NCBI GenBank assembly: GCA_017798145.1
Contig: CP059069.1
Location: 853,226 to 917,225, forward strand
Source: Akkermansiaceae bacterium
GTDB taxonomy: Bacteria > Verrucomicrobiota > Verrucomicrobiia > Verrucomicrobiales > Akkermansiaceae
Direction of reading: 5' to 3'
Length of the DNA stretch: 64,000 nucleotides
Shown here piece by piece: positions 1 through 64,000 of this stretch (its first letter is position 1; each line of letters starts with the position of its first letter). Under the pieces are notes generated by a model. The model made no database searches and was not told the DNA's origin. It saw only the letters and a list, made by a program, of their open reading frames with translations. Both the position numbers and the translations under genes were made by a program.

Positions 1-1
1 C

Positions 2-841
2 GGCACTGATGGCGAGTTGTCTTCATTCAGCAAGGTTTACAAGGATGAGGATCTCGCGGTGGAAACGCAGTTCCACATCGCGGAAAGCCATTTCGAACTC
101 TTCAAGGGGCACCGCAAGCTTGAGCAGAAGGAAGAGGCCGCCGCCAACCTCGAGGCGGGCAGGCGCGTCCTGCGACAACTCCGCGAGGATTATCCCGATC
201 CGAAATACGCACCACGCGTCTCCTACCTGCTCGGCCAGTTCGCGCAGGAGATGCAGGCATGGGACGAGGCGATCGCCGCCTACGCGGAGATCGTCCGCAA
301 CCACCCCGAACACAGCCTTGCTCCCGACGCCCAATACAAGCTCGGCCAATGCTACGAGGAGGCCGGCGAACTGGACAACGCGCTGGAGGCATACGTCACA
401 CTCGCCGCCACCTACCCGAAGAGCCCTCTCATCGCCAATGTCATGCTCCGCATCAGCGAGCATTTCTACGTCAAAGAAGAGTTCGCCGTCGCCGCCTCGG
501 TGGGCGCGAAATTCGTCGAGCGTTTCCCCAACCACGAATGGACGCCCAAGATGGCGTTCCGCGTCGGCCAATGCCACTACAAGCTCGAGGAATATGGCCG
601 TGCTGGCATCTCCTTCGATGCCTTCGTGAAACGTTTCCCCGAGCAGGAGCTCACCGCCCAAGCCCTCTTCTGGGCCGGCGAAAGCTACCGCATGGGAAAC
701 CAGATCCCCGAGGCCTTCCGCCGCTACAACCGCTGCCGCTGGGACTTTCCCGAATCCGACGCCGCGAAATATTCCCGCGGACGACTAGCGCTTCCGGAGC
801 TGCTTTCCCAGTTTGAAAGGGAGGCGAATCTGAATGAGTGA
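2..841 (+). CDS. Tetratricopeptide repeat protein, 5' end outside window
   Basis: The frame is open to the left edge, so the true start lies upstream; the TTG at 17 is only the first possible initiator inside the window. The visible 279 residues are nearly all alpha-helical TPR units of about 34 residues (for example around GQCYEEAGELDNALEAY and GQCHYKLEEYGRAGISF), spaced like those of outer-membrane lipoproteins such as BamD/CpoB. No catalytic motif or membrane segment is visible in this part. TPR arrays are protein-interaction scaffolds; the partner cannot be told from the context. It ends at a TGA and is followed by about 300 bp without a gene. Confidence 0.8.
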   Translation, partial: GTDGELSSFSKVYKDEDLAVETQFHIAESHFELFKGHRKLEQKEEAAANLEAGRRVLRQLREDYPDPKYAPRVSYLLGQFAQEMQAWDEAIAAYAEIVRNHPEHSLAPDAQYKLGQCYEEAGELDNALEAYVTLAATYPKSPLIANVMLRISEHFYVKEEFAVAASVGAKFVERFPNHEWTPKMAFRVGQCHYKLEEYGRAGISFDAFVKRFPEQELTAQALFWAGESYRMGNQIPEAFRRYNRCRWDFPESDAAKYSRGRLALPELLSQFEREANLNE

Positions 842-1149
842 GGCGACCGTTTGCAATCGTCAGATCACAAGCGGAAAACCGAAAAATCACACCAGGGGAT
901 TCTCACAGGAAAGCCCCGTGGTGGTGTTTAGCGCGACGGCTCCAGCCAAAGGGCGCAGCCGACCCCGAGGGGCATGAGATTGCAGTCGTCGCGGCGGATG
1001 CCGTGGTTGGATCCTCGATGAGCCCATGCCCCCCTTCCCTCCCCGCTGCCCTAGGCGTACAGGAGCGGGGGCGGTCGCTACTGCAAACGGGTAACGAATG
1101 ATCAAAATGAAATTTGTGATCAGCCGGGTTGATGACATGTTGGGCACAC
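842..1149. other. Intergenic stretch with no gene recognised
   Basis: About 308 bp between the TPR gene and the CIA30-like gene. I see no convincing ORF, tRNA or Rho-independent terminator. It is G+C-rich with short C and G runs around 1026-1070. It becomes more A+T-rich after 1095, which is where a promoter for the next gene would be expected, but I cannot point to clear -35/-10 boxes. Confidence 0.4.
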
Positions 1150-1755
1150 ATGAAAAAGATCCGGATCCCCGGCACATCCCCGGGAATATGTTTTTCGCTG
1201 TCGCTCGCTCTTTGCGCTTCTGCGGAGGAGGTCAAATCCATTGCGGAGTTTTCCCGGAATGATTCGAAAGAACCCAGGTGGCGAATCGTCGATGATGGCG
1301 TAATGGGAGGCCTTTCCAAAGGCGAAATGGAGATCAGGGATGACGGCTCTCTGCATTTTAGCGGAAAACTGTCTTTGGAGAACAACGGCGGGTTTTCCTC
1401 GGTGCGTTCCGGCAATCTGAAACTCGATCTGAGCGCCGCAGAGGGAATCGTCCTCCGGGTCAAAGGGGATGGCCGGACTTATGAGGTGCATTTTTCCACG
1501 CCTGCACGTTGGCAAGGCAAGGGCATCACCTTTGCCGCTATGCTGCCCACGGCAAAAGGCCAATGGAGGGAAGTGCGAATTCCGTTTTCCGCGTTCAAGG
1601 GCGATTACCGGGGCAAGCGGCTGAAGGATGGGGATATCAGATTCAACCCCGCAAATGTGCAGGGAATCACCCTCGAATTGGTGGACAAAAAAGCCGGTGT
1701 ATTCGAACTGGAGGTTGATTGGATCCGAACGTACGGCAGCAGCAAATCCGGCTGA
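1150..1755 (+). CDS. CIA30-like (NADH:ubiquinone oxidoreductase intermediate-associated protein 30) secreted protein
   Basis: The 201-residue product has an N-terminal hydrophobic leader ending in ALCASA, so export is likely. The body matches the CIA30 pattern: WRIVDDGVMGGLSKGEM, then a beta-rich FSGKLSLENNGGFSSVR segment, and a C-terminal strand before the terminal WIRTYG. CIA30 domains are galactose-binding-like beta sandwiches; in bacteria their role is mostly unknown and not clearly tied to complex I. I chose ATG 1150 because it directly precedes a good signal peptide; TTG 1129 and ATG 1132 are in-frame alternatives. It appears monocistronic, with the next gene convergent. Confidence 0.8.
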   Translation: MKKIRIPGTSPGICFSLSLALCASAEEVKSIAEFSRNDSKEPRWRIVDDGVMGGLSKGEMEIRDDGSLHFSGKLSLENNGGFSSVRSGNLKLDLSAAEGIVLRVKGDGRTYEVHFSTPARWQGKGITFAAMLPTAKGQWREVRIPFSAFKGDYRGKRLKDGDIRFNPANVQGITLELVDKKAGVFELEVDWIRTYGSSKSG

Positions 1756-1798
1756 AATAGGTGGCCTCCGTCCGAAGCCTGATGTGCCTTCGGCCTAT

Positions 1799-4476
1799 TC
1801 AGCGCGTTGCCTCAAGCCGCCAGAATGCTTTCGCGGCAGCCTGGATGGATGGGAGGGTGTAGTGGCGTTGGATGGTGAAATCGCCGTCGTCGATGATAGG
1901 CCCATAGGCGTTCATGCTTCCGCTGCCATCGGTGAAATTCGGGAAGTTCACCGTGGCGGCCGTGGCTAGCGTGAGTCCCTTGGTGTTTTTCGGGAGCCGG
2001 ATTTCCACCACGTAATATGTCTGCGCGGGGTCGAGGCCAGCGGCAGCGATGGAATTGATCGCCGCCCCCGTGAGCGGCTGTTCCGAACCCACGAATGACA
2101 CACCGGAGGTCGCGCTGCCTGGATCTGATCCATAGAGATATTCAAGAAGGTTGGGAACCCCATCCTTGTCGAAATCCCCGTCATCGGTTTGCTGGTCGGG
2201 GGGTATGCCGGCGGATGTGTAGAAATTGGTGATCGCAACGGCGACCCCGGGCTGCGAAACGGTCGTCGTAAGGATCGCCGTGGTGACAGTGGCGCTCGGC
2301 ACCCTGCGTGTTAGAGCCCCGATCGCATGCAATCTCCCGTTGGCAAGAGAGCGGGCGGCGGTGAAAGTCCCCGTGAAATCCGTCAGCGGGACGAAGGTCG
2401 CATCCGCCGCACCATTCTCGGATAATCTTACGGTGCCCCCTGATCCGCATACCACAATGTTGTCGTCCGGCTGTATCTCGATGTCGGTGATCGATGAGGA
2501 AAAAGGAAGGCCTGCTGCGGCGAAGGTGCTGTCAGCCACCCCGTCGATGCCGATCCGTCCGATGCCCTGCGAACCGACCACATAGATTATCTTTCCGGAA
2601 GACTGCCATTTCAGCTGGGTTACATTCGTGGTGGTCACGACAGGCGGGAAAGAGGCGTCAACCGTGCCATCGGCCAACACCCTGAGGATCGCCCGGCTTG
2701 AACTGGCACCGGGGAGTCGGAACAACCCGCCCATGAGGGTCGAGCCATCCGCCAATGCCAGCATGGATGTGACGACCGCGGTTCCGACAGTCGGGACGGT
2801 GAAATTCGAAACCAAGTTGCCATTTTGGGAGAAAATCGATCCTCCGCTTGCAGCACCCCAGGCAATGATCGTCCCGTCAGGCCTTTCGGCAAACACCGTG
2901 GTATTTGCGAAACTCACATCCAGTGTGCCATTGAGGAAATAACGCTCCGTGTAATTCTCCGTGGTGAATCTGTCGATCTCATCCCAGGTATCCCCACGCG
3001 TCGTCGAGAACCGGAGATCCTGGTTACCGAAAACCGCCGGAGTCGTTACCAGCAGCGAGCCATTTCCACGGATCTGTGAAAGGATGCCGAGGAAAGGACG
3101 CCGCTCCCAAGTCTCCCCATTGTCATCGCTGACATAGGTGCCATCAGTGACAGTCGTGGGACCCGATGCGGCCACCATCACCCGCCCGTCCTGCTCGAAG
3201 AGACGGGTCAATCCGGTGAGAGGCGCTGTTTTCCGGGGCCATGTCAGGCCCTGGTCGGTTGATGTGAAAACACCACCATCGGAGGGGTGCTGCACTGTCA
3301 GGAAAACCTTCCCGTTCCTCACCAGAACGGATGTCGCGTTTGCGAATTGGCCGCTGCCTCCCGTCCCTTGCGTGGGCAGGCCGACGCGCCTTTCCTCCCA
3401 TGCCAGCCCGTCCGCCGAGTAATAGCAGCCCGCGAAATTACTAGCTTCGTAGTAGCTACCTGTCGCCGCATCATAGGCCACATCGTCCACCGAGTCCGTG
3501 AAAACCGTATCCGGCAGGTTCACCTGGGAGGCCTGCGTCCAGACCGTCTGGCCGGCGGACAGGCGGTGCAGCGGGGTGTAGTTCTCCGTGTTGGAAGCCG
3601 CATTCCTCGCATCGCCGACATAAATGAAACTGTTCGCGTTTTTCACGAAACGCAACGGGCTTATCGAGAGATCATAGGCACTTGTCCCAGAAACGCCGCT
3701 GATCGCAGAGAACGTGTCTCCCCGGTTCGTCGAGCGGTAAACGCCCGTCTGGCCCAGCACATATAGCTCGTTTCCAAAATGGAGCAGCGAAGCTTGGTCC
3801 GCAGAAGACGGCACACCAGGCAGGTTCACCGTGAAATCCTGCCACCCCTCAGGCGTTCCCGTCACCCTCGCGGCGACAGTCGCCCCCCGGCTCCCAAGGC
3901 TCCCGGAAGCATTGGTGATCAGAACCCAATAGGTGCTCGGCGGATCCGCAGCAACCACCGTAAGGCTAGGAGTGGTCGCCGAAGCGACAGGTTGGGTGAG
4001 ATCCCCGGGATGCCCCCGATACCACTGGAAGGCCTGCCCAGCGCCACTCACACCCACAGTCAGTGTAGCTCTGCCTCCGGCATCCCTCACCGCTCCCTGC
4101 GGCTGCGATGTGATCGTGAAATCACCCGCTCCATTCCGAAGCCCGGCTGCGCGAATGTGAACGCAGATGAGGAGATCCCGTTCTGCGTGGAAGCCGCAAA
4201 TGTCTGGTTCCCAGTGAGGGTAAGCTTGATCACCCCGGATTCTCCATTCCCCAAAATCCCCGCATGGACGGCCGCCGTAGCGATCGTCGAATTCACCCAC
4301 TAGCGATCCGTACCCCAGACGAGACCTGAAGTCGATCCCGTGAGCTCGAAGTAGAACGGCCCGCCCGACAATCCGTTTGCAGTGGACGGGGCAGGCTCCG
4401 GGGTGACACCTGGCGGGAGGGATGAAAAAGCAAGCGGCGCAGACAGCAATGCAAAGATGCAAAAAATGGATTTCAT
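1799..4476 (-). pseudogene. Large secreted LCCL / Ig-like / BNR / delta-60 repeat protein, disrupted near its 5' end
   Basis: The natural start is ATG 4476 (MKSIFCIFALLSAPLAFSS, a signal peptide). The N-terminal domain reads GLVWGTDR, then an in-frame TAG at 4300-4302, then STIATAAVHAG in the same frame; that is the LCCL-domain pattern with the stop replacing its usual Tyr. Near 4120 the frame shifts by one base, and the remaining roughly 770 residues continue open: an Ig-like domain (QAFQWYRG), BNR-type Asp-box repeats (GDTFSAISG, GLTWPRK, GETWERRPF, GDTWDEID), delta-60 repeats (GTLDVSFAN, GTVDASFPP, GVADSTFAA), and a C-terminal DGDFDKDGVPNLLEYLYGSDP calcium-binding-like motif common in verrucomicrobial surface proteins. 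An ATG at 4462 opens the long frame, but it lacks a leader and is probably not the real start. Either two recent lesions or sequence errors explain this. Confidence 0.75.
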
Positions 4477-4653
4477 GTTGGGAGGGGCGGTTCTGTTAGT
4501 CCGAAGTGGCGGAAAGTGGGGGAAAGCGGCATCTTTCACAACCACGGCCGCATGGACACTAACAGGATCGCCGGGCGCCTGTATCCTCTGAACAGGGGAT
4601 TTTACAAGTGGGGTGGAACATCATAGAACCGGTCGGGGCATAACGCTCCCAAC

Positions 4654-6813
4654 ATGCCGCATTCATTCAAGCTCTCTCCCATCACCGTCCTAGCCGCCGC
4701 AGTTGGAATCGGGCTTGCGGTGTGTGCGACGGTTGTATGGCTCGCCCAACATCAGCCGTGGCTGGGGATCAAGCTGGCTCCGACAGCAGATGGCAGGGGG
4801 GCGGTGGTAGTCTCTTCCGAGGGGCCGGGGTCGGCGCTTCCCGCAGGCACTGTTGTGTTAGAGCTTTCGGATTCAGCGGACTCCATGGTATTGGAGAAAC
4901 TGGATCTTGTGGTAGAGCCGGACGGAATGATGGGCGATTACGGCACATACCGGAGATTCCTGGACAGGCAGGAGCGTCTGGCGGGGATCCAACACTCTGA
5001 AAAAGTCGTTTTCACCGATGATCGTGGGCGTCGTTATGAGGTTTCACCGGATCAGGATGGGCGGCCGCTGACATCACAGCCGCCGGATTTCTGGGTTCAG
5101 ATCGCGGTGGGCTTGATCGCCTGGTTGGTCTCCGCAGCGGTGTTTGCCTTCCTTCCAAGGGAGGCGAGCGCGCGCTATCTGCTGCTGAGCGGGGCGGCCA
5201 CCCTATTGTTCGCGCCGGCGGGCGCGGTTTACACCACCCGCGAGTTGGCGGTGCCGGGAACCATGCTCCAATGGGCGAGTGATTTGAATTTCCTGGGTGG
5301 CAGTTTGTTCGCCGCGAGTTTCGTGGCCTTGCTTTTGCATTATCCGCGGCGCCTCGCACCGGCATGGGTGGGCCTGGGCGTGGTCGCGCTCTACATCGCA
5401 TGGTTTGTGATGCAGCAGGTGGGGGTTTTCGAATCGATGACCTTCGCCCGGCGTTTCCTGGTGATGCTGGGGGTGCTCACTACTTTCGCCCTGGCAGCGG
5501 TGCATTGGTACCTTACGAGGCGCGATCCGGTGGCCCGGGCGGCCCTGCAATGGTTCCTGCTCTCCTGGATGCTGGGAACGTGCTTGTTCGCCTTGTTCAT
5601 CCTGCTGCCCCAGACTTTCGGGGTGGATACCTCGCCGCTGCAGGGCTACGCTTTTCTGCTTTTCCTGCTGGTGTATGGCGGACTGGCATTCGGCATCCTG
5701 CGCTACCGCCTGTTCGAGCTTGGTGAATGGTGGCGGCGCATCGTCTGGTGGACCCTATCCGTGCTCTTGCTGATCTCGCTGGATCTGATGTTCCTGTTCG
5801 GATTCCATTTTCACTCCGGACTTTCACTTGCCCTGACGCTGGTCATCTGCGGGGTGGTCTGGCTACCGCTGCGTGGGTGGGTCTGGGGATGGATGAGGGG
5901 AAAACCTGCTCTTAGCCACGAGGATTTGTTCGGGCGCATCATCGATGTGGCACTTGCCCCTCCGACCCACGGCGGTAGGTGCGCGGGCTGGCAGGAGTTG
6001 CTGAAAGCCACGTTCGACCCGCTAAACATGCGGGCGGATGAGGATGTCCCGCGGGAGGTGACGATCGAGCAGGATGGGCTGATGCTAAGGGTTCCCGCCG
6101 TGGGCGATCTTCCAGGCCAGACCATGGAGTTTGCCGGTGGTGGGCGGCGCTTGTTTTCCAAGGCTGATGACACCCTCGCCACCGGCATGGTTTCCATGCT
6201 GAGCCATGCCATGGAAAGCCATGCCGCCTACGAGAAGGGTGTGGCAGAGGAGCGGAGCCGGATCGCCCGCGACCTTCACGACAACTTCGGCGCCCAGCTG
6301 CTTGCGGCTCTCCACAGCCGTGACACGGAACGAAAAGACACCACGATCCGGGATGCCCTGGCCGATCTCCGCGACATGATCAACAACCAATCGGCCGCCG
6401 CACCTTCCTTCGACGAGGCGCTTGCAGAGCTGCGCATGGAAACATCCGAGCGCCTTGCAGCCACAGGTGTCACACTGCACTGGAGCAGTGATGCGGATGA
6501 TTCCGAAGGGCTTGGTTTCCTGCCCGTGCATACCCTTCGCTCGATGATACGGGAGGCGGTCAGCAATGTGATCAAGCACTCCCTCGCCACCAAGGTGAGC
6601 GTGAAGATAGCGCTGCATGGGGGATGGGTTTCCCTGCAGATCGCCGACAATGGCATGGGATTCGATGCCACGGTCCCGGCATCCGGCAACGGCCTCGCCA
6701 ACATGCGCGCGAGGCTCGAACCACTTCGCGGCAGTCTTGAGATCAGGCATGACCAGGGTGGAACACTTCTCGCCATGCGCTTCCCAACCCCAGGAAAAAA
6801 AAGTTTGAAATGA
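4654..6813 (+). CDS. NarL-type (HisKA_3) membrane sensor histidine kinase
   Basis: The 719-residue kinase has an N-terminal membrane helix (residues about 8-30) and an extracytoplasmic segment of about 120 residues beginning PWLGIKLAP that resembles a PDZ domain. About seven hydrophobic helices follow between residues 148 and 415. The dimerisation motif EERSRIARDLHDNFGAQL places the phospho-accepting His at residue 542. The HATPase_c domain follows, with the N box REAVSNVIKHS and the G1/G2 boxes DNGMGFD and GNGLANM. It should autophosphorylate and pass phosphate to the response regulator encoded next, whose ATG overlaps its stop (ATGA at 6810). The 177 bp upstream is shared with the divergent LCCL gene. 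The signal sensed is unknown. Confidence 0.93.
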   Translation: MPHSFKLSPITVLAAAVGIGLAVCATVVWLAQHQPWLGIKLAPTADGRGAVVVSSEGPGSALPAGTVVLELSDSADSMVLEKLDLVVEPDGMMGDYGTYRRFLDRQERLAGIQHSEKVVFTDDRGRRYEVSPDQDGRPLTSQPPDFWVQIAVGLIAWLVSAAVFAFLPREASARYLLLSGAATLLFAPAGAVYTTRELAVPGTMLQWASDLNFLGGSLFAASFVALLLHYPRRLAPAWVGLGVVALYIAWFVMQQVGVFESMTFARRFLVMLGVLTTFALAAVHWYLTRRDPVARAALQWFLLSWMLGTCLFALFILLPQTFGVDTSPLQGYAFLLFLLVYGGLAFGILRYRLFELGEWWRRIVWWTLSVLLLISLDLMFLFGFHFHSGLSLALTLVICGVVWLPLRGWVWGWMRGKPALSHEDLFGRIIDVALAPPTHGGRCAGWQELLKATFDPLNMRADEDVPREVTIEQDGLMLRVPAVGDLPGQTMEFAGGGRRLFSKADDTLATGMVSMLSHAMESHAAYEKGVAEERSRIARDLHDNFGAQLLAALHSRDTERKDTTIRDALADLRDMINNQSAAAPSFDEALAELRMETSERLAATGVTLHWSSDADDSEGLGFLPVHTLRSMIREAVSNVIKHSLATKVSVKIALHGGWVSLQIADNGMGFDATVPASGNGLANMRARLEPLRGSLEIRHDQGGTLLAMRFPTPGKKSLK

Positions 6814-7433
6814 AAGACGTGCTGATTGTGGAAGACATCCCGGAGACACGCCGCTGGCTGGCGGATGTGGTGCATTGCGCGTTTCCCGAGTGCAGGATCC
6901 GCGAGGCGGCTAGCGTGGCTGCCGGGCTGGAGGCGGAAACCGGGATGGATCTGGCGTTAATCGATCTCGGATTGCCCGACGGCTCCGGCCTCACGATACT
7001 GCGCCATCTGCGGGAGCATTCCCCGCAGACGCTATGCGTCATCACGACTGTGGTTGGTGACGACGCACACATCGTGGCAGCCCTGTCTGCGGGAGCCCAA
7101 GGTTACCTCCTGAAGGAGCAACCGGCAGAGCAACTCAGCCGCCAACTCATCCAGCTCAACGAGGGAGTCCCAGCGCTCTCGCCCTCTGTCGCGAGGCGTA
7201 TCATGGAGCATTTCCGGCTCACGGGCCCGGTGGCGGATTGCGATTCCGCGCTCACCGAGCGGGAAAAGGAAACCTTGGCCCTCATCGCTCGCGGATGCCG
7301 GAACAGTGACGCGGCAGTGGCCCTGGGCATCGCCGAGTCCACGGTGGCAAGCCATATCAAGGCGACCTACCGGAAACTGGGGATTTCCTCCCGCGCCGAG
7401 GCGTCTTGGCACGCGACGCGCCTCGGGCTTTGA
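6810..7433 (+). CDS. NarL/FixJ-family response regulator
   Basis: The 207-residue product has a receiver domain (residues 1-120) with the acidic pair E8/D9, the phospho-accepting D52 in LALIDLGLPDG, a Thr in the ITTVVGDD strand, and the Lys in LLKEQPAE. A C-terminal LuxR-type helix-turn-helix follows (LTEREKETLALIARGC ... ESTVASHIKATYRKLGI). It is a DNA-binding transcription factor activated by the preceding kinase; the four-base overlap implies coupled translation. Target genes are not evident. The divergent secreted-protein gene upstream of the kinase is one candidate by position only. Confidence 0.94.
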   Translation: MKDVLIVEDIPETRRWLADVVHCAFPECRIREAASVAAGLEAETGMDLALIDLGLPDGSGLTILRHLREHSPQTLCVITTVVGDDAHIVAALSAGAQGYLLKEQPAEQLSRQLIQLNEGVPALSPSVARRIMEHFRLTGPVADCDSALTEREKETLALIARGCRNSDAAVALGIAESTVASHIKATYRKLGISSRAEASWHATRLGL

Positions 7434-7552
7434 GCTGATTGGAATTCACGCTGCGGAGAACGCGGCTCCGGGAAAAGAGCGAACCCGCGAGGCGGTGGCG
7501 GGCTCAGGCTTGTCATTCTCATGTGGGAAACCTACCTTGCGTTTACAGAACG

Positions 7553-8590
7553 ATGTTCAAGAATCTCATATTCGACTGGTCCGGGACTTTGGTGGACGAC
7601 ATGGGGCCTGTGATCGAGGCGACGAATGCGGTGCTGGGGAAATACGGGATCGCGCCCTATGACAGGGAGGGATTCCGGCGCAGTTTCCGGCTGCCTTACC
7701 GGGAGTTCTACGCGGAGGTTCTGCCAGGTATCGCATTGGAGGATCTGGAAGCGCATTTCCGCCCGGCCTTCGAAGGAGCGGAGAGCCTCGTGACGGTGCT
7801 GCCGCATGCCCGCGAGAAGCTGGAATGGGCGAAGTCGCGGGGCCTGCGGATGTTCGTGCTGACCTCGATGGATGCAGACGCATTCCTCAGGCAACTCGTG
7901 GATTTCGGGATGAAGGATTTCTTTGAGGAGACTTACGCGGGCGTGCTGGACAAGCGCGAGGTGATCGCGGAGATCCTGGAGACGCACTGTCTGCTCAAGG
8001 ATGAAACGGCCTTTGTGGGCGACATGACACACGATGTGGAAACGGCGAAGCATGGCGGGATTTCCTCCATCGCCGTGCTGACGGGATATCATCATGCGGA
8101 GGTGCTGGCGGGTGTCCGCCCGGATATCACCGTGCCGGATCTCGGGGTGCTGGTGAAGATGTTCGACAAGCGGAAAGCGGACAGGCCGGTGGCCACAGTC
8201 GGGGCGCTGATCCATGATGGCGCGGGGAAAATCCTGATGATACGCACCCACAAGTGGAGCAACAAATGGGGCATACCCGGCGGGAAGATCGAACGTGGGG
8301 AGACCTGCGAGGATGCCTTGCGGAGGGAAATGATGGAGGAGACCGCGCTGGAAATTTCCGACATTCGTTTCGTCATGGTACAGGAAAGCATAGACTCGCC
8401 GCAGTTCATCCGCCCCGAGCATTTCCTGCTGATCAACTACATCGCGAAAGCGGATTCGCACGAAGTGACGCTAAACGACGAGGCTGAGGAGTATGCATGG
8501 GTCACGCCAGATGACGCTTTCAGGCTGGATTTGAACAAGGCGACGAAAATCCTTTTGGAAAAGGTGCTGGAAGAGAAACTGCTCGCATGA
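7553..8590 (+). CDS. HAD-like hydrolase fused to a NUDIX hydrolase domain
   Basis: The 345-residue product joins two hydrolase folds. Residues 1-210 are HAD-like: motif I is FDWSGTLVDD (nucleophile D8), motif II is in the VLTSMD strand, and motif III is GDMTHDVETA. The second Asp of the usual DxD in motif I is Ser, so ordinary phosphatase chemistry may be altered; phosphonatases also lack it. Residues about 213-345 are NUDIX, with the box GKIERGETCEDALRREMMEETAL fitting GX5EX7REUXEEXGU except that the last Gly is Ala. I chose ATG 7553 because the conserved HAD strand starts there; an in-frame TTG at 7439 would add a low-quality extension. The stop overlaps folB (ATGA), hinting at pterin triphosphate processing. 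That substrate is inferred. Confidence 0.88.
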   Translation: MFKNLIFDWSGTLVDDMGPVIEATNAVLGKYGIAPYDREGFRRSFRLPYREFYAEVLPGIALEDLEAHFRPAFEGAESLVTVLPHAREKLEWAKSRGLRMFVLTSMDADAFLRQLVDFGMKDFFEETYAGVLDKREVIAEILETHCLLKDETAFVGDMTHDVETAKHGGISSIAVLTGYHHAEVLAGVRPDITVPDLGVLVKMFDKRKADRPVATVGALIHDGAGKILMIRTHKWSNKWGIPGGKIERGETCEDALRREMMEETALEISDIRFVMVQESIDSPQFIRPEHFLLINYIAKADSHEVTLNDEAEEYAWVTPDDAFRLDLNKATKILLEKVLEEKLLA

Positions 8591-8958
8591 AAGCCGATGA
8601 GATCGAGATCCGCCGCCTGGAGGTTGAGACCCACATCGGCGTTCCGGATGAGGAGCGGGCGGTCGCACAAAGGCTGTGGGTCAGTGTTTGGATGCGTCCC
8701 GGACAAGGCTTCCGGGGGCTGCAGGACAAGGTTGAGAACACGGTCGATTATTACGGGGTCTCGCTTGGGATCGTGGCGCTCGCGGTCGCGAGACCACGGA
8801 ATCTGATAGAAACGCTTGCCACGGATGTTGCCGAGTTTCTCCTCTCCACCTATCCGCTGGAATCCGTGGATGTGAAGGTGGAGAAGAAAATCCTGCCGAA
8901 TGCGGATTTCGTGGCGGTGAAGATCTCAAGGTGCGGAGGCCGCTATTCCGCCAGATAG
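8587..8958 (+). CDS. folB: Dihydroneopterin aldolase (FolB family)
   Basis: The 123-residue product has the length and pattern of FolB/FolX tunnel-fold enzymes: an N-terminal EIRRLEVETHIGVPDEER segment, the central DYYGVSLGIVALA region, LIETLATDVAEFLLS with the conserved Glu, and the C-terminal VEKKILPNADFVAVKISR that carries the usual Lys. FolB converts 7,8-dihydroneopterin to 6-hydroxymethyl-7,8-dihydropterin and glycolaldehyde in folate synthesis. It is translationally coupled to the HAD-NUDIX gene upstream. An epimerase (FolX) role cannot be excluded by sequence alone. Confidence 0.88.
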   Translation: MKADEIEIRRLEVETHIGVPDEERAVAQRLWVSVWMRPGQGFRGLQDKVENTVDYYGVSLGIVALAVARPRNLIETLATDVAEFLLSTYPLESVDVKVEKKILPNADFVAVKISRCGGRYSAR

Positions 8959-8978
8959 GGATCCGGAGTTGGCTGGGG

Positions 8979-9566
8979 CTACCGGGCGCTTTTCAGCATA
9001 AGGTTCACGTTGTGGCGGAGGCCGGCGGCGAGGTTTGCGCTTTTCGCGTTCTTGTTGCTGAAGCGGCTGAGGAGGTCGCGCTTCTCGGCGTCCTTGCCCT
9101 CGGAAACCTTGCGCATCTCCACATCGAAGCGGCTGAAAAGATCGAAGATCAGTTCCTCGGTGGCATCGAAGCGCGGCACCTTGGGCGCTGGCTGACCTTC
9201 CACCATAACCGGCTGGGCTGGCGGCTCCGGGCGCCTGACCATTCCGGTGTCTATCGTTTTCCTGCCTACCGTGGAGCGGAGCTGCGCGCTGAGCAGCATG
9301 CCGCCGGAGCTGAATGTCATGTCGATGTGCGAGACAGCGCCGTTGTCACCGAAAAGGACGAGATCCACCTGGGTGGAAACGAAGATCCCGCCGCCGGGCG
9401 TGTCCGTGATGGTGGGCTTATGGGTGCGGTAGGTGGCGTCCGTGAAATCATAAAGCGCCGTGCCGTTTTTCTTCCAGCCGTTCAGGCTCTGGCCGAAGCC
9501 TTCGGTATCGAACCCTGCGGCGAAGGCAGGTGTGATGAGTGCGAGTGCGAGGAGGGTTGCTTTCAT
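8979..9566 (-). CDS. Secreted protein of unknown function
   Basis: The 195-residue product starts with a short signal peptide (MKATLLALALITPAFA). The mature part is predicted to be beta-rich in its first 110 residues, followed by a Pro-rich linker (PEPPAQPVMVEGQPAPK) and a charged helical C-terminus containing SRFDVEMRKVSEGKDAEKR. I recognise no family. It is the last gene of the minus-strand TonB/porin series, 24 bp after the porin stop, so it probably belongs to that operon and acts in the periplasm or outer membrane. Confidence 0.75.
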   Translation of the reverse strand: MKATLLALALITPAFAAGFDTEGFGQSLNGWKKNGTALYDFTDATYRTHKPTITDTPGGGIFVSTQVDLVLFGDNGAVSHIDMTFSSGGMLLSAQLRSTVGRKTIDTGMVRRPEPPAQPVMVEGQPAPKVPRFDATEELIFDLFSRFDVEMRKVSEGKDAEKRDLLSRFSNKNAKSANLAAGLRHNVNLMLKSAR

Positions 9567-9590
9567 GTCGTTTGCATTTTTGGTTAGATT

Positions 9591-10904
9591 TCAGAAGGAG
9601 ATGGAGGCGCCGGACTGCCATGTGAAGGAATCGGTGTTGAAGCCCGCACCGGCATCGTCTGTGATGATCCCGTATTCGAGGCCGTTTCGGATCACCAGGC
9701 TGTCCTTGTAGAGGTGGAGGTTCGCTCCGAGGTAGAGGGAGTGGTACTCGTTGCCTATGAAAAGAGGTGAGCTGTCGTAGAGAAGATCGCCGGAATTCCC
9801 CGGAGCGAAGACGAGCGCCCCCGGATCGTCCGATCCCGCGTAGTGATAGCGGCCGACGAGATTGAGCGTGCCGGGGATTGCCCAATAGGTGGCTCCGGCG
9901 GTCAGCCCCCAGGCGGTGGTGTCCCCCCTTGCGAGCTGGAAATCCCCGATGAATGAGTGGCGATCCGAGTCGATGCGGACACCGGTGGAGAAGAGATGTC
10001 GGTAGGAGGGGTTCTGGACGATGAGCTGGTTGCCGTTCGCGGAGCGTTTCCCGGCGATTTCGTAACCCATCGGGTTGGAACGTCCCGCATCGAAGTTATG
10101 GATGTAGTCGGCATGCCAGCGGACTTTTGAAAGCGTGTCGCCGGATTTTTCCACGAAGCTGCGGGAGATGCTGAGGTTCAGGAAGCCATCGCCTCGGATG
10201 GATGGGATGTTCGGGTCGAAATCCCCGGAAAACCAGCCGATGTCGTAGTCGAAATTTTGCCCTGCGCGGTGGAAGCTGACACCGAGGGAACTGGCGGGCG
10301 AGATCAGGTTCGTGAGCATGCTGCGACCCGGGTATGGGGAAAGCTGCGGCTCGGTGCGGGACTCGGTGCCGAAGTTCGGGCGGAATTTCCCGTAGGTGAC
10401 ACCGGTCGTATCCGAGAACCGGGTGTATGCCTTGAGACGCTCGATGCCCCGGTAATCGGAATCGCCGGCGAATTCTCCGACCGCCTCGATCTCGGTGTTG
10501 TTGAAGGCGCGGAAGCGCGCGCCAAGCCTCGCGCGACGGGTGCGGGTGCCATCGAGATCAGTGTCCCTCGCGGGGATGGCGCCGGATGGATCTGTCTCCG
10601 CGCTTCCGAAACCGGATTGGAAATCGAAGTAACCGGAGATCGCGACCTGCTGGATCCATGGGTTTGCGGCGGAATCGTAGAGAACCGAGCGCGACCAGAT
10701 GGCATCCAGCGGACTGGCCGCCCACTCCGGCTCCAGGTAGATCAGGTTCTCCACGCGCTCCTCACCAGCTTCCGCGCCTTCGCGGGTCTCGCGCGGTGGG
10801 AGCAGGATGCTGTTTGCATCCACCTTTCCCTCAAGCACATCCAGAGCCTCGTTCGCGGAGGCCAGCGATGCTGTTAGCAAAAGGAGCCTTGCGAGCCTCA
10901 TCAT
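9591..10904 (-). CDS. OprP/OprO-like outer-membrane porin
   Basis: The 437-residue product has a signal peptide (residues 1-17), a short helical/linker segment to about residue 85, and then alternating amphipathic strands that fit a 16-strand porin of the phosphate-selective OprO/P family. Recognisable patches are ISGYFDFQSGF, TRRARLGARF, AYTRFSDTTGVTYGKFRPNFG and the C-terminal LVIRNGLEYGI ... SFTWQSGASISF ending in Phe, as beta-barrel proteins usually do. OprP/O porins admit phosphate or polyphosphate, but many family members have other or unknown substrates. Its ATG overlaps the stop of the TPR gene upstream (ATGA), linking it to the ExbBD-TonB operon. Confidence 0.88.
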   Translation of the reverse strand: MMRLARLLLLTASLASANEALDVLEGKVDANSILLPPRETREGAEAGEERVENLIYLEPEWAASPLDAIWSRSVLYDSAANPWIQQVAISGYFDFQSGFGSAETDPSGAIPARDTDLDGTRTRRARLGARFRAFNNTEIEAVGEFAGDSDYRGIERLKAYTRFSDTTGVTYGKFRPNFGTESRTEPQLSPYPGRSMLTNLISPASSLGVSFHRAGQNFDYDIGWFSGDFDPNIPSIRGDGFLNLSISRSFVEKSGDTLSKVRWHADYIHNFDAGRSNPMGYEIAGKRSANGNQLIVQNPSYRHLFSTGVRIDSDRHSFIGDFQLARGDTTAWGLTAGATYWAIPGTLNLVGRYHYAGSDDPGALVFAPGNSGDLLYDSSPLFIGNEYHSLYLGANLHLYKDSLVIRNGLEYGIITDDAGAGFNTDSFTWQSGASISF

Positions 10905-12352
10905 TCCTGTTCCTCCTTCTTGGCCCTGTCCTCCTGCCTGTCGGCGGCGCGGCGGACGCGGGATGCATACTGCTCAAGGCTATCGCTTTTCTTGAGGGCA
11001 AGGGCGGCCTGCAGGTTCGGCAGCGCCTCCACATAGCGGCGCTCGCGGACGAGCATCTGGCCCAGCCCCAGGTTTGCGGGGTAGGCGACGGATTCGATGC
11101 GGGCGGCGAGCTGGTAGTTTGTCCTCGCTTCAACGACGAGTTCCGCGCGTTTTTCGCCGTCCTCTTCGTCACGGGAAATCAGGTCCTTGTGCCGCGCCAG
11201 CTCGAGCAGAACCTCGCCATTGGTCGGCTGCAGCGCGATGAGCTGGATGAGCAGGCCCTCGACCCGATCCGGCTGCCGCTTTGCCTGGGCGACGGATACC
11301 TCGGTCAGCATCAGGCTGACTTTTCCCTCCTCCGATATTTTCTCCCCGGCCTTCTTGCGCACTTGGGAGATGAAATCGTCCGCCTTGTCCGGGTAGCCGT
11401 AGTCGCTGAGGATTTTCGCGGATTTCAGGGTGCGGGGAATGTCGAGCTCATCCGATTTATCCATTGCGGCGAGGTAGGCGTAGAGAGCGAGCTGCGGCTC
11501 GTTGCGATCCATGTAGAGGTTGCCGAGGAGGTTGAGGTTCGATTCATCGGCGAGGCCTTTGAGGCGCAGCACCTCCAGGTTCACCGCAGCCTCATCCTTG
11601 CGCTCCATGGCGAGGAGGGCGTTGGTTTGCTGGAGCCAGAGCTGTTTTTCATTCGGGTTCTCCTCGATCAGGGAGCCGATCAGGCTGGATGCCTCGAGGA
11701 ACTTGTCCTGCGCCATCAATGCCTGTGCGAGGCCGAGCTTCCAGTCGCGGGAATTCGGGTCAAGCAGGTATGCCTGGCGGTATGCGTTCTCGCTGGCGAG
11801 CGCGTTCTTTTTCTGAAGGTGACAATAGCCGAGCAGTCCGTAGGCGCGGCTGGAATTCTCGCCCAGCTCAATGGCCTTCTGGAGCATTGGCAGCGCTTCC
11901 TCCGTCATGTTCTTGGAAATGTAGAGGTAACCGAGGTTCGTGTAGGCGCGGCGGAAGCGCGGGAAGCGGCGTATCGCCTCTAGGAATGCGCGACTCGCCT
12001 CGTCGGTGCGATCCGCCTGGAAGTAGAGGTTGCCCAAGACGAAAACCATCGCCGGGCTGATCTCTCCCTTGGGCACCTCGGGATCGCTTGGGTTCTCAAT
12101 GACCTGGATGAAGCGGACGATCTCCTGCTCCGCCTCGCGGAAACGACCGCCATCGAACATTTCACGCACCGTGACGAGCAGTGCCTGCTCCTCGTTGGAG
12201 ACCTTCGGCTCCACATCGGAGAGGAATCCGTAGCTGCCGACGAAGTCTCGGACGAAGGTCGGGTCGCGGAAAAGGTTGGCCGGAGGGATGATACGCTCGG
12301 CATGGGAGACGATGGTGCTGAGGAAAATCGTAGGTAGTATGAACCGGAACAT
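10901..12352 (-). CDS. Periplasmic TPR protein of the TonB system
   Basis: The 483-residue product has a signal peptide (MFRFILPTIFLSTIVSHA) and roughly ten TPR units, such as NLGYLYISKNMTEEALPMLQKA and LGLAQALMAQDKFLEASSLIG. I chose ATG 12352 because it begins the signal peptide; an ATG at 12421 overlaps the tonB stop (ATGA) and would put 23 residues before the leader. TPR proteins of this type are encoded next to DUF3450-TtpC-ExbBD-TonB sets in Vibrio-like TonB2 systems, where they are thought to organise the complex or link it to the receptor. Confidence 0.87.
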   Translation of the reverse strand: MFRFILPTIFLSTIVSHAERIIPPANLFRDPTFVRDFVGSYGFLSDVEPKVSNEEQALLVTVREMFDGGRFREAEQEIVRFIQVIENPSDPEVPKGEISPAMVFVLGNLYFQADRTDEASRAFLEAIRRFPRFRRAYTNLGYLYISKNMTEEALPMLQKAIELGENSSRAYGLLGYCHLQKKNALASENAYRQAYLLDPNSRDWKLGLAQALMAQDKFLEASSLIGSLIEENPNEKQLWLQQTNALLAMERKDEAAVNLEVLRLKGLADESNLNLLGNLYMDRNEPQLALYAYLAAMDKSDELDIPRTLKSAKILSDYGYPDKADDFISQVRKKAGEKISEEGKVSLMLTEVSVAQAKRQPDRVEGLLIQLIALQPTNGEVLLELARHKDLISRDEEDGEKRAELVVEARTNYQLAARIESVAYPANLGLGQMLVRERRYVEALPNLQAALALKKSDSLEQYASRVRRAADRQEDRAKKEEQE

Positions 12353-12417
12353 GGTAAGCGGGAGAGAGGAGAGGGGGATGCAAGCGGATAGGCGCAGATT
12401 TCCTGAAAGCTTTGTTT

Positions 12418-13068
12418 TCATCCTTTTTTGACTTCGAAATTGAATGGGACGAGGGCGACGGACTTGACCTTATTGCCGCCACGGGTGCCGGGCTTGAACT
12501 TCCAACGGTTGACCGCATTGATCGCCGCCTTGTCGAGATCGGGGTGGCCGGAGGACTGCTTGATCGAGGTTGCGATCACCTTGCCCGCCGCATCGATGGT
12601 GCAGGAAACGAGAACCCTGCCACCCTTGCCCTGGCTGAGGAGGGAACTGGGATAGGTGGGCGGGATCTTGCTGACAGGCTGCGGCGGCGCATCGAGATCG
12701 CCTCCGAAGGCGTCATCGCCGCCTTTCATCGAGAAATTCGGAATGTCCATCACGAACCCCCCGCCCGATCCGGCAGTCAGGTCTCCGAGATCGATGCCGA
12801 GATCGAGGTCGTTGGCTTCCTCCACCATTTCATCCGGCTCGGGTTCCTCCTCGATTTCCTCGGGCGGCTCTTCGGTTTCGAAATCCATTTCCTCCGGCGG
12901 CTCGACGACGATCTCCGGCGGCTCGCCCTGGTCGCGGTCGAGGAACTGGCTGAGCTTCTGGGAAAGCGGGATCGCCACAAAGACGGCAATGGTCGCCACA
13001 AAACCGCCGATCACGGCAAAGATGCCGGTGAACTTGCCTCTGGGCGGTCTGTAAACGTGGCGATCCAT
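12418..13068 (-). CDS. tonB: TonB energy-transducing protein
   Basis: The 216-residue product has a single N-terminal membrane helix (about residues 17-35, after a short basic cytoplasmic tail). A Pro/Glu-rich spacer follows with repeated EPPE and PPEE units, where many family members have Pro-Lys. The C-terminal TonB domain holds PPTYPSSLLSQGKGGRVLVS and NAVNRWKFKPG. It carries proton-motive energy from ExbB/ExbD to outer-membrane TonB-dependent receptors; the likely client is the receptor encoded at 19584-22985. Its start overlaps the exbD stop (TAATG), so the two are translated together. Confidence 0.93.
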   Translation of the reverse strand: MDRHVYRPPRGKFTGIFAVIGGFVATIAVFVAIPLSQKLSQFLDRDQGEPPEIVVEPPEEMDFETEEPPEEIEEEPEPDEMVEEANDLDLGIDLGDLTAGSGGGFVMDIPNFSMKGGDDAFGGDLDAPPQPVSKIPPTYPSSLLSQGKGGRVLVSCTIDAAGKVIATSIKQSSGHPDLDKAAINAVNRWKFKPGTRGGNKVKSVALVPFNFEVKKG

Positions 13069-13475
13069 TATTTCGTGGAAACGGAGATCTTGTCTTTCAT
13101 TGCACCGGCAAGGAGCGCCTGTCCGTGGACTTGCTGGACGATTCCGTGGGTGGATTCCTTGTCGCCCTGTATGATGACGGACATGTCAGGCGTCTCGGTG
13201 AGAAGGGGTTTGATTTTCCCGATCACGCCTTGAACGCCGACACTCTCGCCACCGTAGAAGACCTTGTCCTCGGCGGTGACAGCCAGCAGGATGGAGTTTT
13301 TTTCAAGCGCACTCGCCCCGCCGACATCCGGCTTGTTGACCTTCACCCCCGTTTCCTCGACGAATACGGTCGAGACGATGAAGAAAATGAGGAGGATGAA
13401 CACGCAGTCTATCATCGAGGAGAGATCGACATTGACGGGTTCTTCGGCTTCGTCGCCTATGTTGCGGCCTAGCAT
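13068..13475 (-). CDS. exbD: ExbD/TolR biopolymer transport protein
   Basis: The 135-residue product has the ExbD layout: a short cytoplasmic N-terminus, one membrane helix containing the conserved Asp (VDLSSMIDCVFILLIFFIVSTVF; Asp at about residue 23), and a periplasmic domain with VTAEDKVFYGGESV and DMSVIIQGDKEST. The Asp is the residue thought to take part in proton translocation in the ExbB-ExbD motor. It lies between exbB (7 bp gap) and tonB (overlapping), so stoichiometric co-expression is likely. Confidence 0.93.
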   Translation of the reverse strand: MLGRNIGDEAEEPVNVDLSSMIDCVFILLIFFIVSTVFVEETGVKVNKPDVGGASALEKNSILLAVTAEDKVFYGGESVGVQGVIGKIKPLLTETPDMSVIIQGDKESTHGIVQQVHGQALLAGAMKDKISVSTK

Positions 13476-13482
13476 GATATTG

Positions 13483-14091
13483 TTAGATTTTCGGTTCGCG
13501 CTGGAAGCGGGAGGTGAGAATGAGGCTTTCGAGTCGCTGGAGGGTCGCGGAGATGCGGTCGCGCTTCGACTTGATGATGAGGCCGAGGAAAAGCCCCGGC
13601 AGGGCGATGGTCAGGCCGGTCTGGGTGGTGATGAGCGCCTGCTGCATCCCGTCCGCCACCTTCTGCATACCGGCCGGTCCGGTTCCCTGGGAAAGGCCGG
13701 CGAACATTGCAAGCATCCCGGTGACGGTGCCTAACAGGCCGGCGAGCGGTGCGGCGGCGACAAGGGTGTTGATGACGAGCAGGCGGCGGTCGATGCTGGA
13801 AATGAGGTTCAGCCGCACCTCCTCAAAGCGCCGGCCCACGGTCTTGATTGTCAGCTTGGGGCCATGGAGAACGTAGGAAAGCGCCTCACCGATCCGCCCG
13901 CCCGCACTGTCCGGATTCTCGATCCACTCCGGCCATTTTTCCGAGTGCTTGTCGTTGAGGTTTCCGTGGTTCACATAGGCGAGGGCGGCGAAGCAGAAAC
14001 CGTAAAGTATGCAGGCCACCCCGCCGAGCATGTACATGATTTCCCCGCCCGAGAGGAAGAGATCCAGACCGTCTTTGAAGATATCCGTCAT
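13483..14091 (-). CDS. exbB: MotA/TolQ/ExbB proton channel family protein
   Basis: The 202-residue product has three membrane helices (about residues 16-38, 105-130 and 150-172). The MotA/ExbB signature follows DRRLLVINTLVAAAPLAGLLGTVTGML and ends in GLTIALPGLFLGLIIKSK. It forms the stator-like channel with ExbD. A second ExbB-like gene with a large periplasmic extension lies just upstream, so this operon codes for two ExbB-type subunits, as in Vibrio TonB2/TtpC systems. Confidence 0.92.
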   Translation of the reverse strand: MTDIFKDGLDLFLSGGEIMYMLGGVACILYGFCFAALAYVNHGNLNDKHSEKWPEWIENPDSAGGRIGEALSYVLHGPKLTIKTVGRRFEEVRLNLISSIDRRLLVINTLVAAAPLAGLLGTVTGMLAMFAGLSQGTGPAGMQKVADGMQQALITTQTGLTIALPGLFLGLIIKSKRDRISATLQRLESLILTSRFQREPKI

Positions 14092-14105
14092 GTGCTTGCT
14101 TTGGT

Positions 14106-15569
14106 TCAGGCCGTCGTAGGAACGAGTTCGACATCGTCATCTCCGCCGTCATCTCCGCCGTCATCGGGGTCTTCCGCGTGGGAAACCGGCTGCATCCCTT
14201 TTCCGCGCTCTGTGGTTCCGTTGATGATGGCGATGGCGGAACCCTCGATCTCGCCGAACTTCGCCTTAACCATGCTCTTGAGCAGGCCGTGTACGACGAG
14301 GACGGGAATTGCGACGATGAGGCCTTCCGCCGTGGTGATGAGGGCCTCGGAAATGCCCGCCGTGAAATTTTTCTGGTTACCGCTTCCATAGAGCGCCATC
14401 GCCTGGAAGGTCTTGATGATCCCGAGCACGGTGCCGAGCAGTCCCATCAGCGGCCCTGCGGCGGCGGTGAGTGCGAGGAAGGGGAGGAAGCGCTCGAGGT
14501 GCGGCTTGATGACGACGAGCTTCTCGAACATCGACTCCTCCAGCACACGGCGTTTCTCATAGAATTTCGATACCCCGATGACTACGAGCGCCCCGGCCTC
14601 GCCAGGAATCGTCTTGGCGCGCTTGAGAGCCACGTCCTGCTTTCCCGCGAGGAGATCGTCGAGGATGGCATTGAGCTCCCGGCGGTTCGGCACCTTGAAC
14701 CTGGAAACCTCCCAGACCTTGAAAGCCGCAATCAGGAATGAGATGGCACCGAGTAGCAGGATGGCGTGTCCGACATAGCCGCCCTTTTCGATGGTTTCCC
14801 AAAGGGTCTCCTGTGCCGCCTCAACCTCGATCGCCTTGCCCATGGAGCCATCGAATGGAAGCTCGCCATGCCCTGAGTTGAGGGTTTCGGTGATCTCCCC
14901 ATCATAGCCCTTGATGGCGACAACGGTTGGCAGAGTGGTTCCCGTTTCCGCAAAAGTGGCGACGCCCTCAAAGCCACCGCCTTCCTGCGTGAAGAAAACC
15001 GATGGCCCGGCGACGAGGAGCTTGCCCTCGACGGACTCGCTGCCGTTGCGCAGGGCTTTGCCATCGAAGCTGTGGCCGCCCGCGATGTCTCCAAGGCGAC
15101 TGATACCGATCCCGAGGACTTTCATGCGCTCCGAAAGCTCCGCCTGCGGCTCGTCCACAGCGGCGGTGGCGGATTGGTCGATGGCCTCCACCTCCTCGCG
15201 GTAGATCTGGTTCTCGCCCGGATGGAGGCGGGTGATGAACGCCTTGGAATATTGGCTGAGTATGCCAGCGGAGTAGTTGAAGTCCGTTTTCCTAGCGTCG
15301 ATTTCGCGCTCGAGAGTCTTGACTGTGGCGGTGCGGCGTTCCTCCTCGCGCTCAAGGGCGCGGAGTTCCCTGCCGAGCTTCAGGGCTTCGTCGTCAAGGC
15401 GGTTGATATCGCGGTAAAGGGCGCGGCGGAGATCGGAGTAATCCTTCTTTGTATCACCGAGTTCCTTGACGGCCTTTGCCAGATCCGCCTTGGCGGTTTC
15501 GACAGGCGTCTGGGCGGAGGAAACGGCACAGAGTGCGAGAAGGAGCGTGAGTTGGATGAGGCGGCTCAT
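14106..15569 (-). CDS. TtpC-like ExbB-family protein with periplasmic coiled-coil extension
   Basis: The 487-residue product starts with a signal-like segment (MSRLIQLTLLLALCAVSSA). A charged coiled coil follows to about residue 135, then a beta-rich region and a membrane helix (HAILLLGAISFLIAAFKVW, residues about 263-281). The C-terminal half carries the MotA/ExbB signature (AAAGPLMGLLGTVLGIIKTFQ and ITTAEGLIVAIPVLVVHGLL). This fused architecture is that of TtpC, an extra component needed by TonB2 systems in Vibrio; it is thought to span the periplasm. The acidic C-terminal tail is Asp/Gly-rich. It lies 6 bp downstream of the DUF3450 gene. Confidence 0.9.
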   Translation of the reverse strand: MSRLIQLTLLLALCAVSSAQTPVETAKADLAKAVKELGDTKKDYSDLRRALYRDINRLDDEALKLGRELRALEREEERRTATVKTLEREIDARKTDFNYSAGILSQYSKAFITRLHPGENQIYREEVEAIDQSATAAVDEPQAELSERMKVLGIGISRLGDIAGGHSFDGKALRNGSESVEGKLLVAGPSVFFTQEGGGFEGVATFAETGTTLPTVVAIKGYDGEITETLNSGHGELPFDGSMGKAIEVEAAQETLWETIEKGGYVGHAILLLGAISFLIAAFKVWEVSRFKVPNRRELNAILDDLLAGKQDVALKRAKTIPGEAGALVVIGVSKFYEKRRVLEESMFEKLVVIKPHLERFLPFLALTAAAGPLMGLLGTVLGIIKTFQAMALYGSGNQKNFTAGISEALITTAEGLIVAIPVLVVHGLLKSMVKAKFGEIEGSAIAIINGTTERGKGMQPVSHAEDPDDGGDDGGDDDVELVPTTA

Positions 15570-15575
15570 GTTCGG

Positions 15576-16352
15576 TTACTTGGAAAATGGCAGGGAGATG
15601 AATTGCGGATCCTGATCGCCGGTGGTGCAGGAAATGAGGCTGCGTATCGCCTCGGCGAGATCCTTGCGTTCCTCGAATTTCCAACCCGTGGCATCGGGTT
15701 TACCCATGAGCGCGAAGCTGCCGTCCTCATTGACTGCATATGCGGCGGCAAGGCCGAGGTAGATCACCTGCATGTTGTATTCCTTGCCCTCGGAATTCGC
15801 GCGGAGCTCCTGGCGGAGAACAACGGTCTGTTGGAATTTCTCGATCTCGGCGGTGAGGTTGATCAGGTTGAGCAGGCGTTTCGAGACACCTTCATTGCGC
15901 TTTTCCTCCGGCAGCTTCAGATCGCGCTCAAGATCCTCGATGGCTTGGGAAACCTTCGGCTCGGCTCTCAGTGGTGCGGGGATAAGCGGGATCTTAGATG
16001 CCATGTTTTCCTCAAGCCCACGGAGTAGTTTCCCCAATTCGTCCTTCGCAGCGATGAAGCGGTCGCGCTCCTGCGTCTGCTTGAGGGACTCGGCATCAGA
16101 GCCCTGCTTGCGTGTCGTGGCGTCCGCGATCTTTTCCCTGAGATCCTCGATTTCCTTTTCGAGGCCTTCCTTGTAGTTCTGGAGAACCTCCTGATCGCGC
16201 GACCATTCGTTCTCCTCCTCCTGGATCTGGCGCATCGCATCGACCCATTGCCTGACGGTGATGCGGAGTTCTTCGGTGGGGGAAACCTTTGGCTCCTGGG
16301 CGTTGAGCGCGCCGAGAGTTCCTAGCAAAATAAACGGGAAGATATGGCGCAT
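15576..16352 (-). CDS. DUF3450 family periplasmic coiled-coil protein
   Basis: The 258-residue product has a signal peptide (MRHIFPFILLGTLGALNA), a long coiled coil (residues about 25-120) and a C-terminal domain with QVIYLGLAAAYAVNEDG and ATGWKFEERKDLAEAIRSLI, which match DUF3450. The family is almost always encoded directly before TtpC-type ExbB genes and is taken to be an accessory of that TonB complex. This is the first gene of the downstream operon: a strong terminator lies just upstream at 16371-16405, so the operon probably has its own promoter in the roughly 20-80 bp before 16352, or depends on read-through. Confidence 0.88.
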   Translation of the reverse strand: MRHIFPFILLGTLGALNAQEPKVSPTEELRITVRQWVDAMRQIQEEENEWSRDQEVLQNYKEGLEKEIEDLREKIADATTRKQGSDAESLKQTQERDRFIAAKDELGKLLRGLEENMASKIPLIPAPLRAEPKVSQAIEDLERDLKLPEEKRNEGVSKRLLNLINLTAEIEKFQQTVVLRQELRANSEGKEYNMQVIYLGLAAAYAVNEDGSFALMGKPDATGWKFEERKDLAEAIRSLISCTTGDQDPQFISLPFSK

Positions 16353-16370
16353 GGCGGTGAAGTGAGGGGA

Positions 16371-16405
16371 TTAAAAAGGGGTCGCCGGCGATTGCCGACG
16401 ACCCC
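16371..16405 (-). terminator. Rho-independent terminator after the beta-helix gene
   Basis: On the minus strand a GGGGTCG arm and a CGACCCC arm flank a GC-rich loop (itself partly paired as CGGC/GCCG) and are followed directly by TTTTT. The hairpin lies 26 bp after the beta-helix stop and 20 bp before the DUF3450 start, so it separates the receptor/beta-helix transcript from the TonB-complex transcript. Confidence 0.85.
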
Positions 16406-16430
16406 GATGTGACGTTTTCGTCAGATAGGC

Positions 16431-17285
16431 TCATGGGGCGCCCGGAGCGACGCGGAAGCGGTAGAACTCCTTGTCTGCGGGGACGTCGTTAAGCTGGAGC
16501 GTCGCATTACCGGCGGGAGTGAAAGGAGGCACCAGGTTTGTGGAGCGCTCTACGGGGATGGTCAGCGTTGCGGTGTTGCCGACCTTTTGGACGATGATGT
16601 CATCGGCGCTAAGATCCTGGATGGAGCTGCTGGTGAAGAGGCCGCTGAACACGGATGCGGGGCTGCCGTTGCTGACGCTGGCATTGAATCCGAGAGCGGT
16701 GTTGGCATTTTCGACATCGTCGGAGATTCCATCGCCATCGGCATCGGCAAGGGTGGCACCCGGGTTGCCGCCTACTTCCGGAGCACCCGTGTCAGGTAGT
16801 CCGGTAAGGTAGCCTGCCTTCGAGAGATAAGACCAGCCGTTGAGCCAGTTGTTACCTCCGAACGCGCCGCGATAGCCGACAGTCGTGAAGAACCCGGCAG
16901 GGGCATCGGCAGGGAATCCGGAAAGGGTGGATGAGTAAAGCGGGCTGCCAAGCTGAGGGCGGGGATCAAGCCGGCGGTTCGGGATACGGCTGATGCCGAC
17001 GAACATCGGGTTGGTGCCGACAGCGCTGTTTCCGAATCCTGCGGGATCGGCCGCACCGGCTCCGCCTATGTTCGGCACGATGCCTGCACCGCCCGCGAAG
17101 GTTCCCCAGGTGTTGTTGAGGAAGGTCGGTTTCGGGCTGCCGACCCCGTCCCCGGTGTTGCTCAGGGCGACGCCGTTGAAATCGTGGATCACCGAATTCG
17201 CAAGGGTTCCGGCGAAGTTGTCGGAAACCTGGATGCCATCGTCGATGCTGCCGACGGCTGTTGAGCCCGTGCCGAGCATGGTCAT
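16431..17285 (-). CDS. C-terminal part of the duplicated beta-helix protein (out of frame with its start)
   Basis: This 284-codon frame is the 3' part of the second repeat of the secreted protein that starts at 19524. It contains the end of the duplicated block, a divergent repeat tail (LDPRPQLGSPLYSSTLSGF, FFTTVGYRGAFGGNNWLNGW), a DADGDGISDDVENA calcium-binding-like motif and a beta-rich C-terminal domain of about 90 residues. Its ATG has no leader, so I do not think it is an independent gene. It is joined to the upstream frames by two single-base deletions (near 17795 and 17441); if those are sequence errors, one protein of about 1,030 residues results. Confidence 0.7.
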   Translation of the reverse strand: MTMLGTGSTAVGSIDDGIQVSDNFAGTLANSVIHDFNGVALSNTGDGVGSPKPTFLNNTWGTFAGGAGIVPNIGGAGAADPAGFGNSAVGTNPMFVGISRIPNRRLDPRPQLGSPLYSSTLSGFPADAPAGFFTTVGYRGAFGGNNWLNGWSYLSKAGYLTGLPDTGAPEVGGNPGATLADADGDGISDDVENANTALGFNASVSNGSPASVFSGLFTSSSIQDLSADDIIVQKVGNTATLTIPVERSTNLVPPFTPAGNATLQLNDVPADKEFYRFRVAPGAP

Positions 17286-18118
17286 GTTGTAGATCTTCGT
17301 GAGCGCGAAGGGCGGGAGGCTGATGCTGTCGCCGTTTCCGCCGTCCCACTCGCCGCCATAGTCTCCGAGCGACGGGTTGTCGTTCTGGATCGAGAACCAG
17401 AACTGGTGGAATCCGGAGTGGCCTTGGTCGATGTCGAAGCTCCGTCCTGGCAGAACGCCACGGCGATGCGCTTGGTGTTGACCGTGCCGCCGAAGAACTC
17501 GACGCCGTCATCGGAGTTGGAGATGACCTCGACGTTCTCGATGATGGTTCCGTTTCCGACACCGCCGAGGGTGAGGCCGTTGATCTCGTTGTTCGCCGCG
17601 AACTCGAAGCCGCCGAAGCGGATGGAGACGTAGCGGAGTATGCCGCTGTTGTCGGCGTTGTTGGGGGTCGCGCCGCCGCCGTAGGTGGTGAGGAGCGGGT
17701 CGCCGCTGTTGGGGAAGCCCTCGATGCGCGCCTCGCCGTCGTTGGCAGATCCGGTGATGCGGTTCACCTGGGCGTTTCCGAGCATGATGATGCCGCCCAG
17801 AAGGAGGCATCGCCGAGAGCCGGATCCGGGAAGATCGAGGGATCGCCGTCCACTCCGCCGTCACGCTCTTCGATGGCGGTGAAGACGATGGGCTTCGCGA
17901 GGGTGCCGTCAGCGATGAGCTTGGCACCACGGGTCGCGATGAGCGAGCCGAAGGTGGTGGTGGCCGGGGTGGTGGAGGTGTCCTGTGCCCGCCCACCAAG
18001 GATGGTTGTGCCAGGCTCGATCGTGAGGGTGGCGTTGTTTGTGATGAAGATCGGCTTCCTTATGATGTAAGTGTTATCCGAAGTCCACGTCGTGTTCGCG
18101 GTGATGTTCGCGGTGACC
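17038..18118 (-). repeat. Copy B of a 1.08 kb direct tandem duplication
   Basis: This block matches 18374-19456 over its whole length. I saw no substitutions; the only differences are two missing bases, one C in a CCCC run near 17795 and one T near 17441. It encodes the first three quarters of the second protein repeat. Confidence 0.9.
17282..17785 (-). pseudogene. Middle fragment of the duplicated beta-helix gene between two frameshifts
   Basis: The first 113 or so codons repeat, residue for residue, the segment MLGNAQVNRITGSANDGEAR onward of the first copy. The frame then becomes nonsense after FCQDG because a base is missing near 17441 (CTCC here, CTCTC in the first copy). It is a piece of the same gene, not a separate one. 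Confidence 0.75.
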
Positions 18119-19524
18119 TCGACATCATCCGCACCTAGGTAGCCGGCGCGGGAAAGGTAGCTCCATCCGCGCAGCCAGTTGCAAGACTCGGCGGTTCCGA
18201 ATGCACCGCGATAATCGACCGTTTCGAAAAATCCCGGAGGAGCGTCGGCCGGAAAGGCGGCGAGGGTGGCACCGAGCAGCGGGCTGTTGTCCGCAGGGCG
18301 CGGATCAAGCGCACCGACCGGAGTGCGGCTGATGCCACGGAGCAGAGGATCGGTTCCCGATACGTTGCCGGAACCTGCGGGATCGGCCGCACCGGCTCCG
18401 CCTATGTTCGGCACGATGCCTGCACCGCCCGCGAAGGTTCCCCAGGTGTTGTTGAGGAAGGTCGGTTTCGGGCTGCCGACCCCGTCCCCGGTGTTGCTCA
18501 GGGCGACGCCGTTGAAATCGTGGATCACCGAATTCGCAAGGGTTCCGGCGAAGTTGTCGGAAACCTGGATGCCATCGTCGATGCTGCCGACGGCTGTTGA
18601 GCCCGTGCCGAGCATGGTCATGTTGTAGATCTTCGTGAGCGCGAAGGGCGGGAGGCTGATGCTGTCGCCGTTTCCGCCGTCCCACTCGCCGCCATAGTCT
18701 CCGAGCGACGGGTTGTCGTTCTGGATCGAGAACCAGAACTGGTGGAATCCGGAGTGGCCTTGGTCGATGTCGAAGCTCTCGTCCTGGCAGAACGCCACGG
18801 CGATGCGCTTGGTGTTGACCGTGCCGCCGAAGAACTCGACGCCGTCATCGGAGTTGGAGATGACCTCGACGTTCTCGATGATGGTTCCGTTTCCGACACC
18901 GCCGAGGGTGAGGCCGTTGATCTCGTTGTTCGCCGCGAACTCGAAGCCGCCGAAGCGGATGGAGACGTAGCGGAGTATGCCGCTGTTGTCGGCGTTGTTG
19001 GGGGTCGCGCCGCCGCCGTAGGTGGTGAGGAGCGGGTCGCCGCTGTTGGGGAAGCCCTCGATGCGCGCCTCGCCGTCGTTGGCAGATCCGGTGATGCGGT
19101 TCACCTGGGCGTTTCCGAGCATGATGATGCCGCCCCAGAAGGAGGCATCGCCGAGAGCCGGATCCGGGAAGATCGAGGGATCGCCGTCCACTCCGCCGTC
19201 ACGCTCTTCGATGGCGGTGAAGACGATGGGCTTCGCGAGGGTGCCGTCAGCGATGAGCTTGGCACCACGGGTCGCGATGAGCGAGCCGAAGGTGGTGGTG
19301 GCCGGGGTGGTGGAGGTGTCCTGTGCCCGCCCACCAAGGATGGTTGTGCCAGGCTCGATCGTGAGGGTGGCGTTGTTTGTGATGAAGATCGGCTTCCTTA
19401 TGATGTAAGTGTTATCCGAAGTCCACGTCGTGTTCGCGGTGATGTTCGCGGTGACCGGCACATCCGCTGCGAAGAGCGGCGATATGTGCAAGCCCGCGAT
19501 GATGAATTTCATTGTTATTTTCAT
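17764..19524 (-). CDS. Secreted right-handed beta-helix-like protein with internal duplication (frameshifted in the second repeat)
   Basis: The frame gives 586 residues: a leader (MKITMKFIIAGLHISPLFA), a first repeat of about 445 residues (VTANITANTTWTSDNTYIIR ... GWSYLSRAGYL), and the start of a second, identical repeat that goes out of frame near 17795. Repeating turns such as NNATLTIEPGTTILGG, NNEINGLTLGGVGNGTIIE and NSDDGVEFFGG are typical of parallel beta-helix surface proteins. Homologues known to me are encoded beside TonB-dependent receptors and OprP-like porins. It lies 59 bp downstream of the receptor on the same strand, so it is probably co-transcribed with it and ends at the terminator at 16371-16405. 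Confidence 0.82.
   Translation of the reverse strand: MKITMKFIIAGLHISPLFAADVPVTANITANTTWTSDNTYIIRKPIFITNNATLTIEPGTTILGGRAQDTSTTPATTTFGSLIATRGAKLIADGTLAKPIVFTAIEERDGGVDGDPSIFPDPALGDASFWGGIIMLGNAQVNRITGSANDGEARIEGFPNSGDPLLTTYGGGATPNNADNSGILRYVSIRFGGFEFAANNEINGLTLGGVGNGTIIENVEVISNSDDGVEFFGGTVNTKRIAVAFCQDESFDIDQGHSGFHQFWFSIQNDNPSLGDYGGEWDGGNGDSISLPPFALTKIYNMTMLGTGSTAVGSIDDGIQVSDNFAGTLANSVIHDFNGVALSNTGDGVGSPKPTFLNNTWGTFAGGAGIVPNIGGAGAADPAGSGNVSGTDPLLRGISRTPVGALDPRPADNSPLLGATLAAFPADAPPGFFETVDYRGAFGTAESCNWLRGWSYLSRAGYLGADDVEVTANITANTTWTSDNTYIIRKPIFITNNATLTIEPGTTILGGRAQDTSTTPATTTFGSLIATRGAKLIADGTLAKPIVFTAIEERDGGVDGDPSIFPDPALGDASFWAASSCSETPR
18374..19456 (-). repeat. Copy A of a 1.08 kb direct tandem duplication
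   Basis: This is the first copy in coding order, offset by about 1,336-1,338 bp from copy B. The segment between the copies (18119-18373) is homologous to the tail after copy B (roughly 16783-17037) but clearly diverged, so the near-perfect block has sharp edges. Confidence 0.9.
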
Positions 19525-19583
19525 TGTGTCGATGTTGTTGGCTTCTTTGTGTTTGGCGTGCGGTTATATCCGTTTCCCAGGGC

Positions 19584-22500
19584 CTAGAATTGATATTCGA
19601 ACTTGAGACCGAACGACCTGCCCGGTTTGAAGGAAGAGAAGATCAAGTCAGTGCCGTCGAACACTTCAGTATCGGTCTCATCCAAAAGGTTCGCGATATT
19701 AAGGGTGACGATTCCGACACTGTCCCCTATGTCGAATTTCTTCTGGATGATGAGGTCCAGCTGGTTGAAAGCCTCGCGACGTACAGGCGGCTCGACCGCA
19801 CCCAATGGGACGGCGGTGAGGAAGGAGCCGGTGAGGTTGTAGTTGAGGTTGGCCGACCAACCGCTCTCCTCGTCCTCCCATCCAAGGCCGAGGTTGAAAA
19901 TGAAATCCGGCTGACCATCGAAGGTGGTTTGCACGAGGCCGCTGGGCGGTTGCTGGAACTCCAGGAGGGAGTCGATGAAAGTGAAATTCGATGAGATGCT
20001 CCACTGTTCGAGGAACCTTTTCTGAAGCTCGATCTCGACACCCTGTAGCGACCCGCTCTCGCCATTGATGAAGGTACGGTCGCCGAGGGTGTATGCCTGG
20101 GCGATGGGTGAATCCAGGGACTTCTGGAAAAGGCTGATGGCGATCTGGGACTCCGCGTCGGGGCGCCACTCCCAACGGATATCGAAGTTGTCAATGAGTG
20201 TATCCGTCAGATTCGGGTTCCCCTGGAAAGCATCACCGGAAGCCTGGTCAACGGTCCGGATCGGCGCGAACTCGAAGAAAGTGGGCCTAGCCACCGTCCG
20301 CGACCAGGCGGCGGTAAGAAGAAATTCCTCATCATCGCCGAAGGTTCGGTTGATGGTGATGCCGGGCAGCAGGTATTCGTTGGAAATTGTCGTGCGGGGA
20401 ATGACGGTTCCCGGCGGATTGAGTCCGGGCAGAACCTCGAAAGTCCGGTCTTCCGCCTCGAAGCGCGCACCGCCGATGATCTCCCAGCGCCCGAACCCGA
20501 TGTTCGCCTGCATGTATGCCGCGTTGAGACTGGTTTCCGCATCGACGTTGCGAACCGTATTCCCGGCATTGGTATTTTCCTCGATGAAAATCCCGTTGGA
20601 AAGGTTGTTGTTCGCGTGACCGTTGAAAATCGGGTTCCCGTTCGGGTTGGTCGTTCCGTTGATGCCATCCAAGTAGTCTATGCCAAATTGCCCGCCGTTT
20701 CCGGTGTTGAGCAGCCCGTTGAGACGTTGTCCGATGTTGTAGGTGAAGAAGCGGCCCCTCACCTCCCTGCTGCGCTCGAAGCCGTTCCCACCCACCTTGA
20801 GCTTGAAGACGTTGCCGTCGTCGTCGCTGTAGACGGGAAGGGTGAGATCGATCCTCTTGTTCGTTGATTCCTCGGTGGTGCTGAGAGTTTCGCGGAACGA
20901 CTGGCTCTGGGCGGGGTTGATTCCGTAGATGTCCGAGAGGGTGAGGATTTCCCCAAGCGAAGGGTCGAAGATAGCTCCCGGGATGCTCTGGATGGCCGGA
21001 TCCGTGAAGTCGAGCTGTGAAAAGAACGCCGTGCGTGTGCCCGGTCTTTCCTCGATCGCATCGCTCAGAGAGTAGAGCCAATCGATCTCGATGGGCTCCT
21101 CGTCGTCGCCGAACTCATGGTGCCCCTCGGCTTGCTTGAGGGTCAGTGTCCTGCGCAGGGGGATGATGCTATCGAGTGCCTGGAACGTGGCGGCTGTCGC
21201 GCCAAATGGGGTGGACTGCAAGGCTCCCGTGGGAAGGGTTCCCGGCCCGGCGAAATCCGCGAACTGGCCGGAGCCGGCCGTATCGTCATTGATCCTGCGC
21301 GCCTGAATCACCTCGTCCTCGGCGGCGTGGTTCTGGAAAGCCGTGAAGCTCAGGCTGTGTCGGTCCTTCCACCGCAGGCCGGCCGCGCCGAGTATCCCGT
21401 ATCCGGCGGAATTGGTGTAGCGGTCTTCCGTCTGTGTCCTGTTCAGGATGTCGTCAGGTGTTCCTGAAACACCGTCTGCTCCGGGATTCAAGCTCCTGCC
21501 GACGGTGACATCCCGCTTGGCGGCACTTCCGTTCGATGATGTCCCTGCCACGACGACACCCAAATCAAGGTCTTCGGAAATCCTGAACGTATCGCCGAAG
21601 GTGATCGCAAACGACTCGGGGATTTTTGAATCACCTTCTACCGGGCGCAGCGGTGAACTCAGATGCAACGCCTCGGCTTGGGAGATGGCCTCCAGGGCGA
21701 TCGGGTTGGTCGGCGTCGGGACGCGCCCGGAGGTCGTGCCGGAAACCCAGCTTCCCTGATCAGGGACGCCGGGGGGCAACGAGTCGTCCACCCTGCCGAA
21801 CAATCCGAGATCAGCGCCCGAGGTGAAAAAATCCCCGTCGAGGTTCATGTTGTAGCGCTGGCCGTATTCCACTTTCAGGATGCGCTCGCTGGGAAACTGT
21901 AGGGTCTTGATGGCCACCGTTCCGCCGGCGAATTCCGCAGGAAGCTCCGGGGTGAAGGTTTTGTAGATGGAGATAGATTCGAGCAGATCGCTGGGAAAAA
22001 GATCAAGCTGCACCGCCTTTTTCGAAGGGTCTGCGGATGAGATCAGAGCGCCGTTCACAAGCGTGTTCGAATACCTGTCACCCAGCCCGCGGACAACCGC
22101 ATAGCGCCCGCCGACGATGTTCGCGCCGGAAATTTTGGCGACGGCATCGCCAGCATCGCCGATTCCCGATCTCGAGAAGTCATCCTTGCTGATCCCGGAA
22201 GCGATGCTTGAGGTCAGTTCCAGATCCATGAACAGATCCCCCTGCGAGTCGCCCTGATACTCGCCGATCACCGTCTCCTCCTCCATGGTGAAAACATTCT
22301 CGGAGTCGTCGGTGGGTTTCACCCGGAGCCCGAAGCGGACTTCGGACGGGGAGCCTTCGATGACGGTTATGACAGTCGTGTCGCCGAAGTATCCGAGCTG
22401 GGATGCCTCGATGTTGAAGGTGCCGGGTGGCACGCCGTCGAAACGGTATTTCCCCTGGGCATCCGTCTCCGAAGTCCGGCCTGTGCCGGCGATCTCGACA

Positions 22501-22985
22501 AGGGCTCCCGCGATCGGGTTGAGGGTGGTTGCATCGGAAACCTCCCCGAAAATCATGCAGTTGCCCACGGCATTTTCGAAAAGGGCGAGCCCCGCCGGAT
22601 TGCCGGCTGGAGGGATGCCATCCGGCGGGGCGATGGGTGGCAGATCACCGGGAGACCATGGCGGTGCCTGTCCGGGATCATCGTTTTGCCGGATTGCGCG
22701 GAAGCTCGGGAATGGTTTCGCCTCCTCTTGTTTCCTGGGCAGCCGGCAGGGCAAGGGAACCTGTGGAGGCGGCGGCCATGTGAACGGATTCCCTGGGCGC
22801 ATGGGCAGCGGATCCCATGAAAGAATGGAAGGTGCTCCGGTAGAAGCCGCCAGAAGGGGCATAGGCGGCAGCCCCATCGAGATGATGACAATTACGGCAA
22901 CCGTGCGAAGGGCTGCCGGTAGCCGTAGCATGGGAAAACCCTGCTTGCGGTCATCCGACGGTGATGTGATGTTGGGAAAGGCCAT
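19584..22985 (-). CDS. TonB-dependent outer-membrane receptor with carboxypeptidase-regulatory-like domain
   Basis: The 1,133-residue product has a leader (hydrophobic core VAVIVIISMGLPPMPLLA; ATG 22931 is an alternative start), a Pro-rich stretch to about residue 125, and a CarboxypepD_reg-like domain (CMIFGEVSDATTLNPIAGAL ... YRFDGVPPGTF). A short linker EEETVIGEY then leads to the plug (ISGANIVGGRYAVVRGLGDR, LPAEFAGGTVAIKT), and the 22-strand barrel ends in SFGLKFEYQF with a terminal Phe. It should import a substrate too large or scarce for porins using TonB energy. A Pho-box-like site precedes it, which suggests a phosphorus-containing substrate; that is inference. Confidence 0.92.
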   Translation of the reverse strand: MAFPNITSPSDDRKQGFPMLRLPAALRTVAVIVIISMGLPPMPLLAASTGAPSILSWDPLPMRPGNPFTWPPPPQVPLPCRLPRKQEEAKPFPSFRAIRQNDDPGQAPPWSPGDLPPIAPPDGIPPAGNPAGLALFENAVGNCMIFGEVSDATTLNPIAGALVEIAGTGRTSETDAQGKYRFDGVPPGTFNIEASQLGYFGDTTVITVIEGSPSEVRFGLRVKPTDDSENVFTMEEETVIGEYQGDSQGDLFMDLELTSSIASGISKDDFSRSGIGDAGDAVAKISGANIVGGRYAVVRGLGDRYSNTLVNGALISSADPSKKAVQLDLFPSDLLESISIYKTFTPELPAEFAGGTVAIKTLQFPSERILKVEYGQRYNMNLDGDFFTSGADLGLFGRVDDSLPPGVPDQGSWVSGTTSGRVPTPTNPIALEAISQAEALHLSSPLRPVEGDSKIPESFAITFGDTFRISEDLDLGVVVAGTSSNGSAAKRDVTVGRSLNPGADGVSGTPDDILNRTQTEDRYTNSAGYGILGAAGLRWKDRHSLSFTAFQNHAAEDEVIQARRINDDTAGSGQFADFAGPGTLPTGALQSTPFGATAATFQALDSIIPLRRTLTLKQAEGHHEFGDDEEPIEIDWLYSLSDAIEERPGTRTAFFSQLDFTDPAIQSIPGAIFDPSLGEILTLSDIYGINPAQSQSFRETLSTTEESTNKRIDLTLPVYSDDDGNVFKLKVGGNGFERSREVRGRFFTYNIGQRLNGLLNTGNGGQFGIDYLDGINGTTNPNGNPIFNGHANNNLSNGIFIEENTNAGNTVRNVDAETSLNAAYMQANIGFGRWEIIGGARFEAEDRTFEVLPGLNPPGTVIPRTTISNEYLLPGITINRTFGDDEEFLLTAAWSRTVARPTFFEFAPIRTVDQASGDAFQGNPNLTDTLIDNFDIRWEWRPDAESQIAISLFQKSLDSPIAQAYTLGDRTFINGESGSLQGVEIELQKRFLEQWSISSNFTFIDSLLEFQQPPSGLVQTTFDGQPDFIFNLGLGWEDEESGWSANLNYNLTGSFLTAVPLGAVEPPVRREAFNQLDLIIQKKFDIGDSVGIVTLNIANLLDETDTEVFDGTDLIFSSFKPGRSFGLKFEYQF

Positions 22986-23068
22986 GGCGAACCGGATGGC
23001 ATCGTTCCCTAGCCACCTGCGATGAGGTGGAAGTAGATCCTAGGAAGCTTCCCAAGAAGTTGGGCTTC

Positions 23069-23086
23069 GTGACGGTTTTGTGACAA
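23069..23086 (-). promoter_or_regulatory. Pho-box-like PhoB binding site
   Basis: The minus strand reads TTGTCACAAAACCGTCAC, two 7-base half sites in direct orientation with 11-base spacing. It matches the E. coli Pho box consensus CTGTCATAAAACTGTCAC at 15 of 18 positions, counting allowed alternatives. It lies 83 bp before the TonB-dependent receptor start, in the 144 bp gap after the CdaR-like ORF. PhoB activates genes during phosphate limitation. The match was made by eye. Confidence 0.6.
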
Positions 23087-23129
23087 AGCGGAATCCCCCT
23101 CCCAATACGGAGTATCCCCGGCCCGGCGC

Positions 23130-23303
23130 TCAGCGCCGCGGCCTCAGGGTATCCTCATCCACAGGCACTGCCCGGGGAGTGGCATTTCCATCGTCATCGT
23201 AGGGCGATGTGGAGAGGTGGCTCTTAATCAGAAACCAGATCCCGGTCGCCAGAAGCAGGCTCAGGAGTTTCGCGAACCAGTTTTTCGTCAGTCTCAGTTT
23301 CAT
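23130..23303 (-). CDS. Small membrane protein resembling the N-terminal anchor of CdaR (YbbR)
   Basis: This 57-codon ORF starts inside the end of cdaA (80 bp overlap, different frame) and stops at 23130. It encodes MKLRLTKNWFAKLLSLLLAT, then GIWFLIKSHLSTS and a polar tail rich in Asp and Pro. The NWxxKLLSLLLAxxxWF pattern is the start of CdaR/YbbR, the membrane regulator encoded directly after cdaA in many bacteria. The roughly 300 residues of extracytoplasmic YbbR repeats are absent: the protein ends about 30 residues after the helix. No Shine-Dalgarno is visible. It may be a minimal CdaR or a remnant; the conserved position and helix argue for a real gene. Confidence 0.65.
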   Translation of the reverse strand: MKLRLTKNWFAKLLSLLLATGIWFLIKSHLSTSPYDDDGNATPRAVPVDEDTLRPRR

Positions 23304-24063
23304 TGGAGGATTGGCCGGAGAAAAAGATCTCGGAGATTTTCTCGCGGAACTGTTTTTCCGTGAGGTTGCGCTGGAGGTTCCCGTTCTCGCAGATCGAGAT
23401 ACTGCCGGTTTCCTCGCTGACGACCACCGCGATGGAATCCGTGCGCTCGGTCAAGCCGATCGCGGCGCGGTGGCGCAGCCCGGTGGAGCGGTCTTTCATC
23501 TCCCTCTCGGTGACGGGAAAGACACATGCCGCCGCAGCGACCCTATCGTCGGCGATGACCATGCCGCCGTCATGCAGCGGGGATTTCGGGAAAAACACGC
23601 TCATCGCCAGCTCCGGGGTGAAATGTGCATCCAGCACCACTCCGGTTTCCATCTGCTCCTTGAGAGAGATGCCACGCTGGATGGCGAAGAGTGCGCCGAT
23701 ACGTTTTTTCGAGAGCAGTACCACCGCATCCGCAAGTCTCTCGACGAAGGCCAGGCGGCGCTTGCTGGTCAGGGAAAAGAAGCGGCTGCTGCCGAGACGT
23801 GCAAGCCCGTTGCGCAGTTCCGGCTGGAAAATCACCAGCAATGCGAAGGCCAGCACCGCGGCGGAACGCGTGATGATCCAGCCTATCACCATGAAATCGA
23901 AAATCTCGGTCACCAGGGCCAGCGCAACCAGGATCAGTCCGAGGCCAATGAGGATCTGCGCGCCCCGTGTCGCCCGGAAGGCGCGGTAGAGCTGGTAGAT
24001 GCATGTGGCCAGGATCAATATCTCTATCCCGTCCCTCCAATGCTTCTGAATGAAATCCCACAT
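23224..24063 (-). CDS. cdaA: Diadenylate cyclase (CdaA/DacA type)
   Basis: The 279-residue product has the CdaA layout: three membrane helices in the first 85 residues (including IEILILATCIYQLYRAF, GLGLILVALALVTEIF and AVLAFALLVIFQPELR), then the DAC domain. The catalytic region reads SPLHDGGMVIADDRVAAAAC and GLRHRAAIGLTERTDSIAVV. The RHR motif is intact, but the usual DGA is DGG. It makes cyclic di-AMP from two ATP at the membrane, a messenger for osmolyte and potassium balance and cell-wall state. The C-terminal tail from about residue 250 is charged and overlaps the CdaR-like ORF. It is divergent from manA across 94 bp. Confidence 0.92.
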   Translation of the reverse strand: MWDFIQKHWRDGIEILILATCIYQLYRAFRATRGAQILIGLGLILVALALVTEIFDFMVIGWIITRSAAVLAFALLVIFQPELRNGLARLGSSRFFSLTSKRRLAFVERLADAVVLLSKKRIGALFAIQRGISLKEQMETGVVLDAHFTPELAMSVFFPKSPLHDGGMVIADDRVAAAACVFPVTEREMKDRSTGLRHRAAIGLTERTDSIAVVVSEETGSISICENGNLQRNLTEKQFREKISEIFFSGQSSNETETDEKLVRETPEPASGDRDLVSD

Positions 24064-24096
24064 GTCTGGGAAGGAAACTAATGGCTAGGCGGAATT

Positions 24097-24130
24097 CTGT
24101 CACTTGCAAAGACCATTGCCCTTGTGACAG
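24097..24130. promoter_or_regulatory. Inverted repeat CTGTCAC-N20-GTGACAG between cdaA and manA
   Basis: A perfect 7-base inverted repeat with a 20-base spacer lies in the 94 bp divergent intergenic region, 34 bp from the cdaA start and 28 bp from the manA start. It could be an operator for a dimeric regulator of both genes. The half site resembles a Pho-box half, but the orientation is inverted, so it is not a standard Pho box. Confidence 0.35.
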
Positions 24131-24157
24131 CGCACCCGCATCGCATAGCATGCAGCC

Positions 24158-25081
24158 ATGCAACCCATCACATTTCGCCCAATCTACAAGGAACGCATCT
24201 GGGGCGGCAGGCAGCTGGAGGAACGTTATGGCCGCAGCCTCCCGGCCCCGGAAATCCCCTACGGCGAGGCATGGGAGATCGTGGACCGCGAGGATGCGCA
24301 ATCAGTCGTCGATGGGGGCGGGTTTTCGGGGAAATCCCTGCACGAGCTGTGGACCGACCGCCGCGAGGAAATTTTCGGGGAAGGGCTGCCGGACTCACCG
24401 CGCTTCCCCATTCTCATCAAGATCCTCGATTGCGCAGACGATCTCTCGATCCAGGTACATCCCCCCGCCGACATCGCGCCCGAACTCGGCGGCGAACCAA
24501 AGACGGAGATGTGGTACATCGCCGACTGCAAGCCGGGCGCGAAGCTCTACGTCGGCCTCAAGGACGGGGCTGACCGCGCTAGCTTCGAGAAAGCAATCTC
24601 CGAGGGAACCGTCGCCGATCAAGTCCACGCCATCTTGCCGGAAAAAGGCCGGTCCATCTTCATCGAATCCGGGCGGCTCCATGCCATCGGCGCAGGATTC
24701 CTCATACACGAGATTCAGCAGAACTCCGACACCACCTACCGCGTCTTCGACTGGAACCGCACCGACGCCCAAGGCAATCCCCGCGATCTCCACGTCGCCG
24801 AATCCCTCGCCTGCATCGACTTCACCGACCACGAGCCCGGCATGGACGAACCTGTCGGCAAGACGCTCGCCACCTGCCCGTTTTTCAAAACAACCCTCCA
24901 CCACCTCGATGCGGGCGACACGATCGGCAACGAATCCCCCGTCCGCTTCTCGCTCATCACAGTGATCGAAGGCGCGCTGGCGGGCGGCTTCATAACGGGA
25001 CAAACCCTGCTTCTTCCAAGATCAGCAGCCTCCCTTGTGGCGGAACGGGACACGAAGGTTCTCCGGATTGTCATTCCCTGA
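24158..25081 (+). CDS. manA: Mannose-6-phosphate isomerase, class I
   Basis: The 307-residue product matches the short, Bacillus-type class I phosphomannose isomerases: IYKERIWGGRQLEERYG at the N-terminus, the zinc-site residues in LSIQVHPPADIAPEL and GEPKTEMWYIADC, and the GRLHAIGAGFLIHEIQQNSD segment with further ligand and active-site residues, then TYRVFDWNR. It interconverts fructose-6-phosphate and mannose-6-phosphate, feeding GDP-mannose synthesis or mannose use. The start is the ATG before QPITFRPIYK. The neighbours give no pathway context. Confidence 0.92.
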   Translation: MQPITFRPIYKERIWGGRQLEERYGRSLPAPEIPYGEAWEIVDREDAQSVVDGGGFSGKSLHELWTDRREEIFGEGLPDSPRFPILIKILDCADDLSIQVHPPADIAPELGGEPKTEMWYIADCKPGAKLYVGLKDGADRASFEKAISEGTVADQVHAILPEKGRSIFIESGRLHAIGAGFLIHEIQQNSDTTYRVFDWNRTDAQGNPRDLHVAESLACIDFTDHEPGMDEPVGKTLATCPFFKTTLHHLDAGDTIGNESPVRFSLITVIEGALAGGFITGQTLLLPRSAASLVAERDTKVLRIVIP

Positions 25082-25163
25082 GATGGAAATTTTTTTGGAA
25101 TTTTGCCCGATGCGGTGAAATCCGCTTCCCCTCCCGATTCGTTTTCCCCACACTCCCAACCCC

Positions 25164-26063
25164 ATGGCAAAGCAAGCACTCGGCAAAGGACTCGGCGCAC
25201 TGATCAAGAAGAACAGCGTCCTTCCCGGACAGCCTCCCTCCGCTTCGACAGATGACTCGCCGCGCGTCCGCGACATCGCCATCGACAACGTCATCCCCTC
25301 CCCGCTCCAGCCGCGCAACCAGTTCATCGACGCGCCCCTCGACGACCTCGTCGATTCCATCCGCCAGCACGGCATCATCCAGCCGCTGATCGCGCGTTTG
25401 GTGGACGGGAAATACGAACTCATCGCCGGTGAGCGCCGCTGGCGCGCCTCGAAAAAACTCGGGCTCGCCACCGTGCCCGTCATCGAGCGCATCGCCACGG
25501 ACCGGGATGTTTTGGAAATGGCACTCATCGAGAACCTCCAGCGCGAGGATCTCAACCCGATCGAGGAAGCCGCCGGATACGTCCGTCTCGCCAAGGAATT
25601 CACCCTCAAGCAGGAAGAGATCGCCACCCGCGTCGGCAAATCCCGCGCCTCCGTCGCCAACGCGATGCGCCTTCTCGATCTCCATCCCGACATCCAGTCG
25701 AACCTGGCGCAGCGCCAGATCACAGTCGGCCATGCCAAGGCGATTCTCGCGCTCAAGGATGCCGGTACCCAAAAGCTCGCCGCAGACCAGATCATCCGCC
25801 GCCAGCTCACCGTCCGCGCCGCCGAGAAACTCACCCAATCCCTCCTCGCCAACCCATCGGGCGCATCCGATCCGAAAAAGGCGCCGCCGAAAGAAATCGA
25901 CATCCACGTCCGAGAGATCACCAAGCGCCTCCAGGAGCACCTCGCCACCCACGTCTTCGTCAACCACTCCGCGAAAAAAGGGAAAATCGAGATCGAATAC
26001 TACGGCAACGACGACCTCGACCGCATCCTAGAGCTCCTCCGCCTCCCCGCTACAACCCTGTAG
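25164..26063 (+). CDS. parB: ParB/Spo0J chromosome partitioning protein
   Basis: The 299-residue product begins with the ParA-interacting motif LGKGLGALIKKN. The ParB N-terminal CTPase domain follows (IIQPLIARLVDGKYELIAGERRWRA, with GERRWRA as the signature, then ALIENLQREDLNPIEEA). A helix-turn-helix (FTLKQEEIATRVGKSRASVANAMRLLDL) and a C-terminal dimerisation region complete it. It binds parS sites near the replication origin and loads as a CTP-dependent clamp. No parA is present in this window, which is unusual because the two are often adjacent. I could not find a parS-like TGTTTCACGTGAAACA. Confidence 0.93.
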   Translation: MAKQALGKGLGALIKKNSVLPGQPPSASTDDSPRVRDIAIDNVIPSPLQPRNQFIDAPLDDLVDSIRQHGIIQPLIARLVDGKYELIAGERRWRASKKLGLATVPVIERIATDRDVLEMALIENLQREDLNPIEEAAGYVRLAKEFTLKQEEIATRVGKSRASVANAMRLLDLHPDIQSNLAQRQITVGHAKAILALKDAGTQKLAADQIIRRQLTVRAAEKLTQSLLANPSGASDPKKAPPKEIDIHVREITKRLQEHLATHVFVNHSAKKGKIEIEYYGNDDLDRILELLRLPATTL

Positions 26064-26109
26064 AGGCAACCGCGGCGGCGGGCTGCGGCCACGAAGCCAG
26101 AATTTGGCC

Positions 26110-27429
26110 ATGTCACCCCGTGAATCCGCCACCCACCTAGCCCACCTCCTAGTGAAGGCAGGCCACACCGCCTATTTCGCCGGCGGCTGCGTGCGCGACA
26201 AGCTCCTCGGGCACGAACCGAAGGACTTCGACATCGCCACCTCCGCCACACCGGCGGAAGTCGTGAAACTTTTACCCGGCTCCAACGAGGTTGGCGCACA
26301 CTTCGGGGTGGTGATCGCGAAGCACAGCGGGCATCACGTCGAGATCGCGACTTTCCGGACCGACGGCTCCTACAAGGACGGGCGACGTCCCGAGACCGTG
26401 ATATTCTCCACCCCGGAAGAGGATTCGAAACGCCGCGATTTCACCATCAACGGCCTCTTCGAGAACCCCGAAACCGGGGAAGTCATCGATCACGTTGGCG
26501 GCCTTCCGGATCTTAAAGCTGGCATCGTCCGCGCCATCGGGAATCCAATCGACCGCTTCCGGGAAGACTCCCTCCGCCTGCTCCGTGCCGTGCGTTTCTC
26601 CACCACGCTCGGCTTCCCCATCGAGGCCACCACACTCAATGCCATCCGTGAAAGCGCCCATCTGTTAGACAAGCTCCCGCCCGAGCGGATCCGCGATGAG
26701 TTTTCCAAAACCATCGTCCACGCAAACCGCCGGAAAGGCCTCGAACTCCTCGTCGATACCGGCCTGATCGACCATTTCCTCCCGGAAATCCGCCCGCTCA
26801 TCGGCTGCGAGCAACCGCCCGAGTGGCATCCGGAAGGCGATGTCTATACCCATACCTGCATCATGCTGGAGATGTTGGAAAAGGATGCGCCGCTCACCCT
26901 CTGCCTCGCAACGCTCCTTCACGATATCGCAAAACCCCCGACCCAAACCTTTGACGAGGAAGCGGGGCGCATCCGCTTCAACGGGCACGAATCCCTCGGC
27001 GCGGAAATGACCGAAACGATCCTGACACGCCTGAAGTATCCAAAGGCCGTCATCCGTGACGCCACCCACATGGTCTCACGCCACATGCAGTTCATGAACG
27101 TCCAGAAAATGCGCAAGGCGAAGCTCAAGCGCTTCATGTCGGAGCCAACCTTCCCCCAGGAAATGGAACTCCACCGGGTCGATTGCGCATCATCGAACGG
27201 CTTCACGGACAACTACGATTTCCTCAACGCAAAAGCCGAGGAATTCGCTAGCGAGCCGCTGATCCCGCCGCCACTTGTCAACGGCAAGGATCTCATCGCC
27301 CTCGGTCTCCAACCCGGGCCGCGTTTCAGGGAAATTCTCGACGAACTCCAAACCGAACAACTCGAAGGCCGAATCGCCACACGCGAGGATGGCTTGGAAT
27401 TGGTTTCCATGCTCCTAGCGCGTGGCTGA
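26110..27429 (+). CDS. CCA-adding enzyme / poly(A) polymerase family tRNA nucleotidyltransferase
   Basis: The 439-residue product has the class II nucleotidyltransferase head (AYFAGGCVRDKLLG, with catalytic carboxylates in KDFDIAT), then RRDFTINGLFENPETGEVIDHVGG, RFREDSLRLLRAVRF, a PPERIRDEFSK motif, and a C-terminal HD domain (TLLHDIAKPPTQTFDEE). Enzymes of this type add CCA to tRNA 3' ends, or add poly(A); the HD domain gives phosphodiesterase activity in some. Because the tRNA gene in this window encodes its own CCA, repair is a likely role. ATG 26110 is preferred over TTG 26104. Confidence 0.9.
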   Translation: MSPRESATHLAHLLVKAGHTAYFAGGCVRDKLLGHEPKDFDIATSATPAEVVKLLPGSNEVGAHFGVVIAKHSGHHVEIATFRTDGSYKDGRRPETVIFSTPEEDSKRRDFTINGLFENPETGEVIDHVGGLPDLKAGIVRAIGNPIDRFREDSLRLLRAVRFSTTLGFPIEATTLNAIRESAHLLDKLPPERIRDEFSKTIVHANRRKGLELLVDTGLIDHFLPEIRPLIGCEQPPEWHPEGDVYTHTCIMLEMLEKDAPLTLCLATLLHDIAKPPTQTFDEEAGRIRFNGHESLGAEMTETILTRLKYPKAVIRDATHMVSRHMQFMNVQKMRKAKLKRFMSEPTFPQEMELHRVDCASSNGFTDNYDFLNAKAEEFASEPLIPPPLVNGKDLIALGLQPGPRFREILDELQTEQLEGRIATREDGLELVSMLLARG

Positions 27430-27435
27430 GATACT

Positions 27436-28587
27436 TCAGGCCTTCTTCACGTCGACCCACTGCTTTGTCTTCGCGGAATCGAGCACCGCGTCGCAGACGT
27501 ATTGGGTGCCGAGGGCGTGGCGGAAATCGGGATAGCGTTTCTCGGCGGAAGGATCGTCGAGGGACTTGAAGAACTCCGCGAGCTCGTGGGTGAAGGAGTG
27601 CTCGTAGCCGAGGCAGAGGCCGGGAACCCACCAGTTGCCGGCGTATGGATGGTCGCCGTCGGAGCAATGGATCTTCGTCCAGCCGCGGCGGTCGCCGGGG
27701 ACACCGTGATCGAAGTACTCGAGGTAGTTCATATCGTGCAGATCCCAGGCCAGGGATTGCTTCGATCCGTTGATCTCGAAGGTGTTCAGCGCCTTGTGGC
27801 CGCGGGCATAGCGGGTGGACTCGAAGATCGCGAGGGAGCCGTTTTCGAAACGGGCGAGGAATGCGCAGGCATCGTCGATGGTCACGGGATGCTTCTCCCC
27901 GGTTGCGGTGTGAACGCGCTCCTTGATGAAGGTCTCGGTCATCGCGGAGACTGAGACGATATCACCGTTGATCCAGCGGGCGGTATCGATGCAGTGGGCG
28001 AGGAGGTCGCCGGTGACACCGGAGCCTGCGGCCGCCGCATCGAGGCGCCAGAGACCGGCGCCGCCTTGGGGAAGCTCTTCGGAAATGGTCCAGTCCTGCA
28101 GGAAGTTCGCGCGGTAGTGGAAGATACGCCCGAGCTCGCCGGCATCGACGATGTTTTTGGCGAGGGTGACGGCAGGAAGGAAACGGTAATTGTACCAAAC
28201 AAGGTTGGGCAGGCCGGATTTTTCCACGGCTTCGACCATTTTCTCGCCCTGCTCGCCGTTGAGGGCGAGGGGTTTTTCGCAGAGGATCATCTTGCCGTGC
28301 TTGATGCACTCGAGGGCGATTTCGGCGTGTGAGTCGTTGGGCGTGCAGATATCGACGGCGTCGATGTCATCGCGCTTCACCAACTCGCGCCAATCGGTTT
28401 CGTAGGAGGCGTAGCCCCATTTCTCGGCGAAGGCTTTCACCTTCTCCTCGTCACGCCCGCACACCGCCTGACGGACAGGCACATGCTGTGTGTCGAAGAA
28501 GTGGCTGAGCTGCGAGTAGGCGTTCGAGTGGGTGCGACCCATGAAGCCGTAGCCGATAAGGCCGATGCGGATTTCTTTTTTGGACAT
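27436..28587 (-). CDS. Gfo/Idh/MocA family NAD(P)-dependent oxidoreductase
   Basis: The 383-residue product has the N-terminal Rossmann fold ([17 protein letters not shown]) and the family motif [18 protein letters not shown]. The C-terminal alpha/beta domain holds [19 protein letters not shown], where the catalytic Asp-x-x-x-His-type region lies, and [16 protein letters not shown]. Such enzymes oxidise sugars, inositols or related polyols. Its start is 24 bp downstream of a sugar-isomerase-like gene on the same strand, a pair common in Verrucomicrobiota and Planctomycetota that often acts in inositol or keto-sugar metabolism. The substrate here is unknown. It converges with the CCA gene with 6 bp between stops. 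Confidence 0.9.
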
Positions 28588-28611
28588 ATCGTTTGGAAGT
28601 TTGGGTTGGAA

Positions 28612-29622
28612 TCAGAGGGCATTGTCGACGGCTATCATCGCCTTGAGGATCGCGTTCCATGTGGAAGCATCCTCGAGGACGGAGTTGTCGAACATGCAGC
28701 CATCCCAGCAGATGTGCTTGATGCCGCGCTCGGCGGCGCCTTGCAGCCAGTAGGTGGAGCATTTCGCGATGTCGAGACGGCCGTTCGGATCGTCCGCAGG
28801 ACAGTGGCGCCCGGTCTTGTCGTGGGAGCCGGTGCCGTGGACGGATCCGTCGTTCTGGGCGACGTGAAAATCCAGCGTCCAGGGGCGCAGGGCGTCGGTC
28901 ATGGTCTTGTATGCGGCCCAGAACTCGTCGTCGCTGTAGCCTTCCTTCAGGAGCGCGGCCTCGGGGGCGTTGTAGCCCATGAGGTAGAGGTAGGTGTGCG
29001 CGAGGTCGGCCTGGAAACCGACGATGCCAGGCATTGCCGTGGCTTCTAGGGTGGCGACGGCGGCTTTCCATGAGTGGAATCCGCCCCAGCAGATTTCGCC
29101 TTCGGCGGCGATGCGCTCGCCGAACTGCTCGGCGACTTTTCCGGCCTCACGGAAGGTCTCGGCAACCTTTGCGGTGTTGCCGGAAATGTCTTTCGCGAAA
29201 TCGGCGGTGCCACCCGCGGTATCGACGCGGATGATACCTGATTTGCGGACGCCGTGCTCGTTGAGGATCTTGGCGATGCGGCAGGTCTTCTCGACCGCCA
29301 GAACGAAATTTTTGCGATCGTCATCGGAGCCGAAGGCCGGGCCGCCGACCGTTCCCGGCCAGACAGGTGCGACCAGCGAGCCGACGGAAAGGCCTTTCGA
29401 GGCGATCAGATCCGCCATTTTCCGGATCTCGTCGTCGGAGCCATCGGGATCGGTGTGCGGGTGGAAGATGAAAAGATCCACCCCGTCGTATTTGCGGCCA
29501 TTCACTTCGGCGGCGACGGTGAGTTCGAGCATGTGCTCGAGCGAGATCGGTGGGTGGTCGGTGCCGGGCTCTTTGCCGACAAGTCCGGGCCACATTGCGT
29601 TATGGAGTTTTAGAGTGCTCAT
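28612..29622 (-). CDS. Sugar phosphate isomerase/epimerase-like TIM-barrel protein
   Basis: The 336-residue product fits the xylose-isomerase-like TIM barrel (AP_endonuc_2 clan): [58 protein letters not shown] and a C-terminal [11 protein letters not shown]. The conserved Glu/Asp/His metal-binding residues are in the [16 protein letters not shown] and LDFHVAQND segments. It is the first gene of a two-gene operon with the Gfo/Idh/MocA dehydrogenase; together they probably handle a sugar or cyclitol. I cannot name the substrate. Confidence 0.85.
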
Positions 29623-29707
29623 GGGTCACAAGGTTTTTCCCGCCTGATCCGGCGCTTGTCAAACAACTTGGCAGAAAACCATAAAACTCCAAAGAAACCC
29701 GCTCGGT

Positions 29708-30619
29708 TCACGCCTTGAGAAATGCGTCCAGCGTCAGCCGGTAAACGCGGCTTCTGGGTATCCTGACACCGGCCTCCAGGGTCGCGAAATCCGCGTTTTC
29801 CATAAGCTCCAGGGTCTCGTTGCCTATCATTGCGGGCAGGGCGCTGGCCATGCGCAGGCGTTTCGAGCGCAGGGCGGATGCGTAACGGAGGCCGCGATCC
29901 ATCCCTGCCGATGCGGTTGCGAGAAAATCGGGGAATGCCGACATGAGTTCGGCCTGATCCCCCGGATCGGAAACGGGGAGATAGCAGCGCCCGTTGCGGA
30001 GATCCTTGGGAAGGTCGCGGAGTATGTTTACGAGCTGCAGGCCTTTTCCGAATGCGATGCCGTCTGCCAGCAACGCCACCGGATCGCTTTTGGAAAACTT
30101 TTTCCCCAGAGTCTCGAAACCAAGCTTCGTCCAGAACGCGCCGACACAACCGGCGACACGCCAGGTGTAGTCATCGAGCTGCTCCGCGCCGGAGAGTGCG
30201 GCGAGCTTACCGGGATTGCCGAAGCGTTCGAGATCAAGCTTCTGGCCGCTGATAATGATCGCGATCACATCCCGGATCAGCGGGATCAAGCCCTCGTTCA
30301 GGGTGCGCAATGCGGCAAGGATTTCCAGGTGGCGACCTAACAGGATCTTTTCCCTAGGATCCGGCGTGCCCTCGATCAATGTGGAGGGAAACGCAACAGA
30401 CTCCCCCACCCCGCTCACCTGGCGGGAAAAATCTTCTAGCCAATCGAGCCGTTCCGAAGCCGGGATGTTCGTGGAATCCGCAATCGTGTCGCTCGTCCGG
30501 GCGAGCAGATAGGCGATACCGGCTGGCCGTCGCATCGGTGCTGGCAGCAGACGCACGGAAAGGTAGAAGGAGCGGGAAACACCCTTGAGCACATCCCTTT
30601 CAAGCTCCCCTGCCATCAC
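29708..30619 (-). CDS. Squalene/phytoene synthase family protein
   Basis: The 303-residue product has SRSFYLSVRLLPAPMRRP, the first aspartate-rich motif in LLARTSDTIADS and the second in LQLVNILRDLPKDLRNGRCYLP. It condenses two prenyl diphosphates head-to-head; the FYLSVRLLP and DTIAD forms point to the squalene side, which would supply hopanoids or sterol-like lipids, rather than to phytoene. Its start overlaps the stop of the zinc-ribbon gene upstream (ATGA). No cyclase gene is in the window. Confidence 0.88.
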   Translation of the reverse strand: MMAGELERDVLKGVSRSFYLSVRLLPAPMRRPAGIAYLLARTSDTIADSTNIPASERLDWLEDFSRQVSGVGESVAFPSTLIEGTPDPREKILLGRHLEILAALRTLNEGLIPLIRDVIAIIISGQKLDLERFGNPGKLAALSGAEQLDDYTWRVAGCVGAFWTKLGFETLGKKFSKSDPVALLADGIAFGKGLQLVNILRDLPKDLRNGRCYLPVSDPGDQAELMSAFPDFLATASAGMDRGLRYASALRSKRLRMASALPAMIGNETLELMENADFATLEAGVRIPRSRVYRLTLDAFLKA

Positions 30620-31320
30620 TCATCGATGGCGAGGATGCGGCCGCAGTTCTCGCATTGCGTGACTTCTTTCCCGCTCTGCACGGCGATGGCGGTTGAGGCG
30701 ATGACCTTCATGTGGCAGCCGGTGCACTTGCCATCCTTAAGCGTCGCGATCGCCATGCCGTCCTTGGATTTCATGAGTTTTTCGTAAAGCGGGAGGTGAT
30801 CCTCGGGCACTTCCACGACGAGTTTCTCCCGCTCCACGGAAACCTCCTCCACCTGCTCGGCCATGCGGGCATGGCGCTCCTTGATCGTGGCGAGATCCCC
30901 TTCCACAACTTTCTTTGAGGCGGCCAGCCGTGCCTCCGCCTCCTTGAGTTTCTTCCTGAAACCGTCCACTTCCTCCATCGCCTCCAGCTCGCTGGTCTCC
31001 AGCGCGTCCACTTCCTTCTCGTAGCGGGTGACCTCATGGCCGAGGGCATTGTATTCCTCGTTCTTCTTCGTCTCGAACTGCTGGGTCTTGAGCCGCCTTA
31101 CCGTAGTGCGGCGCGTTTCCGCATCCATCTCGATCTTCTTCACTCTAAGCTCAGCTGCCAGCAGCTCATCGTGGGCTTTCTTCACCGCCGCCTCGTCCCC
31201 AGCCAGCTTCGCGTTGGCACGGGCTTCCTCCTGGGGCAGTTTTGCGAGCTCTTTCCCGAGGGTCAGCAAGCGCCTGTCCCTATCCTGCAATATCAGCAAA
31301 CTTCGAATCTCATCCAACAT
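30616..31320 (-). CDS. Coiled-coil protein with C-terminal C4 zinc ribbon (CT398-like)
   Basis: The 234-residue product begins MLDEIRSLLILQDRDRRLLT, followed by a long two-stranded coiled coil (residues about 10-175). A C-terminal zinc ribbon has two CxxC pairs, in KCTGCHMKV and TQCENCGRIL. This matches the CT398/CdsZ-type family found in Chlamydiae and other bacteria, often given as a nucleic-acid-associated protein of unknown function. I chose ATG 31320; an upstream in-frame ATG at 31380 would add 20 residues inside rarD. It lies 10 bp after rarD and overlaps the squalene synthase start. Confidence 0.85.
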   Translation of the reverse strand: MLDEIRSLLILQDRDRRLLTLGKELAKLPQEEARANAKLAGDEAAVKKAHDELLAAELRVKKIEMDAETRRTTVRRLKTQQFETKKNEEYNALGHEVTRYEKEVDALETSELEAMEEVDGFRKKLKEAEARLAASKKVVEGDLATIKERHARMAEQVEEVSVEREKLVVEVPEDHLPLYEKLMKSKDGMAIATLKDGKCTGCHMKVIASTAIAVQSGKEVTQCENCGRILAIDE

Positions 31321-31330
31321 GCGGGAAGCG

Positions 31331-32227
31331 TTATCCGCCGCCCGCCTTCCCGGCAAGCACGGCTTGCCGCTGATTTCCACGCCGCCTCACCGCGTCCCAT
31401 GCGTAGAGCGCAATCGCCATCCAGATCAGCCCGAAGGACGCCAGCCGCAGCGGGGTCATCGGCTCGCCATACATTTTCCAGCCGATGAAAAACTGGCATG
31501 TGGGACCTATGAACTGGAGCATGCCGAGGGTGCTGAGGCGTATGTTGCGACTGGCGAACCCGAAGAGCAGCAGCGGGATGGCGGTGACGATCCCCGTCCC
31601 GGCCAGCAGCAAGCCATTTCCCCAGCTTCCCCCGAAGGCTGCCGGGACGCTTGTGCTGCTGAAAATCAGCCACGCAAGGGCAAATGGCACCAGCGCCGAC
31701 GTCTCCACGGTCAGCCCGTCGAGCGCGCCGAGCTTCGAGCGTTTCCTGACCACGCCATAGAGGGAAAATGTAAGCCCCAGCGTGACCGCGACCCATGGGA
31801 AATGCCCCACGCCCGGAATCTGCAGCAACACCCCGGAAAACGCGGTGACGATCGCCGCCATCTGCAAGCGGTTGTGCCTTTCCCCAAACCATAGGACTCC
31901 GAAGAGCATGTTGAAAAACGGGTTGATGTAGTAGCCGAGCGCCCCCTCGATCATGCGGTCGTTGATGGTGGACCAGACATACAGGAGCCAGTTGCCGCCG
32001 ATCAGCGCGCCGGAGAGGAGATGCCATGAGAGCGTCCGCGCATCCGCCTTGATCCCGATCCGCCGCCACCACAGGAGCGGCCACAGCGCGAGGCATGTCC
32101 AGCAAGTCCGTTGCGCCACGATCCCCATGGGATCCATGAACTCGAGGTGTTTCCAATAGATCGGAAGCACACCCCACAGGCCGAAGGCCAGGATTGCGGC
32201 CACCATTCCCCGAGCGCTTCCAGTCAC
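31331..32227 (-). CDS. rarD: EamA-family transporter, RarD-like
   Basis: The 298-residue product has ten predicted membrane helices in two EamA halves. RarD hallmarks are AAILAFGLWGVLPIYWKHL at the N-terminus, GGNWLLYVWSTINDRMIEGALGYYINPFFNMLFG, and LSTLGMLQFIGPTCQFFIGW near the C-terminus. RarD proteins are inner-membrane exporters or permeases of the drug/metabolite superfamily with unclear substrates. It heads a three-gene run with the zinc-ribbon protein and squalene synthase, a grouping that looks like transcriptional convenience rather than one pathway. Confidence 0.9.
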   Translation of the reverse strand: MTGSARGMVAAILAFGLWGVLPIYWKHLEFMDPMGIVAQRTCWTCLALWPLLWWRRIGIKADARTLSWHLLSGALIGGNWLLYVWSTINDRMIEGALGYYINPFFNMLFGVLWFGERHNRLQMAAIVTAFSGVLLQIPGVGHFPWVAVTLGLTFSLYGVVRKRSKLGALDGLTVETSALVPFALAWLIFSSTSVPAAFGGSWGNGLLLAGTGIVTAIPLLLFGFASRNIRLSTLGMLQFIGPTCQFFIGWKMYGEPMTPLRLASFGLIWMAIALYAWDAVRRRGNQRQAVLAGKAGGG

Positions 32228-32316
32228 AGCACCTCAGATAGTCCGAGAGGATCAGCAAAGCAAACGTTCTGAGTTCTTCTTCTTGAAGTTTGGAGGTTGA
32301 AATTTGAGAATTCGGC

Positions 32317-32757
32317 GTGTCCGAAAGCCGCCTCAGCATCCCCCGCTACGCCATGGCGCTTGCCCATGTCGCCAGCCTGCGCTCCGAGGATCCCTACCGC
32401 AAGGTCGGTGCCGCAGCCCTCGACCACGACAACCGCGTCATCGCCACCGCCTACAACGGCCTCGCCCCCGGCTTCGATGCCCCCGCCGATTTCTGGATCG
32501 ACCGTGAGAGCCGCCAGAAATTCATGCTCCACGCCGAGATCAACCTCTGCTCTCTTTTCAAGCGCGGCGAGGCCAAGATCGTCGCCACCACCACCATGCC
32601 CTGCACCGCCTGCATGCAGACCCTCTGCGCTTATGGCATCAAGGAAGTGTACTACCAGGAAATCTACCACGCATCAGACGCCCCGGAGATTGCGGAACTC
32701 TACGGCATCAAGTTGGAGCAGGTGCCCGATTTTCCGATGTCCGTGACGGAAAGTTAG
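32317..32757 (+). CDS. Deoxycytidylate deaminase-like zinc enzyme
   Basis: The 146-residue product has the cytidine-deaminase fold: the HAE motif at residues 72-74 (FMLHAEINLC) and the PCTAC motif with C96 and C99, the standard zinc-binding and proton-shuttle residues. The N-terminal MALAHVASLRSEDPYRKVGA and AYNGLAPGF segments match the dCMP deaminase group rather than CDA or TadA. It would deaminate dCMP (or another cytosine nucleotide) to the uracil form for dTMP synthesis. It starts at GTG 32317, with a GGAGG-like site about 20 bp upstream. It diverges from rarD. Confidence 0.85.
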   Translation: MSESRLSIPRYAMALAHVASLRSEDPYRKVGAAALDHDNRVIATAYNGLAPGFDAPADFWIDRESRQKFMLHAEINLCSLFKRGEAKIVATTTMPCTACMQTLCAYGIKEVYYQEIYHASDAPEIAELYGIKLEQVPDFPMSVTES

Positions 32758-32849
32758 GCGTCTCCTGCAAAGGATCATCGGCACCAGGCCTTCGGGAAAA
32801 TTCGAGGAAGCCTTGGAAACGCCCAAAGACCCATGAGAGCCCCCCGTAA

Positions 32850-33111
32850 ATGCTTCCGCGCCAAATCCACGGGTGCTCTCGCCCTCCCACGGGCTTTCAT
32901 GATCATATCACGGTCTCACCGGACAAGCGCAGCGGCCAACCCAGCATCCGCGGAATTCCTATCACGGTCAAAGACACCCCCGGACGCCTCGCCGCTGGAA
33001 TGGCACAGGAACAAATCCTCAAGGACATTCCGGAGATGGAAGCCTAGGACTTCAGTGCCTGCTTCGACTTCGCCGCCCATCGGGAAATCCATCCCGAGCT
33101 TTCCTTGCCTC
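32850..33111 (+). pseudogene. DUF433 antitoxin-like gene interrupted by a stop codon
   Basis: The frame from ATG 32850 reads HDHITVSPDKRSGQPSIRG, then IPITVKD and LAAGMAQEQILKDIPEMEA, a clear DUF433 winged-helix pattern. It stops at TAG 33045-33047, but the same frame resumes with DFSACFDFAAHREI, which is the normal DUF433 C-terminal helix, so the TAG replaces the residue between EA and DF. DUF433 proteins are the antitoxin-like partners of DUF5615 PIN-like proteins, and a fragment of such a gene follows directly. The module appears to be dead. Confidence 0.7.
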
Positions 33112-33153
33112 GTGAAGCTTCTGCCCGATCAGAACCTCACTCCCATCGCCTGA
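33112..33153 (+). pseudogene. Truncated DUF5615 (PIN-like) toxin fragment
   Basis: A GTG-started frame overlapping the DUF433 end reads VKLLPDQNLTPIA and then stops. The MKLLxDxNLSPxL opening is the hallmark of DUF5615 PIN-like nucleases, whose first Asp is catalytic; about 100 residues are missing. The break lies where the convergent transglutaminase gene ends (33137), suggesting a deletion that removed the rest of the toxin. Confidence 0.55.
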
Positions 33154-34825
33154 TCTTTTGCACAAGATTCGCCTCGCGTTGGGGGTCTGGCGCATGACCC
33201 TCGTAATTCACCCCGTAGTGGTAGCCGAGGAATTCGTCGGCGAAGGGCGGCCTCCGCTCCATCCCTTCCAGCCGTTTTTTCAGGGTTACCCCCCGCTGCC
33301 AAGCGAGGCCGCGGTCTTGGCAGGCTTGAATCCAGGCACGGAGGTATCCCGGCTTTTCCGCCTCCTGCGGCAAGGATGCGAAGCCTTCGGCAACAATGGG
33401 TGACCGCAGCGCCTTCGCGATGAAGGCCAGCAGCGCAAGCGCGCCGAAAGCCGCCGTCAATGACAGCGCGACACCTCCCACATGGCCGCCCGGCACCTGG
33501 GTGGAAACCGCCTCGTCCATGGGAAGCTCGTCGCGCGGCGGCGGCGCTTCCCCGGCATCCGCCCTCCTCGGCACGCCGCCCCCACCCAGGAAAACAGGTG
33601 GGGTCGGCTCCATGACGGCCCAGCCATATCCCGGCACCTTCACCTCTACCCACGCATGCGCCTCGCGCGCACGGAACACGAACATCATGCTGCCCTTGAA
33701 ATACTCGCCGCCCGCCCAGCCATAGGCCACGCGTGTCTCCGCACCGATCTCTCGCGCAAGCAATGCCCCGGCGGTCGCGAAAAATTCGCAGTGCCCGCGT
33801 TTCTCCACAAAAAGGAAATTCTCCAAAGGGTCAAGGTTCCGGGTGTTTTCCGTAACAAGTGAGTAGGAATAACGCTGCCGCAGAAATTCCTGGATATTGA
33901 GCAGCCTACGCAAGGCATCCCCCTCGCCCGCCGCCTTTTGCGCCAGCTCGGCGAGGCGCCCGCCGCCGCCAGCAGGATTTAATTGCCAACCCAGATCCAC
34001 GCCCTTCAGATCCTCCAGCCCTAGCGGCACCGATCCGGCAAGGTAGCCGAAGCCGTCCGGCCCGCTGACATCGGGTAGCACCGCCATCCCCTCGGACACC
34101 ATGAGCAGCTCTGGCAGCCTAACCGCCCGCATGCCCTGAAGCGAGGTCACCACATCCCTGCCACCCTCATCCTTGCCGTGGAAAACCTCATGCAGGATCT
34201 CCCCATCCAGCCGCTCGCCGAAGCGTATCCAACCACTCGCATCCGCCTCCATGATCAAGCCCCCTGGCTCCGCGAGGCTCCAGACGCCTTTCCGGTAATC
34301 ATCCAGCGCAAATGCACGCACATAGGTCTTCCTCGCCAGAAGTTTTTCCGCATCCTCCTCCCGGGAAAGCCGAACAAAGACCTCCGGCTTCGCGCCCGGT
34401 TTCAGGTTCGTCCGCATCGGCAGCACCCTGCTGCCCTCGTCCTCCCAAAGCCAGTTGCCCGTGCGCCCACCCGCACCGCCAGCAGCCCGATCCGCCGCCG
34501 CCTGCGGCCTGAGCTTCAGCTCGATCACCGCAGCAACATCCTCCAAAGGCTCCGGGGCAGCACTCAGCACCCATAGGAAACCGCACTCCAGCGCCAGCAC
34601 ACCCATGCCCATCGCCAGGAAATCACGCAGCCCCGGCTTCCCGGAACCCTTGGCGACAATGGCATCGTCCGCCTTTCTACCGATAGCCCAAACTCCCAGC
34701 CCGCCCACCAAAAGCAGCACCGCAAGGCAGGAACGCACCAACGGAGGCAGCACGGCGGGCATGCCTTTCAAAAGCACGTAGGCCGCCGCTCCGCCAAGGC
34801 ACAGCACGATGAGCCTCACGATCAC
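33137..34825 (-). CDS. Transglutaminase-like (TgpA-type) membrane protein
   Basis: The 562-residue product has three N-terminal membrane helices (residues about 3-95), an extracytoplasmic region with a transglutaminase-core domain, and one C-terminal helix (VALSLTAAFGALALLAFIAK, about residues 450-470) before a cytoplasmic tail. The core holds the Cys in KRGHCEFFATAGALLARE, the His in REAHAWVEV and an Asp/Glu-equivalent in VMEPTPP. It pairs with a DUF58 gene immediately upstream (ATGA overlap), as in many bacteria where MoxR, DUF58 and TgpA genes sit together. No moxR is seen here. The true substrates are unknown. Confidence 0.88.
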   Translation of the reverse strand: MIVRLIVLCLGGAAAYVLLKGMPAVLPPLVRSCLAVLLLVGGLGVWAIGRKADDAIVAKGSGKPGLRDFLAMGMGVLALECGFLWVLSAAPEPLEDVAAVIELKLRPQAAADRAAGGAGGRTGNWLWEDEGSRVLPMRTNLKPGAKPEVFVRLSREEDAEKLLARKTYVRAFALDDYRKGVWSLAEPGGLIMEADASGWIRFGERLDGEILHEVFHGKDEGGRDVVTSLQGMRAVRLPELLMVSEGMAVLPDVSGPDGFGYLAGSVPLGLEDLKGVDLGWQLNPAGGGGRLAELAQKAAGEGDALRRLLNIQEFLRQRYSYSLVTENTRNLDPLENFLFVEKRGHCEFFATAGALLAREIGAETRVAYGWAGGEYFKGSMMFVFRAREAHAWVEVKVPGYGWAVMEPTPPVFLGGGGVPRRADAGEAPPPRDELPMDEAVSTQVPGGHVGGVALSLTAAFGALALLAFIAKALRSPIVAEGFASLPQEAEKPGYLRAWIQACQDRGLAWQRGVTLKKRLEGMERRPPFADEFLGYHYGVNYEGHAPDPQREANLVQKIRRWE

Positions 34826-35997
34826 GCACGCCCCCCTTTCCTACGGGAACCATCGTAGTTGCGTATGTCCACCAGCACAGGCGGGATCGATGTGGCCGGA
34901 ACAAATCCTTCCCAGGCACTGCTCGGCATATCGGAAATCACAACCACGCACTCATGCGCACCCGCCCGCCCCAGCACGGCGATGAGATTGTGCGCCTCCG
35001 TCCCGCGCGCCCTTTCCGCCAACATCAAGCCCTCACGAGCCTGCGCGAGCTGCCTGCGGGTCTTCACCTCGTTATCGCGCCATCCGTCGAAATCCGCAAA
35101 CCACCTCACCGGCATCCCCCAGCCCACCAGTTGTGCCAGCGAACCATACAACAGCGAGATCGCCTTCTCGAAGCGATCCGGGCGGATGAGGTTCCCGTCA
35201 CCCCCGTACGAATGGAAAACCACCATGCATCCCTCCGCCTGCGATCCCGGAGGATCATCCTCGCGCACCAGCACAGCCCCGCCCGCCGCCTCGGATCTCA
35301 GGCTCGCCGCCCATGCGATCCGCCGCAGCCCGTCGCCCCCTCGCCTCTCCCGCAAGCCCCGCCACTCCCCGCCGCCTCCGAAGTGCCGCGATGCACCGTA
35401 GGGCGATCCGTCCAGAAGCTGCCCGCTCAGATACAGCTCGCGCGGGATGACTGCGCCCGGCAGCACCCCGATCTCCGCCGCCACCGGAATCTCACGCGAG
35501 AACGCCATCAATCCCAACGGAAACGCCGATTTCAGCCGCCCCCTGTGGATCATTTCCAGCCCCCTTTTCCTCAGCACCGGCCTTTCCGATATCCCAGCGC
35601 TAGATTTGCCGGTGATCCAGGATACCTTCCCCACCAGATCCCTCTCGCCCAGCATCGATATGCTGAATCCAACCCGGAATCCGTCCATCGCACCGCCCTC
35701 GTTCACAAGGATCAGCTTGCACGGAAACCCTTTCCCCGCCTCCACCCTCCTTGGGCCGAGGTAATGCAGGGAGTGATGCCGCAGGTTCGCGCGCCCCAGG
35801 ATCCATGCCAGCACAAACAGCACACCAAGCGAAAGCCCCATCGCCGCCATCACCCCATCCACCCGCCACATCCCCACCACGAACAGCGATGCGCCCAGCC
35901 CCGCAAGGATCAACCCACGCCGGGTCGATGATACCCGGATGCGCCCGGACTTTCCGGCACCCTCAGTGGGTGAAATTGGATTTCCTGCGCGCTCCAT
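34822..35997 (-). CDS. DUF58 domain protein
   Basis: The 391-residue product (from ATG 35997) has two adjacent membrane helices (TRRGLILAGLGASLFVVGMW and MAAMGLSLGVLFVLAWIL), a beta-rich region and the DUF58 core GGGGEWRGLRERRGGDGLRRIAWAAS. The C-terminal part is von Willebrand A-like, with a partial MIDAS-type start in CMVVFHSYGGDG. An ATG at 36060 would lengthen the overlap with rsfS from 35 to 98 bp. DUF58 proteins accompany MoxR ATPases and transglutaminase-like proteins and may serve as chaperone platforms. It is coupled to the downstream TgpA-like gene. Confidence 0.85.
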   Translation of the reverse strand: MERAGNPISPTEGAGKSGRIRVSSTRRGLILAGLGASLFVVGMWRVDGVMAAMGLSLGVLFVLAWILGRANLRHHSLHYLGPRRVEAGKGFPCKLILVNEGGAMDGFRVGFSISMLGERDLVGKVSWITGKSSAGISERPVLRKRGLEMIHRGRLKSAFPLGLMAFSREIPVAAEIGVLPGAVIPRELYLSGQLLDGSPYGASRHFGGGGEWRGLRERRGGDGLRRIAWAASLRSEAAGGAVLVREDDPPGSQAEGCMVVFHSYGGDGNLIRPDRFEKAISLLYGSLAQLVGWGMPVRWFADFDGWRDNEVKTRRQLAQAREGLMLAERARGTEAHNLIAVLGRAGAHECVVVISDMPSSAWEGFVPATSIPPVLVDIRNYDGSRRKGGRA

Positions 35998-36367
35998 CGC
36001 CTTGATCCGATCCGGATTGGCTCCATTCGGGCTCCTTCGCATCCGCCCAAAGCTGCTCAAGCCCGTAGAATTCGCGCATCTCCTCGTGCATGACGTGAAC
36101 CATCACATCAATGTAATCGAGCACCACCCAGCGGGAATCCACCTTGCCCTCGGAGTTCACCGGCTTGGCACCGGCTTCCTTCTCCACGATCCCCGCCACC
36201 TCACGGATGATCGCCCGCAGGTGCGGCATCGACGAGCCCGAGCACACGATCATGAAATCCGTAAGGTTCGAAACCCCGCGCATATCCCATACCCTGATGT
36301 TCTCTGCCTGCATCTCTCCCGCGGCCTTCATGCATGCCTTTGCCAGTTCTTCTCCTTCGATCGCCAT
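35963..36367 (-). CDS. rsfS: Ribosomal silencing factor RsfS
   Basis: The 134-residue product matches RsfS/Iojap: KACMKAAGEMQAENIRVWDM, NLTDFMIVCSGSSMPHLRAI and SRWVVLDYIDVMVHVMHEEMREFYGLEQLW. RsfS binds ribosomal protein uL14 and blocks joining of 30S and 50S subunits in starvation. I chose ATG 36367; a longer frame from 36418 adds a non-conserved 17 residues. The C-terminal tail, about 20 charged residues past the conserved end, overlaps the DUF58 start. Confidence 0.92.
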   Translation of the reverse strand: MAIEGEELAKACMKAAGEMQAENIRVWDMRGVSNLTDFMIVCSGSSMPHLRAIIREVAGIVEKEAGAKPVNSEGKVDSRWVVLDYIDVMVHVMHEEMREFYGLEQLWADAKEPEWSQSGSDQGDGARRKSNFTH

Positions 36368-36440
36368 AGTTAATACCTTCGGAGACAAACCATAACCGCC
36401 CATCCGGCGGCATTGCAACCCGCATTCTCGCAGCGGGGAA

Positions 36441-36824
36441 TCAGAAGCCGATCAGCGAGACGAGCTCCTGGTCGCTGAAGCGATCCAGATGATCCGCTGC
36501 GGCAGCCAGCATCTCCGCCTCCGCCACTTCCTCAATCTGCACCCAGCGTTCCTCCTGACCCGAAGGGACGGATACGACATCACCGCCTCCACCCACAGGT
36601 TCCGAGCCGTCAATCAGCACAAACACCCCGAAGACCGCGCAGGCAGCAACCGCAACCCAAGGCGAGAAGGTGAGGATTTTCGGCCACCAAGGATCCGCCT
36701 CCGGGAGCAACCTCACAGCCCTCAGCGTGTCATCGGCGAAACGTCCGCTCGCCTCCTTGGGCACGGCTTTTCCAAGCAGATCCCATGTGGCATCGCCCTC
36801 TTCCCAGTCGTGCTTGTCGTTCAT
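36441..36824 (-). CDS. Small single-pass membrane protein of unknown function
   Basis: The 127-residue product has an acidic N-terminal cytoplasmic part (MNDKHDWEEGDATWDLLGKA), a helix with FADDTLRAVRLLPE, one membrane segment (LTFSPWVAVAACAVFGVFVLI, about residues 50-70) and an extracytoplasmic C-terminal tail ending in FSDQELVSLIGF. This anti-sigma-like layout is common in Verrucomicrobiota, but no sigma factor lies beside it here, so the label would be a guess. ATG 36833 is an alternative start. Confidence 0.65.
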   Translation of the reverse strand: MNDKHDWEEGDATWDLLGKAVPKEASGRFADDTLRAVRLLPEADPWWPKILTFSPWVAVAACAVFGVFVLIDGSEPVGGGGDVVSVPSGQEERWVQIEEVAEAEMLAAAADHLDRFSDQELVSLIGF

Positions 36825-36883
36825 GCCTTTCATTCTACATCCCGGAAACACCGATCCGAACCAAAAGTTTCGCAAAAAAAAGA

Positions 36884-37636
36884 TCAAACCCCCCGCCTAT
36901 CCCCCCACAACCTCACGTGCAGCCTGTCCGAGAAACGCAATCCCAGATCCCGGCAGCGCTCCGCAAGCCAGCCCGCGATCTTGTCGATCTCCGCCAGCGT
37001 CCGACCCTCCGGCATCAGGATCACCCTCCCCGGCGCAATCCCGTTGCCCTCCGCCAGCGTCAGCACCTCCTGCACATCCGCCTCCCCCTGCACCACAAAC
37101 TTGAACCACGCCTTGCCCGTCCCCGCCAGCCCCCGCAAAACCTCCGGCCTGATCCTTTTCGCCTCATCCATCCCGCTGTTCGCCAGCTTCGGGGAAACAT
37201 TCATCTGATCCACTCCCGCCAGGAAAGCTTCTCCCGGCATTCGCGTCCCATTCGTCTCAAGCTCGAAAAACCACTCATGCCCATCCCGGCGCAGGACTTC
37301 CATCAGGCCCAGCAAACCCTCCTCCTGCAGCAGCGGCTCCCCTCCCGTCAGCACCACGCGCCTGCATCCGAACTTCCTCACGGCATCCGCAATCTCGCCC
37401 ACACCCATCTCAATGATCACATCCTCCCGGCGATACTTCGCATACCCTGCAATCGCATCCTTCTCATGCACCCATGGCGTGCCCTCAAAGTTCCAAGTAT
37501 GATCCGTATCGCACCACACGCAGTGAAGATTGCAGAGCGAAAGCCTCACGAAAACCGCAGGCACACCCATCCCCGCCCCCTCCCCCTGCAAGGTGTGGAA
37601 AATCTCCGCCCCGTCTCCCAGCCGTGCCAACTTCAT
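36884..37636 (-). CDS. queE: 7-carboxy-7-deazaguanine synthase (QueE)
   Basis: The 250-residue product is a radical SAM enzyme with the motif CX3CX2C at C35, C39 and C42 (SLCNLHCVWCDTD), preceded by EIFHTLQGEGAGMG and followed by VVLTGGEPLLQ. QueE converts 6-carboxytetrahydropterin to 7-carboxy-7-deazaguanine, an early step to queuosine. I chose ATG 37636 because MKLARLGDGAEIFHTLQGEG is the normal start; the longer frame from 37684 is not conserved. The late-step genes queA and tgt are 20-25 kb away in this window. Confidence 0.92.
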   Translation of the reverse strand: MKLARLGDGAEIFHTLQGEGAGMGVPAVFVRLSLCNLHCVWCDTDHTWNFEGTPWVHEKDAIAGYAKYRREDVIIEMGVGEIADAVRKFGCRRVVLTGGEPLLQEEGLLGLMEVLRRDGHEWFFELETNGTRMPGEAFLAGVDQMNVSPKLANSGMDEAKRIRPEVLRGLAGTGKAWFKFVVQGEADVQEVLTLAEGNGIAPGRVILMPEGRTLAEIDKIAGWLAERCRDLGLRFSDRLHVRLWGDRRGV

Positions 37637-37718
37637 GCAGCCAATCTCTACCCTCCAGCCCATATCGGAAACCAAAAACGACAACGAAGCCTATCCCCAC
37701 AGATTGAGCCCCCTGCCC

Positions 37719-39023
37719 TCAATGATCCTCCTCATCCCTGAAGATCACACTCTTGATTTCAAGCTGTGCCAACAGATTCAGGACATCAATCACACGCTGC
37801 TGGGTGGTCAGCGGATCGACCCATACGGATACCCTCAAATCCTTTTCCCGCACGCCTTTCTCCCTGGCGATTTCCTTCAGCTTTGCCTTCAGCAACGGCA
37901 ACTCCCTTTGATCGGCATCCTTGTCCAGCTCTACGCCCTCCTTAGCGGAAATCACTCCCGCCTTGGTGATCGAAATTTTCACCACCACGGAATCCTTTTC
38001 ACCCGCGTTCAGCGCATCGTCATCCAATTTCGGCAAGGCCATCTCGAGATCCGTTTCACGTATCTTGAGAGCGTTATCGGGTTTCTTTTCAGAAGACTCA
38101 TACACGGCGAAGACGACCTGATCCACACCCGCACTTGCCGCCGCCCGAATCACACTCCGGGAATACTTGAAAACGGAATCCCTATCGCCACGCAAACAAA
38201 GCTTCGCGGTTAGCCCCTGAGCCTCAAGCCGCTTCCGTTCCCGTTTCACGTAGTCCGTCACACCCGCTTCATCGGCCAAGACCAGGTTCTGCCCGACAGT
38301 CAGCGTCCCGTCCACCCTGATGTTCACGACAATCCTGCCGCTTGGTTCCGTATCCGCCAGCTTGACCACAGGCGGCTGCACCTCCGGATCAACATGTATG
38401 TCAAACTCCATGCTCGGAAACCCATCGTCAATCCGCACCACCCCGGACAAGCAGCCCGCAGAGCGCACCAACTGCAGCACCTTAACCATGTGCCCGAAGG
38501 ATGTCCTTGACCTCACCACAAGGACGAAGCGCGGTATCTCTTCCGCCGCGTCCGCCCTCTTCACCCCTTCCCTGATGGCATTGAGAAAACTTTCCAAACC
38601 CACCAGATCGGCATCCATAATCCCACGGCCGGCATTGTCAGGTATCCCGGCCTCAGCCATTTCCACCGGATGACAGATAGCGATCACCTGCCCTCCATCA
38701 CAAATCACACCGATCACGTTTTCAGCCTCCTTCTTTCCCTGAAGAATCGGATCAATCATCACCCCCCGACCTTCCTGACCTCGCAACGCAAAGCGAACAG
38801 GATGGCTCAGAAGCTGTTCAAGCCCCAAGCCTTCCAACGAAATCCCTACCGGCACATTCGCATCCGCCGTAAAACATACACCGCCTTTCAGATCCTCCTC
38901 CGTCATCTCCACGAAGCCCTCAGGCAAATCCCACTCCTTACCATCGAACTCGACCAAAATCTCCCCGCAAAACCCCGACGAAATCACTGCCGCACAGAAA
39001 AGAAAAGATAACAGCTTCGGCAT
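37719..39023 (-). CDS. Secreted protein with apparently three tandem ExbD/TolR-like domains
   Basis: The 434-residue product has a signal peptide (MPKLLSFLFCAAVISSGFCG) and no later membrane helix. Three segments follow the ExbD periplasmic pattern. Segment 1 is at about residues 140-200 (RFVLVVRSRTSFGHMVKVLQ). Segment 2 is at about residues 205-310 (QPPVVKLADTEPSGRIVVNI, then LCLRGDRDSVFKYSRSVIRA). Segment 3 is at about residues 325-430 (LEMALPKLDDDAL, VVVKISITKAGVIS, LRVSVWVDPLTTQQRVIDVL). ExbD normally carries one such domain on a membrane anchor. No exbB is nearby, so it may have lost the motor role. Its function is unknown. Confidence 0.7.
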   Translation of the reverse strand: MPKLLSFLFCAAVISSGFCGEILVEFDGKEWDLPEGFVEMTEEDLKGGVCFTADANVPVGISLEGLGLEQLLSHPVRFALRGQEGRGVMIDPILQGKKEAENVIGVICDGGQVIAICHPVEMAEAGIPDNAGRGIMDADLVGLESFLNAIREGVKRADAAEEIPRFVLVVRSRTSFGHMVKVLQLVRSAGCLSGVVRIDDGFPSMEFDIHVDPEVQPPVVKLADTEPSGRIVVNIRVDGTLTVGQNLVLADEAGVTDYVKRERKRLEAQGLTAKLCLRGDRDSVFKYSRSVIRAAASAGVDQVVFAVYESSEKKPDNALKIRETDLEMALPKLDDDALNAGEKDSVVVKISITKAGVISAKEGVELDKDADQRELPLLKAKLKEIAREKGVREKDLRVSVWVDPLTTQQRVIDVLNLLAQLEIKSVIFRDEEDH

Positions 39024-39287
39024 ACCAACGGCATACCGCCCCAATTCGGGAAAAACAATGTCCAAAGCGCCCCTTACCCACCCAAGCCTCCCTCACCGGA
39101 AGAGACATGAACCCATTTACAGATTACCCGATAGATCTTTTCGGGGAAAATGTTGCTATGAAGCCCCTGACCCGAATGCACGGATTTGAACTCGCAACGG
39201 GGCAGGTGATAGAATCGACGCCTCATACGGTGGCTTTCAGCCTCAGGAAGGCTACAATGATTGTTCCGTGAGAGGAATCCGAAACCG

Positions 39288-39935
39288 CTAGAACCCAATC
39301 CTTCGATCGTCCCCTTTCAGCTCCACCTTGAGCCCATACCAATCGGCAACAAAGCGTGACAGCCATTTCGCCTCCTCCAACGATTCGGTCTTGCAGAACT
39401 TGAGCAAGCCACCCGTTCCCACCATTCCAACCTCCCATGACCCAACGAACCTGTTTTCAACGTCCGAACTGCTATTGGCGCGACCGCGACGGTGTTTCAC
39501 CTCAACAAACCTGAAATCGCTCTTGTTCATCGCACGGGTCAGGGGGATTCCAAGGAGCCTGTGGCGTCTGGTGATTGCGTTGATCGTGCCTTCCACTTCG
39601 GTCGTTCCAAAGAGCTGCCTCAGCAGCTGAAACGATAGGATGGCTACAGTGACGATCAGCAGAATCCTAACCAATTCGGGGATCATCGCAGGAACACTAC
39701 CAAGTTTCTCCTTAAAGAATTCTTCAATCAGCGGGACTTGGGTGATCGGCACGATCAGGAATGCGATTCCGGCCAGTAGGAACAAAGCGCCCACCGCCCG
39801 AGTGGAGAATGGCACGACCTCCCGAATCCTGAATCTCTGCCTGGCGATCAATTCGGTGATTTCCAAACCTTCGGGGGGATTTGTGAAATCATGCTCGTGA
39901 TTCGCATTGCTGTCTTGGCCTTGCGTCATCTCCAA
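39288..39935 (-). CDS. Membrane protein of unknown function
   Basis: The 215-residue product has a polar N-terminus of about 45 residues, two membrane helices (VGALFLLAGIAFLIVPITQV and IPELVRILLIVTVAILSFQL), and a cytoplasmic C-terminal domain with VEGTINAITRRHRLLGIPLT, SDFRFVEVKHRRGR and EEAKWLSRFVADWYGLKVEL. The last part resembles a PH-like/bacterial SH3-type region, but I cannot place it in a family. The 264 bp downstream (39024-39287) shows no gene. Confidence 0.65.
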   Translation of the reverse strand: MEMTQGQDSNANHEHDFTNPPEGLEITELIARQRFRIREVVPFSTRAVGALFLLAGIAFLIVPITQVPLIEEFFKEKLGSVPAMIPELVRILLIVTVAILSFQLLRQLFGTTEVEGTINAITRRHRLLGIPLTRAMNKSDFRFVEVKHRRGRANSSSDVENRFVGSWEVGMVGTGGLLKFCKTESLEEAKWLSRFVADWYGLKVELKGDDRRIGF

Positions 39936-40016
39936 TTTGAATGCCTTATATTGAAACGTGTGGGTTACGTTTGGAATTTCGTTGCCGATCTGGTGGGAAT
40001 CCAGATCCGATGCCTC

Positions 40017-40928
40017 TCAGGGCTTCCACTTGCTGTCGTCATCGAAAGCCACCGAACGCAGCGCCAGCACGACCGAGGCCGTGCCTTCCGGTGGCGCCGC
40101 TGAGCCGAAGAACGCCGCCCCCTTGCCGGCAGCCATGTCGGCGTTCACGAAGGTGCGGCGACCCTTCAGGAGAACACCCCCGGATTCATCGACGTAGGAT
40201 ATCAGGTATTCCAAGCGTTTGACCCCTTGGTCGCTGTGGTTGAAGGCCTCGATAAGAGGCGCCGAAAGTGCCCCTTCCCGCACCACCCCTTTCATCACCA
40301 AAGACACGGGAGCCTCCCCCTCAGGGTCCGGGGCAGGCCCCGTCCAAACCGGCCAAGTTGTCCCGTCCTTCAATGTCAGAGCCCGGACCAGACCACCCAC
40401 TGCCACGACATCGTCCTTGACCCAGAACGACGTCAACTCGACCACGTAGTTTTCTCCCTTGCCAAGCGTGCTGTCGACTCCGTCGAATTGTTTCGTGTTG
40501 GTGTACGGCACGGTCTGCTTCAGGCTGCCGTCAGCCTGATACAAGTACATGGTCAAGCCCAGCTTCGAGATCTCCTGATCCCCGTTGTTGGTAACCTTCA
40601 GCGCAGCCTTGCGATCCTCGCCGCTACCCGTGACGGGCAAGGGCTCTATCGAGATCGGACAAGGGATGCTGGCCAGAGCATCGCCCGGCCCCGGGGCTTG
40701 ATCCCGAACGAAAATCCGGTCCGACTCGCTGAGTCGACTGAGCGCCACCTCGACGGTTTCTCCGCTTGCCAGCCGTATCACGACCTTTTCTCCGGATCTC
40801 ATGACATACTCGCCCTCGAGCGAACGCTTGCTGGCCCCATCTGTCCATGTCCGGGATTCTGCGAGAACCGGCGATCCGATCAGGCAAAGACTCGCGAACG
40901 CGAAAACAAGAAGGCGGCTCAGATCCAT
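40017..40928 (-). CDS. Secreted protein with SHD1 domain
   Basis: The 303-residue product has a leader (LLVFAFASLCLIGSPVLA). An SLA1-homology-1-like domain follows at residues about 26-75 (RTWTDGASKRSLEGEYVMRS, VVIRLASGETVEVALSRLSE), a domain found very often in secreted proteins of Planctomycetota and Verrucomicrobiota. The rest is two beta-rich segments without known motifs (VTNNGDQEISKLGLTMYLYQ, AFNHSDQGVKRLEYLISYVD) that look like paired immunoglobulin-type folds. The start is ATG 40928 or 40934, both just before the leader; the longer frame from 41069 has no leader. Function unknown. Confidence 0.75.
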   Translation of the reverse strand: MDLSRLLVFAFASLCLIGSPVLAESRTWTDGASKRSLEGEYVMRSGEKVVIRLASGETVEVALSRLSESDRIFVRDQAPGPGDALASIPCPISIEPLPVTGSGEDRKAALKVTNNGDQEISKLGLTMYLYQADGSLKQTVPYTNTKQFDGVDSTLGKGENYVVELTSFWVKDDVVAVGGLVRALTLKDGTTWPVWTGPAPDPEGEAPVSLVMKGVVREGALSAPLIEAFNHSDQGVKRLEYLISYVDESGGVLLKGRRTFVNADMAAGKGAAFFGSAAPPEGTASVVLALRSVAFDDDSKWKP

Positions 40929-41460
40929 GGTCATGACTAGGGAGGTAGGATTTTTCGGCAGGCTGGATTCCCAAAGCCCCTTCCAGCATATGGGGTTTTC
41001 CAAAACAGCGCGGAAGTTATGCGGTGCTCGGCAATTTTCAAGAATCTTTCGAACGTCGAGGTGTGGCACCGGCTACGGGGAGCGCCAGTCCGATTCAGGA
41101 TAACGGGTTCTCAACAGGCTTCGATCTCCGACTCGCGGCGGGTTGGCGGGTTGCCACCCACGCCTTGTTGTGCTTCGCGATTCTCTTCTTGAGGATACCG
41201 TAGCAGGCACGAATTCCAATCAGATACTAGAATGGCCATAAATGGATCTTGTTGTTCGGGCTCAGATGCGGTGATTCGAATCCTCATGATCTCTCATGAT
41301 CGGTTGATGCTATCATAGCCCAGCATCCGCGAATCATGAGGCAAATGGGCTTGCTGAAAAATCGAAGCCATTCGAAGGAGCTTGCAACCTTCCGCAGAGC
41401 ACCCGAACGGTTTGCCTTCCATCCGACGCGTCGGGAGCCTAGTTTCCGGATCCATCAGCC
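40929..41460. other. Intergenic region with no gene recognised
   Basis: About 530 bp between two divergent genes. It should hold the promoters of both the SHD1 protein (minus) and the GH128-like protein (plus). I found no ORF with a recognisable product, no tRNA and no strong terminator. There are short repeats of TCATGATC/CATGAT around 41286-41345 that could form small hairpins, of unknown meaning. Confidence 0.4.
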
Positions 41461-42309
41461 ATGACCCTCTCCGATTTTTCCCGCCGCGACCTGCTCCGAC
41501 TGGCCACCTTGGCAAGCCTCGCCCCCATTTCCTGCTCGCCCCAAGAGAAAGAAGTCCCCGAGACCCCTCGTGAAAAACCCGGAAAAAAAGGCCTCGGGAT
41601 CGGCACCAAAAATGATGGCTGGGACCAGAGGCTGAAGGATCTGAGATGCAAATGGTTCTACTCTTGGGTTTCCGCGACGGACAAACCCATACCCGCCGGC
41701 ATTGAGTTCATCCCCATGGTCTTCGGTCGCTGGGATATCCCAAAGGCCACGCGCAATGCCGCCGCCTTCGCGGAAAAAATCGGTGCGGACGAGATCCTAG
41801 GCTTCAACGAGCCCGACCAAAAGCACCAGGCCAACATGAGCGTCGAAAAGGCTCTCGATGCATGGCCTCTGCTGATGGGGACAGGGCTTCGCCTTGGTAG
41901 CCCCGGCTGCGTGCACCCGGACAAGCTCTGGATGATGGAATTCATGGCCGGCGTGGAGGAGCGCAAGCTCCGCGTCGATTTCGTCTGCATCCATTCCTAC
42001 ACCGGGCCGAGTCCTGCGGCGTTCATTGAGCGGGTGGAATCCGTTCATGAAATGTTCAGGCGCCCCATCTGGATCACCGAGTTCGCCGTCGGGGACTGGG
42101 AGGCGAAGTCCGTGGAAACGAACCGCCACAAGCCGGAAAGGATACGGAAATTCATGGAGGAACTCCTTCCGCAGTTGGAAGCGATGGACATCGTCGAGCG
42201 CTATGCATGGTTTCCCGCCGGACAAGACAACAAGGCGCTCGGCACCAGCGCTCTCTTCGACAAGGACGGCAGGCTCACCCCGCTCGGCGAGTGCTACCGG
42301 GATGCCTGA
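41461..42309 (+). CDS. Glycoside hydrolase, Asl1-like/GH128-like, exported lipoprotein
   Basis: The 282-residue product has a leader that fits both twin-arginine export (SRRDLLRLATL, R8/R9) and lipoprotein processing (LAPISC, Cys25). The mature part fits the Glyco_hydro_cc family: E117 in ILGFNEPDQ is the likely acid/base and E208 in RPIWITEFAVGDW the likely nucleophile, on a TIM barrel. Known members cut beta-1,3-glucans or related cell-wall polymers. It is followed by convergent DUF1501/DUF1800 genes. Confidence 0.85.
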   Translation: MTLSDFSRRDLLRLATLASLAPISCSPQEKEVPETPREKPGKKGLGIGTKNDGWDQRLKDLRCKWFYSWVSATDKPIPAGIEFIPMVFGRWDIPKATRNAAAFAEKIGADEILGFNEPDQKHQANMSVEKALDAWPLLMGTGLRLGSPGCVHPDKLWMMEFMAGVEERKLRVDFVCIHSYTGPSPAAFIERVESVHEMFRRPIWITEFAVGDWEAKSVETNRHKPERIRKFMEELLPQLEAMDIVERYAWFPAGQDNKALGTSALFDKDGRLTPLGECYRDA

Positions 42310-42393
42310 TCATCGCCGGCTGCCGTTTCCCTGCGCGGGAATCCAAGCAAGCCGGAAGGCGGCCGCCGCCCACGAAGCGGGCGACACCCACCA

Positions 42394-43695
42394 TCACACC
42401 ATGCCGATCCCGCGGAAGTCCCCTCCAAGGATCTTCCCGATGTTCGGCGCCTTGAGCCAAGCACCGAGCAGATCGGCATACACGCTGCGGAAATCGACCG
42501 TGTGTTTCAGGTCGCCCTCCGTCAGATCGGTTAGGCTCGGGTAGCTCCCATAGAGCCCTCCCTTGACTCCGCCGCCCGCCACGAACAGGCAGGACGCCTT
42601 GCCGTGGTCGGTTCCCGCGCTTGCGTTTTCCTTCACCCGCCTGCCGAATTCCGAGAAGGTCATCAGCACCACGCGCTTGTCGTTGCCCTGCTTCTTCAGG
42701 TCTGTGAAAAAGGATTTCAGCGCGGAGTCCAGCTGTCCCAACAGGCGGTCGTGGGAGTTCACCTGGCCGGTGTGGGTGTCGAATCCGCCGTGGCTCACGT
42801 AGTAAACCCGGGTCGCCATCCCTCCGGCGATCATCCGCGAAACCAGGTTGAGGTTCCGCGCGATCGGCGTGCCGTCGTATTGGACCGTTGTCCTGTGCTT
42901 CGCGGCGATCTCCAGGATTTTCTTCGATGAGACCTGCGCATCGAGCGCCACCCGCTCGAGGAAATGGAGGTTCGACTCTCCGACCACGCCGCCGACCTTT
43001 CCGCCGGCAGGCATGTCGATCGAACCACCGTCCACCGGCGCCTCGTCCTCCGGGCGGTTCAGCTCGGAGAAAAACTCCTCCGCCTGGGCTTTCTGGCCGC
43101 CGCTGTGGATCCAGCGGTAGAGCTCCGGCGAGCTCAGGCTCACGCCCGGGTTGCGCAGAGCACCGAAGGACTCTGGGGTCGATTTGTTGAAGCTGATCCC
43201 AACTGTCGGATCGACCCCCTCGCAGGCGTTGTCGAAGTATCTGCCCAGCCAGCCCGTGTTCGAGCGGTTGTTGATATCAGCCGTTTCCCAGATCGAGGTG
43301 GAGACGAAATGCGAGCGGTTCGGGTTCGGGTAGCCGACACCCTGCACGATGCCGAGGCCGCCTTCCTTGAACAGCGAGCCGAGGAACGGCATGGATGAGT
43401 TCAGGCCCAGCCCGTCGCCGATCCGGATGAGATCCTTCGCGTTCTTCCCAATCGTCGGCCTGGCCCTGTGATAGTCATCGTCGCCGTAAGGCACGAGTGT
43501 GTTCAGCCCGTCGTTTCCGCCTGCCAGCTGCAGCACCACCAGGATCGTGTCGTCCTTGCCGGTCGCAAACTGCGTGGCGCTGCCCCGCGATTGCTCGCCG
43601 AGCTCCGCAAATGTCCGGTCGATGAAGCCCGGCAAAGTCCACGTCGCCGATGCCCCAAGCACCGCCGACCTCATAAAATCCCGTCTCGTTTTCAT
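42394..43695 (-). CDS. DUF1501 family exported protein
   Basis: The 433-residue product has a twin-arginine leader (MKTRRDFMRSAVLGASATW) and the DUF1501 pattern: VVLQLAGGNDGLNTLVPYGDDDYHRAR, GLGIVQGVGYPNPNRSHFVS, YYVSHGGFDTHTGQVNSHDR and VVLMTFSEFGRRVKENASAG. The fold is sulfatase/alkaline-phosphatase-like; the function is unknown. It follows a DUF1800 gene with a 24 bp gap, a pairing found in most Verrucomicrobiota and Planctomycetota and probably a two-gene operon. Confidence 0.92.
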   Translation of the reverse strand: MKTRRDFMRSAVLGASATWTLPGFIDRTFAELGEQSRGSATQFATGKDDTILVVLQLAGGNDGLNTLVPYGDDDYHRARPTIGKNAKDLIRIGDGLGLNSSMPFLGSLFKEGGLGIVQGVGYPNPNRSHFVSTSIWETADINNRSNTGWLGRYFDNACEGVDPTVGISFNKSTPESFGALRNPGVSLSSPELYRWIHSGGQKAQAEEFFSELNRPEDEAPVDGGSIDMPAGGKVGGVVGESNLHFLERVALDAQVSSKKILEIAAKHRTTVQYDGTPIARNLNLVSRMIAGGMATRVYYVSHGGFDTHTGQVNSHDRLLGQLDSALKSFFTDLKKQGNDKRVVLMTFSEFGRRVKENASAGTDHGKASCLFVAGGGVKGGLYGSYPSLTDLTEGDLKHTVDFRSVYADLLGAWLKAPNIGKILGGDFRGIGMV

Positions 43696-43719
43696 ATGGT
43701 CTCCTCTGGTTTCTGCAAA

Positions 43720-45231
43720 TCAGCAAAGTTGGTAATAAGGGGTGCTCATCATCAGGTGGCACAGTTCGCCGAGTTCAGCGTCGGTGAAACTGACACCCTT
43801 TTTCGAGTCCGCGTAGGCGATGAAGGATTGCCTCGCCTTTTCAGGGATCGGCACGCAGAAAAACCTGCCGATCAGGCCGTCCACGAGCGCCTCCGTATCA
43901 TTCCGCTCCGGCTCCGCGGCGATTTTGGCGAAGTCAGGCCCCTTCGCGATCCTGCCCGCCAGCTCGCGCAGGCGTCCCATCCGTTCCATGCCATCGCGCC
44001 CGCGCATGCTGCCGGCCATCGTGCCCTTGGTGAGCGCGCCGGCGAGGTTGTATCTTGTTAGGAGCGTGTTGGTGTTGATCCATGCCTTGCCCCAGTCCCA
44101 ACCGGCCACGTTCGGCGGCATGAAAAGCACCTGGCCGAGCTGCGTCTGCCCCATGATGGGGAAACCCATGGGGGCGGAATCCATCTCCAGCTCCTTGAGC
44201 ATCTGCACGAGGTATTGCACCGGGCACTTGATCTGGGTGGACATCGCCTTCTCGCCGTAAAATTCCCTCGATAGGAAAATCTCCCGTAACACCGGCTTCA
44301 CCTCATAATCCGCATCCCGGAAAGTTTTCGCCAGATCCTCCATGGCGGATTCCAACGGCGATTCATACGCGAAGAACTCCCAGAATTTCCCCACCATGAA
44401 CCTCGCGCAGGCATCCTTCTGGAAAATCAGGTTCACCACATCCCGACCGTTGTACGCCCCGGATTTCCCGAAAATCATTTTCTCCCCCGAGTCCCATGCC
44501 GCCGCGTTCTGGCTTACATTTCCGTTGAAACGGTTCAACTGGAACCCGGTGAACGCCCGAGCGGCCTCTTTCACATCCTGCTCCGTGTAATTCCCCTCAC
44601 CGAGAGTGAACAGCTCCATCACCTCACGGGCGAAATTCTCGTTCGGCATCGCCTTGCTGGATCGCTGCGTGTCCAGGTAAAGCATCATGGCAGGATCCCT
44701 CACGATGGATTGCGTCAGCTCCTTGAAGCTCCCGAACGCATGCTCACGGAACAGCCTGTTCTGCTCCATCATCAGGACGGGCTGCTTGACCTTCTGGATC
44801 GAGCTGGCGAAATGGTCGTGCCAGAAAAGCGTCATCTTCTCACGCAGCGGCGCAGAGGTTTTCAAAATCCGGTTGAACCACCAGCCCTGCGCTTCGACGG
44901 AATTCCGGCGGTTGTCCTGCTGGAACTGCTGGAAGGCTTTCCGCCGCTGCGCCTCAGCCTCCGATGCCGTCATGCCGCTGCGCGATTTCTGCGCGTCCAT
45001 GAATTGCTCCCGGCGCATCCGCGCATCTGCCAGCGCCTGCTCCCTGTTGCACCAATCGGGCAGGCGGAACGCATCCTCAGGCTCCGTCGGGTGCAGCAAC
45101 AAATCCACGGCCTTCTCCCTTCCAAGCCCATGGAATGTCGCGATCTCTTGCGGTGAGCCCCCGAATCCCGCCCTGTTGAGCAGATGCCTCGCCTCCGCCT
45201 CCGTCCATTTTCCTGTCGATTTCGGTAACAT
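43720..45231 (-). CDS. DUF1800 family protein
   Basis: The 503-residue product matches DUF1800: ARHLLNRAGFGGSPQEIATF near the N-terminus, REKMTLFWHDHFASSIQKV, LYLDTQRSSKAMPNENFARE, VMELFTLGEGNYTEQDVKEA and FMPPNVAGWDWGKAWINTNT. DUF1800 and DUF1501 proteins are encoded together and are thought to act as a pair in the periplasm or at the cell surface. There is no clear signal peptide at the chosen ATG 45231, which is unusual beside a Tat-exported partner. Function unknown. Confidence 0.92.
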   Translation of the reverse strand: MLPKSTGKWTEAEARHLLNRAGFGGSPQEIATFHGLGREKAVDLLLHPTEPEDAFRLPDWCNREQALADARMRREQFMDAQKSRSGMTASEAEAQRRKAFQQFQQDNRRNSVEAQGWWFNRILKTSAPLREKMTLFWHDHFASSIQKVKQPVLMMEQNRLFREHAFGSFKELTQSIVRDPAMMLYLDTQRSSKAMPNENFAREVMELFTLGEGNYTEQDVKEAARAFTGFQLNRFNGNVSQNAAAWDSGEKMIFGKSGAYNGRDVVNLIFQKDACARFMVGKFWEFFAYESPLESAMEDLAKTFRDADYEVKPVLREIFLSREFYGEKAMSTQIKCPVQYLVQMLKELEMDSAPMGFPIMGQTQLGQVLFMPPNVAGWDWGKAWINTNTLLTRYNLAGALTKGTMAGSMRGRDGMERMGRLRELAGRIAKGPDFAKIAAEPERNDTEALVDGLIGRFFCVPIPEKARQSFIAYADSKKGVSFTDAELGELCHLMMSTPYYQLC

Positions 45232-45315
45232 GACGTTTCGATTCTACGGTGAGGGAAACACCGCCCAGCCATCACGGTTGCGCATTTTCCTCCAGAAAGC
45301 TACGCTGCCCATCCA

Positions 45316-47793
45316 TTGAGCAAACAACCGGACAACAAACCCGAACTCCTCTCCCCCGCCGGAAACTGGGACTGCGCCAAAGCCGCCGTCGCCGCCGGTG
45401 CCGACGCGATCTACTTCGGCCTGCCGAAATTCAACGCCCGCCTCCGCGCCGACAACTTTTCCGAAGCCGATCTCACCGAGCTGATGGCGTATCTGCACAA
45501 GCACGGCGTGAAAGGCTTCGTCGCGATGAACACACTCATCTTCACCGGCGAACTGGAAGCCGCCGAGCAGCAACTCCGCACCATCGCCGCCGCCGGAGTC
45601 GATGCCCTCATCATCCAGGATCTCGGCCTTGCGAAAATGGCGCGCGCCATCGCGCCGGACGTGGAGTTGCACGCCTCCACCCAGATGACCATCACCTCCC
45701 CGGAAGGCCTCGCATTCCTGGAAACCATCTTCCCCATGGAGCGCGCCGTCCTAGCCCGCGAACTCTCCATCTCAGAAATCGAACGCTTCAACTCTTCCCT
45801 GATCACTGATCACTTGGCACTTTCCACTCCGCTGGAAGTCTTCGTCCACGGAGCCCTCTGCGTCGCCTATTCCGGCCAATGCCTCACCTCCGAATCCCTC
45901 GGCCAGCGCTCCGCAAACCGCGGCGAATGCGCCCAGGCTTGCCGCATGCCCTACGAGATCGTCGTCGATGGCGAATCCCGCGACCTCGGCGAGCACCGCT
46001 ACCTTCTCTCCCCGCAGGATCTCGCCGCCGTCGATCTCATCCCCGATCTCGTCAGGGCGGGCGTGAAAAGTTTCAAGATCGAAGGCCGCCTCAAAACCCC
46101 GGAATATGTCGCCGCCGTCACCCGCGTCTACCGCAAGGCGCTCGATGCCTGCACAAACCCGGCACCCTCGCCGACGGTCACGGAAGCCGATCGCTACGCA
46201 CTCGAAATGACCTTCTCCCGCGGCCTCACCACCGGCTGGCTCGCGGGCACCAACCACCCATACCTCACCCACGGCAAGTTCGGCAAAAAGCGCGGCCCCT
46301 TCCTCGGCACGATCACCGAAGCCCAGAACGGCTGGATCCGCCTCGACACACCGCCCTCGGAACAAATCCCCCCGCTCAAGGCCGGCGACGGCATCGTCTT
46401 CGACGCCGGCGAGAACCGCGATCTCGAACAGGGTGCCTCCATCTGGAAAATCGAGAACGACCGCATCATCTTCCACCGCACCTTTTCCGGAATCAATTTC
46501 GACCGCATCCGCCCCGGCGTCACCCTCTACAAGACCGCCGACCCCGCCCTGGAATCCGAGATCCGCAAGTTCTGGCAAAACGCGAAGCCGCCGCTGAAGA
46601 AAACCCCGCTCCATCTCACGGTCAACGGCAAGCCCGGCGAACCTCTAACCCTCGCGTGCGGGGATGTTTCCTGTTCCACCGAATCCCACTTGGAGCCCGC
46701 ATCAGGCCGCCCGCTCACCACCGAGACACTCACCAAACAGCTTTCCCGCCTCGGCGACACCCCCTACGAACTCGCTTCCCTAGACAACCGGATCGAAGGC
46801 GATTGCCACCTCCCCCTCTCCGCCCTCAACCAGCTCCGCCGCGACCTCGTGGCTGCGGTTTCCGACCACCAGGCCGAACAATACCCGAACCCTTCCCCCT
46901 CCGCCGCATCCTCAAAAGATCTCTTCCCCGAACCATCCAATCACCCAATCCCCAATCCCCCTTCACTGAGCGTCCTCACCCGCACCTTGGACCAGCTCGA
47001 ATCCGCAATCGAAGCCAACATCCCCCAAATCTACTGCGACTTCGAAGACCCCCGCCGCTACAAGGCAGCCGTCGAACTCACCCGCGGAACCACCAGCGAA
47101 ATCATCCTCGCCACCCCCCGGATCATCAAGACCGGCGAGACCGGTTACCTGAAACTCATCGGGCGCGCCAACCCTCACGGACTTCTCCTCCGCAACCTCG
47201 CCGCCCTCCACCATTTCAAAAACTCACCCCTCATCAAGATCGGCGATTTCTCCCTCAACGTCGCCAACCCCCTCACCGCGAGAATCCTCAGGGAATCCGC
47301 CCGCCTCGACCGCCTCACCATCTCCTACGACCTCAACATCTCCCAAGCCCTCGACCTGTTAGCAAAAACCCCGCCCGATTGGCTGGAACTCACCCTTCAC
47401 CAGCACATGCCCATGTTCCATATGGAGCACTGCGTGTTCTGCACCTTCCTCAGCTCGGGCACCACCTACAAGGACTGCGGCCGCCCCTGCGAGAAACACA
47501 CCGTCCACCTCCGCGACCGCGTCGGCCAGCTCCACCGCCTCCAGGCCGATGTCGGCTGCCGCAACACCCTCTTCAACGGCCGCGCCCAGACCGGCGGCCG
47601 CTTTTTCCCGCAGCTCCTCGCCTCCGGCCTCCGCCATTTCCGCATCGAGCTCCTCGACGAAGACCGCGACTCCGCCACCTCCACGATCACGGCCTACCAA
47701 GCCCTCCTTTCCGGGGAAATCTCACCCGACCAACTCCTCTCCCGCATCCACGCCACCGAGAAACTCGGCGTCACAGAAGGCACCCTCGCGTAG
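45316..47793 (+). CDS. U32 family protein, RlhA-like (23S rRNA C2501 hydroxylase type)
   Basis: The 825-residue product starts at TTG 45316 with LLSPAGNWDCAKAAVAAGAD. The U32 core follows: VELHASTQMTITSPEGLAFL, EVFVHGALCVAYSGQCLTS, RGECAQACRMPYEI and SFKIEGRLKTPEYVA. The Cys residues there and in the C-terminal half (EHCVFCTFLSSGTTYKDCGRPCEKH) fit an iron-sulfur site. E. coli RlhA makes 5-hydroxycytidine in 23S rRNA; this protein is longer because of an additional U32-like C-terminal half. An insert encoding SSLITDHLALST in the core and a Pro/Ser-rich linker near residues 520-555 look non-conserved. Confidence 0.86.
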   Translation: MSKQPDNKPELLSPAGNWDCAKAAVAAGADAIYFGLPKFNARLRADNFSEADLTELMAYLHKHGVKGFVAMNTLIFTGELEAAEQQLRTIAAAGVDALIIQDLGLAKMARAIAPDVELHASTQMTITSPEGLAFLETIFPMERAVLARELSISEIERFNSSLITDHLALSTPLEVFVHGALCVAYSGQCLTSESLGQRSANRGECAQACRMPYEIVVDGESRDLGEHRYLLSPQDLAAVDLIPDLVRAGVKSFKIEGRLKTPEYVAAVTRVYRKALDACTNPAPSPTVTEADRYALEMTFSRGLTTGWLAGTNHPYLTHGKFGKKRGPFLGTITEAQNGWIRLDTPPSEQIPPLKAGDGIVFDAGENRDLEQGASIWKIENDRIIFHRTFSGINFDRIRPGVTLYKTADPALESEIRKFWQNAKPPLKKTPLHLTVNGKPGEPLTLACGDVSCSTESHLEPASGRPLTTETLTKQLSRLGDTPYELASLDNRIEGDCHLPLSALNQLRRDLVAAVSDHQAEQYPNPSPSAASSKDLFPEPSNHPIPNPPSLSVLTRTLDQLESAIEANIPQIYCDFEDPRRYKAAVELTRGTTSEIILATPRIIKTGETGYLKLIGRANPHGLLLRNLAALHHFKNSPLIKIGDFSLNVANPLTARILRESARLDRLTISYDLNISQALDLLAKTPPDWLELTLHQHMPMFHMEHCVFCTFLSSGTTYKDCGRPCEKHTVHLRDRVGQLHRLQADVGCRNTLFNGRAQTGGRFFPQLLASGLRHFRIELLDEDRDSATSTITAYQALLSGEISPDQLLSRIHATEKLGVTEGTLA

Positions 47794-47842
47794 CCGCCAC
47801 CAGTGCCAGCCCCTACACAAACTCCACGACCAACCCGCTCCC

Positions 47843-48568
47843 GTGCATCCCCAAGGCCTGGTAATATCCGATCTCCACCTCCTGGCGAAACGATCCGTCG
47901 GCGAGTCCCTTTTTGCAGCTATCGCACCCCAGGTCGAACGCTGCGAAGCCCTCATACTCAACGGCGACACCTTCGATTTCCGCTGGAGCACCCTGCGCAA
48001 CGAATCCGCATCCATCGCCGCCGCCATCCGATGGCTTGAACAGCTCCTGCAGTCGATGGATGGCCGGGACCTCCATTTCATACAAGGGAACCACGACTGC
48101 ATCCGTGCTTTCTGCGAGCGACTGGAGCCTTTGCGTGACAAATGGCCCAACCTACACATCCACCAATACCACCTGCGCCTGGGCCGGCGGATTTTCCTCC
48201 ACGGAGACTGCGCAAACAGAAACATGGACCTGCCCGAACTGCAAAAGGCGCGCGAATCCTGGGCAAACGACAAGCCGCGCGGTGGCATCAGCGCAACCCT
48301 TTATGACGCAGCCGACCTGACAGGCATGTCCCGCGCCTTCCACCGCGCCTACTTCCCCAGGCGCATCACGGTTGCCCGCATCGCCCATCATCTCGATACC
48401 GCAATTCCCGGATGGCGGGAAAAAACCGGCGATTGCTATTTCGGACACACCCACATGCCCTTCCGAGACCACAGACACGGCGGCATCCGTTTCCACAACT
48501 CAGGATCAGGAATCCGGGGTATGGGCTTCCATCCTATCGCATTCCCGCTGGACAAGGAGGAAGCATGA
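47843..48568 (+). CDS. LpxH-like metallophosphoesterase
   Basis: The 241-residue product has the calcineurin-like motifs DLHLL (D10, H12), NGDTFDFRW, QGNHDC, a His in FLHGD, and FGHTHMPF. This order and the spacing fit UDP-2,3-diacylglucosamine pyrophosphatases of the LpxH/LpxH2 group, though several related phosphodiesterases share it, so lipid A synthesis is a likely but unproven role. The start is GTG 47843, where the conserved strand begins (VHPQGLVISDLHL). Its TGA overlaps the ATG of the next gene. Confidence 0.82.
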   Translation: MHPQGLVISDLHLLAKRSVGESLFAAIAPQVERCEALILNGDTFDFRWSTLRNESASIAAAIRWLEQLLQSMDGRDLHFIQGNHDCIRAFCERLEPLRDKWPNLHIHQYHLRLGRRIFLHGDCANRNMDLPELQKARESWANDKPRGGISATLYDAADLTGMSRAFHRAYFPRRITVARIAHHLDTAIPGWREKTGDCYFGHTHMPFRDHRHGGIRFHNSGSGIRGMGFHPIAFPLDKEEA

Positions 48569-49185
48569 ACGGGAAAAACACCGATGACCCGAAAGTGACA
48601 TGCTACTCCGGCGGCGAAGCCGGGTTCATGGCCTGGTCACAAGGCCTGCGAGCAGCCCTCTTGGACCCGCTGCTCCACGCCCTCACATGGGCCCATGTCA
48701 CCGCGAACCACATCACGGTCGCCTCCCTCCTCTGCGGCCTCGCGTTCGTACCCGCCTTCGGGTTGGTCGCACCATGGCTGGCCTTCTCCCTGCTTTTCCT
48801 GCACGTGCTGCTCGACGGCTTGGACGGCCCATTGGCACGCTTCCGGGGCACGGCATCGGATCGCGGCTCTTTCACCGACACCATGGTCGATCAGCTCGTC
48901 GTATCCGTGGTGATGATCGCCATGATCCATTCCGGCCATGCGGGTCTATGGCCGGGATCGCTCTACATCTTCTTCTACCTCCTGGTCGTAACCTTCGCAT
49001 TCATCCGCAACGCGCTCAAGCAGCCCTACTCGTGGCTTTTGCGCCCGCGCTTCATCGTTTTCATCTGGCTTATGGTGGATGTCTATCTCTGGCCAGGCAC
49101 CCTCGATTGGGTGCTCTGGGCTGCCGTAGCTGTTTTGGCACTGAAATCCGCAACAGGCTTCTGGGTAATCCGCAGGCGAATGTAA
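48565..49185 (+). CDS. CDP-alcohol phosphatidyltransferase family protein
   Basis: The 206-residue product contains a perfect CDP-alcohol phosphotransferase signature, DGX2ARX8GX3DX3D, with D87, G88, A91, R92, G101, D105 and D109. It has about six membrane helices (for example ITVASLLCGLAFVPAFGLVA and WLAFSLLFLHVLLDGLD). Such enzymes join a CDP-linked lipid or alcohol to an alcohol such as glycerol-3-phosphate, serine or inositol phosphate. A good AAGGAGG site lies 4 bp before ATG 48565. Coupling to the LpxH-like phosphoesterase suggests an envelope-lipid step; the acceptor is unknown. Confidence 0.88.
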   Translation: MNGKNTDDPKVTCYSGGEAGFMAWSQGLRAALLDPLLHALTWAHVTANHITVASLLCGLAFVPAFGLVAPWLAFSLLFLHVLLDGLDGPLARFRGTASDRGSFTDTMVDQLVVSVVMIAMIHSGHAGLWPGSLYIFFYLLVVTFAFIRNALKQPYSWLLRPRFIVFIWLMVDVYLWPGTLDWVLWAAVAVLALKSATGFWVIRRRM

Positions 49186-49256
49186 GCGCCCTGGCACAAA
49201 TCACGCCCCAACCGGCATTGCACAAGTGCCGGACATCTCGCCAACTCACACATCCC

Positions 49257-51515
49257 ATGAGAACCGAACCCATCCTCATCGCCATACTCATGGGCCTCTG
49301 CTCATGCAAAAGGCCGGAACCGGCTCATCAACAAAATTCGGTCATTCCCGATAAAGCGGCCTCCCCCGATCCTACCCTCGCCGCCGCCCAGCTCGCACTT
49401 GCGAATTCCCACCTCGCGAACAAGGAACCCGATAAAGCCATCCCCTACCTCCAGGCCGCCGGTGCAGCGAAACTTCTCGCGGAAACCCTCGCTTCCCACC
49501 GCTTTCACATCCCCACCGTCCTGCTCCGCCATCCCGCGCCGGTTCTGCATTTCACCGGAGATCCAGGCAGAGCCATCTTCGTCGCCCTCGGCGGAACACA
49601 CCCGACCGTCGTCCGATGGAACCTCTCAGACACACCGGAAGTCAGCGCCGTCCTTTTCCCGACCGACGCCAAAGCCATTCCCCACATCTCGCTGTCCCCA
49701 AACGGCCTGCACCTTCTCGTCCAACGGGACTCCACAAATCTCCTCTGCCATGCGGAAACCCTGAAACCCATCGCAAACCTCGGCGCATTCCCCGCAAACC
49801 TTGATCCCGGCACCTGCCAACCCTTCACCGCAAACGGCCTACTCCTCGCACATCCCGTGAAGGCGGAAAACGGCGGCTACCTCTGGAGCATCCGCGACAC
49901 CACCACCGGCGAGATCCTCCGCTCCGAATTGCTCCCCCAATACCCCGAGCCACGCGAAGCATCCTTCGATGCCATGGATCTGACTATCGTCCGGAGCGAT
50001 GGCAACCGCGTCACCATCCCCATCCTGGGCGATGCAAAGCCCGTCGCAACAACCGGCCTCCGCATCATCCGGCGACCCGCCATTCAACCCACAGCCATCA
50101 AAACCGCAGGGGACACCATCGCACTCCTGACAAACATACCCTCCCCTCCGGCCCTCCCCCTCCCCCGCTCTCTCCTCAGCGCCATCTCCGGCCACCGCCT
50201 CGATCCCGCCACCCAGACCCTAACGGATATCCCGGTCCCTGAGCGTCTCGAAATTCTTGCCGAAACGTTTCCGGAAAACACCCCCCGCACCCTGAAACTC
50301 TACTCCGCCGAGTCCGCCCTGAACCGGCGCCTCGCCGCCGCCTACCCGGAGGATTTCCCACAACTCTCCGTCCCACAACGCGCCAACGCGGAGATCATCC
50401 GCAAGACCTTCGAAACCGGAGATCCGGCCGCCATCTCCGCCGTCATCGACTCCGCAGAGCACGGCCTGCCTCTCGCCACCGCACTCTTCCTCGCCATCGA
50501 ATCCCAAAACCCATCCTTCATCGAGCGCACCGTCGCAAGGGCAAGCGACCTGCCTCCCGCACTGCGCGACCTTGCCGCCGGAAAAACCGACTCCCCGGAT
50601 CCCGCGTCGATCCGCCTTGAACAGGACTGGCTCGGCTACGAATCACCGGATTTCACACCCCTCTTCCAAAAGGCATCCGAACGGAAATCCCTGGCCCTCT
50701 CCAAGCTTTCCCTGCCTGGAAACCCATCCTCCGATGACATCGACTCCCTGATCCTGAAGCTTGCCGATCCCAGGACGGAAGCCGAGATCGGCAGGCACTC
50801 CATCGCAGCGCTCGCCATCCACCACGCCGCCACCCTCGCAAGCAATCCGGAACTCGCCACCCACGCCCAGAACCTATCCTCCATCGCCCGCCGCTTCGGC
50901 GCAAACCCCGCCGCCTGCCTCCGCACCAACGCCACCGCCCACACCACACTAGGCGATTTCACCTCCGCCCACCGCACCTGGATAGCCCTCATCACAGACC
51001 AACCCGAAGCCGACCACCTCCCCTCCGACTACGCCGAAGCCGCCTACACCGCCTTCGAGACCGGCGATGCCCGCCAAGCCATGGAAATCCTCAACACCGG
51101 CCTGTTCCGTTTCCCCAACGACGTCGCCTTCGCCATCCGCGCCGGCTGGATCGCCCTCCTCACGGACCATTCCTCAGAAGCCCTCGTCTGCCTCACCCGC
51201 GCCACCAAACTCGGCCTGCCCCCCGCCGAAATCGAAAACACCACCGCCCTCCTCGCCATCACCCACTCCCAGCTTGGAGATACCGAGACCGCAGCCTCCT
51301 ACCTCGCCCAGCTCAGGGCCATCAGCCCGAAGTGGGAGCAAGCGGAGAGCATCGCCGCCCTCCCCTGGCCGGAATCGTTCAAATCCGCCCTCGCGGAAAT
51401 CATTTCCCAAACGCCGGAAAACGAACCCGTGCCGTCACCGGAAAATGATCCGACAGATACGGCTCCCCCGTCCGGAGGATTCCCGATTCCAGAACCTCCC
51501 CTCCCCGAGAGATGA
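49257..51515 (+). CDS. TPR/WD-like lipoprotein of unknown function
   Basis: The 752-residue product has a lipoprotein-type leader (MRTEPILIAILMGLCSCKRP, candidate lipid Cys at residue 17). The mature protein has an N-terminal TPR unit (AAQLALANSHLANKEPDKAI), a beta-propeller-like region (about residues 85-300), and a C-terminal TPR array (about residues 555-715; for example AAYTAFETGDARQAMEILNT and FRFPNDVAFAIRAGWIALLT). The longer frame back to 48600 lies over the CDP-alcohol gene and is not used. The last 116 bp overlap the convergent exo/endonuclease-like gene. Confidence 0.78.
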   Translation: MRTEPILIAILMGLCSCKRPEPAHQQNSVIPDKAASPDPTLAAAQLALANSHLANKEPDKAIPYLQAAGAAKLLAETLASHRFHIPTVLLRHPAPVLHFTGDPGRAIFVALGGTHPTVVRWNLSDTPEVSAVLFPTDAKAIPHISLSPNGLHLLVQRDSTNLLCHAETLKPIANLGAFPANLDPGTCQPFTANGLLLAHPVKAENGGYLWSIRDTTTGEILRSELLPQYPEPREASFDAMDLTIVRSDGNRVTIPILGDAKPVATTGLRIIRRPAIQPTAIKTAGDTIALLTNIPSPPALPLPRSLLSAISGHRLDPATQTLTDIPVPERLEILAETFPENTPRTLKLYSAESALNRRLAAAYPEDFPQLSVPQRANAEIIRKTFETGDPAAISAVIDSAEHGLPLATALFLAIESQNPSFIERTVARASDLPPALRDLAAGKTDSPDPASIRLEQDWLGYESPDFTPLFQKASERKSLALSKLSLPGNPSSDDIDSLILKLADPRTEAEIGRHSIAALAIHHAATLASNPELATHAQNLSSIARRFGANPAACLRTNATAHTTLGDFTSAHRTWIALITDQPEADHLPSDYAEAAYTAFETGDARQAMEILNTGLFRFPNDVAFAIRAGWIALLTDHSSEALVCLTRATKLGLPPAEIENTTALLAITHSQLGDTETAASYLAQLRAISPKWEQAESIAALPWPESFKSALAEIISQTPENEPVPSPENDPTDTAPPSGGFPIPEPPLPER

Positions 51516-52323
51516 GGATGTGATCCACCTTCCACTGCCGGTTCGGATCGCTCATCCAGAAATGCAGGGTGCCGCGCTCTCTCTCCCCCGCATTGAGCGC
51601 GTCGTAGGTCTCGACCAATCCGTCGAAACCCTCCACTGCCGGGATGTGGCTTGCCTTCCCGGATAGAAAGGCCAGCGCCGGATTTCCCTCCACCGCATTG
51701 AAATCCCCCATCCACACCACCGGCTCACCGTCCGGATTCATCTCCACGAGCCGCTCCGCCATCAGCCTCACCCCCTTTTCACGGGATGGCTGGTTGCGGT
51801 GATCCAGGTGCATGTTCACCACCCACAGCGGCTGCCCGCTGGCGCGATCCGTCAGCCTCACCCAGGTCGCCACCCTTGGGATTTCATTGCCCCATGTCAT
51901 CGAGCCGGCCTTCTCCGGCGTTGCCGAAAGCCAGATCATCCCGCTCCTTCCCACATCCTGCTCGAAGCGGTCGCTGCGGAAAAAAATCCCCGCATACTCA
52001 CCGGCGCGCTTCCCGTCGCTGCGCCCCAAGCCCTCAAACCCGTAGCCCGGCAGCGAAGCCCGCAGATCCGCCACCTGCCCATGCAGCCCTTCCTGGATAC
52101 CGAACACATCAGGAGCATTCGTGCGAATCATCCCCACCATCCCGATCACCCGCTGCGCCCACGCACGCCTGCCCCTGTCCCCATCGTTCTCATAGCGCAG
52201 GTTCACCGTCATCAGCCTGAGTTCCATCGCCCCATCCTCGCTCACCGCCACCGCTCGCGGAACCCGCGCCTTTTCGCATCCGCTGCAAAACCACATCGCC
52301 ACCAGGACTCCAAGCCATTTCAT
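51400..52323 (-). CDS. Endonuclease/exonuclease/phosphatase family lipoprotein
   Basis: The 307-residue product has a lipoprotein leader (MKWLGVLVAMWFCSGC) and the EEP motifs LRLMTVNLRYEND (Asn metal ligand), DVFGIQEGLHGQ (Glu), VVNMHLDHRN (catalytic Asp-His), WMGDFNAVEGN (Asp/Asn) and LSDHFPVTARV (Asp-His). Related secreted proteins hydrolyse phosphodiesters, sphingolipids or nucleic acids; the substrate here is unknown. I chose ATG 52323 because it begins the leader; ATG 52329 and 52365 also lie in frame. Its last 38 codons, which include the conserved SDHFPV, overlap the opposite-strand TPR gene. Confidence 0.87.
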   Translation of the reverse strand: MKWLGVLVAMWFCSGCEKARVPRAVAVSEDGAMELRLMTVNLRYENDGDRGRRAWAQRVIGMVGMIRTNAPDVFGIQEGLHGQVADLRASLPGYGFEGLGRSDGKRAGEYAGIFFRSDRFEQDVGRSGMIWLSATPEKAGSMTWGNEIPRVATWVRLTDRASGQPLWVVNMHLDHRNQPSREKGVRLMAERLVEMNPDGEPVVWMGDFNAVEGNPALAFLSGKASHIPAVEGFDGLVETYDALNAGERERGTLHFWMSDPNRQWKVDHILISRGGEVLESGILRTGEPYLSDHFPVTARVRFPAFGK

Positions 52324-52506
52324 CCGCATCGCCGCGAAGCTCACACCCGCCGCCCCGCCAGTCAATCCCTCCCGGTGGGGCTGATCCGGCCCATTCAGCC
52401 CGAATCAAAATCGCAAACTGCCATACACCACAACAGGAGGCGAATCCCCCCAACAGAAATCCCAATACCTCAGATACCTTGACATTCAGGCTGGCCATGT
52501 GCTTTC

Positions 52507-52863
52507 ATGGACACACAGCAGATGGCGAAAAAGCGAATGACAGCCGAGAAGCTGGCCAAGATGGAGTCGGCCAACAATTTCATCCAGTGGATCAACAAGA
52601 TTCTCTGCGTCGCCTTGGCCGTTGCCTTCGGCCTGCTCATTGCGGCCACCGCACTCCCACAGAAGAGGGAACTCGAAAAACTCCAGGCACAGCTGCGCGC
52701 GGTGCAGGAACGTGAGAAAAACACACTTGCCCGCAAGGAACACAAGGAAATCGAGCTCCAGGCACTGCGCGAGGATTCTTCCTTCCTCGAGATCCACGCC
52801 CGCGACCGGCTCAACTACTACCGCGAAGGCGAAAGGGTCCTGCGCTTCGGCGGGGGGCGCTGA
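52507..52863 (+). CDS. FtsB/DivIC-type septum formation initiator
   Basis: The 118-residue product has a cytoplasmic N-terminus of about 33 residues, one membrane helix (ILCVALAVAFGLLIAATALP), a coiled coil (RELEKLQAQLRAVQEREKN ... KEIELQALRED) and a conserved DivIC-like end SFLEIHARDRLNYYREGERVLRF. FtsB/DivIC joins FtsL and FtsQ at the division site and helps activate septal wall synthesis. It stands alone here, without other division genes. Its length fits FtsB/DivIC with a longer cytoplasmic tail. Confidence 0.88.
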   Translation: MDTQQMAKKRMTAEKLAKMESANNFIQWINKILCVALAVAFGLLIAATALPQKRELEKLQAQLRAVQEREKNTLARKEHKEIELQALREDSSFLEIHARDRLNYYREGERVLRFGGGR

Positions 52864-52919
52864 ACCAGCTTACCCTTCCCGGTTGACCGCCCGCTTCCCC
52901 CCGGCATACCCTCACCCCC

Positions 52920-53603
52920 ATGAACCGCTTTCCCAAGGCCATCGTCCTAGTCCTCATGCTTCTCGGCGCAGCTGCGCAGGCGGAGCATGTCATCGTGGCC
53001 GGTGGCCCGGCGCTCAGGAAATGGGAGAACTACCGTGTCAGCGATGATCAGCATGACCGCTGGTGGGCGAATTTCATCCGCGCCTCAACCCTGCGCATGG
53101 CCGAAGTCCGCCTCGCCTACGGCAAGGACGCCCCCCTTGTCTGGCTCGTCTATCGGCCCGGCTACGAGGCGCGCGGACGTGAGGACGGGAAACCCTACAC
53201 CCAGTGGATCGCCGAGCAGGCAGCCAAGCGCAAGGCCACCCTCATCTGGTTCAGCTCAGGCGGGGATTTCATCAACAAGTTCAATTCCCGCCCGCGCGGC
53301 TCCGTGGAAACCTTCGACTATTTCGGCCACTCCAACAAGTTCGCCTTTCTCTTCGAATACGGCAGCGAGATCATGGCCGCGTCCACCGCATGGCTCCACG
53401 AGCGCGATATCCCCCGCCTCAAATCCTCCGTCTTCAAAAGCCATGCCTATGCCAAATCATGGGGCTGTCACACCGGTGCCTCCATGTCCAAGGTCTGGAA
53501 AAGCCACATGGGCATCGGCCTCGAAGGCTGCATCGGCAAGACCCTCTACACCGAAGTCGGCCAAGGCCAGATGCCCAAAGGCTTCGGCGGTTGGACGCAG
53601 TAG
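52920..53603 (+). CDS. Secreted protein of unknown function with a His/Cys pair
   Basis: The 227-residue product has a signal peptide (MNRFPKAIVLVLMLLGAAAQ). I do not recognise the family. The mature part holds VDYFGHSNKF-like and KSWGCHTGASMSK-like motifs (actual residues H137 in TFDYFGHSNKFAF and C183 in AKSWGCHTGASMSK) separated by 46 residues. This order resembles caspase-like/clan CD peptidases, which have a His after a hydrophobic strand and a Cys after the next. That is a weak analogy; the flanking hydrophobic strands are not ideal. It starts 57 bp after the FtsB-like gene and may be co-transcribed with it. Confidence 0.7.
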   Translation: MNRFPKAIVLVLMLLGAAAQAEHVIVAGGPALRKWENYRVSDDQHDRWWANFIRASTLRMAEVRLAYGKDAPLVWLVYRPGYEARGREDGKPYTQWIAEQAAKRKATLIWFSSGGDFINKFNSRPRGSVETFDYFGHSNKFAFLFEYGSEIMAASTAWLHERDIPRLKSSVFKSHAYAKSWGCHTGASMSKVWKSHMGIGLEGCIGKTLYTEVGQGQMPKGFGGWTQ

Positions 53604-53705
53604 GCAACAATTGAAATCCTGAAACGCTCAAACAGGATTTCGCCATTCCTCACCCGACTCCAATTCCAGCTTCCCAGTATTTCAGATTTTCAGAATTCAC
53701 TCAAA

Positions 53706-54692
53706 ATGACCCTAACAGAACTCCAGTCCCTCCATTCCCTGCCGTTTTTTGATCTCATCCAGAAATCCCGGGAAGTCCACCAGGCAAACTGGGCCAACCC
53801 CGAGGTGCAGCTCTGCACCCTCCTCTCCATCAAGACCGGCGGCTGCTCCGAGGATTGTTCCTACTGCGCCCAGTCCGCACGCTATAATTCCGGCGTAGAG
53901 TCCGAGCGCCTGATGGCGAAGTGCGACATCATGGAGCGCGCCAAGATCGCCGCCGAGACCGGCTCCACCCGCTTCTGCATGGGCGCGGCATGGCGCGGTG
54001 TGCGCGGCGGCACGCAGCGCTTCGAGCAAGTCCTCGATATCATCCAGGACGTTTCCAAGCTCGGCATGGAAGTCTGCGTCACCCTCGGCGAGCTCGGCCC
54101 GGAGGAAGCGGTGCGGCTTAAGGAGGCGGGCGTCACCGCCTACAACCACAACCTCGACACCTCCCCGGAGCACTATCCGAACATCGTCACCTCCCATACC
54201 TACGAAGACCGCCTGCGCACCATTTCCAACGTCCAGAAAGCCGGCATGTCCGTCTGCTGCGGCGGCATCCTCGGCCTCGGCGAAACCATCACCGACCGCC
54301 TCCGCATGTTGGAAGTCATCTCGAACTTTGATCCCCAGCCGGAATCCGTGCCGATCAATTCCCTCATGCCCATGCCCGGCACCCCGCTTGCGGAAAACCC
54401 GCAGGTCGACACCTTCGACATCGTCCGCATGATCGCCGTCACCCGCATCGCGATCCCGAAGGCGAAAGTCCGCCTCTCCGCCGGCCGCACCCGCCTTTCC
54501 GACGAAGCGCAGGCACTCTGCTTCTTCGCCGGTGCTAACTCGATCTTCTACGGCGACAAGCTCCTCACCGCCAAGAACCCTACCGTCGAGAAAGACCAAA
54601 TACTCCTCGCAAAGCTCGGCCTCTCCCCGCTAGCCCCGGATGTTCCGACCGCATGCTGTTCTTCGGAGGAATGCGAGCCAGCACACGCCTGA
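53706..54692 (+). CDS. bioB: Biotin synthase
   Basis: The 328-residue product is a radical SAM enzyme with the CX3CX2C motif at C47, C51 and C54 (GGCSEDCSYCAQSA). BioB-specific segments are SARYNSGVESERLM, FCMGAAWRGVRGGTQRF, AYNHNLDTSPEHYPNIVTSH, CCGGILGLGETITDR and the Arg in RLSAGRTRLSDEAQALCF that binds the [2Fe-2S] site. It inserts sulfur into dethiobiotin. The rest of the biotin pathway is absent from this window. A Cys-rich CCSSEECEP tail is an unremarkable variation. Confidence 0.95.
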   Translation: MTLTELQSLHSLPFFDLIQKSREVHQANWANPEVQLCTLLSIKTGGCSEDCSYCAQSARYNSGVESERLMAKCDIMERAKIAAETGSTRFCMGAAWRGVRGGTQRFEQVLDIIQDVSKLGMEVCVTLGELGPEEAVRLKEAGVTAYNHNLDTSPEHYPNIVTSHTYEDRLRTISNVQKAGMSVCCGGILGLGETITDRLRMLEVISNFDPQPESVPINSLMPMPGTPLAENPQVDTFDIVRMIAVTRIAIPKAKVRLSAGRTRLSDEAQALCFFAGANSIFYGDKLLTAKNPTVEKDQILLAKLGLSPLAPDVPTACCSSEECEPAHA

Positions 54693-54754
54693 TAACACGG
54701 ACAAGCCGACGATTTCCGTTCCAACCTCACGCCTGTCTCATCTAGTCTGCGCAC

Positions 54755-56836
54755 GTGGCGGCGCCCCTGATCAGACCAGCATTGGAAATCGACGGAAAAT
54801 TCTTCCGCCGCAACGGTCGGCGCCTTTGGCTCAAAACCGTCACCTACGGCCCGTTTCCGCCGGAGAAGGAACCGCTTGCCGCCGTCGAGCTCGCAAGGAT
54901 CCGGGACGCCGGATTCGACTCGATACGGCTCTTCTCGCTGCCCGATCGCCAGCTCCTGGAAGCGGCGGAACGCTGCGGGGTGATCGTTTTCGCAGGGCTG
55001 GATTGGAATCACCACGAGGATTTCCTCTCGCAGCCCGGCATACTCTCCGCTGCGCGCATCCGGTTGGCGGGCTGGCTGGAAACCCACGCCAACCACCCCG
55101 CGCTGGCAGGGATATATGTGGGAAACGAAATCCCCTGCGACCTCGTCCGCTGGATGGGGCCGGCTCCCGTCCGCGAGGCCATCGAGGGACTCATCGAACT
55201 CGGCAAGCGCACCGCGCCCCATCTCCTTTTCGCCTACGCGAATTATCCCTCCACCGAATACCTCGAGCCCGGCACCGCCGATTTCTCCGCCTTCAACATC
55301 TACCTTGAGGAAAAGGAACCCTTCGCCGCCTACCTCCGCCGCCTCCAGAACATCGCGGGCGACCGCCCCTTGCTTGTTTCCGAATTCGGCATGGACACCC
55401 ACCGCAATTCCCCCGGCGCGCAGGCGCATTCCCTCGGCTGGGCCTTGGAAATTGCCCACCGGGAGGAAACCGCCGGATTCACCGCCTATGCCTGGAGCGA
55501 TCTCTGGATGAACGCCGGCCGCGAGATCCTCGACTGGAGCTTCGGCATCACCGACCGCATGGGAAACCCGAAACCCGCGCTCCAGGTTTGCCGCGACTTT
55601 TCACCCGCCCCGCCCGCAACCGGCCTGCGGTTTTCCGTCATCGTCTGCACCCGCAACGGCGGCGAGCGCATCGAGAATTGCCTCCGCGCCATCGCGGCCA
55701 TGGACGGCGGCCCCTACGAGACCCTTGTCATCGACGATGGCTCCGATGACGGCACCGCTAAGATCGTCTCCCGAAATTTCCCGAATGTGCGCCTGCTTTC
55801 CATCCCACCCTCCGGCCTGAGCGCGGCCCGCAACATCGGAGCGGATGCCGCCTCCGGGGACATCCTCGCGTTCACCGACGACGACTGCGAGCCCGACCGC
55901 GAGTGGCTCGTCCGCCTCGGGAAAGCGTTCCTCGATCCAGGAATCTCCGCCGCCGGCGGCCCCAACCTGCCGCCGCTGGCACGGACTCCGATTGAGGCGG
56001 TGATCCGCTCCGCACCGGGTGCACCGAGCCATGTTCTCCTTGACGACACCCGCGCGGAGCACCTGCCCGGCTGCAACATCGCGGTGAGGAAAGAGGTTTT
56101 CGCGGCGGTCGGCGGCTTCGATCCCATCTTCCGCACCGCCGGCGACGATGTGGATTTCTGCTGGCGGCTCAGCGACTCGGGCCACCGCCTCGGCTTCGTC
56201 CCCGGCGCATTCGTATGGCATTGGCGCAGGCCTTCGATCCGCGCCTTCCTGAGGCAGCAGATGGGTTATGGAAAAGCGGAGAAGCTCTTGCTCGCAAAGC
56301 ATCCGGTCCGCTTCGGGAAAAACGGTGACGCGCGCTGGACGGGTTTCGTCTATGGCGGCGGCGCGGTGGGGGTCGGCGAAACATCCATCATCTACCACGG
56401 CGCGATGGGACAAGCCGGTTACCAATCCATCGTCAACCGCATGCTGCCGCTCCGTCCCATCGATCCAACGTTCCGCGACTGCCGCACGGAATTTCTCCTC
56501 AGCTTTCTGAACCTCCTGCAACCCATGGCCCGCCGGTGGGCCAGAAACAGGCGTTTTAAGCTTCCGTCTTCAAAGGCTCTCCCTCCGCATCCTGAGCCCA
56601 CTCTCGAGTTCGGCATCCCCGGCGACGACACCACCTGCCGCGACCATCACCTCCGCGCCCTTCTGGAAAAAGGCTGGCAAGCGACGGGCGACACCGACCC
56701 ATGGGATCTGGAAAAAGGCGGCACCCGCATCCTCATCGCCACGGCCCGGCCCGGCCCGAACATGACCAACAACCTCTTCCGCGTATGGGGCAGCCCCGAA
56801 GCCGCGCTGGCCCTGCGAAGGGAGATTTCCGCCTGA
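54755..56836 (+). CDS. Glycoside hydrolase (TIM barrel) fused to a family 2 glycosyltransferase
   Basis: The 693-residue product starts at GTG 54755. Residues 1-285 form a GH2/GH5-like TIM barrel: GKFFRRNGRRLWLKTVTYGP, E125 in IYVGNEIPCD (likely acid/base), and E210 in LLVSEFGMDTH (likely nucleophile). Residues about 293-560 are a GT2 domain: FSVIVCTRNGGERIENCLRA, the DXD-like AFTDDDCEP, and GCNIAVRKEVFAAVGGFD, followed by EDxxxxRLxxxG-like GDDVDFCWRLSDSG. The C-terminal 130 residues are unassigned. No membrane helix is clear. A single chain that both makes and cuts glycosidic bonds may build or trim a surface glycan. Confidence 0.85.
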   Translation: MAAPLIRPALEIDGKFFRRNGRRLWLKTVTYGPFPPEKEPLAAVELARIRDAGFDSIRLFSLPDRQLLEAAERCGVIVFAGLDWNHHEDFLSQPGILSAARIRLAGWLETHANHPALAGIYVGNEIPCDLVRWMGPAPVREAIEGLIELGKRTAPHLLFAYANYPSTEYLEPGTADFSAFNIYLEEKEPFAAYLRRLQNIAGDRPLLVSEFGMDTHRNSPGAQAHSLGWALEIAHREETAGFTAYAWSDLWMNAGREILDWSFGITDRMGNPKPALQVCRDFSPAPPATGLRFSVIVCTRNGGERIENCLRAIAAMDGGPYETLVIDDGSDDGTAKIVSRNFPNVRLLSIPPSGLSAARNIGADAASGDILAFTDDDCEPDREWLVRLGKAFLDPGISAAGGPNLPPLARTPIEAVIRSAPGAPSHVLLDDTRAEHLPGCNIAVRKEVFAAVGGFDPIFRTAGDDVDFCWRLSDSGHRLGFVPGAFVWHWRRPSIRAFLRQQMGYGKAEKLLLAKHPVRFGKNGDARWTGFVYGGGAVGVGETSIIYHGAMGQAGYQSIVNRMLPLRPIDPTFRDCRTEFLLSFLNLLQPMARRWARNRRFKLPSSKALPPHPEPTLEFGIPGDDTTCRDHHLRALLEKGWQATGDTDPWDLEKGGTRILIATARPGPNMTNNLFRVWGSPEAALALRREISA

Positions 56837-56846
56837 ATCTTTTCCC

Positions 56847-57836
56847 ATGTCCCTGCTCACCAAAGACTACGACTACCACCTGCCGGAGGAACTCATCGCC
56901 TCCCGCCCGCTGCCCGAGCGCTCCGCTTCCAGGATGCTCGTCATCGAGCGTGAAACGGGAGCCATCTCACACCGCATGTTCGCCGATTTTCCGGAGTTCT
57001 TGCGCCCGGACGATCTCCTGGTTCTCAACGACACCCGCGTGATCCCCGCCCGCCTTTTTTCCGATGACGGGCGCACCGAGCTACTATGCCTCGACCGCCT
57101 CTCGCCCACACTCTGGCGATGCCTTGCAAAGCCGGGCAAGCGCATGAAAGAGGGCCGCACCGTCACCGTCGGCGGAACCACCGGAACCGTCGTGGAGGTC
57201 ATGGAAAACGGCGACCGCATCATACGCTGGGACGCGCCGCTGGACTTGGAAAAACACGGGCACCTCGCTTTGCCGCATTACATGGGGCGCGACGACGAGG
57301 ACTCCGACAAGGAACGCTACCAGACCGTTTTCGCAAAGGAGGAGGGAGCCATCGCCGCGCCCACCGCAGGCCTGCATTTCACCCCGGAGATGCTATCTGG
57401 CATCAAGCATGATTTCATCACCCTGCATGTCGGGGTAGGCACTTTCCGCCCCGTCACCGTGGAGGACATAGGCGCGCATGTGATGCACTCGGAAAAGTAT
57501 AGCGTCAGGCCGGAGGCGGCGGAACGGATCAACGCCGCCGGGCGGCTCATCGCTTGCGGAACCACCGTCACCCGCGTGCTCGAATCGCTGGCATCCGATG
57601 CGGCGCGGATCTGCCCTCAGGCGGCCATGAGCGGGGAAACCGATATCTTCCTGCACCCGCCATACCGCTTCAAGGCCGTCGATGCGCTGCTGACGAATTT
57701 CCACCTGCCGCAGTCCACCCTCATCATGCTCGTCTCCGCCCTGGCCGGCCGCGAGCTAACCCTCGAAGCCTATCGCCAGGCGGTCGCGGAGAGATACCGT
57801 TTCTATTCCTACGGCGATTGCATGCTGATCCTGTGA
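56847..57836 (+). CDS. queA: S-adenosylmethionine:tRNA ribosyltransferase-isomerase (QueA)
   Basis: The 329-residue product matches QueA: YDYHLPEELIASRPLPERSA, RPDDLLVLNDTRVIPARLF, AAPTAGLHFTPEML, ITLHVGVGTFRPV, MHSEKYSV and the C-terminal LLTNFHLPQSTLIMLVSALA and RFYSYGDCMLI. It transfers and isomerises the ribosyl part of SAM onto preQ1-modified tRNA to give epoxyqueuosine. It is close to usual length. It lies 10 bp after the GH-GT2 gene, so the two are probably co-transcribed. Confidence 0.95.
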   Translation: MSLLTKDYDYHLPEELIASRPLPERSASRMLVIERETGAISHRMFADFPEFLRPDDLLVLNDTRVIPARLFSDDGRTELLCLDRLSPTLWRCLAKPGKRMKEGRTVTVGGTTGTVVEVMENGDRIIRWDAPLDLEKHGHLALPHYMGRDDEDSDKERYQTVFAKEEGAIAAPTAGLHFTPEMLSGIKHDFITLHVGVGTFRPVTVEDIGAHVMHSEKYSVRPEAAERINAAGRLIACGTTVTRVLESLASDAARICPQAAMSGETDIFLHPPYRFKAVDALLTNFHLPQSTLIMLVSALAGRELTLEAYRQAVAERYRFYSYGDCMLIL

Positions 57837-57888
57837 TGCCCTGCTTCCTTTGGGTTGCAAGATTCATCCCCGCGTTCATCCTCACGCC

Positions 57889-59478
57889 ATGCCAACAGCC
57901 GCCTTTGGGAAACTTCCATTGTTACTGCCTCTCGTCGCCGCAGCAATGGTTGCAGGCTCCAACGCCCAACAGCTCACCAGCCGGGAGGTGCTTGTCGTTT
58001 ACAACAAGTCCGATCCGGAATCCGCCCGCCTCGCGGAGGTCTATCAGGAAGCCCGCGGCATTCCGGCCTCCCAGGTGCTGGGACTTGAGATGCCGCCCAA
58101 GCCGGATATCTCACGGGCGGAATACGATGAATCCATCCTCACCCCCCTGCGCGACCATTTCACCGACAGGGGCTGGTGGAAGCGCAGCCGCGACCCCCAG
58201 GGACTGCTCGTGCCCACGGAAAACCGCATCCGCGCCATCGTCCTCATGCGCGGGGTGCCGCTCCGCATCCAGCCCGCCCCGAAAGCCGCTCCCAAGGAGG
58301 GTGAGGCACCACCGGCGGATCCCATTGCCCCACGCGACGAGGCCTGCGTGGATTCCGAGCTTGCGCTTTTCGGCATCGAGGATCTGCCTTCGAAAGGTGT
58401 CCTGAAAAACGCTTTCTATCAGAGCGATTCGCCCCTCTCGAAGGCAAAGCTGCCCTATTTCGTGCTCACCTCACGCATCGATTCACCCGCCTACGCGATC
58501 TGCAAAAAAATGATCACGGACGCGGTGGCCACAGAAAAGCACGGCCTCTGGGGGCGCGCCTACGTGGACATCGCCAACAAATTCCCACAGGGCGACAAGT
58601 GGCTCAGCGACATCGTCGCAGAGAACATGCGCATGGGCATACCCACTGTCACAGACCGCTTCAACGACACCCTGCCGAAGAACTACCCGCTCACCGACGC
58701 CTCCATCTACTACGGCTGGTATGACTGGGATGTCAGCGGCCCATTCCTTGACCCCGGATTCATGTTCCGCCCCGGCGCTGTGGCGGTCCATCTGCATTCC
58801 TTCAGCGCACAGCAGCTCACGGATGCGCACAAGAACTGGAGCGCGCCGCTGCTCGTCCGTGGTGCCGCCGCAACGGTCGGAAATGTCTATGAGCCTTACC
58901 TGGACCTCACCCACCACTTCGAGATCCTACACGACAGGCTCCTGAAAGGCTGGACTTTCGCGGAGGCGGCGTGGGCCTCCATCCCCGTCGCCTCATGGCA
59001 GGGCGTTGTGCTTGGGGATCCGCTCTACCGCCCCTTTCTCCACATCGATGGCACCGGGACAAACCGCCCGGAAGACCGCGACTTCCGCGCCCTCCGGGCC
59101 GCCTCCCGCCAGTGGCCTGACGAGTCAGCCCTGCGGCGGGAAAAAATTTCCGGCGCGGCGGAGAAGCTGAAATCCGGCATTCTCGCGGAAGGGCTTGCCC
59201 TCGGATATCTGGAGGAAAGGGACATCGACAAAGCCCGGCTCTGGCTGGGCAAAGCCAAGGAATTCCACGAAAGGCCCGAGGACAAGCTCCGCCAGGACAT
59301 CCAGCTCATCGCCATCGAGCGGGAAATGAAAAACAACCCCGCCGCCATCAAGATGCTGCGCGAAGCCAAGGAAAGATACGGCAGCATCCCAGCCGCGGAT
59401 GCCCTCTCCGGCTGGCTTGACATCCTGGATCCCCCCCCGCCGCCGCCGGCCGATCCGACAAAGATCCCCAAGCAGTAG
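57889..59478 (+). CDS. TIGR03790 family protein
   Basis: The 529-residue product has a signal peptide (MPTAAFGKLPLLLPLVAAAM). TIGR03790 features follow: REVLVVYNKSDPESARLAEVYQ, ARGIPASQVLGLEMP, IRAIVLMRGVPLRI and YVDIANKFPQGDKW, plus a C-terminal segment (GAAATVGNVYEPYLDLTHHF, ASWQGVVLGDPLYRPF). The family occurs in Verrucomicrobiota, Planctomycetota and some other groups; its function is unknown. A C-terminal TPR-like helical stretch and a poly-Pro tail end it. ATG 57889 begins the leader; ATG 57850 would add 13 residues. Confidence 0.88.
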   Translation: MPTAAFGKLPLLLPLVAAAMVAGSNAQQLTSREVLVVYNKSDPESARLAEVYQEARGIPASQVLGLEMPPKPDISRAEYDESILTPLRDHFTDRGWWKRSRDPQGLLVPTENRIRAIVLMRGVPLRIQPAPKAAPKEGEAPPADPIAPRDEACVDSELALFGIEDLPSKGVLKNAFYQSDSPLSKAKLPYFVLTSRIDSPAYAICKKMITDAVATEKHGLWGRAYVDIANKFPQGDKWLSDIVAENMRMGIPTVTDRFNDTLPKNYPLTDASIYYGWYDWDVSGPFLDPGFMFRPGAVAVHLHSFSAQQLTDAHKNWSAPLLVRGAAATVGNVYEPYLDLTHHFEILHDRLLKGWTFAEAAWASIPVASWQGVVLGDPLYRPFLHIDGTGTNRPEDRDFRALRAASRQWPDESALRREKISGAAEKLKSGILAEGLALGYLEERDIDKARLWLGKAKEFHERPEDKLRQDIQLIAIEREMKNNPAAIKMLREAKERYGSIPAADALSGWLDILDPPPPPPADPTKIPKQ

Positions 59479-59516
59479 CCTTCCTTCGGGTTTGAAATCT
59501 TAAGTTTATAGCATCA

Positions 59517-60890
59517 GTGAACTACGGCTTCCTCCTAGAAAGCATCTGGCATCCTCCCTTGGCCTTCGAGGAGGTGGCCGCCCCGGCGCTGCCGCCGGAA
59601 CTCGAGCTCCAGGCGCTCTGGTTTTCCGGCGCCTTCGGGCGGGACTTCCGGCTCAAGGACGGGCGCAACTTGCGCATCACCCAGTTCGGCGAGTGGAACC
59701 ACGGCGCGGGCCCGGATTTCGCCCATGCGGCCATCGAGATCGATGGCTGCCATTTCACCGGCGACATTGAGATTGACTGCTCCAGTTCCGATTGGGAGGC
59801 GCACGGCCACTCGACCAATCCCGCCTTCACCAACACCATCCTGCACGTCGCCTTCCGCCCGGTCATGCGCGAGATGTTCGTCCGCACCGCAAACCACCGC
59901 CTGGTGCCGGAGCTCCTGATTTCGACAAGCCAGCTCGGCGAGGCGCTGCGCCTGCCCTTGCGGGAGACCGCCATTTCAGTCCCAGGCCGCTGCCTCCAGC
60001 CTTTGAAACGGATGCCGCGGCTCTCCGTGGAACGCCTGCTGCGGGAGGCTGCCCTGCGCCGCGCCTCCCAGAAGGCCTCACGCTTCATCCGCATGTCCGA
60101 GGCGCACGGCCTGGATGCCGCCCTTTTCCAGGCCACGGCGGAAACCCTAGGCTACGGCGGCAACTCACTGCCCATGAAACTTCTCGCCCAGAGGGCACCC
60201 ATCGCCACCCTGCGCGGAAATCCGGAGCAGGCGGAGGCCATGCTGCTGGGCACCGCCGGCTTCCTCGATGCGGATCTCTACAACCGCGCCCCGGTGGACA
60301 CCCGCGATTATCTCGCCGATCTCTGGGAAACCTGGTGGAAAATACGCCCCGAGCACGAAGCCCCGGAAAGCCGCAGCCCCGCCTGGAAAACCCACGGCCA
60401 ACGACCGGCGAACCATCCGCACCGCCGCGTCGGAGGGCTTTCCGCACTCGTCAGGCAGTGGCCTGAGTTCCGGGGTCTCGCCTTTGCCGCCCCGTTTTCC
60501 GTGAAGCCGCTCACCGATTTCCTCCACGGCCTGCGCCACGATTTCTGGTCCCACCACCACACGCTGACCTCGGAACGCAGCGGCCAAGCGATCTCGGTGT
60601 TCGGCAAAAGCCTGGCTCTGGAACTCGCCGCGAACCACCTCATCCCGCTGGCGCTCCACGAGAAACGCTTCACCTTTCAGGACTACCACAAGCAACGCCA
60701 CTCCGCCGTGAACCAAAAACTCAAACGCTGCGGCATACGCCTCTTCGGCTCCCAGGAAGCGGCAAAACCCTTCCTGAAACGCCTCTGCCACCATCAGGCG
60801 CTGCTTCAGCTCTATCACGATTTCTGCCTCGAAGATTTCTCGGGTTGCGAGAAATGCCCCTTCCCGGAGCAGCTTTCCCAATGGCGCTAA
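59517..60890 (+). CDS. DUF2851 family protein
   Basis: The 457-residue product starts at GTG 59517 (MNYGFLLESIWHPP) and matches DUF2851: QFGEWNHGAGPDFAHAAIEI, GDIEIDCSSSDWEAHGHSTN, NTILHVAFRP and, at the C-terminus, a cluster of Cys residues in HDFCLEDFSGCEKCPFPEQL. The family is found in Bacteroidota and Verrucomicrobiota; its function is unknown, though the opening domain has been compared with nuclease-like folds. It lies between the TIGR03790 gene and thiS; no functional link is evident. Confidence 0.87.
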   Translation: MNYGFLLESIWHPPLAFEEVAAPALPPELELQALWFSGAFGRDFRLKDGRNLRITQFGEWNHGAGPDFAHAAIEIDGCHFTGDIEIDCSSSDWEAHGHSTNPAFTNTILHVAFRPVMREMFVRTANHRLVPELLISTSQLGEALRLPLRETAISVPGRCLQPLKRMPRLSVERLLREAALRRASQKASRFIRMSEAHGLDAALFQATAETLGYGGNSLPMKLLAQRAPIATLRGNPEQAEAMLLGTAGFLDADLYNRAPVDTRDYLADLWETWWKIRPEHEAPESRSPAWKTHGQRPANHPHRRVGGLSALVRQWPEFRGLAFAAPFSVKPLTDFLHGLRHDFWSHHHTLTSERSGQAISVFGKSLALELAANHLIPLALHEKRFTFQDYHKQRHSAVNQKLKRCGIRLFGSQEAAKPFLKRLCHHQALLQLYHDFCLEDFSGCEKCPFPEQLSQWR

Positions 60891-60903
60891 GCAAAAACAC
60901 AAC

Positions 60904-61104
60904 ATGAGCATCCAACTCAACGGCAAGCCCCATCCCCTCACCGCACCCATCACCCTCTCCGCCCTGCTGGAGTCACTGGGGCTGGGCGGGAAACCCGTCG
61001 TCGCGGAGCTCAACGGCCAGCCCGTCCTGCCAAGAAATTTCCCCAGCTCCCAAATCCAGCCCGGAGACTCCCTGGAAATCATCACCCTCGCGGCAGGCGG
61101 GTGA
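60904..61104 (+). CDS. thiS: Sulfur carrier protein ThiS
   Basis: The 66-residue product has the ubiquitin-like ThiS pattern: a LNGKPHPL beta hairpin, LSALLESLGLGGKPVVAELNG, and the C-terminal GDSLEIITLAAGG. The final Gly-Gly is adenylated and thiocarboxylated to supply sulfur for the thiamine thiazole ring. No thiG or other thi gene is adjacent, which is somewhat unusual. It starts 13 bp after the DUF2851 stop. Confidence 0.92.
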   Translation: MSIQLNGKPHPLTAPITLSALLESLGLGGKPVVAELNGQPVLPRNFPSSQIQPGDSLEIITLAAGG

Positions 61105-61202
61105 ATTCAAAAATCACGCCTCCATCCTATTTTTCCCTTGCAAGCGGGCGGTCCCGGCACCCATCTTCCGCCCACGCCGCATCCAGCGGCATTCATTTCA
61201 AA

Positions 61203-61277
61203 TCCGGTGTAGCTCAGCGGCAGAGCGGGTGACTGTTAATCACTAGGTCGTAGGTTCGATCCCTACCGCCGGAGCCA
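61203..61277 (+). tRNA. tRNA-Asn (GTT)
   Basis: A 75-nt cloverleaf: acceptor arms TCCGGTG and CGCCGGA with one G-U pair, D stem GCTC/GAGC, anticodon stem GGTGA/TCACT (one G-U) around loop CTGTTAA with anticodon GTT at 61235-61237, and T arm GTAGG-TTCGATC-CCTAC. The 3' CCA is encoded. Asn tRNA with a GUU anticodon is one of the four tRNAs that receive queuosine at G34, and tgt lies 405 bp downstream. Confidence 0.96.
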
Positions 61278-61333
61278 TTTGAAACCCCGCACGGCCATTC
61301 CGCCCTCTGCCCCTCTTGCATTTCCCAGACCTG

Positions 61334-61678
61334 ATGTCCGCGATTCCCTGCCCGTTCTGCTCCATGGACGAAGTCCTGACCTTCCCAGGTCGCCACGAAT
61401 GCCTCACCTGCGGCCACGAATGGGCCTTGGACAAGAAAACCTCGGATGCCCCATCCGCTGGGCGCATCGTCAAGGACGCCCATGGCACTGTCCTGCTCAA
61501 CGGCGATATCGTCGCCATGGTCGCCGATCTCAAGCTCAAGGGCACCTCCGAAACCCTGAAAATCGGCACGAAATCCAAGCCCATCCGGCTCGTGGACGGC
61601 GACCATGAGATCGATTGCCGGATGAACGGCCTGTCGATCGCACTCAAAGCCTGCTACGTGAAAAAGGTCACCAGATAG
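61334..61678 (+). CDS. PhnA-like zinc-ribbon protein (YjdM family)
   Basis: The 114-residue product has an N-terminal zinc ribbon with CPFC and CLTC pairs (IPCPFCSMDEVLTF ... HECLTCGHEW). A small beta domain follows, with GTVLLNGDIVAMVADLKLKG and IRLVDGDHEIDCRMNG, matching PhnA/YjdM. Despite the name, YjdM is not required for phosphonate use and its function is unclear. I chose ATG 61334; TTG 61316 is an in-frame alternative. It ends 4 bp before tgt and may be in the same transcript. Confidence 0.88.
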   Translation: MSAIPCPFCSMDEVLTFPGRHECLTCGHEWALDKKTSDAPSAGRIVKDAHGTVLLNGDIVAMVADLKLKGTSETLKIGTKSKPIRLVDGDHEIDCRMNGLSIALKACYVKKVTR

Positions 61679-61682
61679 CCGG

Positions 61683-62813
61683 ATGCCCTTCGTTCTCCAA
61701 GCCACCGACGGCTCCGCCCGCGCCGGGACACTGACACTCCCACACGGCGAGGTGAAAACCCCTGTTTTCATGCCCGTCGGCACCCAGGGATCCGTAAAGA
61801 CCCTCCATCCCGCCGAGCTGGAGGAACTCGGTGCCCAGATCATACTCGGGAACACCTACCATCTCTGGCTCCGCCCCGGCCACGAGCTGATCCGCCAGAT
61901 GGGCGGCCTCCACGATTTCACCACCTGGCAGAAGCCCATGCTCACCGACTCAGGCGGTTTCCAGGTATGGTCACTCGCCAAGATGCGCAAGATCACCGAG
62001 GAGGGCGTCCGTTTCCAATCCCACCTCGACGGCTCGAAAATGATGCTCACCCCCGAGCTTTCCATGGACATCCAGGCCGCCCTCGGCTCGGACATCGCCA
62101 TGCTCTTCGACGAATGCCCGCCCTACCCCTGCGATGAGATCTATGCTGAAAAATCCCTCTCCCTGACCACCCGCTGGGCGAAGCGCTGCAAGGATTGGGT
62201 TTCGGCAAACCAGCCGCTCACCGCCGGGAAACCGCAGCACCACTTCGGCATCGTCCAAGGCTCCATCTACGCCCACCTCCGCGAGCGATCCGCCAAGGAA
62301 CTCGTCGCGCTCGGCTTCGACGGCTATGCGATCGGCGGCGTCTCCGTCGGCGAACCGGAGGAGGAGATGTTCCGCGCCATCGACAACACCGTCCCTTTCC
62401 TCCCCGCCGACAAGCCCCGCTACGCCATGGGCCTTGGCACACCACCGCAGATCCTGGAAATGATCGGACGCGGCGTGGATATGTTCGATTGTGTCATGCC
62501 GACGCGGATCGCCCGCCACGGGGTCGCCTTCACCCTGGACGGCCCCATCCACATCAAGAACCTCGTACACGCCACCGACCCGCGACCGCTCTGCGAATCG
62601 AGCCACCCGCACGTCGCGAGGTTTTCCCGATCCTACATCCGGCACCTCTTCCGGGCGGGCGAAATCCTCGCTTTACGGTTGCTTTCCTTCCACAATCTGC
62701 ATTTCTACCTGTCCCTCACAAGTCAGGCGCGCCTGGCCATCGGGGCGGGCACATACTCCGCCTTCAAGGAACAATTCACCAAACGCTACAACGCCAACCA
62801 TACCGAACCATGA
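61683..62813 (+). CDS. tgt: Queuine/preQ1 tRNA-ribosyltransferase (Tgt)
   Basis: The 376-residue product follows bacterial Tgt throughout: TPVFMPVGTQGSVKTL, MLTDSGGFQVWSL with the catalytic Asp, ELSMDIQAALGSDIAMLFDE, HHFGIVQGSIY, GYAIGGVSVGEP and MFDCVMPTRIARHG with the nucleophilic Asp. It exchanges G34 for preQ1 in GUN tRNAs. The zinc site is unusual: where other enzymes have CXCX2C, this one reads RPLCESSHPHVARFSRSYIR, giving only one Cys with two nearby His, while the distal His in SFHNLHFY is kept. It begins a tgt-yajC-secD operon with ATGA overlap. Confidence 0.93.
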   Translation: MPFVLQATDGSARAGTLTLPHGEVKTPVFMPVGTQGSVKTLHPAELEELGAQIILGNTYHLWLRPGHELIRQMGGLHDFTTWQKPMLTDSGGFQVWSLAKMRKITEEGVRFQSHLDGSKMMLTPELSMDIQAALGSDIAMLFDECPPYPCDEIYAEKSLSLTTRWAKRCKDWVSANQPLTAGKPQHHFGIVQGSIYAHLRERSAKELVALGFDGYAIGGVSVGEPEEEMFRAIDNTVPFLPADKPRYAMGLGTPPQILEMIGRGVDMFDCVMPTRIARHGVAFTLDGPIHIKNLVHATDPRPLCESSHPHVARFSRSYIRHLFRAGEILALRLLSFHNLHFYLSLTSQARLAIGAGTYSAFKEQFTKRYNANHTEP

Positions 62814-63145
62814 TTTCACTACCCAACATCCTCGCCGCAGCAGGCCAACCCGCACCCGGCGGACTCCAGGGCTTCCTCGGCAGCGGCATGATGCTCCCCA
62901 TCCTCATGGTGGTGATGTTCTATTTCCTGCTCATCCGCCCCCAGCAGCGCCAGCGCAAGGAGCAGGCGGCACGCATCGCGTCCCTCGCCAGCGGCGCAAA
63001 GGTCATCACCACGGCAGGCCTCCACGGCATCGTCCACAACGTAAAGGAAAACACCGTCATGGTGAAAGTCGCGGAAGGAACCATCCTTGAGTTCGACAAG
63101 GCCGCCATCGCATCCGTCACCAAAAAGGAATCCAAGGAAGCCTAA
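62810..63145 (+). CDS. yajC: Preprotein translocase subunit YajC
   Basis: The 111-residue product has one membrane helix (MMLPILMVVMFYFLLIRPQQ) and the YajC motif RPQQRQRKEQ followed by a soluble domain (LASGAKVITTAGLHGIVHNV, VMVKVAEGTILEFDKAAIAS). YajC joins SecDF in the accessory part of the Sec translocon. The ATG overlaps the tgt stop (ATGA), and secD follows after 49 bp, the normal tgt-yajC-secD order of many bacteria. Confidence 0.94.
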   Translation: MISLPNILAAAGQPAPGGLQGFLGSGMMLPILMVVMFYFLLIRPQQRQRKEQAARIASLASGAKVITTAGLHGIVHNVKENTVMVKVAEGTILEFDKAAIASVTKKESKEA

Positions 63146-63194
63146 GCGTTTTCCGGCCTGAAAACTGAAACCTTCCATCCAGAAAACTCACCCC

Positions 63195-64000
63195 ATGCTC
63201 GCCATCGTCTTTTTCAAGGATCCGCTCGTCCTATTCCTCACAGGCATCACACTCCTGTTCCTGTTCTTCTGGTATTTCGCCACGGAAATCGAGCGCAGGA
63301 AACGGAACGTCGGAACCCTCCTCATCATCGGTATCGCCGCGCTATGCTCGCTTGCCGTCTATGAGTCCGGACTCAAGGGCGGCATCGACATCGTCGGCGG
63401 ATCATCCTTCCACCTCCGCATCCAGCCAAAGGAAAACGAGCAGGGAGAAAAAATGCCGGTTACCACCGAACAGGTCGAGGAGGCGATGCGCGTCATCGGC
63501 GGGCGCCTCGATCCCATGGGGAAGACCGAACCCCTCATCACCCGCCAGGGCGATGACGGCATCCTTGTCCAGATGCCCGGCGTGGAAACCGAGGAATCAG
63601 AGGAAATCCGCAAGACCCTGGAAACCGTCGCAAAACTCGAACTGCGGGAAGTTTCCCCGAGGAACTCGGAACCCGGCGCCGATGGGAAACCCCTTGCCCA
63701 GCGCGTCCTTGACGGGGATGAGATCGTCCCGGGCTACCGCGCCTACGAACTCACCCAAAAGGACGACGATGGCAATGAGTTCACCACCCCCATCCTGCTG
63801 AACCGCCGCGCCGCCCTGGGTGGCTCGGACATCGTTTTCGCCACCCCCTCCCCTTCCCGTTCCGATGCCGTGGACATCACCCTCAACGGCGAGGGCACCG
63901 ACAAGATGATTGCCCTCACGCAGAACATGCGCCCGAACATCGACCGCATCGCCATCGTCCTTGATGGGGTCGTGCTCAGCGCCCCGGTCGTGCAGAGCGT
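63195..64000 (+). CDS. secD: Protein-export membrane protein SecD (3' end outside window)
   Basis: The first 268 residues are visible. Two hydrophobic segments open the protein (VLFLTGITLLFLFFWYF and LLIIGIAALCSLAVY), one more than in most SecD. The SecD P1 domain follows: GLKGGIDIVGGSSFHLRIQP (in place of the usual GLDLxGG), VEEAMRVIGGRLDPMGKTEP, ILVQMPGVETEESEEIRKTL and VVLSAPVVQS. SecD with SecF uses proton flow to finish protein export. The product may be a SecDF fusion, common in this phylum, but the end is not in the window. Confidence 0.92.
   Translation, partial: MLAIVFFKDPLVLFLTGITLLFLFFWYFATEIERRKRNVGTLLIIGIAALCSLAVYESGLKGGIDIVGGSSFHLRIQPKENEQGEKMPVTTEQVEEAMRVIGGRLDPMGKTEPLITRQGDDGILVQMPGVETEESEEIRKTLETVAKLELREVSPRNSEPGADGKPLAQRVLDGDEIVPGYRAYELTQKDDDGNEFTTPILLNRRAALGGSDIVFATPSPSRSDAVDITLNGEGTDKMIALTQNMRPNIDRIAIVLDGVVLSAPVVQS

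Follow-up and report, generated by a model that had tools for sequence, protein, structure and literature searches.

The stretch of DNA analysed here, called the window below, comprises 64,000 nucleotides from an Akkermansiaceae bacterium. On its minus strand lies an open reading frame for a protein of 434 amino acids (P0001, of genome G000), whose features are collected in Table 1. An alternative TTG start is possible at 39065. The GC content of the three codon positions of the gene is 0.63/0.37/0.65, and the third-position value is the lowest among the six genes measured.

The protein opens with a signal peptide. By eye, a lipobox is absent from the cleavage site, where the residues are SGFC. 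In the version that begins at the TTG, which is slightly longer, a hydropathy scan flagged only the N-terminal stretch. The original prediction had described an exported protein without a membrane anchor, and this holds: the N-terminus alone is hydrophobic, and no helix precedes domain c or domain d. The analysis thus confirms, in the main, that P0001 is by its sequence a predicted exported, unanchored protein of ExbD/TolR-type periplasmic domains.

Table 1. Features of the 434-aa gene, in positions of the window
Feature	Residues	Position	Strand	Basis or remark
Whole gene	434 aa	37719..39023	-	ATG at 39023
Signal peptide	1 to about 20	38964..39023	-	Read from the sequence; no canonical lipobox
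Segment a	21-94	38742..38963	-	No significant ExbD match
Segment b	about 102-194	38442..38720	-	Weak third ExbD-like domain; PF02472 E 0.58
Strand before domain c, DIHVDPEVQPPVV	208-220	38364..38402	-	Alignment with own ExbD1
Domain c, ExbD1-type head	226-308	38100..38348	-	Identity, profile, model match
Strand before domain d, KIRETDLEMALPK	320-332	38028..38066	-	Counterpart of the stretch behind the ExbD2 membrane helix
Domain d, ExbD2-type head	343-430	37734..37997	-	Identity, profile, tree; structure model too weak

ExbD Domains in the Protein

ExbD and TolR are membrane subunits in which the head and the proton helix work together. Their Pfam family is PF02472, which P0001 matches at 41.8 bits against a cut-off of 25.4, with three stretches reported at the lax threshold of E<=10. 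No second Pfam family, OmpA-like domains included, was found in the protein up to E 10, at which the HMMER filters drop most weak matches. The TolR equivalog model (NCBIfam TIGR02801) gives 32 bits, far below its cut-off of 127.3. Searching the whole 4.39-Mb genome with PF02472 returns 16 places, 12 of them over the cut-off. Three of the others are the segments of P0001, with E values of 4.8e-4, 0.098 and 0.58, each alone below the cut-off, and the last is a further weak match elsewhere in the genome.

A canonical profile was built from the 147 canonical ExbD domains of the fetched loci, leaving out the unanchored ("free") proteins. It matches residues 211-304 of P0001 at 66.1 bits (6.9e-22), residues 319-427 at 47.7 bits (3.1e-16) and residues 142-190 at 5.0 bits (0.005). 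When the N-terminal part is scanned alone it scores 7.3 bits, a value reached by none of 500 shuffled sequences. The same test on the N-terminal part of three full-length homologs gives 2/500 (genome G020), 38/500 (G017) and 54/500 (G362). Support for the third domain thus extends to two of the four proteins. With hhalign, the four N-termini together align with most of the head in the canonical profile (E 2.1e-4, at a probability of only 46%), and either pair of N-termini alone aligns more weakly (0.0024 and 0.064).

On the basis of these profile scores and shuffles, two ExbD domains can be assigned with certainty from the sequence; a third ExbD-like domain (segment b) is weakly indicated but better than chance. 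The prediction of three ExbD-like segments therefore stands firmly for two of them. It is also recast, since the last two domains differ in type, one being an ExbD1 head and the other an ExbD2 head; the protein thus carries a fused pair rather than three copies of one domain (see below).

Segment a can be read by eye as a shortened head, which would make a fourth domain. No profile supports this reading, and for that reason the segment is kept out of the count. Near its start it carries the motif W-x-(F/L)-x-(D/E)-G, which in the G362 homolog is not kept after the W.

Distribution

The family was surveyed with a profile of the N-terminal half, built from four of the carriers, in 260 genomes at E<=1e-3. 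The free gene is present in five of them: G000, G020, G017, G362 and G387. The match in G387 has an E value of 1.2e-10, and this genome is the only carrier independent of the search profile. Full-length open frames encode 434 aa in G000, 408 in G020, 416 in G017 and 429 in G362, the starts in G017 and G362 being GTG readings. Identity to P0001 is 24% for G020, 21% for G017 and 32% for G362. Lipobox-like starts can be seen by eye in G020 (LTGC) and G017 (LAAGC), and none in G362; the Pfam lipid-site model gives the G020 protein only 12.6 bits against 20. The G020 (L050:5972-7195) and G017 (L064:1336-2583) proteins have in common a CxxC motif, CEKC, between the heads, which P0001 and the G362 protein are without.

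The copy in G387 is broken (L118:5850-6625). The ExbD part is out of frame with the signal peptide and is not followed by a visible ExbD2 part. In a further genome, G014, an LTSC lipobox heads a protein of 274 aa that has two ExbD-like domains but lacks a membrane helix (L052:4626-5450); this is possibly a separate fusion. Elsewhere in the same genome, at L053:1778-2458, a membrane helix without the Asp precedes a head of the ExbD1 type and a cut one of the ExbD2 type.

A scan of named genomes matched only the record of G020, a Verrucomicrobiaceae MAG. In a search of 384 genomes of the class (E<=1e-13, best four or fewer candidates per genome), no further free protein was among the matches listed; this absence is weak evidence, because at most four candidates were scored per genome and none of the other carriers was among the listed genomes. 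The full profile matched in 90 of 386 genomes of the order (E<=1e-12, again with at most the best four candidates per genome), and these matches are mostly canonical ExbD1 and ExbD2.

Origin of the Two Heads

Residues 209-312 of P0001 are 53% identical to the ExbD1 of the same genome (C1:2129824-2130144), and residues 319-430 are 44% identical to its ExbD2 (C1:2129324-2129659). Each is the best match in the genome. The two genes adjoin each other at C1:2129324-2130144, in an operon with the order exbB-exbD1-exbD2-TPR(997 aa)-301 aa.

A midpoint-rooted tree was made of the 147 canonical ExbD domains and the free domains. One of its groups (support 0.89) contains the seven free c domains, segment b, every one of the 57 ExbD1 domains and four unclassed ones, but not one of the 58 ExbD2 domains. 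Another (support 0.95) contains the five free d domains, every one of the ExbD2 domains and 11 unclassed ones, and no ExbD1. The c domains of P0001, G362, G387 and one G014 copy cluster inside ExbD1 (0.75; 0.81-0.90 with ExbD1), and those of G020 and G017 fall outside all ExbD1. The d domain of P0001 branches deep, apart from its own ExbD2; that of G362 lies inside ExbD2.

Identity and tree thus support a descent of domains c and d from exbD1 and exbD2 of an operon of the type exbB-exbD1-exbD2-TPR, and in the sequence the heads are clearly joined in operon order. Because the last two domains are the ExbD1 and ExbD2 heads of one operon type, P0001 is best described as a fused head pair.

In the PVC group, motors have been described that combine a pair of tolR-like genes with a TPR gene, and no deletion phenotype is reported for their proposed transducer (PMC12204202, section 8). 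This motor type, in which exbB is joined by two dissimilar exbD genes and a TPR gene, is the likely donor type and is present in all five carriers. Its pair consists of two separate membrane proteins, whereas P0001 holds both heads in one exported chain. The same source places a von Willebrand-type gene downstream of the motors, as is found in G027; in the carriers the TPR gene follows exbD2, and no von Willebrand-type gene was noticed beside the operon. Section 8 of the account makes no mention of an unanchored form.

Structure Models

The original prediction had proposed comparing predicted structures with the ExbD and TolR periplasmic domains. The AlphaFold2 models of P0001, made with two sequences, have a pLDDT of 43.5 (whole chain) and 57.5 (residues 205-434, domains c and d). 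Domain c is well modelled, with blocks mostly at 69-88, and its model matches TolR 5BY4 with Z 9.5 (2.6 A over 82 residues), ExbD 8PEK with Z 8.0, 8P9R and 8VGD with 7.8 and 8VGC with 7.2; the next row is at 5.7. For the poorly modelled domain d, the VIA-align rows are unrelated proteins with Z up to 5.7, which at this model quality weighs neither for nor against the ExbD fold. Foldseek lists mostly enzymes for the low-confidence whole-chain model, with TolR at rank 8, a result given no weight here; for the c-d model it places ExbD 8PEK third and TolR 5BY4 fourth, after two unrelated entries. A profile search of solved structures found the ExbD chains 8pek and 7ajq as the only relatives at E<=0.01.

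The predicted structure confirms the ExbD fold for domain c only, segment b and domain d being modelled too poorly to compare. The best structural matches of domain c, namely TolR 5BY4, ExbD 8PEK and ExbD with a D-box peptide (8VGC/8VGD), are soluble heads made in the laboratory. These pair as homodimers, whereas P0001 is a natural fused ExbD1-ExbD2 chain.

What the Fused Heads Lost and Kept

All 147 canonical domains have the membrane Asp. Ahead of the heads of P0001 the transmembrane helix with this proton-carrying Asp is absent, as are the cytosolic tails, and nothing stands in their place. Each head opens with the stretch that in canonical ExbD comes directly after the helix. The segment DIHVDPEVQPPVV aligns with KTDPEVLPPVA of the genome's own ExbD1, and RETDLEMALP aligns with RETDLGMALP of its own ExbD2, both just behind the membrane helix. 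In ExbD, a strand is swapped between the two heads and joins them (PMC10771500). The retained stretches would correspond to the region that holds this strand.

Retention in the heads is selective. P0001 keeps 15 of the 16 ExbD1 and 13 of the 18 ExbD2 periplasmic columns of at least 90% conservation, and only 7/32 (ExbD1) and 5/36 (ExbD2) of the columns under 50%. Of the highly conserved columns, G362 keeps 11/15 (ExbD1) and 17/18 (ExbD2). The figures for domain c are 12/16 in G387 and 13/16 in the helix-bearing copy of G014. Fewer are kept by G020 (7/16 and 8/18), by G017 (4/12 and 8/17) and by the two-domain protein of G014 (3/14 and 7/14). Judged by column retention, not by dN/dS, this pattern suggests that P0001 and the G362 protein are under constraint and that the lipobox homologs (G020, G017) are more diverged.

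These numbers bear on the idea that exbD duplication left the gene as a by-product which is now decaying and has no present function. Such decay would fit the broken copy in G387, the cut second head in G014, the extra ExbD2-type copies in several carriers and the many conserved columns lost by the lipobox pair. It is nevertheless very unlikely, given that four full-length frames have stayed open in spite of the low identity of the homologs to P0001 (21-32%), and that P0001 and the G362 protein have kept conserved columns selectively.

Among the PF02472 matches listed for 29 genomes of the class (to near E 1e-15, a level that the rows of P0001 itself do not reach), none is without the helix, and each begins no later than model position 10. 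In the open part of PubMed Central, searched by titles and the starts of abstracts, no naturally occurring ExbD or TolR that lacks the membrane helix was found. For instance, PMC6851124 describes, in the part available, an ordinary TonB/ExbB/ExbD cluster.

The Motor Operon and the Gene Neighbourhood

All five carriers, which share ancestry, have exbB-exbD1-exbD2 followed by a gene of about 1000 aa. Next comes a gene of about 300-350 aa, complete in four carriers; the fetched stretch ends inside that of G362. The exbB and TPR assignments were Pfam-tested in G000 and made by likeness and order in the other carriers.

The free gene lies outside this operon. By eye, the carriers share no neighbours of the free gene, which here stands beside queE and an unknown membrane protein, and no conserved neighbourhood links it to the motor. 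A von Willebrand-type-looking gene about 1.8 kb from the free gene of G362 (L117:2453-3532) was considered as a conserved neighbour and set aside, the homologs in other carriers being elsewhere. The genome holds 12 ExbB matches, the nearest about 23 kb from the 434-aa gene. At about that distance, at about 12433-14555, is a Ton-type cluster that matches TonB_C, ExbD and, twice, ExbB. The earlier statement that no exbB or tonB genes are nearby is thus true for about 23 kb and not for the window as a whole.

P0001 resembles ExbD and TolR in its periplasmic domain, in the strand that in those proteins follows the membrane helix, and in a Pfam score above the cut-off. It differs from them in having no membrane helix and no proton-carrying Asp, in carrying two to three domains per chain and in not standing beside exbB. 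The helix, the Asp and the exbB neighbourhood were each tested and found absent, and P0001 is therefore homologous to ExbD without being an ExbD motor subunit.

It might still belong to the ExbB-ExbD1-ExbD2-TPR machine as a working accessory subunit, for instance a periplasmic or outer-membrane adaptor that docks onto the motor heads and helps in passing force. The presence of the operon in 5/5 carriers agrees with such a role, and the lipobox homologs could sit at the outer membrane. We consider it distinctly improbable, since the free gene lies outside the operon and genomes with canonical ExbD1 and ExbD2 (90/386 in the order) far outnumber the carriers (5/260 in the family). So sparse a distribution means that the motor does not need the free protein.

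Other ExbD2-type genes are found apart from the operon. An orphan membrane-anchored one lies in the genome of P0001 at C1:1419190-1419594 (L049:4652-5116), with the nearest ExbB match more than 100 kb off, and G017, G014, G387 and G020 have additional ExbD2-type matches. A possible link of the exbB-exbD1-exbD2-TPR operon to mucin uptake in Akkermansia was considered; no support for it was found in the open part of PubMed Central.

Proposed Function

The architecture and ancestry of P0001 rest on its sequence, and from them we infer a function. Our tentative reading, to which we give slightly less than an even chance, is that P0001 is an exported, unanchored ExbD1-ExbD2 motor head which binds the partner of the motor head but is unable to pull.

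The heads of exbD1 and exbD2 are joined in operon order. The tails, the helices and the proton-carrying Asp are missing, and the strands behind the helices are kept. Since a single chain holds the two heads and the two strands, the protein may fold as a ready-made ExbD1-ExbD2 pseudo-heterodimer. Its putative partner would be the same as that of the motor head: a beta-strand 'box' of the transducer, the TPR protein, the motor ExbD or peptidoglycan. A dimer of ExbD heads takes one TonB strand into the groove between them (PMC10907165). Because P0001 would bind its partner yet could not pull, it may serve as a passive holder, a decoy or a brake. The relatives with a lipobox would play the same role from the outer membrane.

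Peptidoglycan could also be the sole target. P0001 would then be a peptidoglycan-binding periplasmic protein, in which the freed heads tether or space the wall through the wall affinity of TolR and ExbD. TolR without its swapped strands has its peptidoglycan binding exposed (PMC4646322), the contact of ExbD with peptidoglycan is transient (PMC10771500), and the lipobox homologs would suit a tether between outer membrane and wall. However, P0001 retains the strands behind the helices, among them the one that is swapped in ExbD; its Pfam results contain no other wall-binding family; and it retains ExbD1- and ExbD2-type residues, which suggests more than generic wall binding. We regard the wall-binding role as unlikely.

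The reading as a head pair that binds without pulling can be taken a step further. An evolved, unpowered head pair may compete for the periplasmic partner of the motor and so brake or gate its force, with a version anchored in the outer membrane in some relatives. This is a speculative extension, and rather doubtful at present. No unpowered head-pair brake in Ton or Tol motors was found among titles and abstract starts in the open part of PubMed Central, and we know of none in this motor family. The weak third domain and segment a are not explained by the head-pair model.

Significance

Structural work on a motor with unlike heads. P0001 provides an ExbD1-ExbD2 pair for such work, ready-made in a single chain.

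Separating binding from energy use. A natural protein that has both heads and their strands but no helices separates the two.

Finding the load of the motor. The partner of the free heads, once found, would point to the load on which the motor acts.
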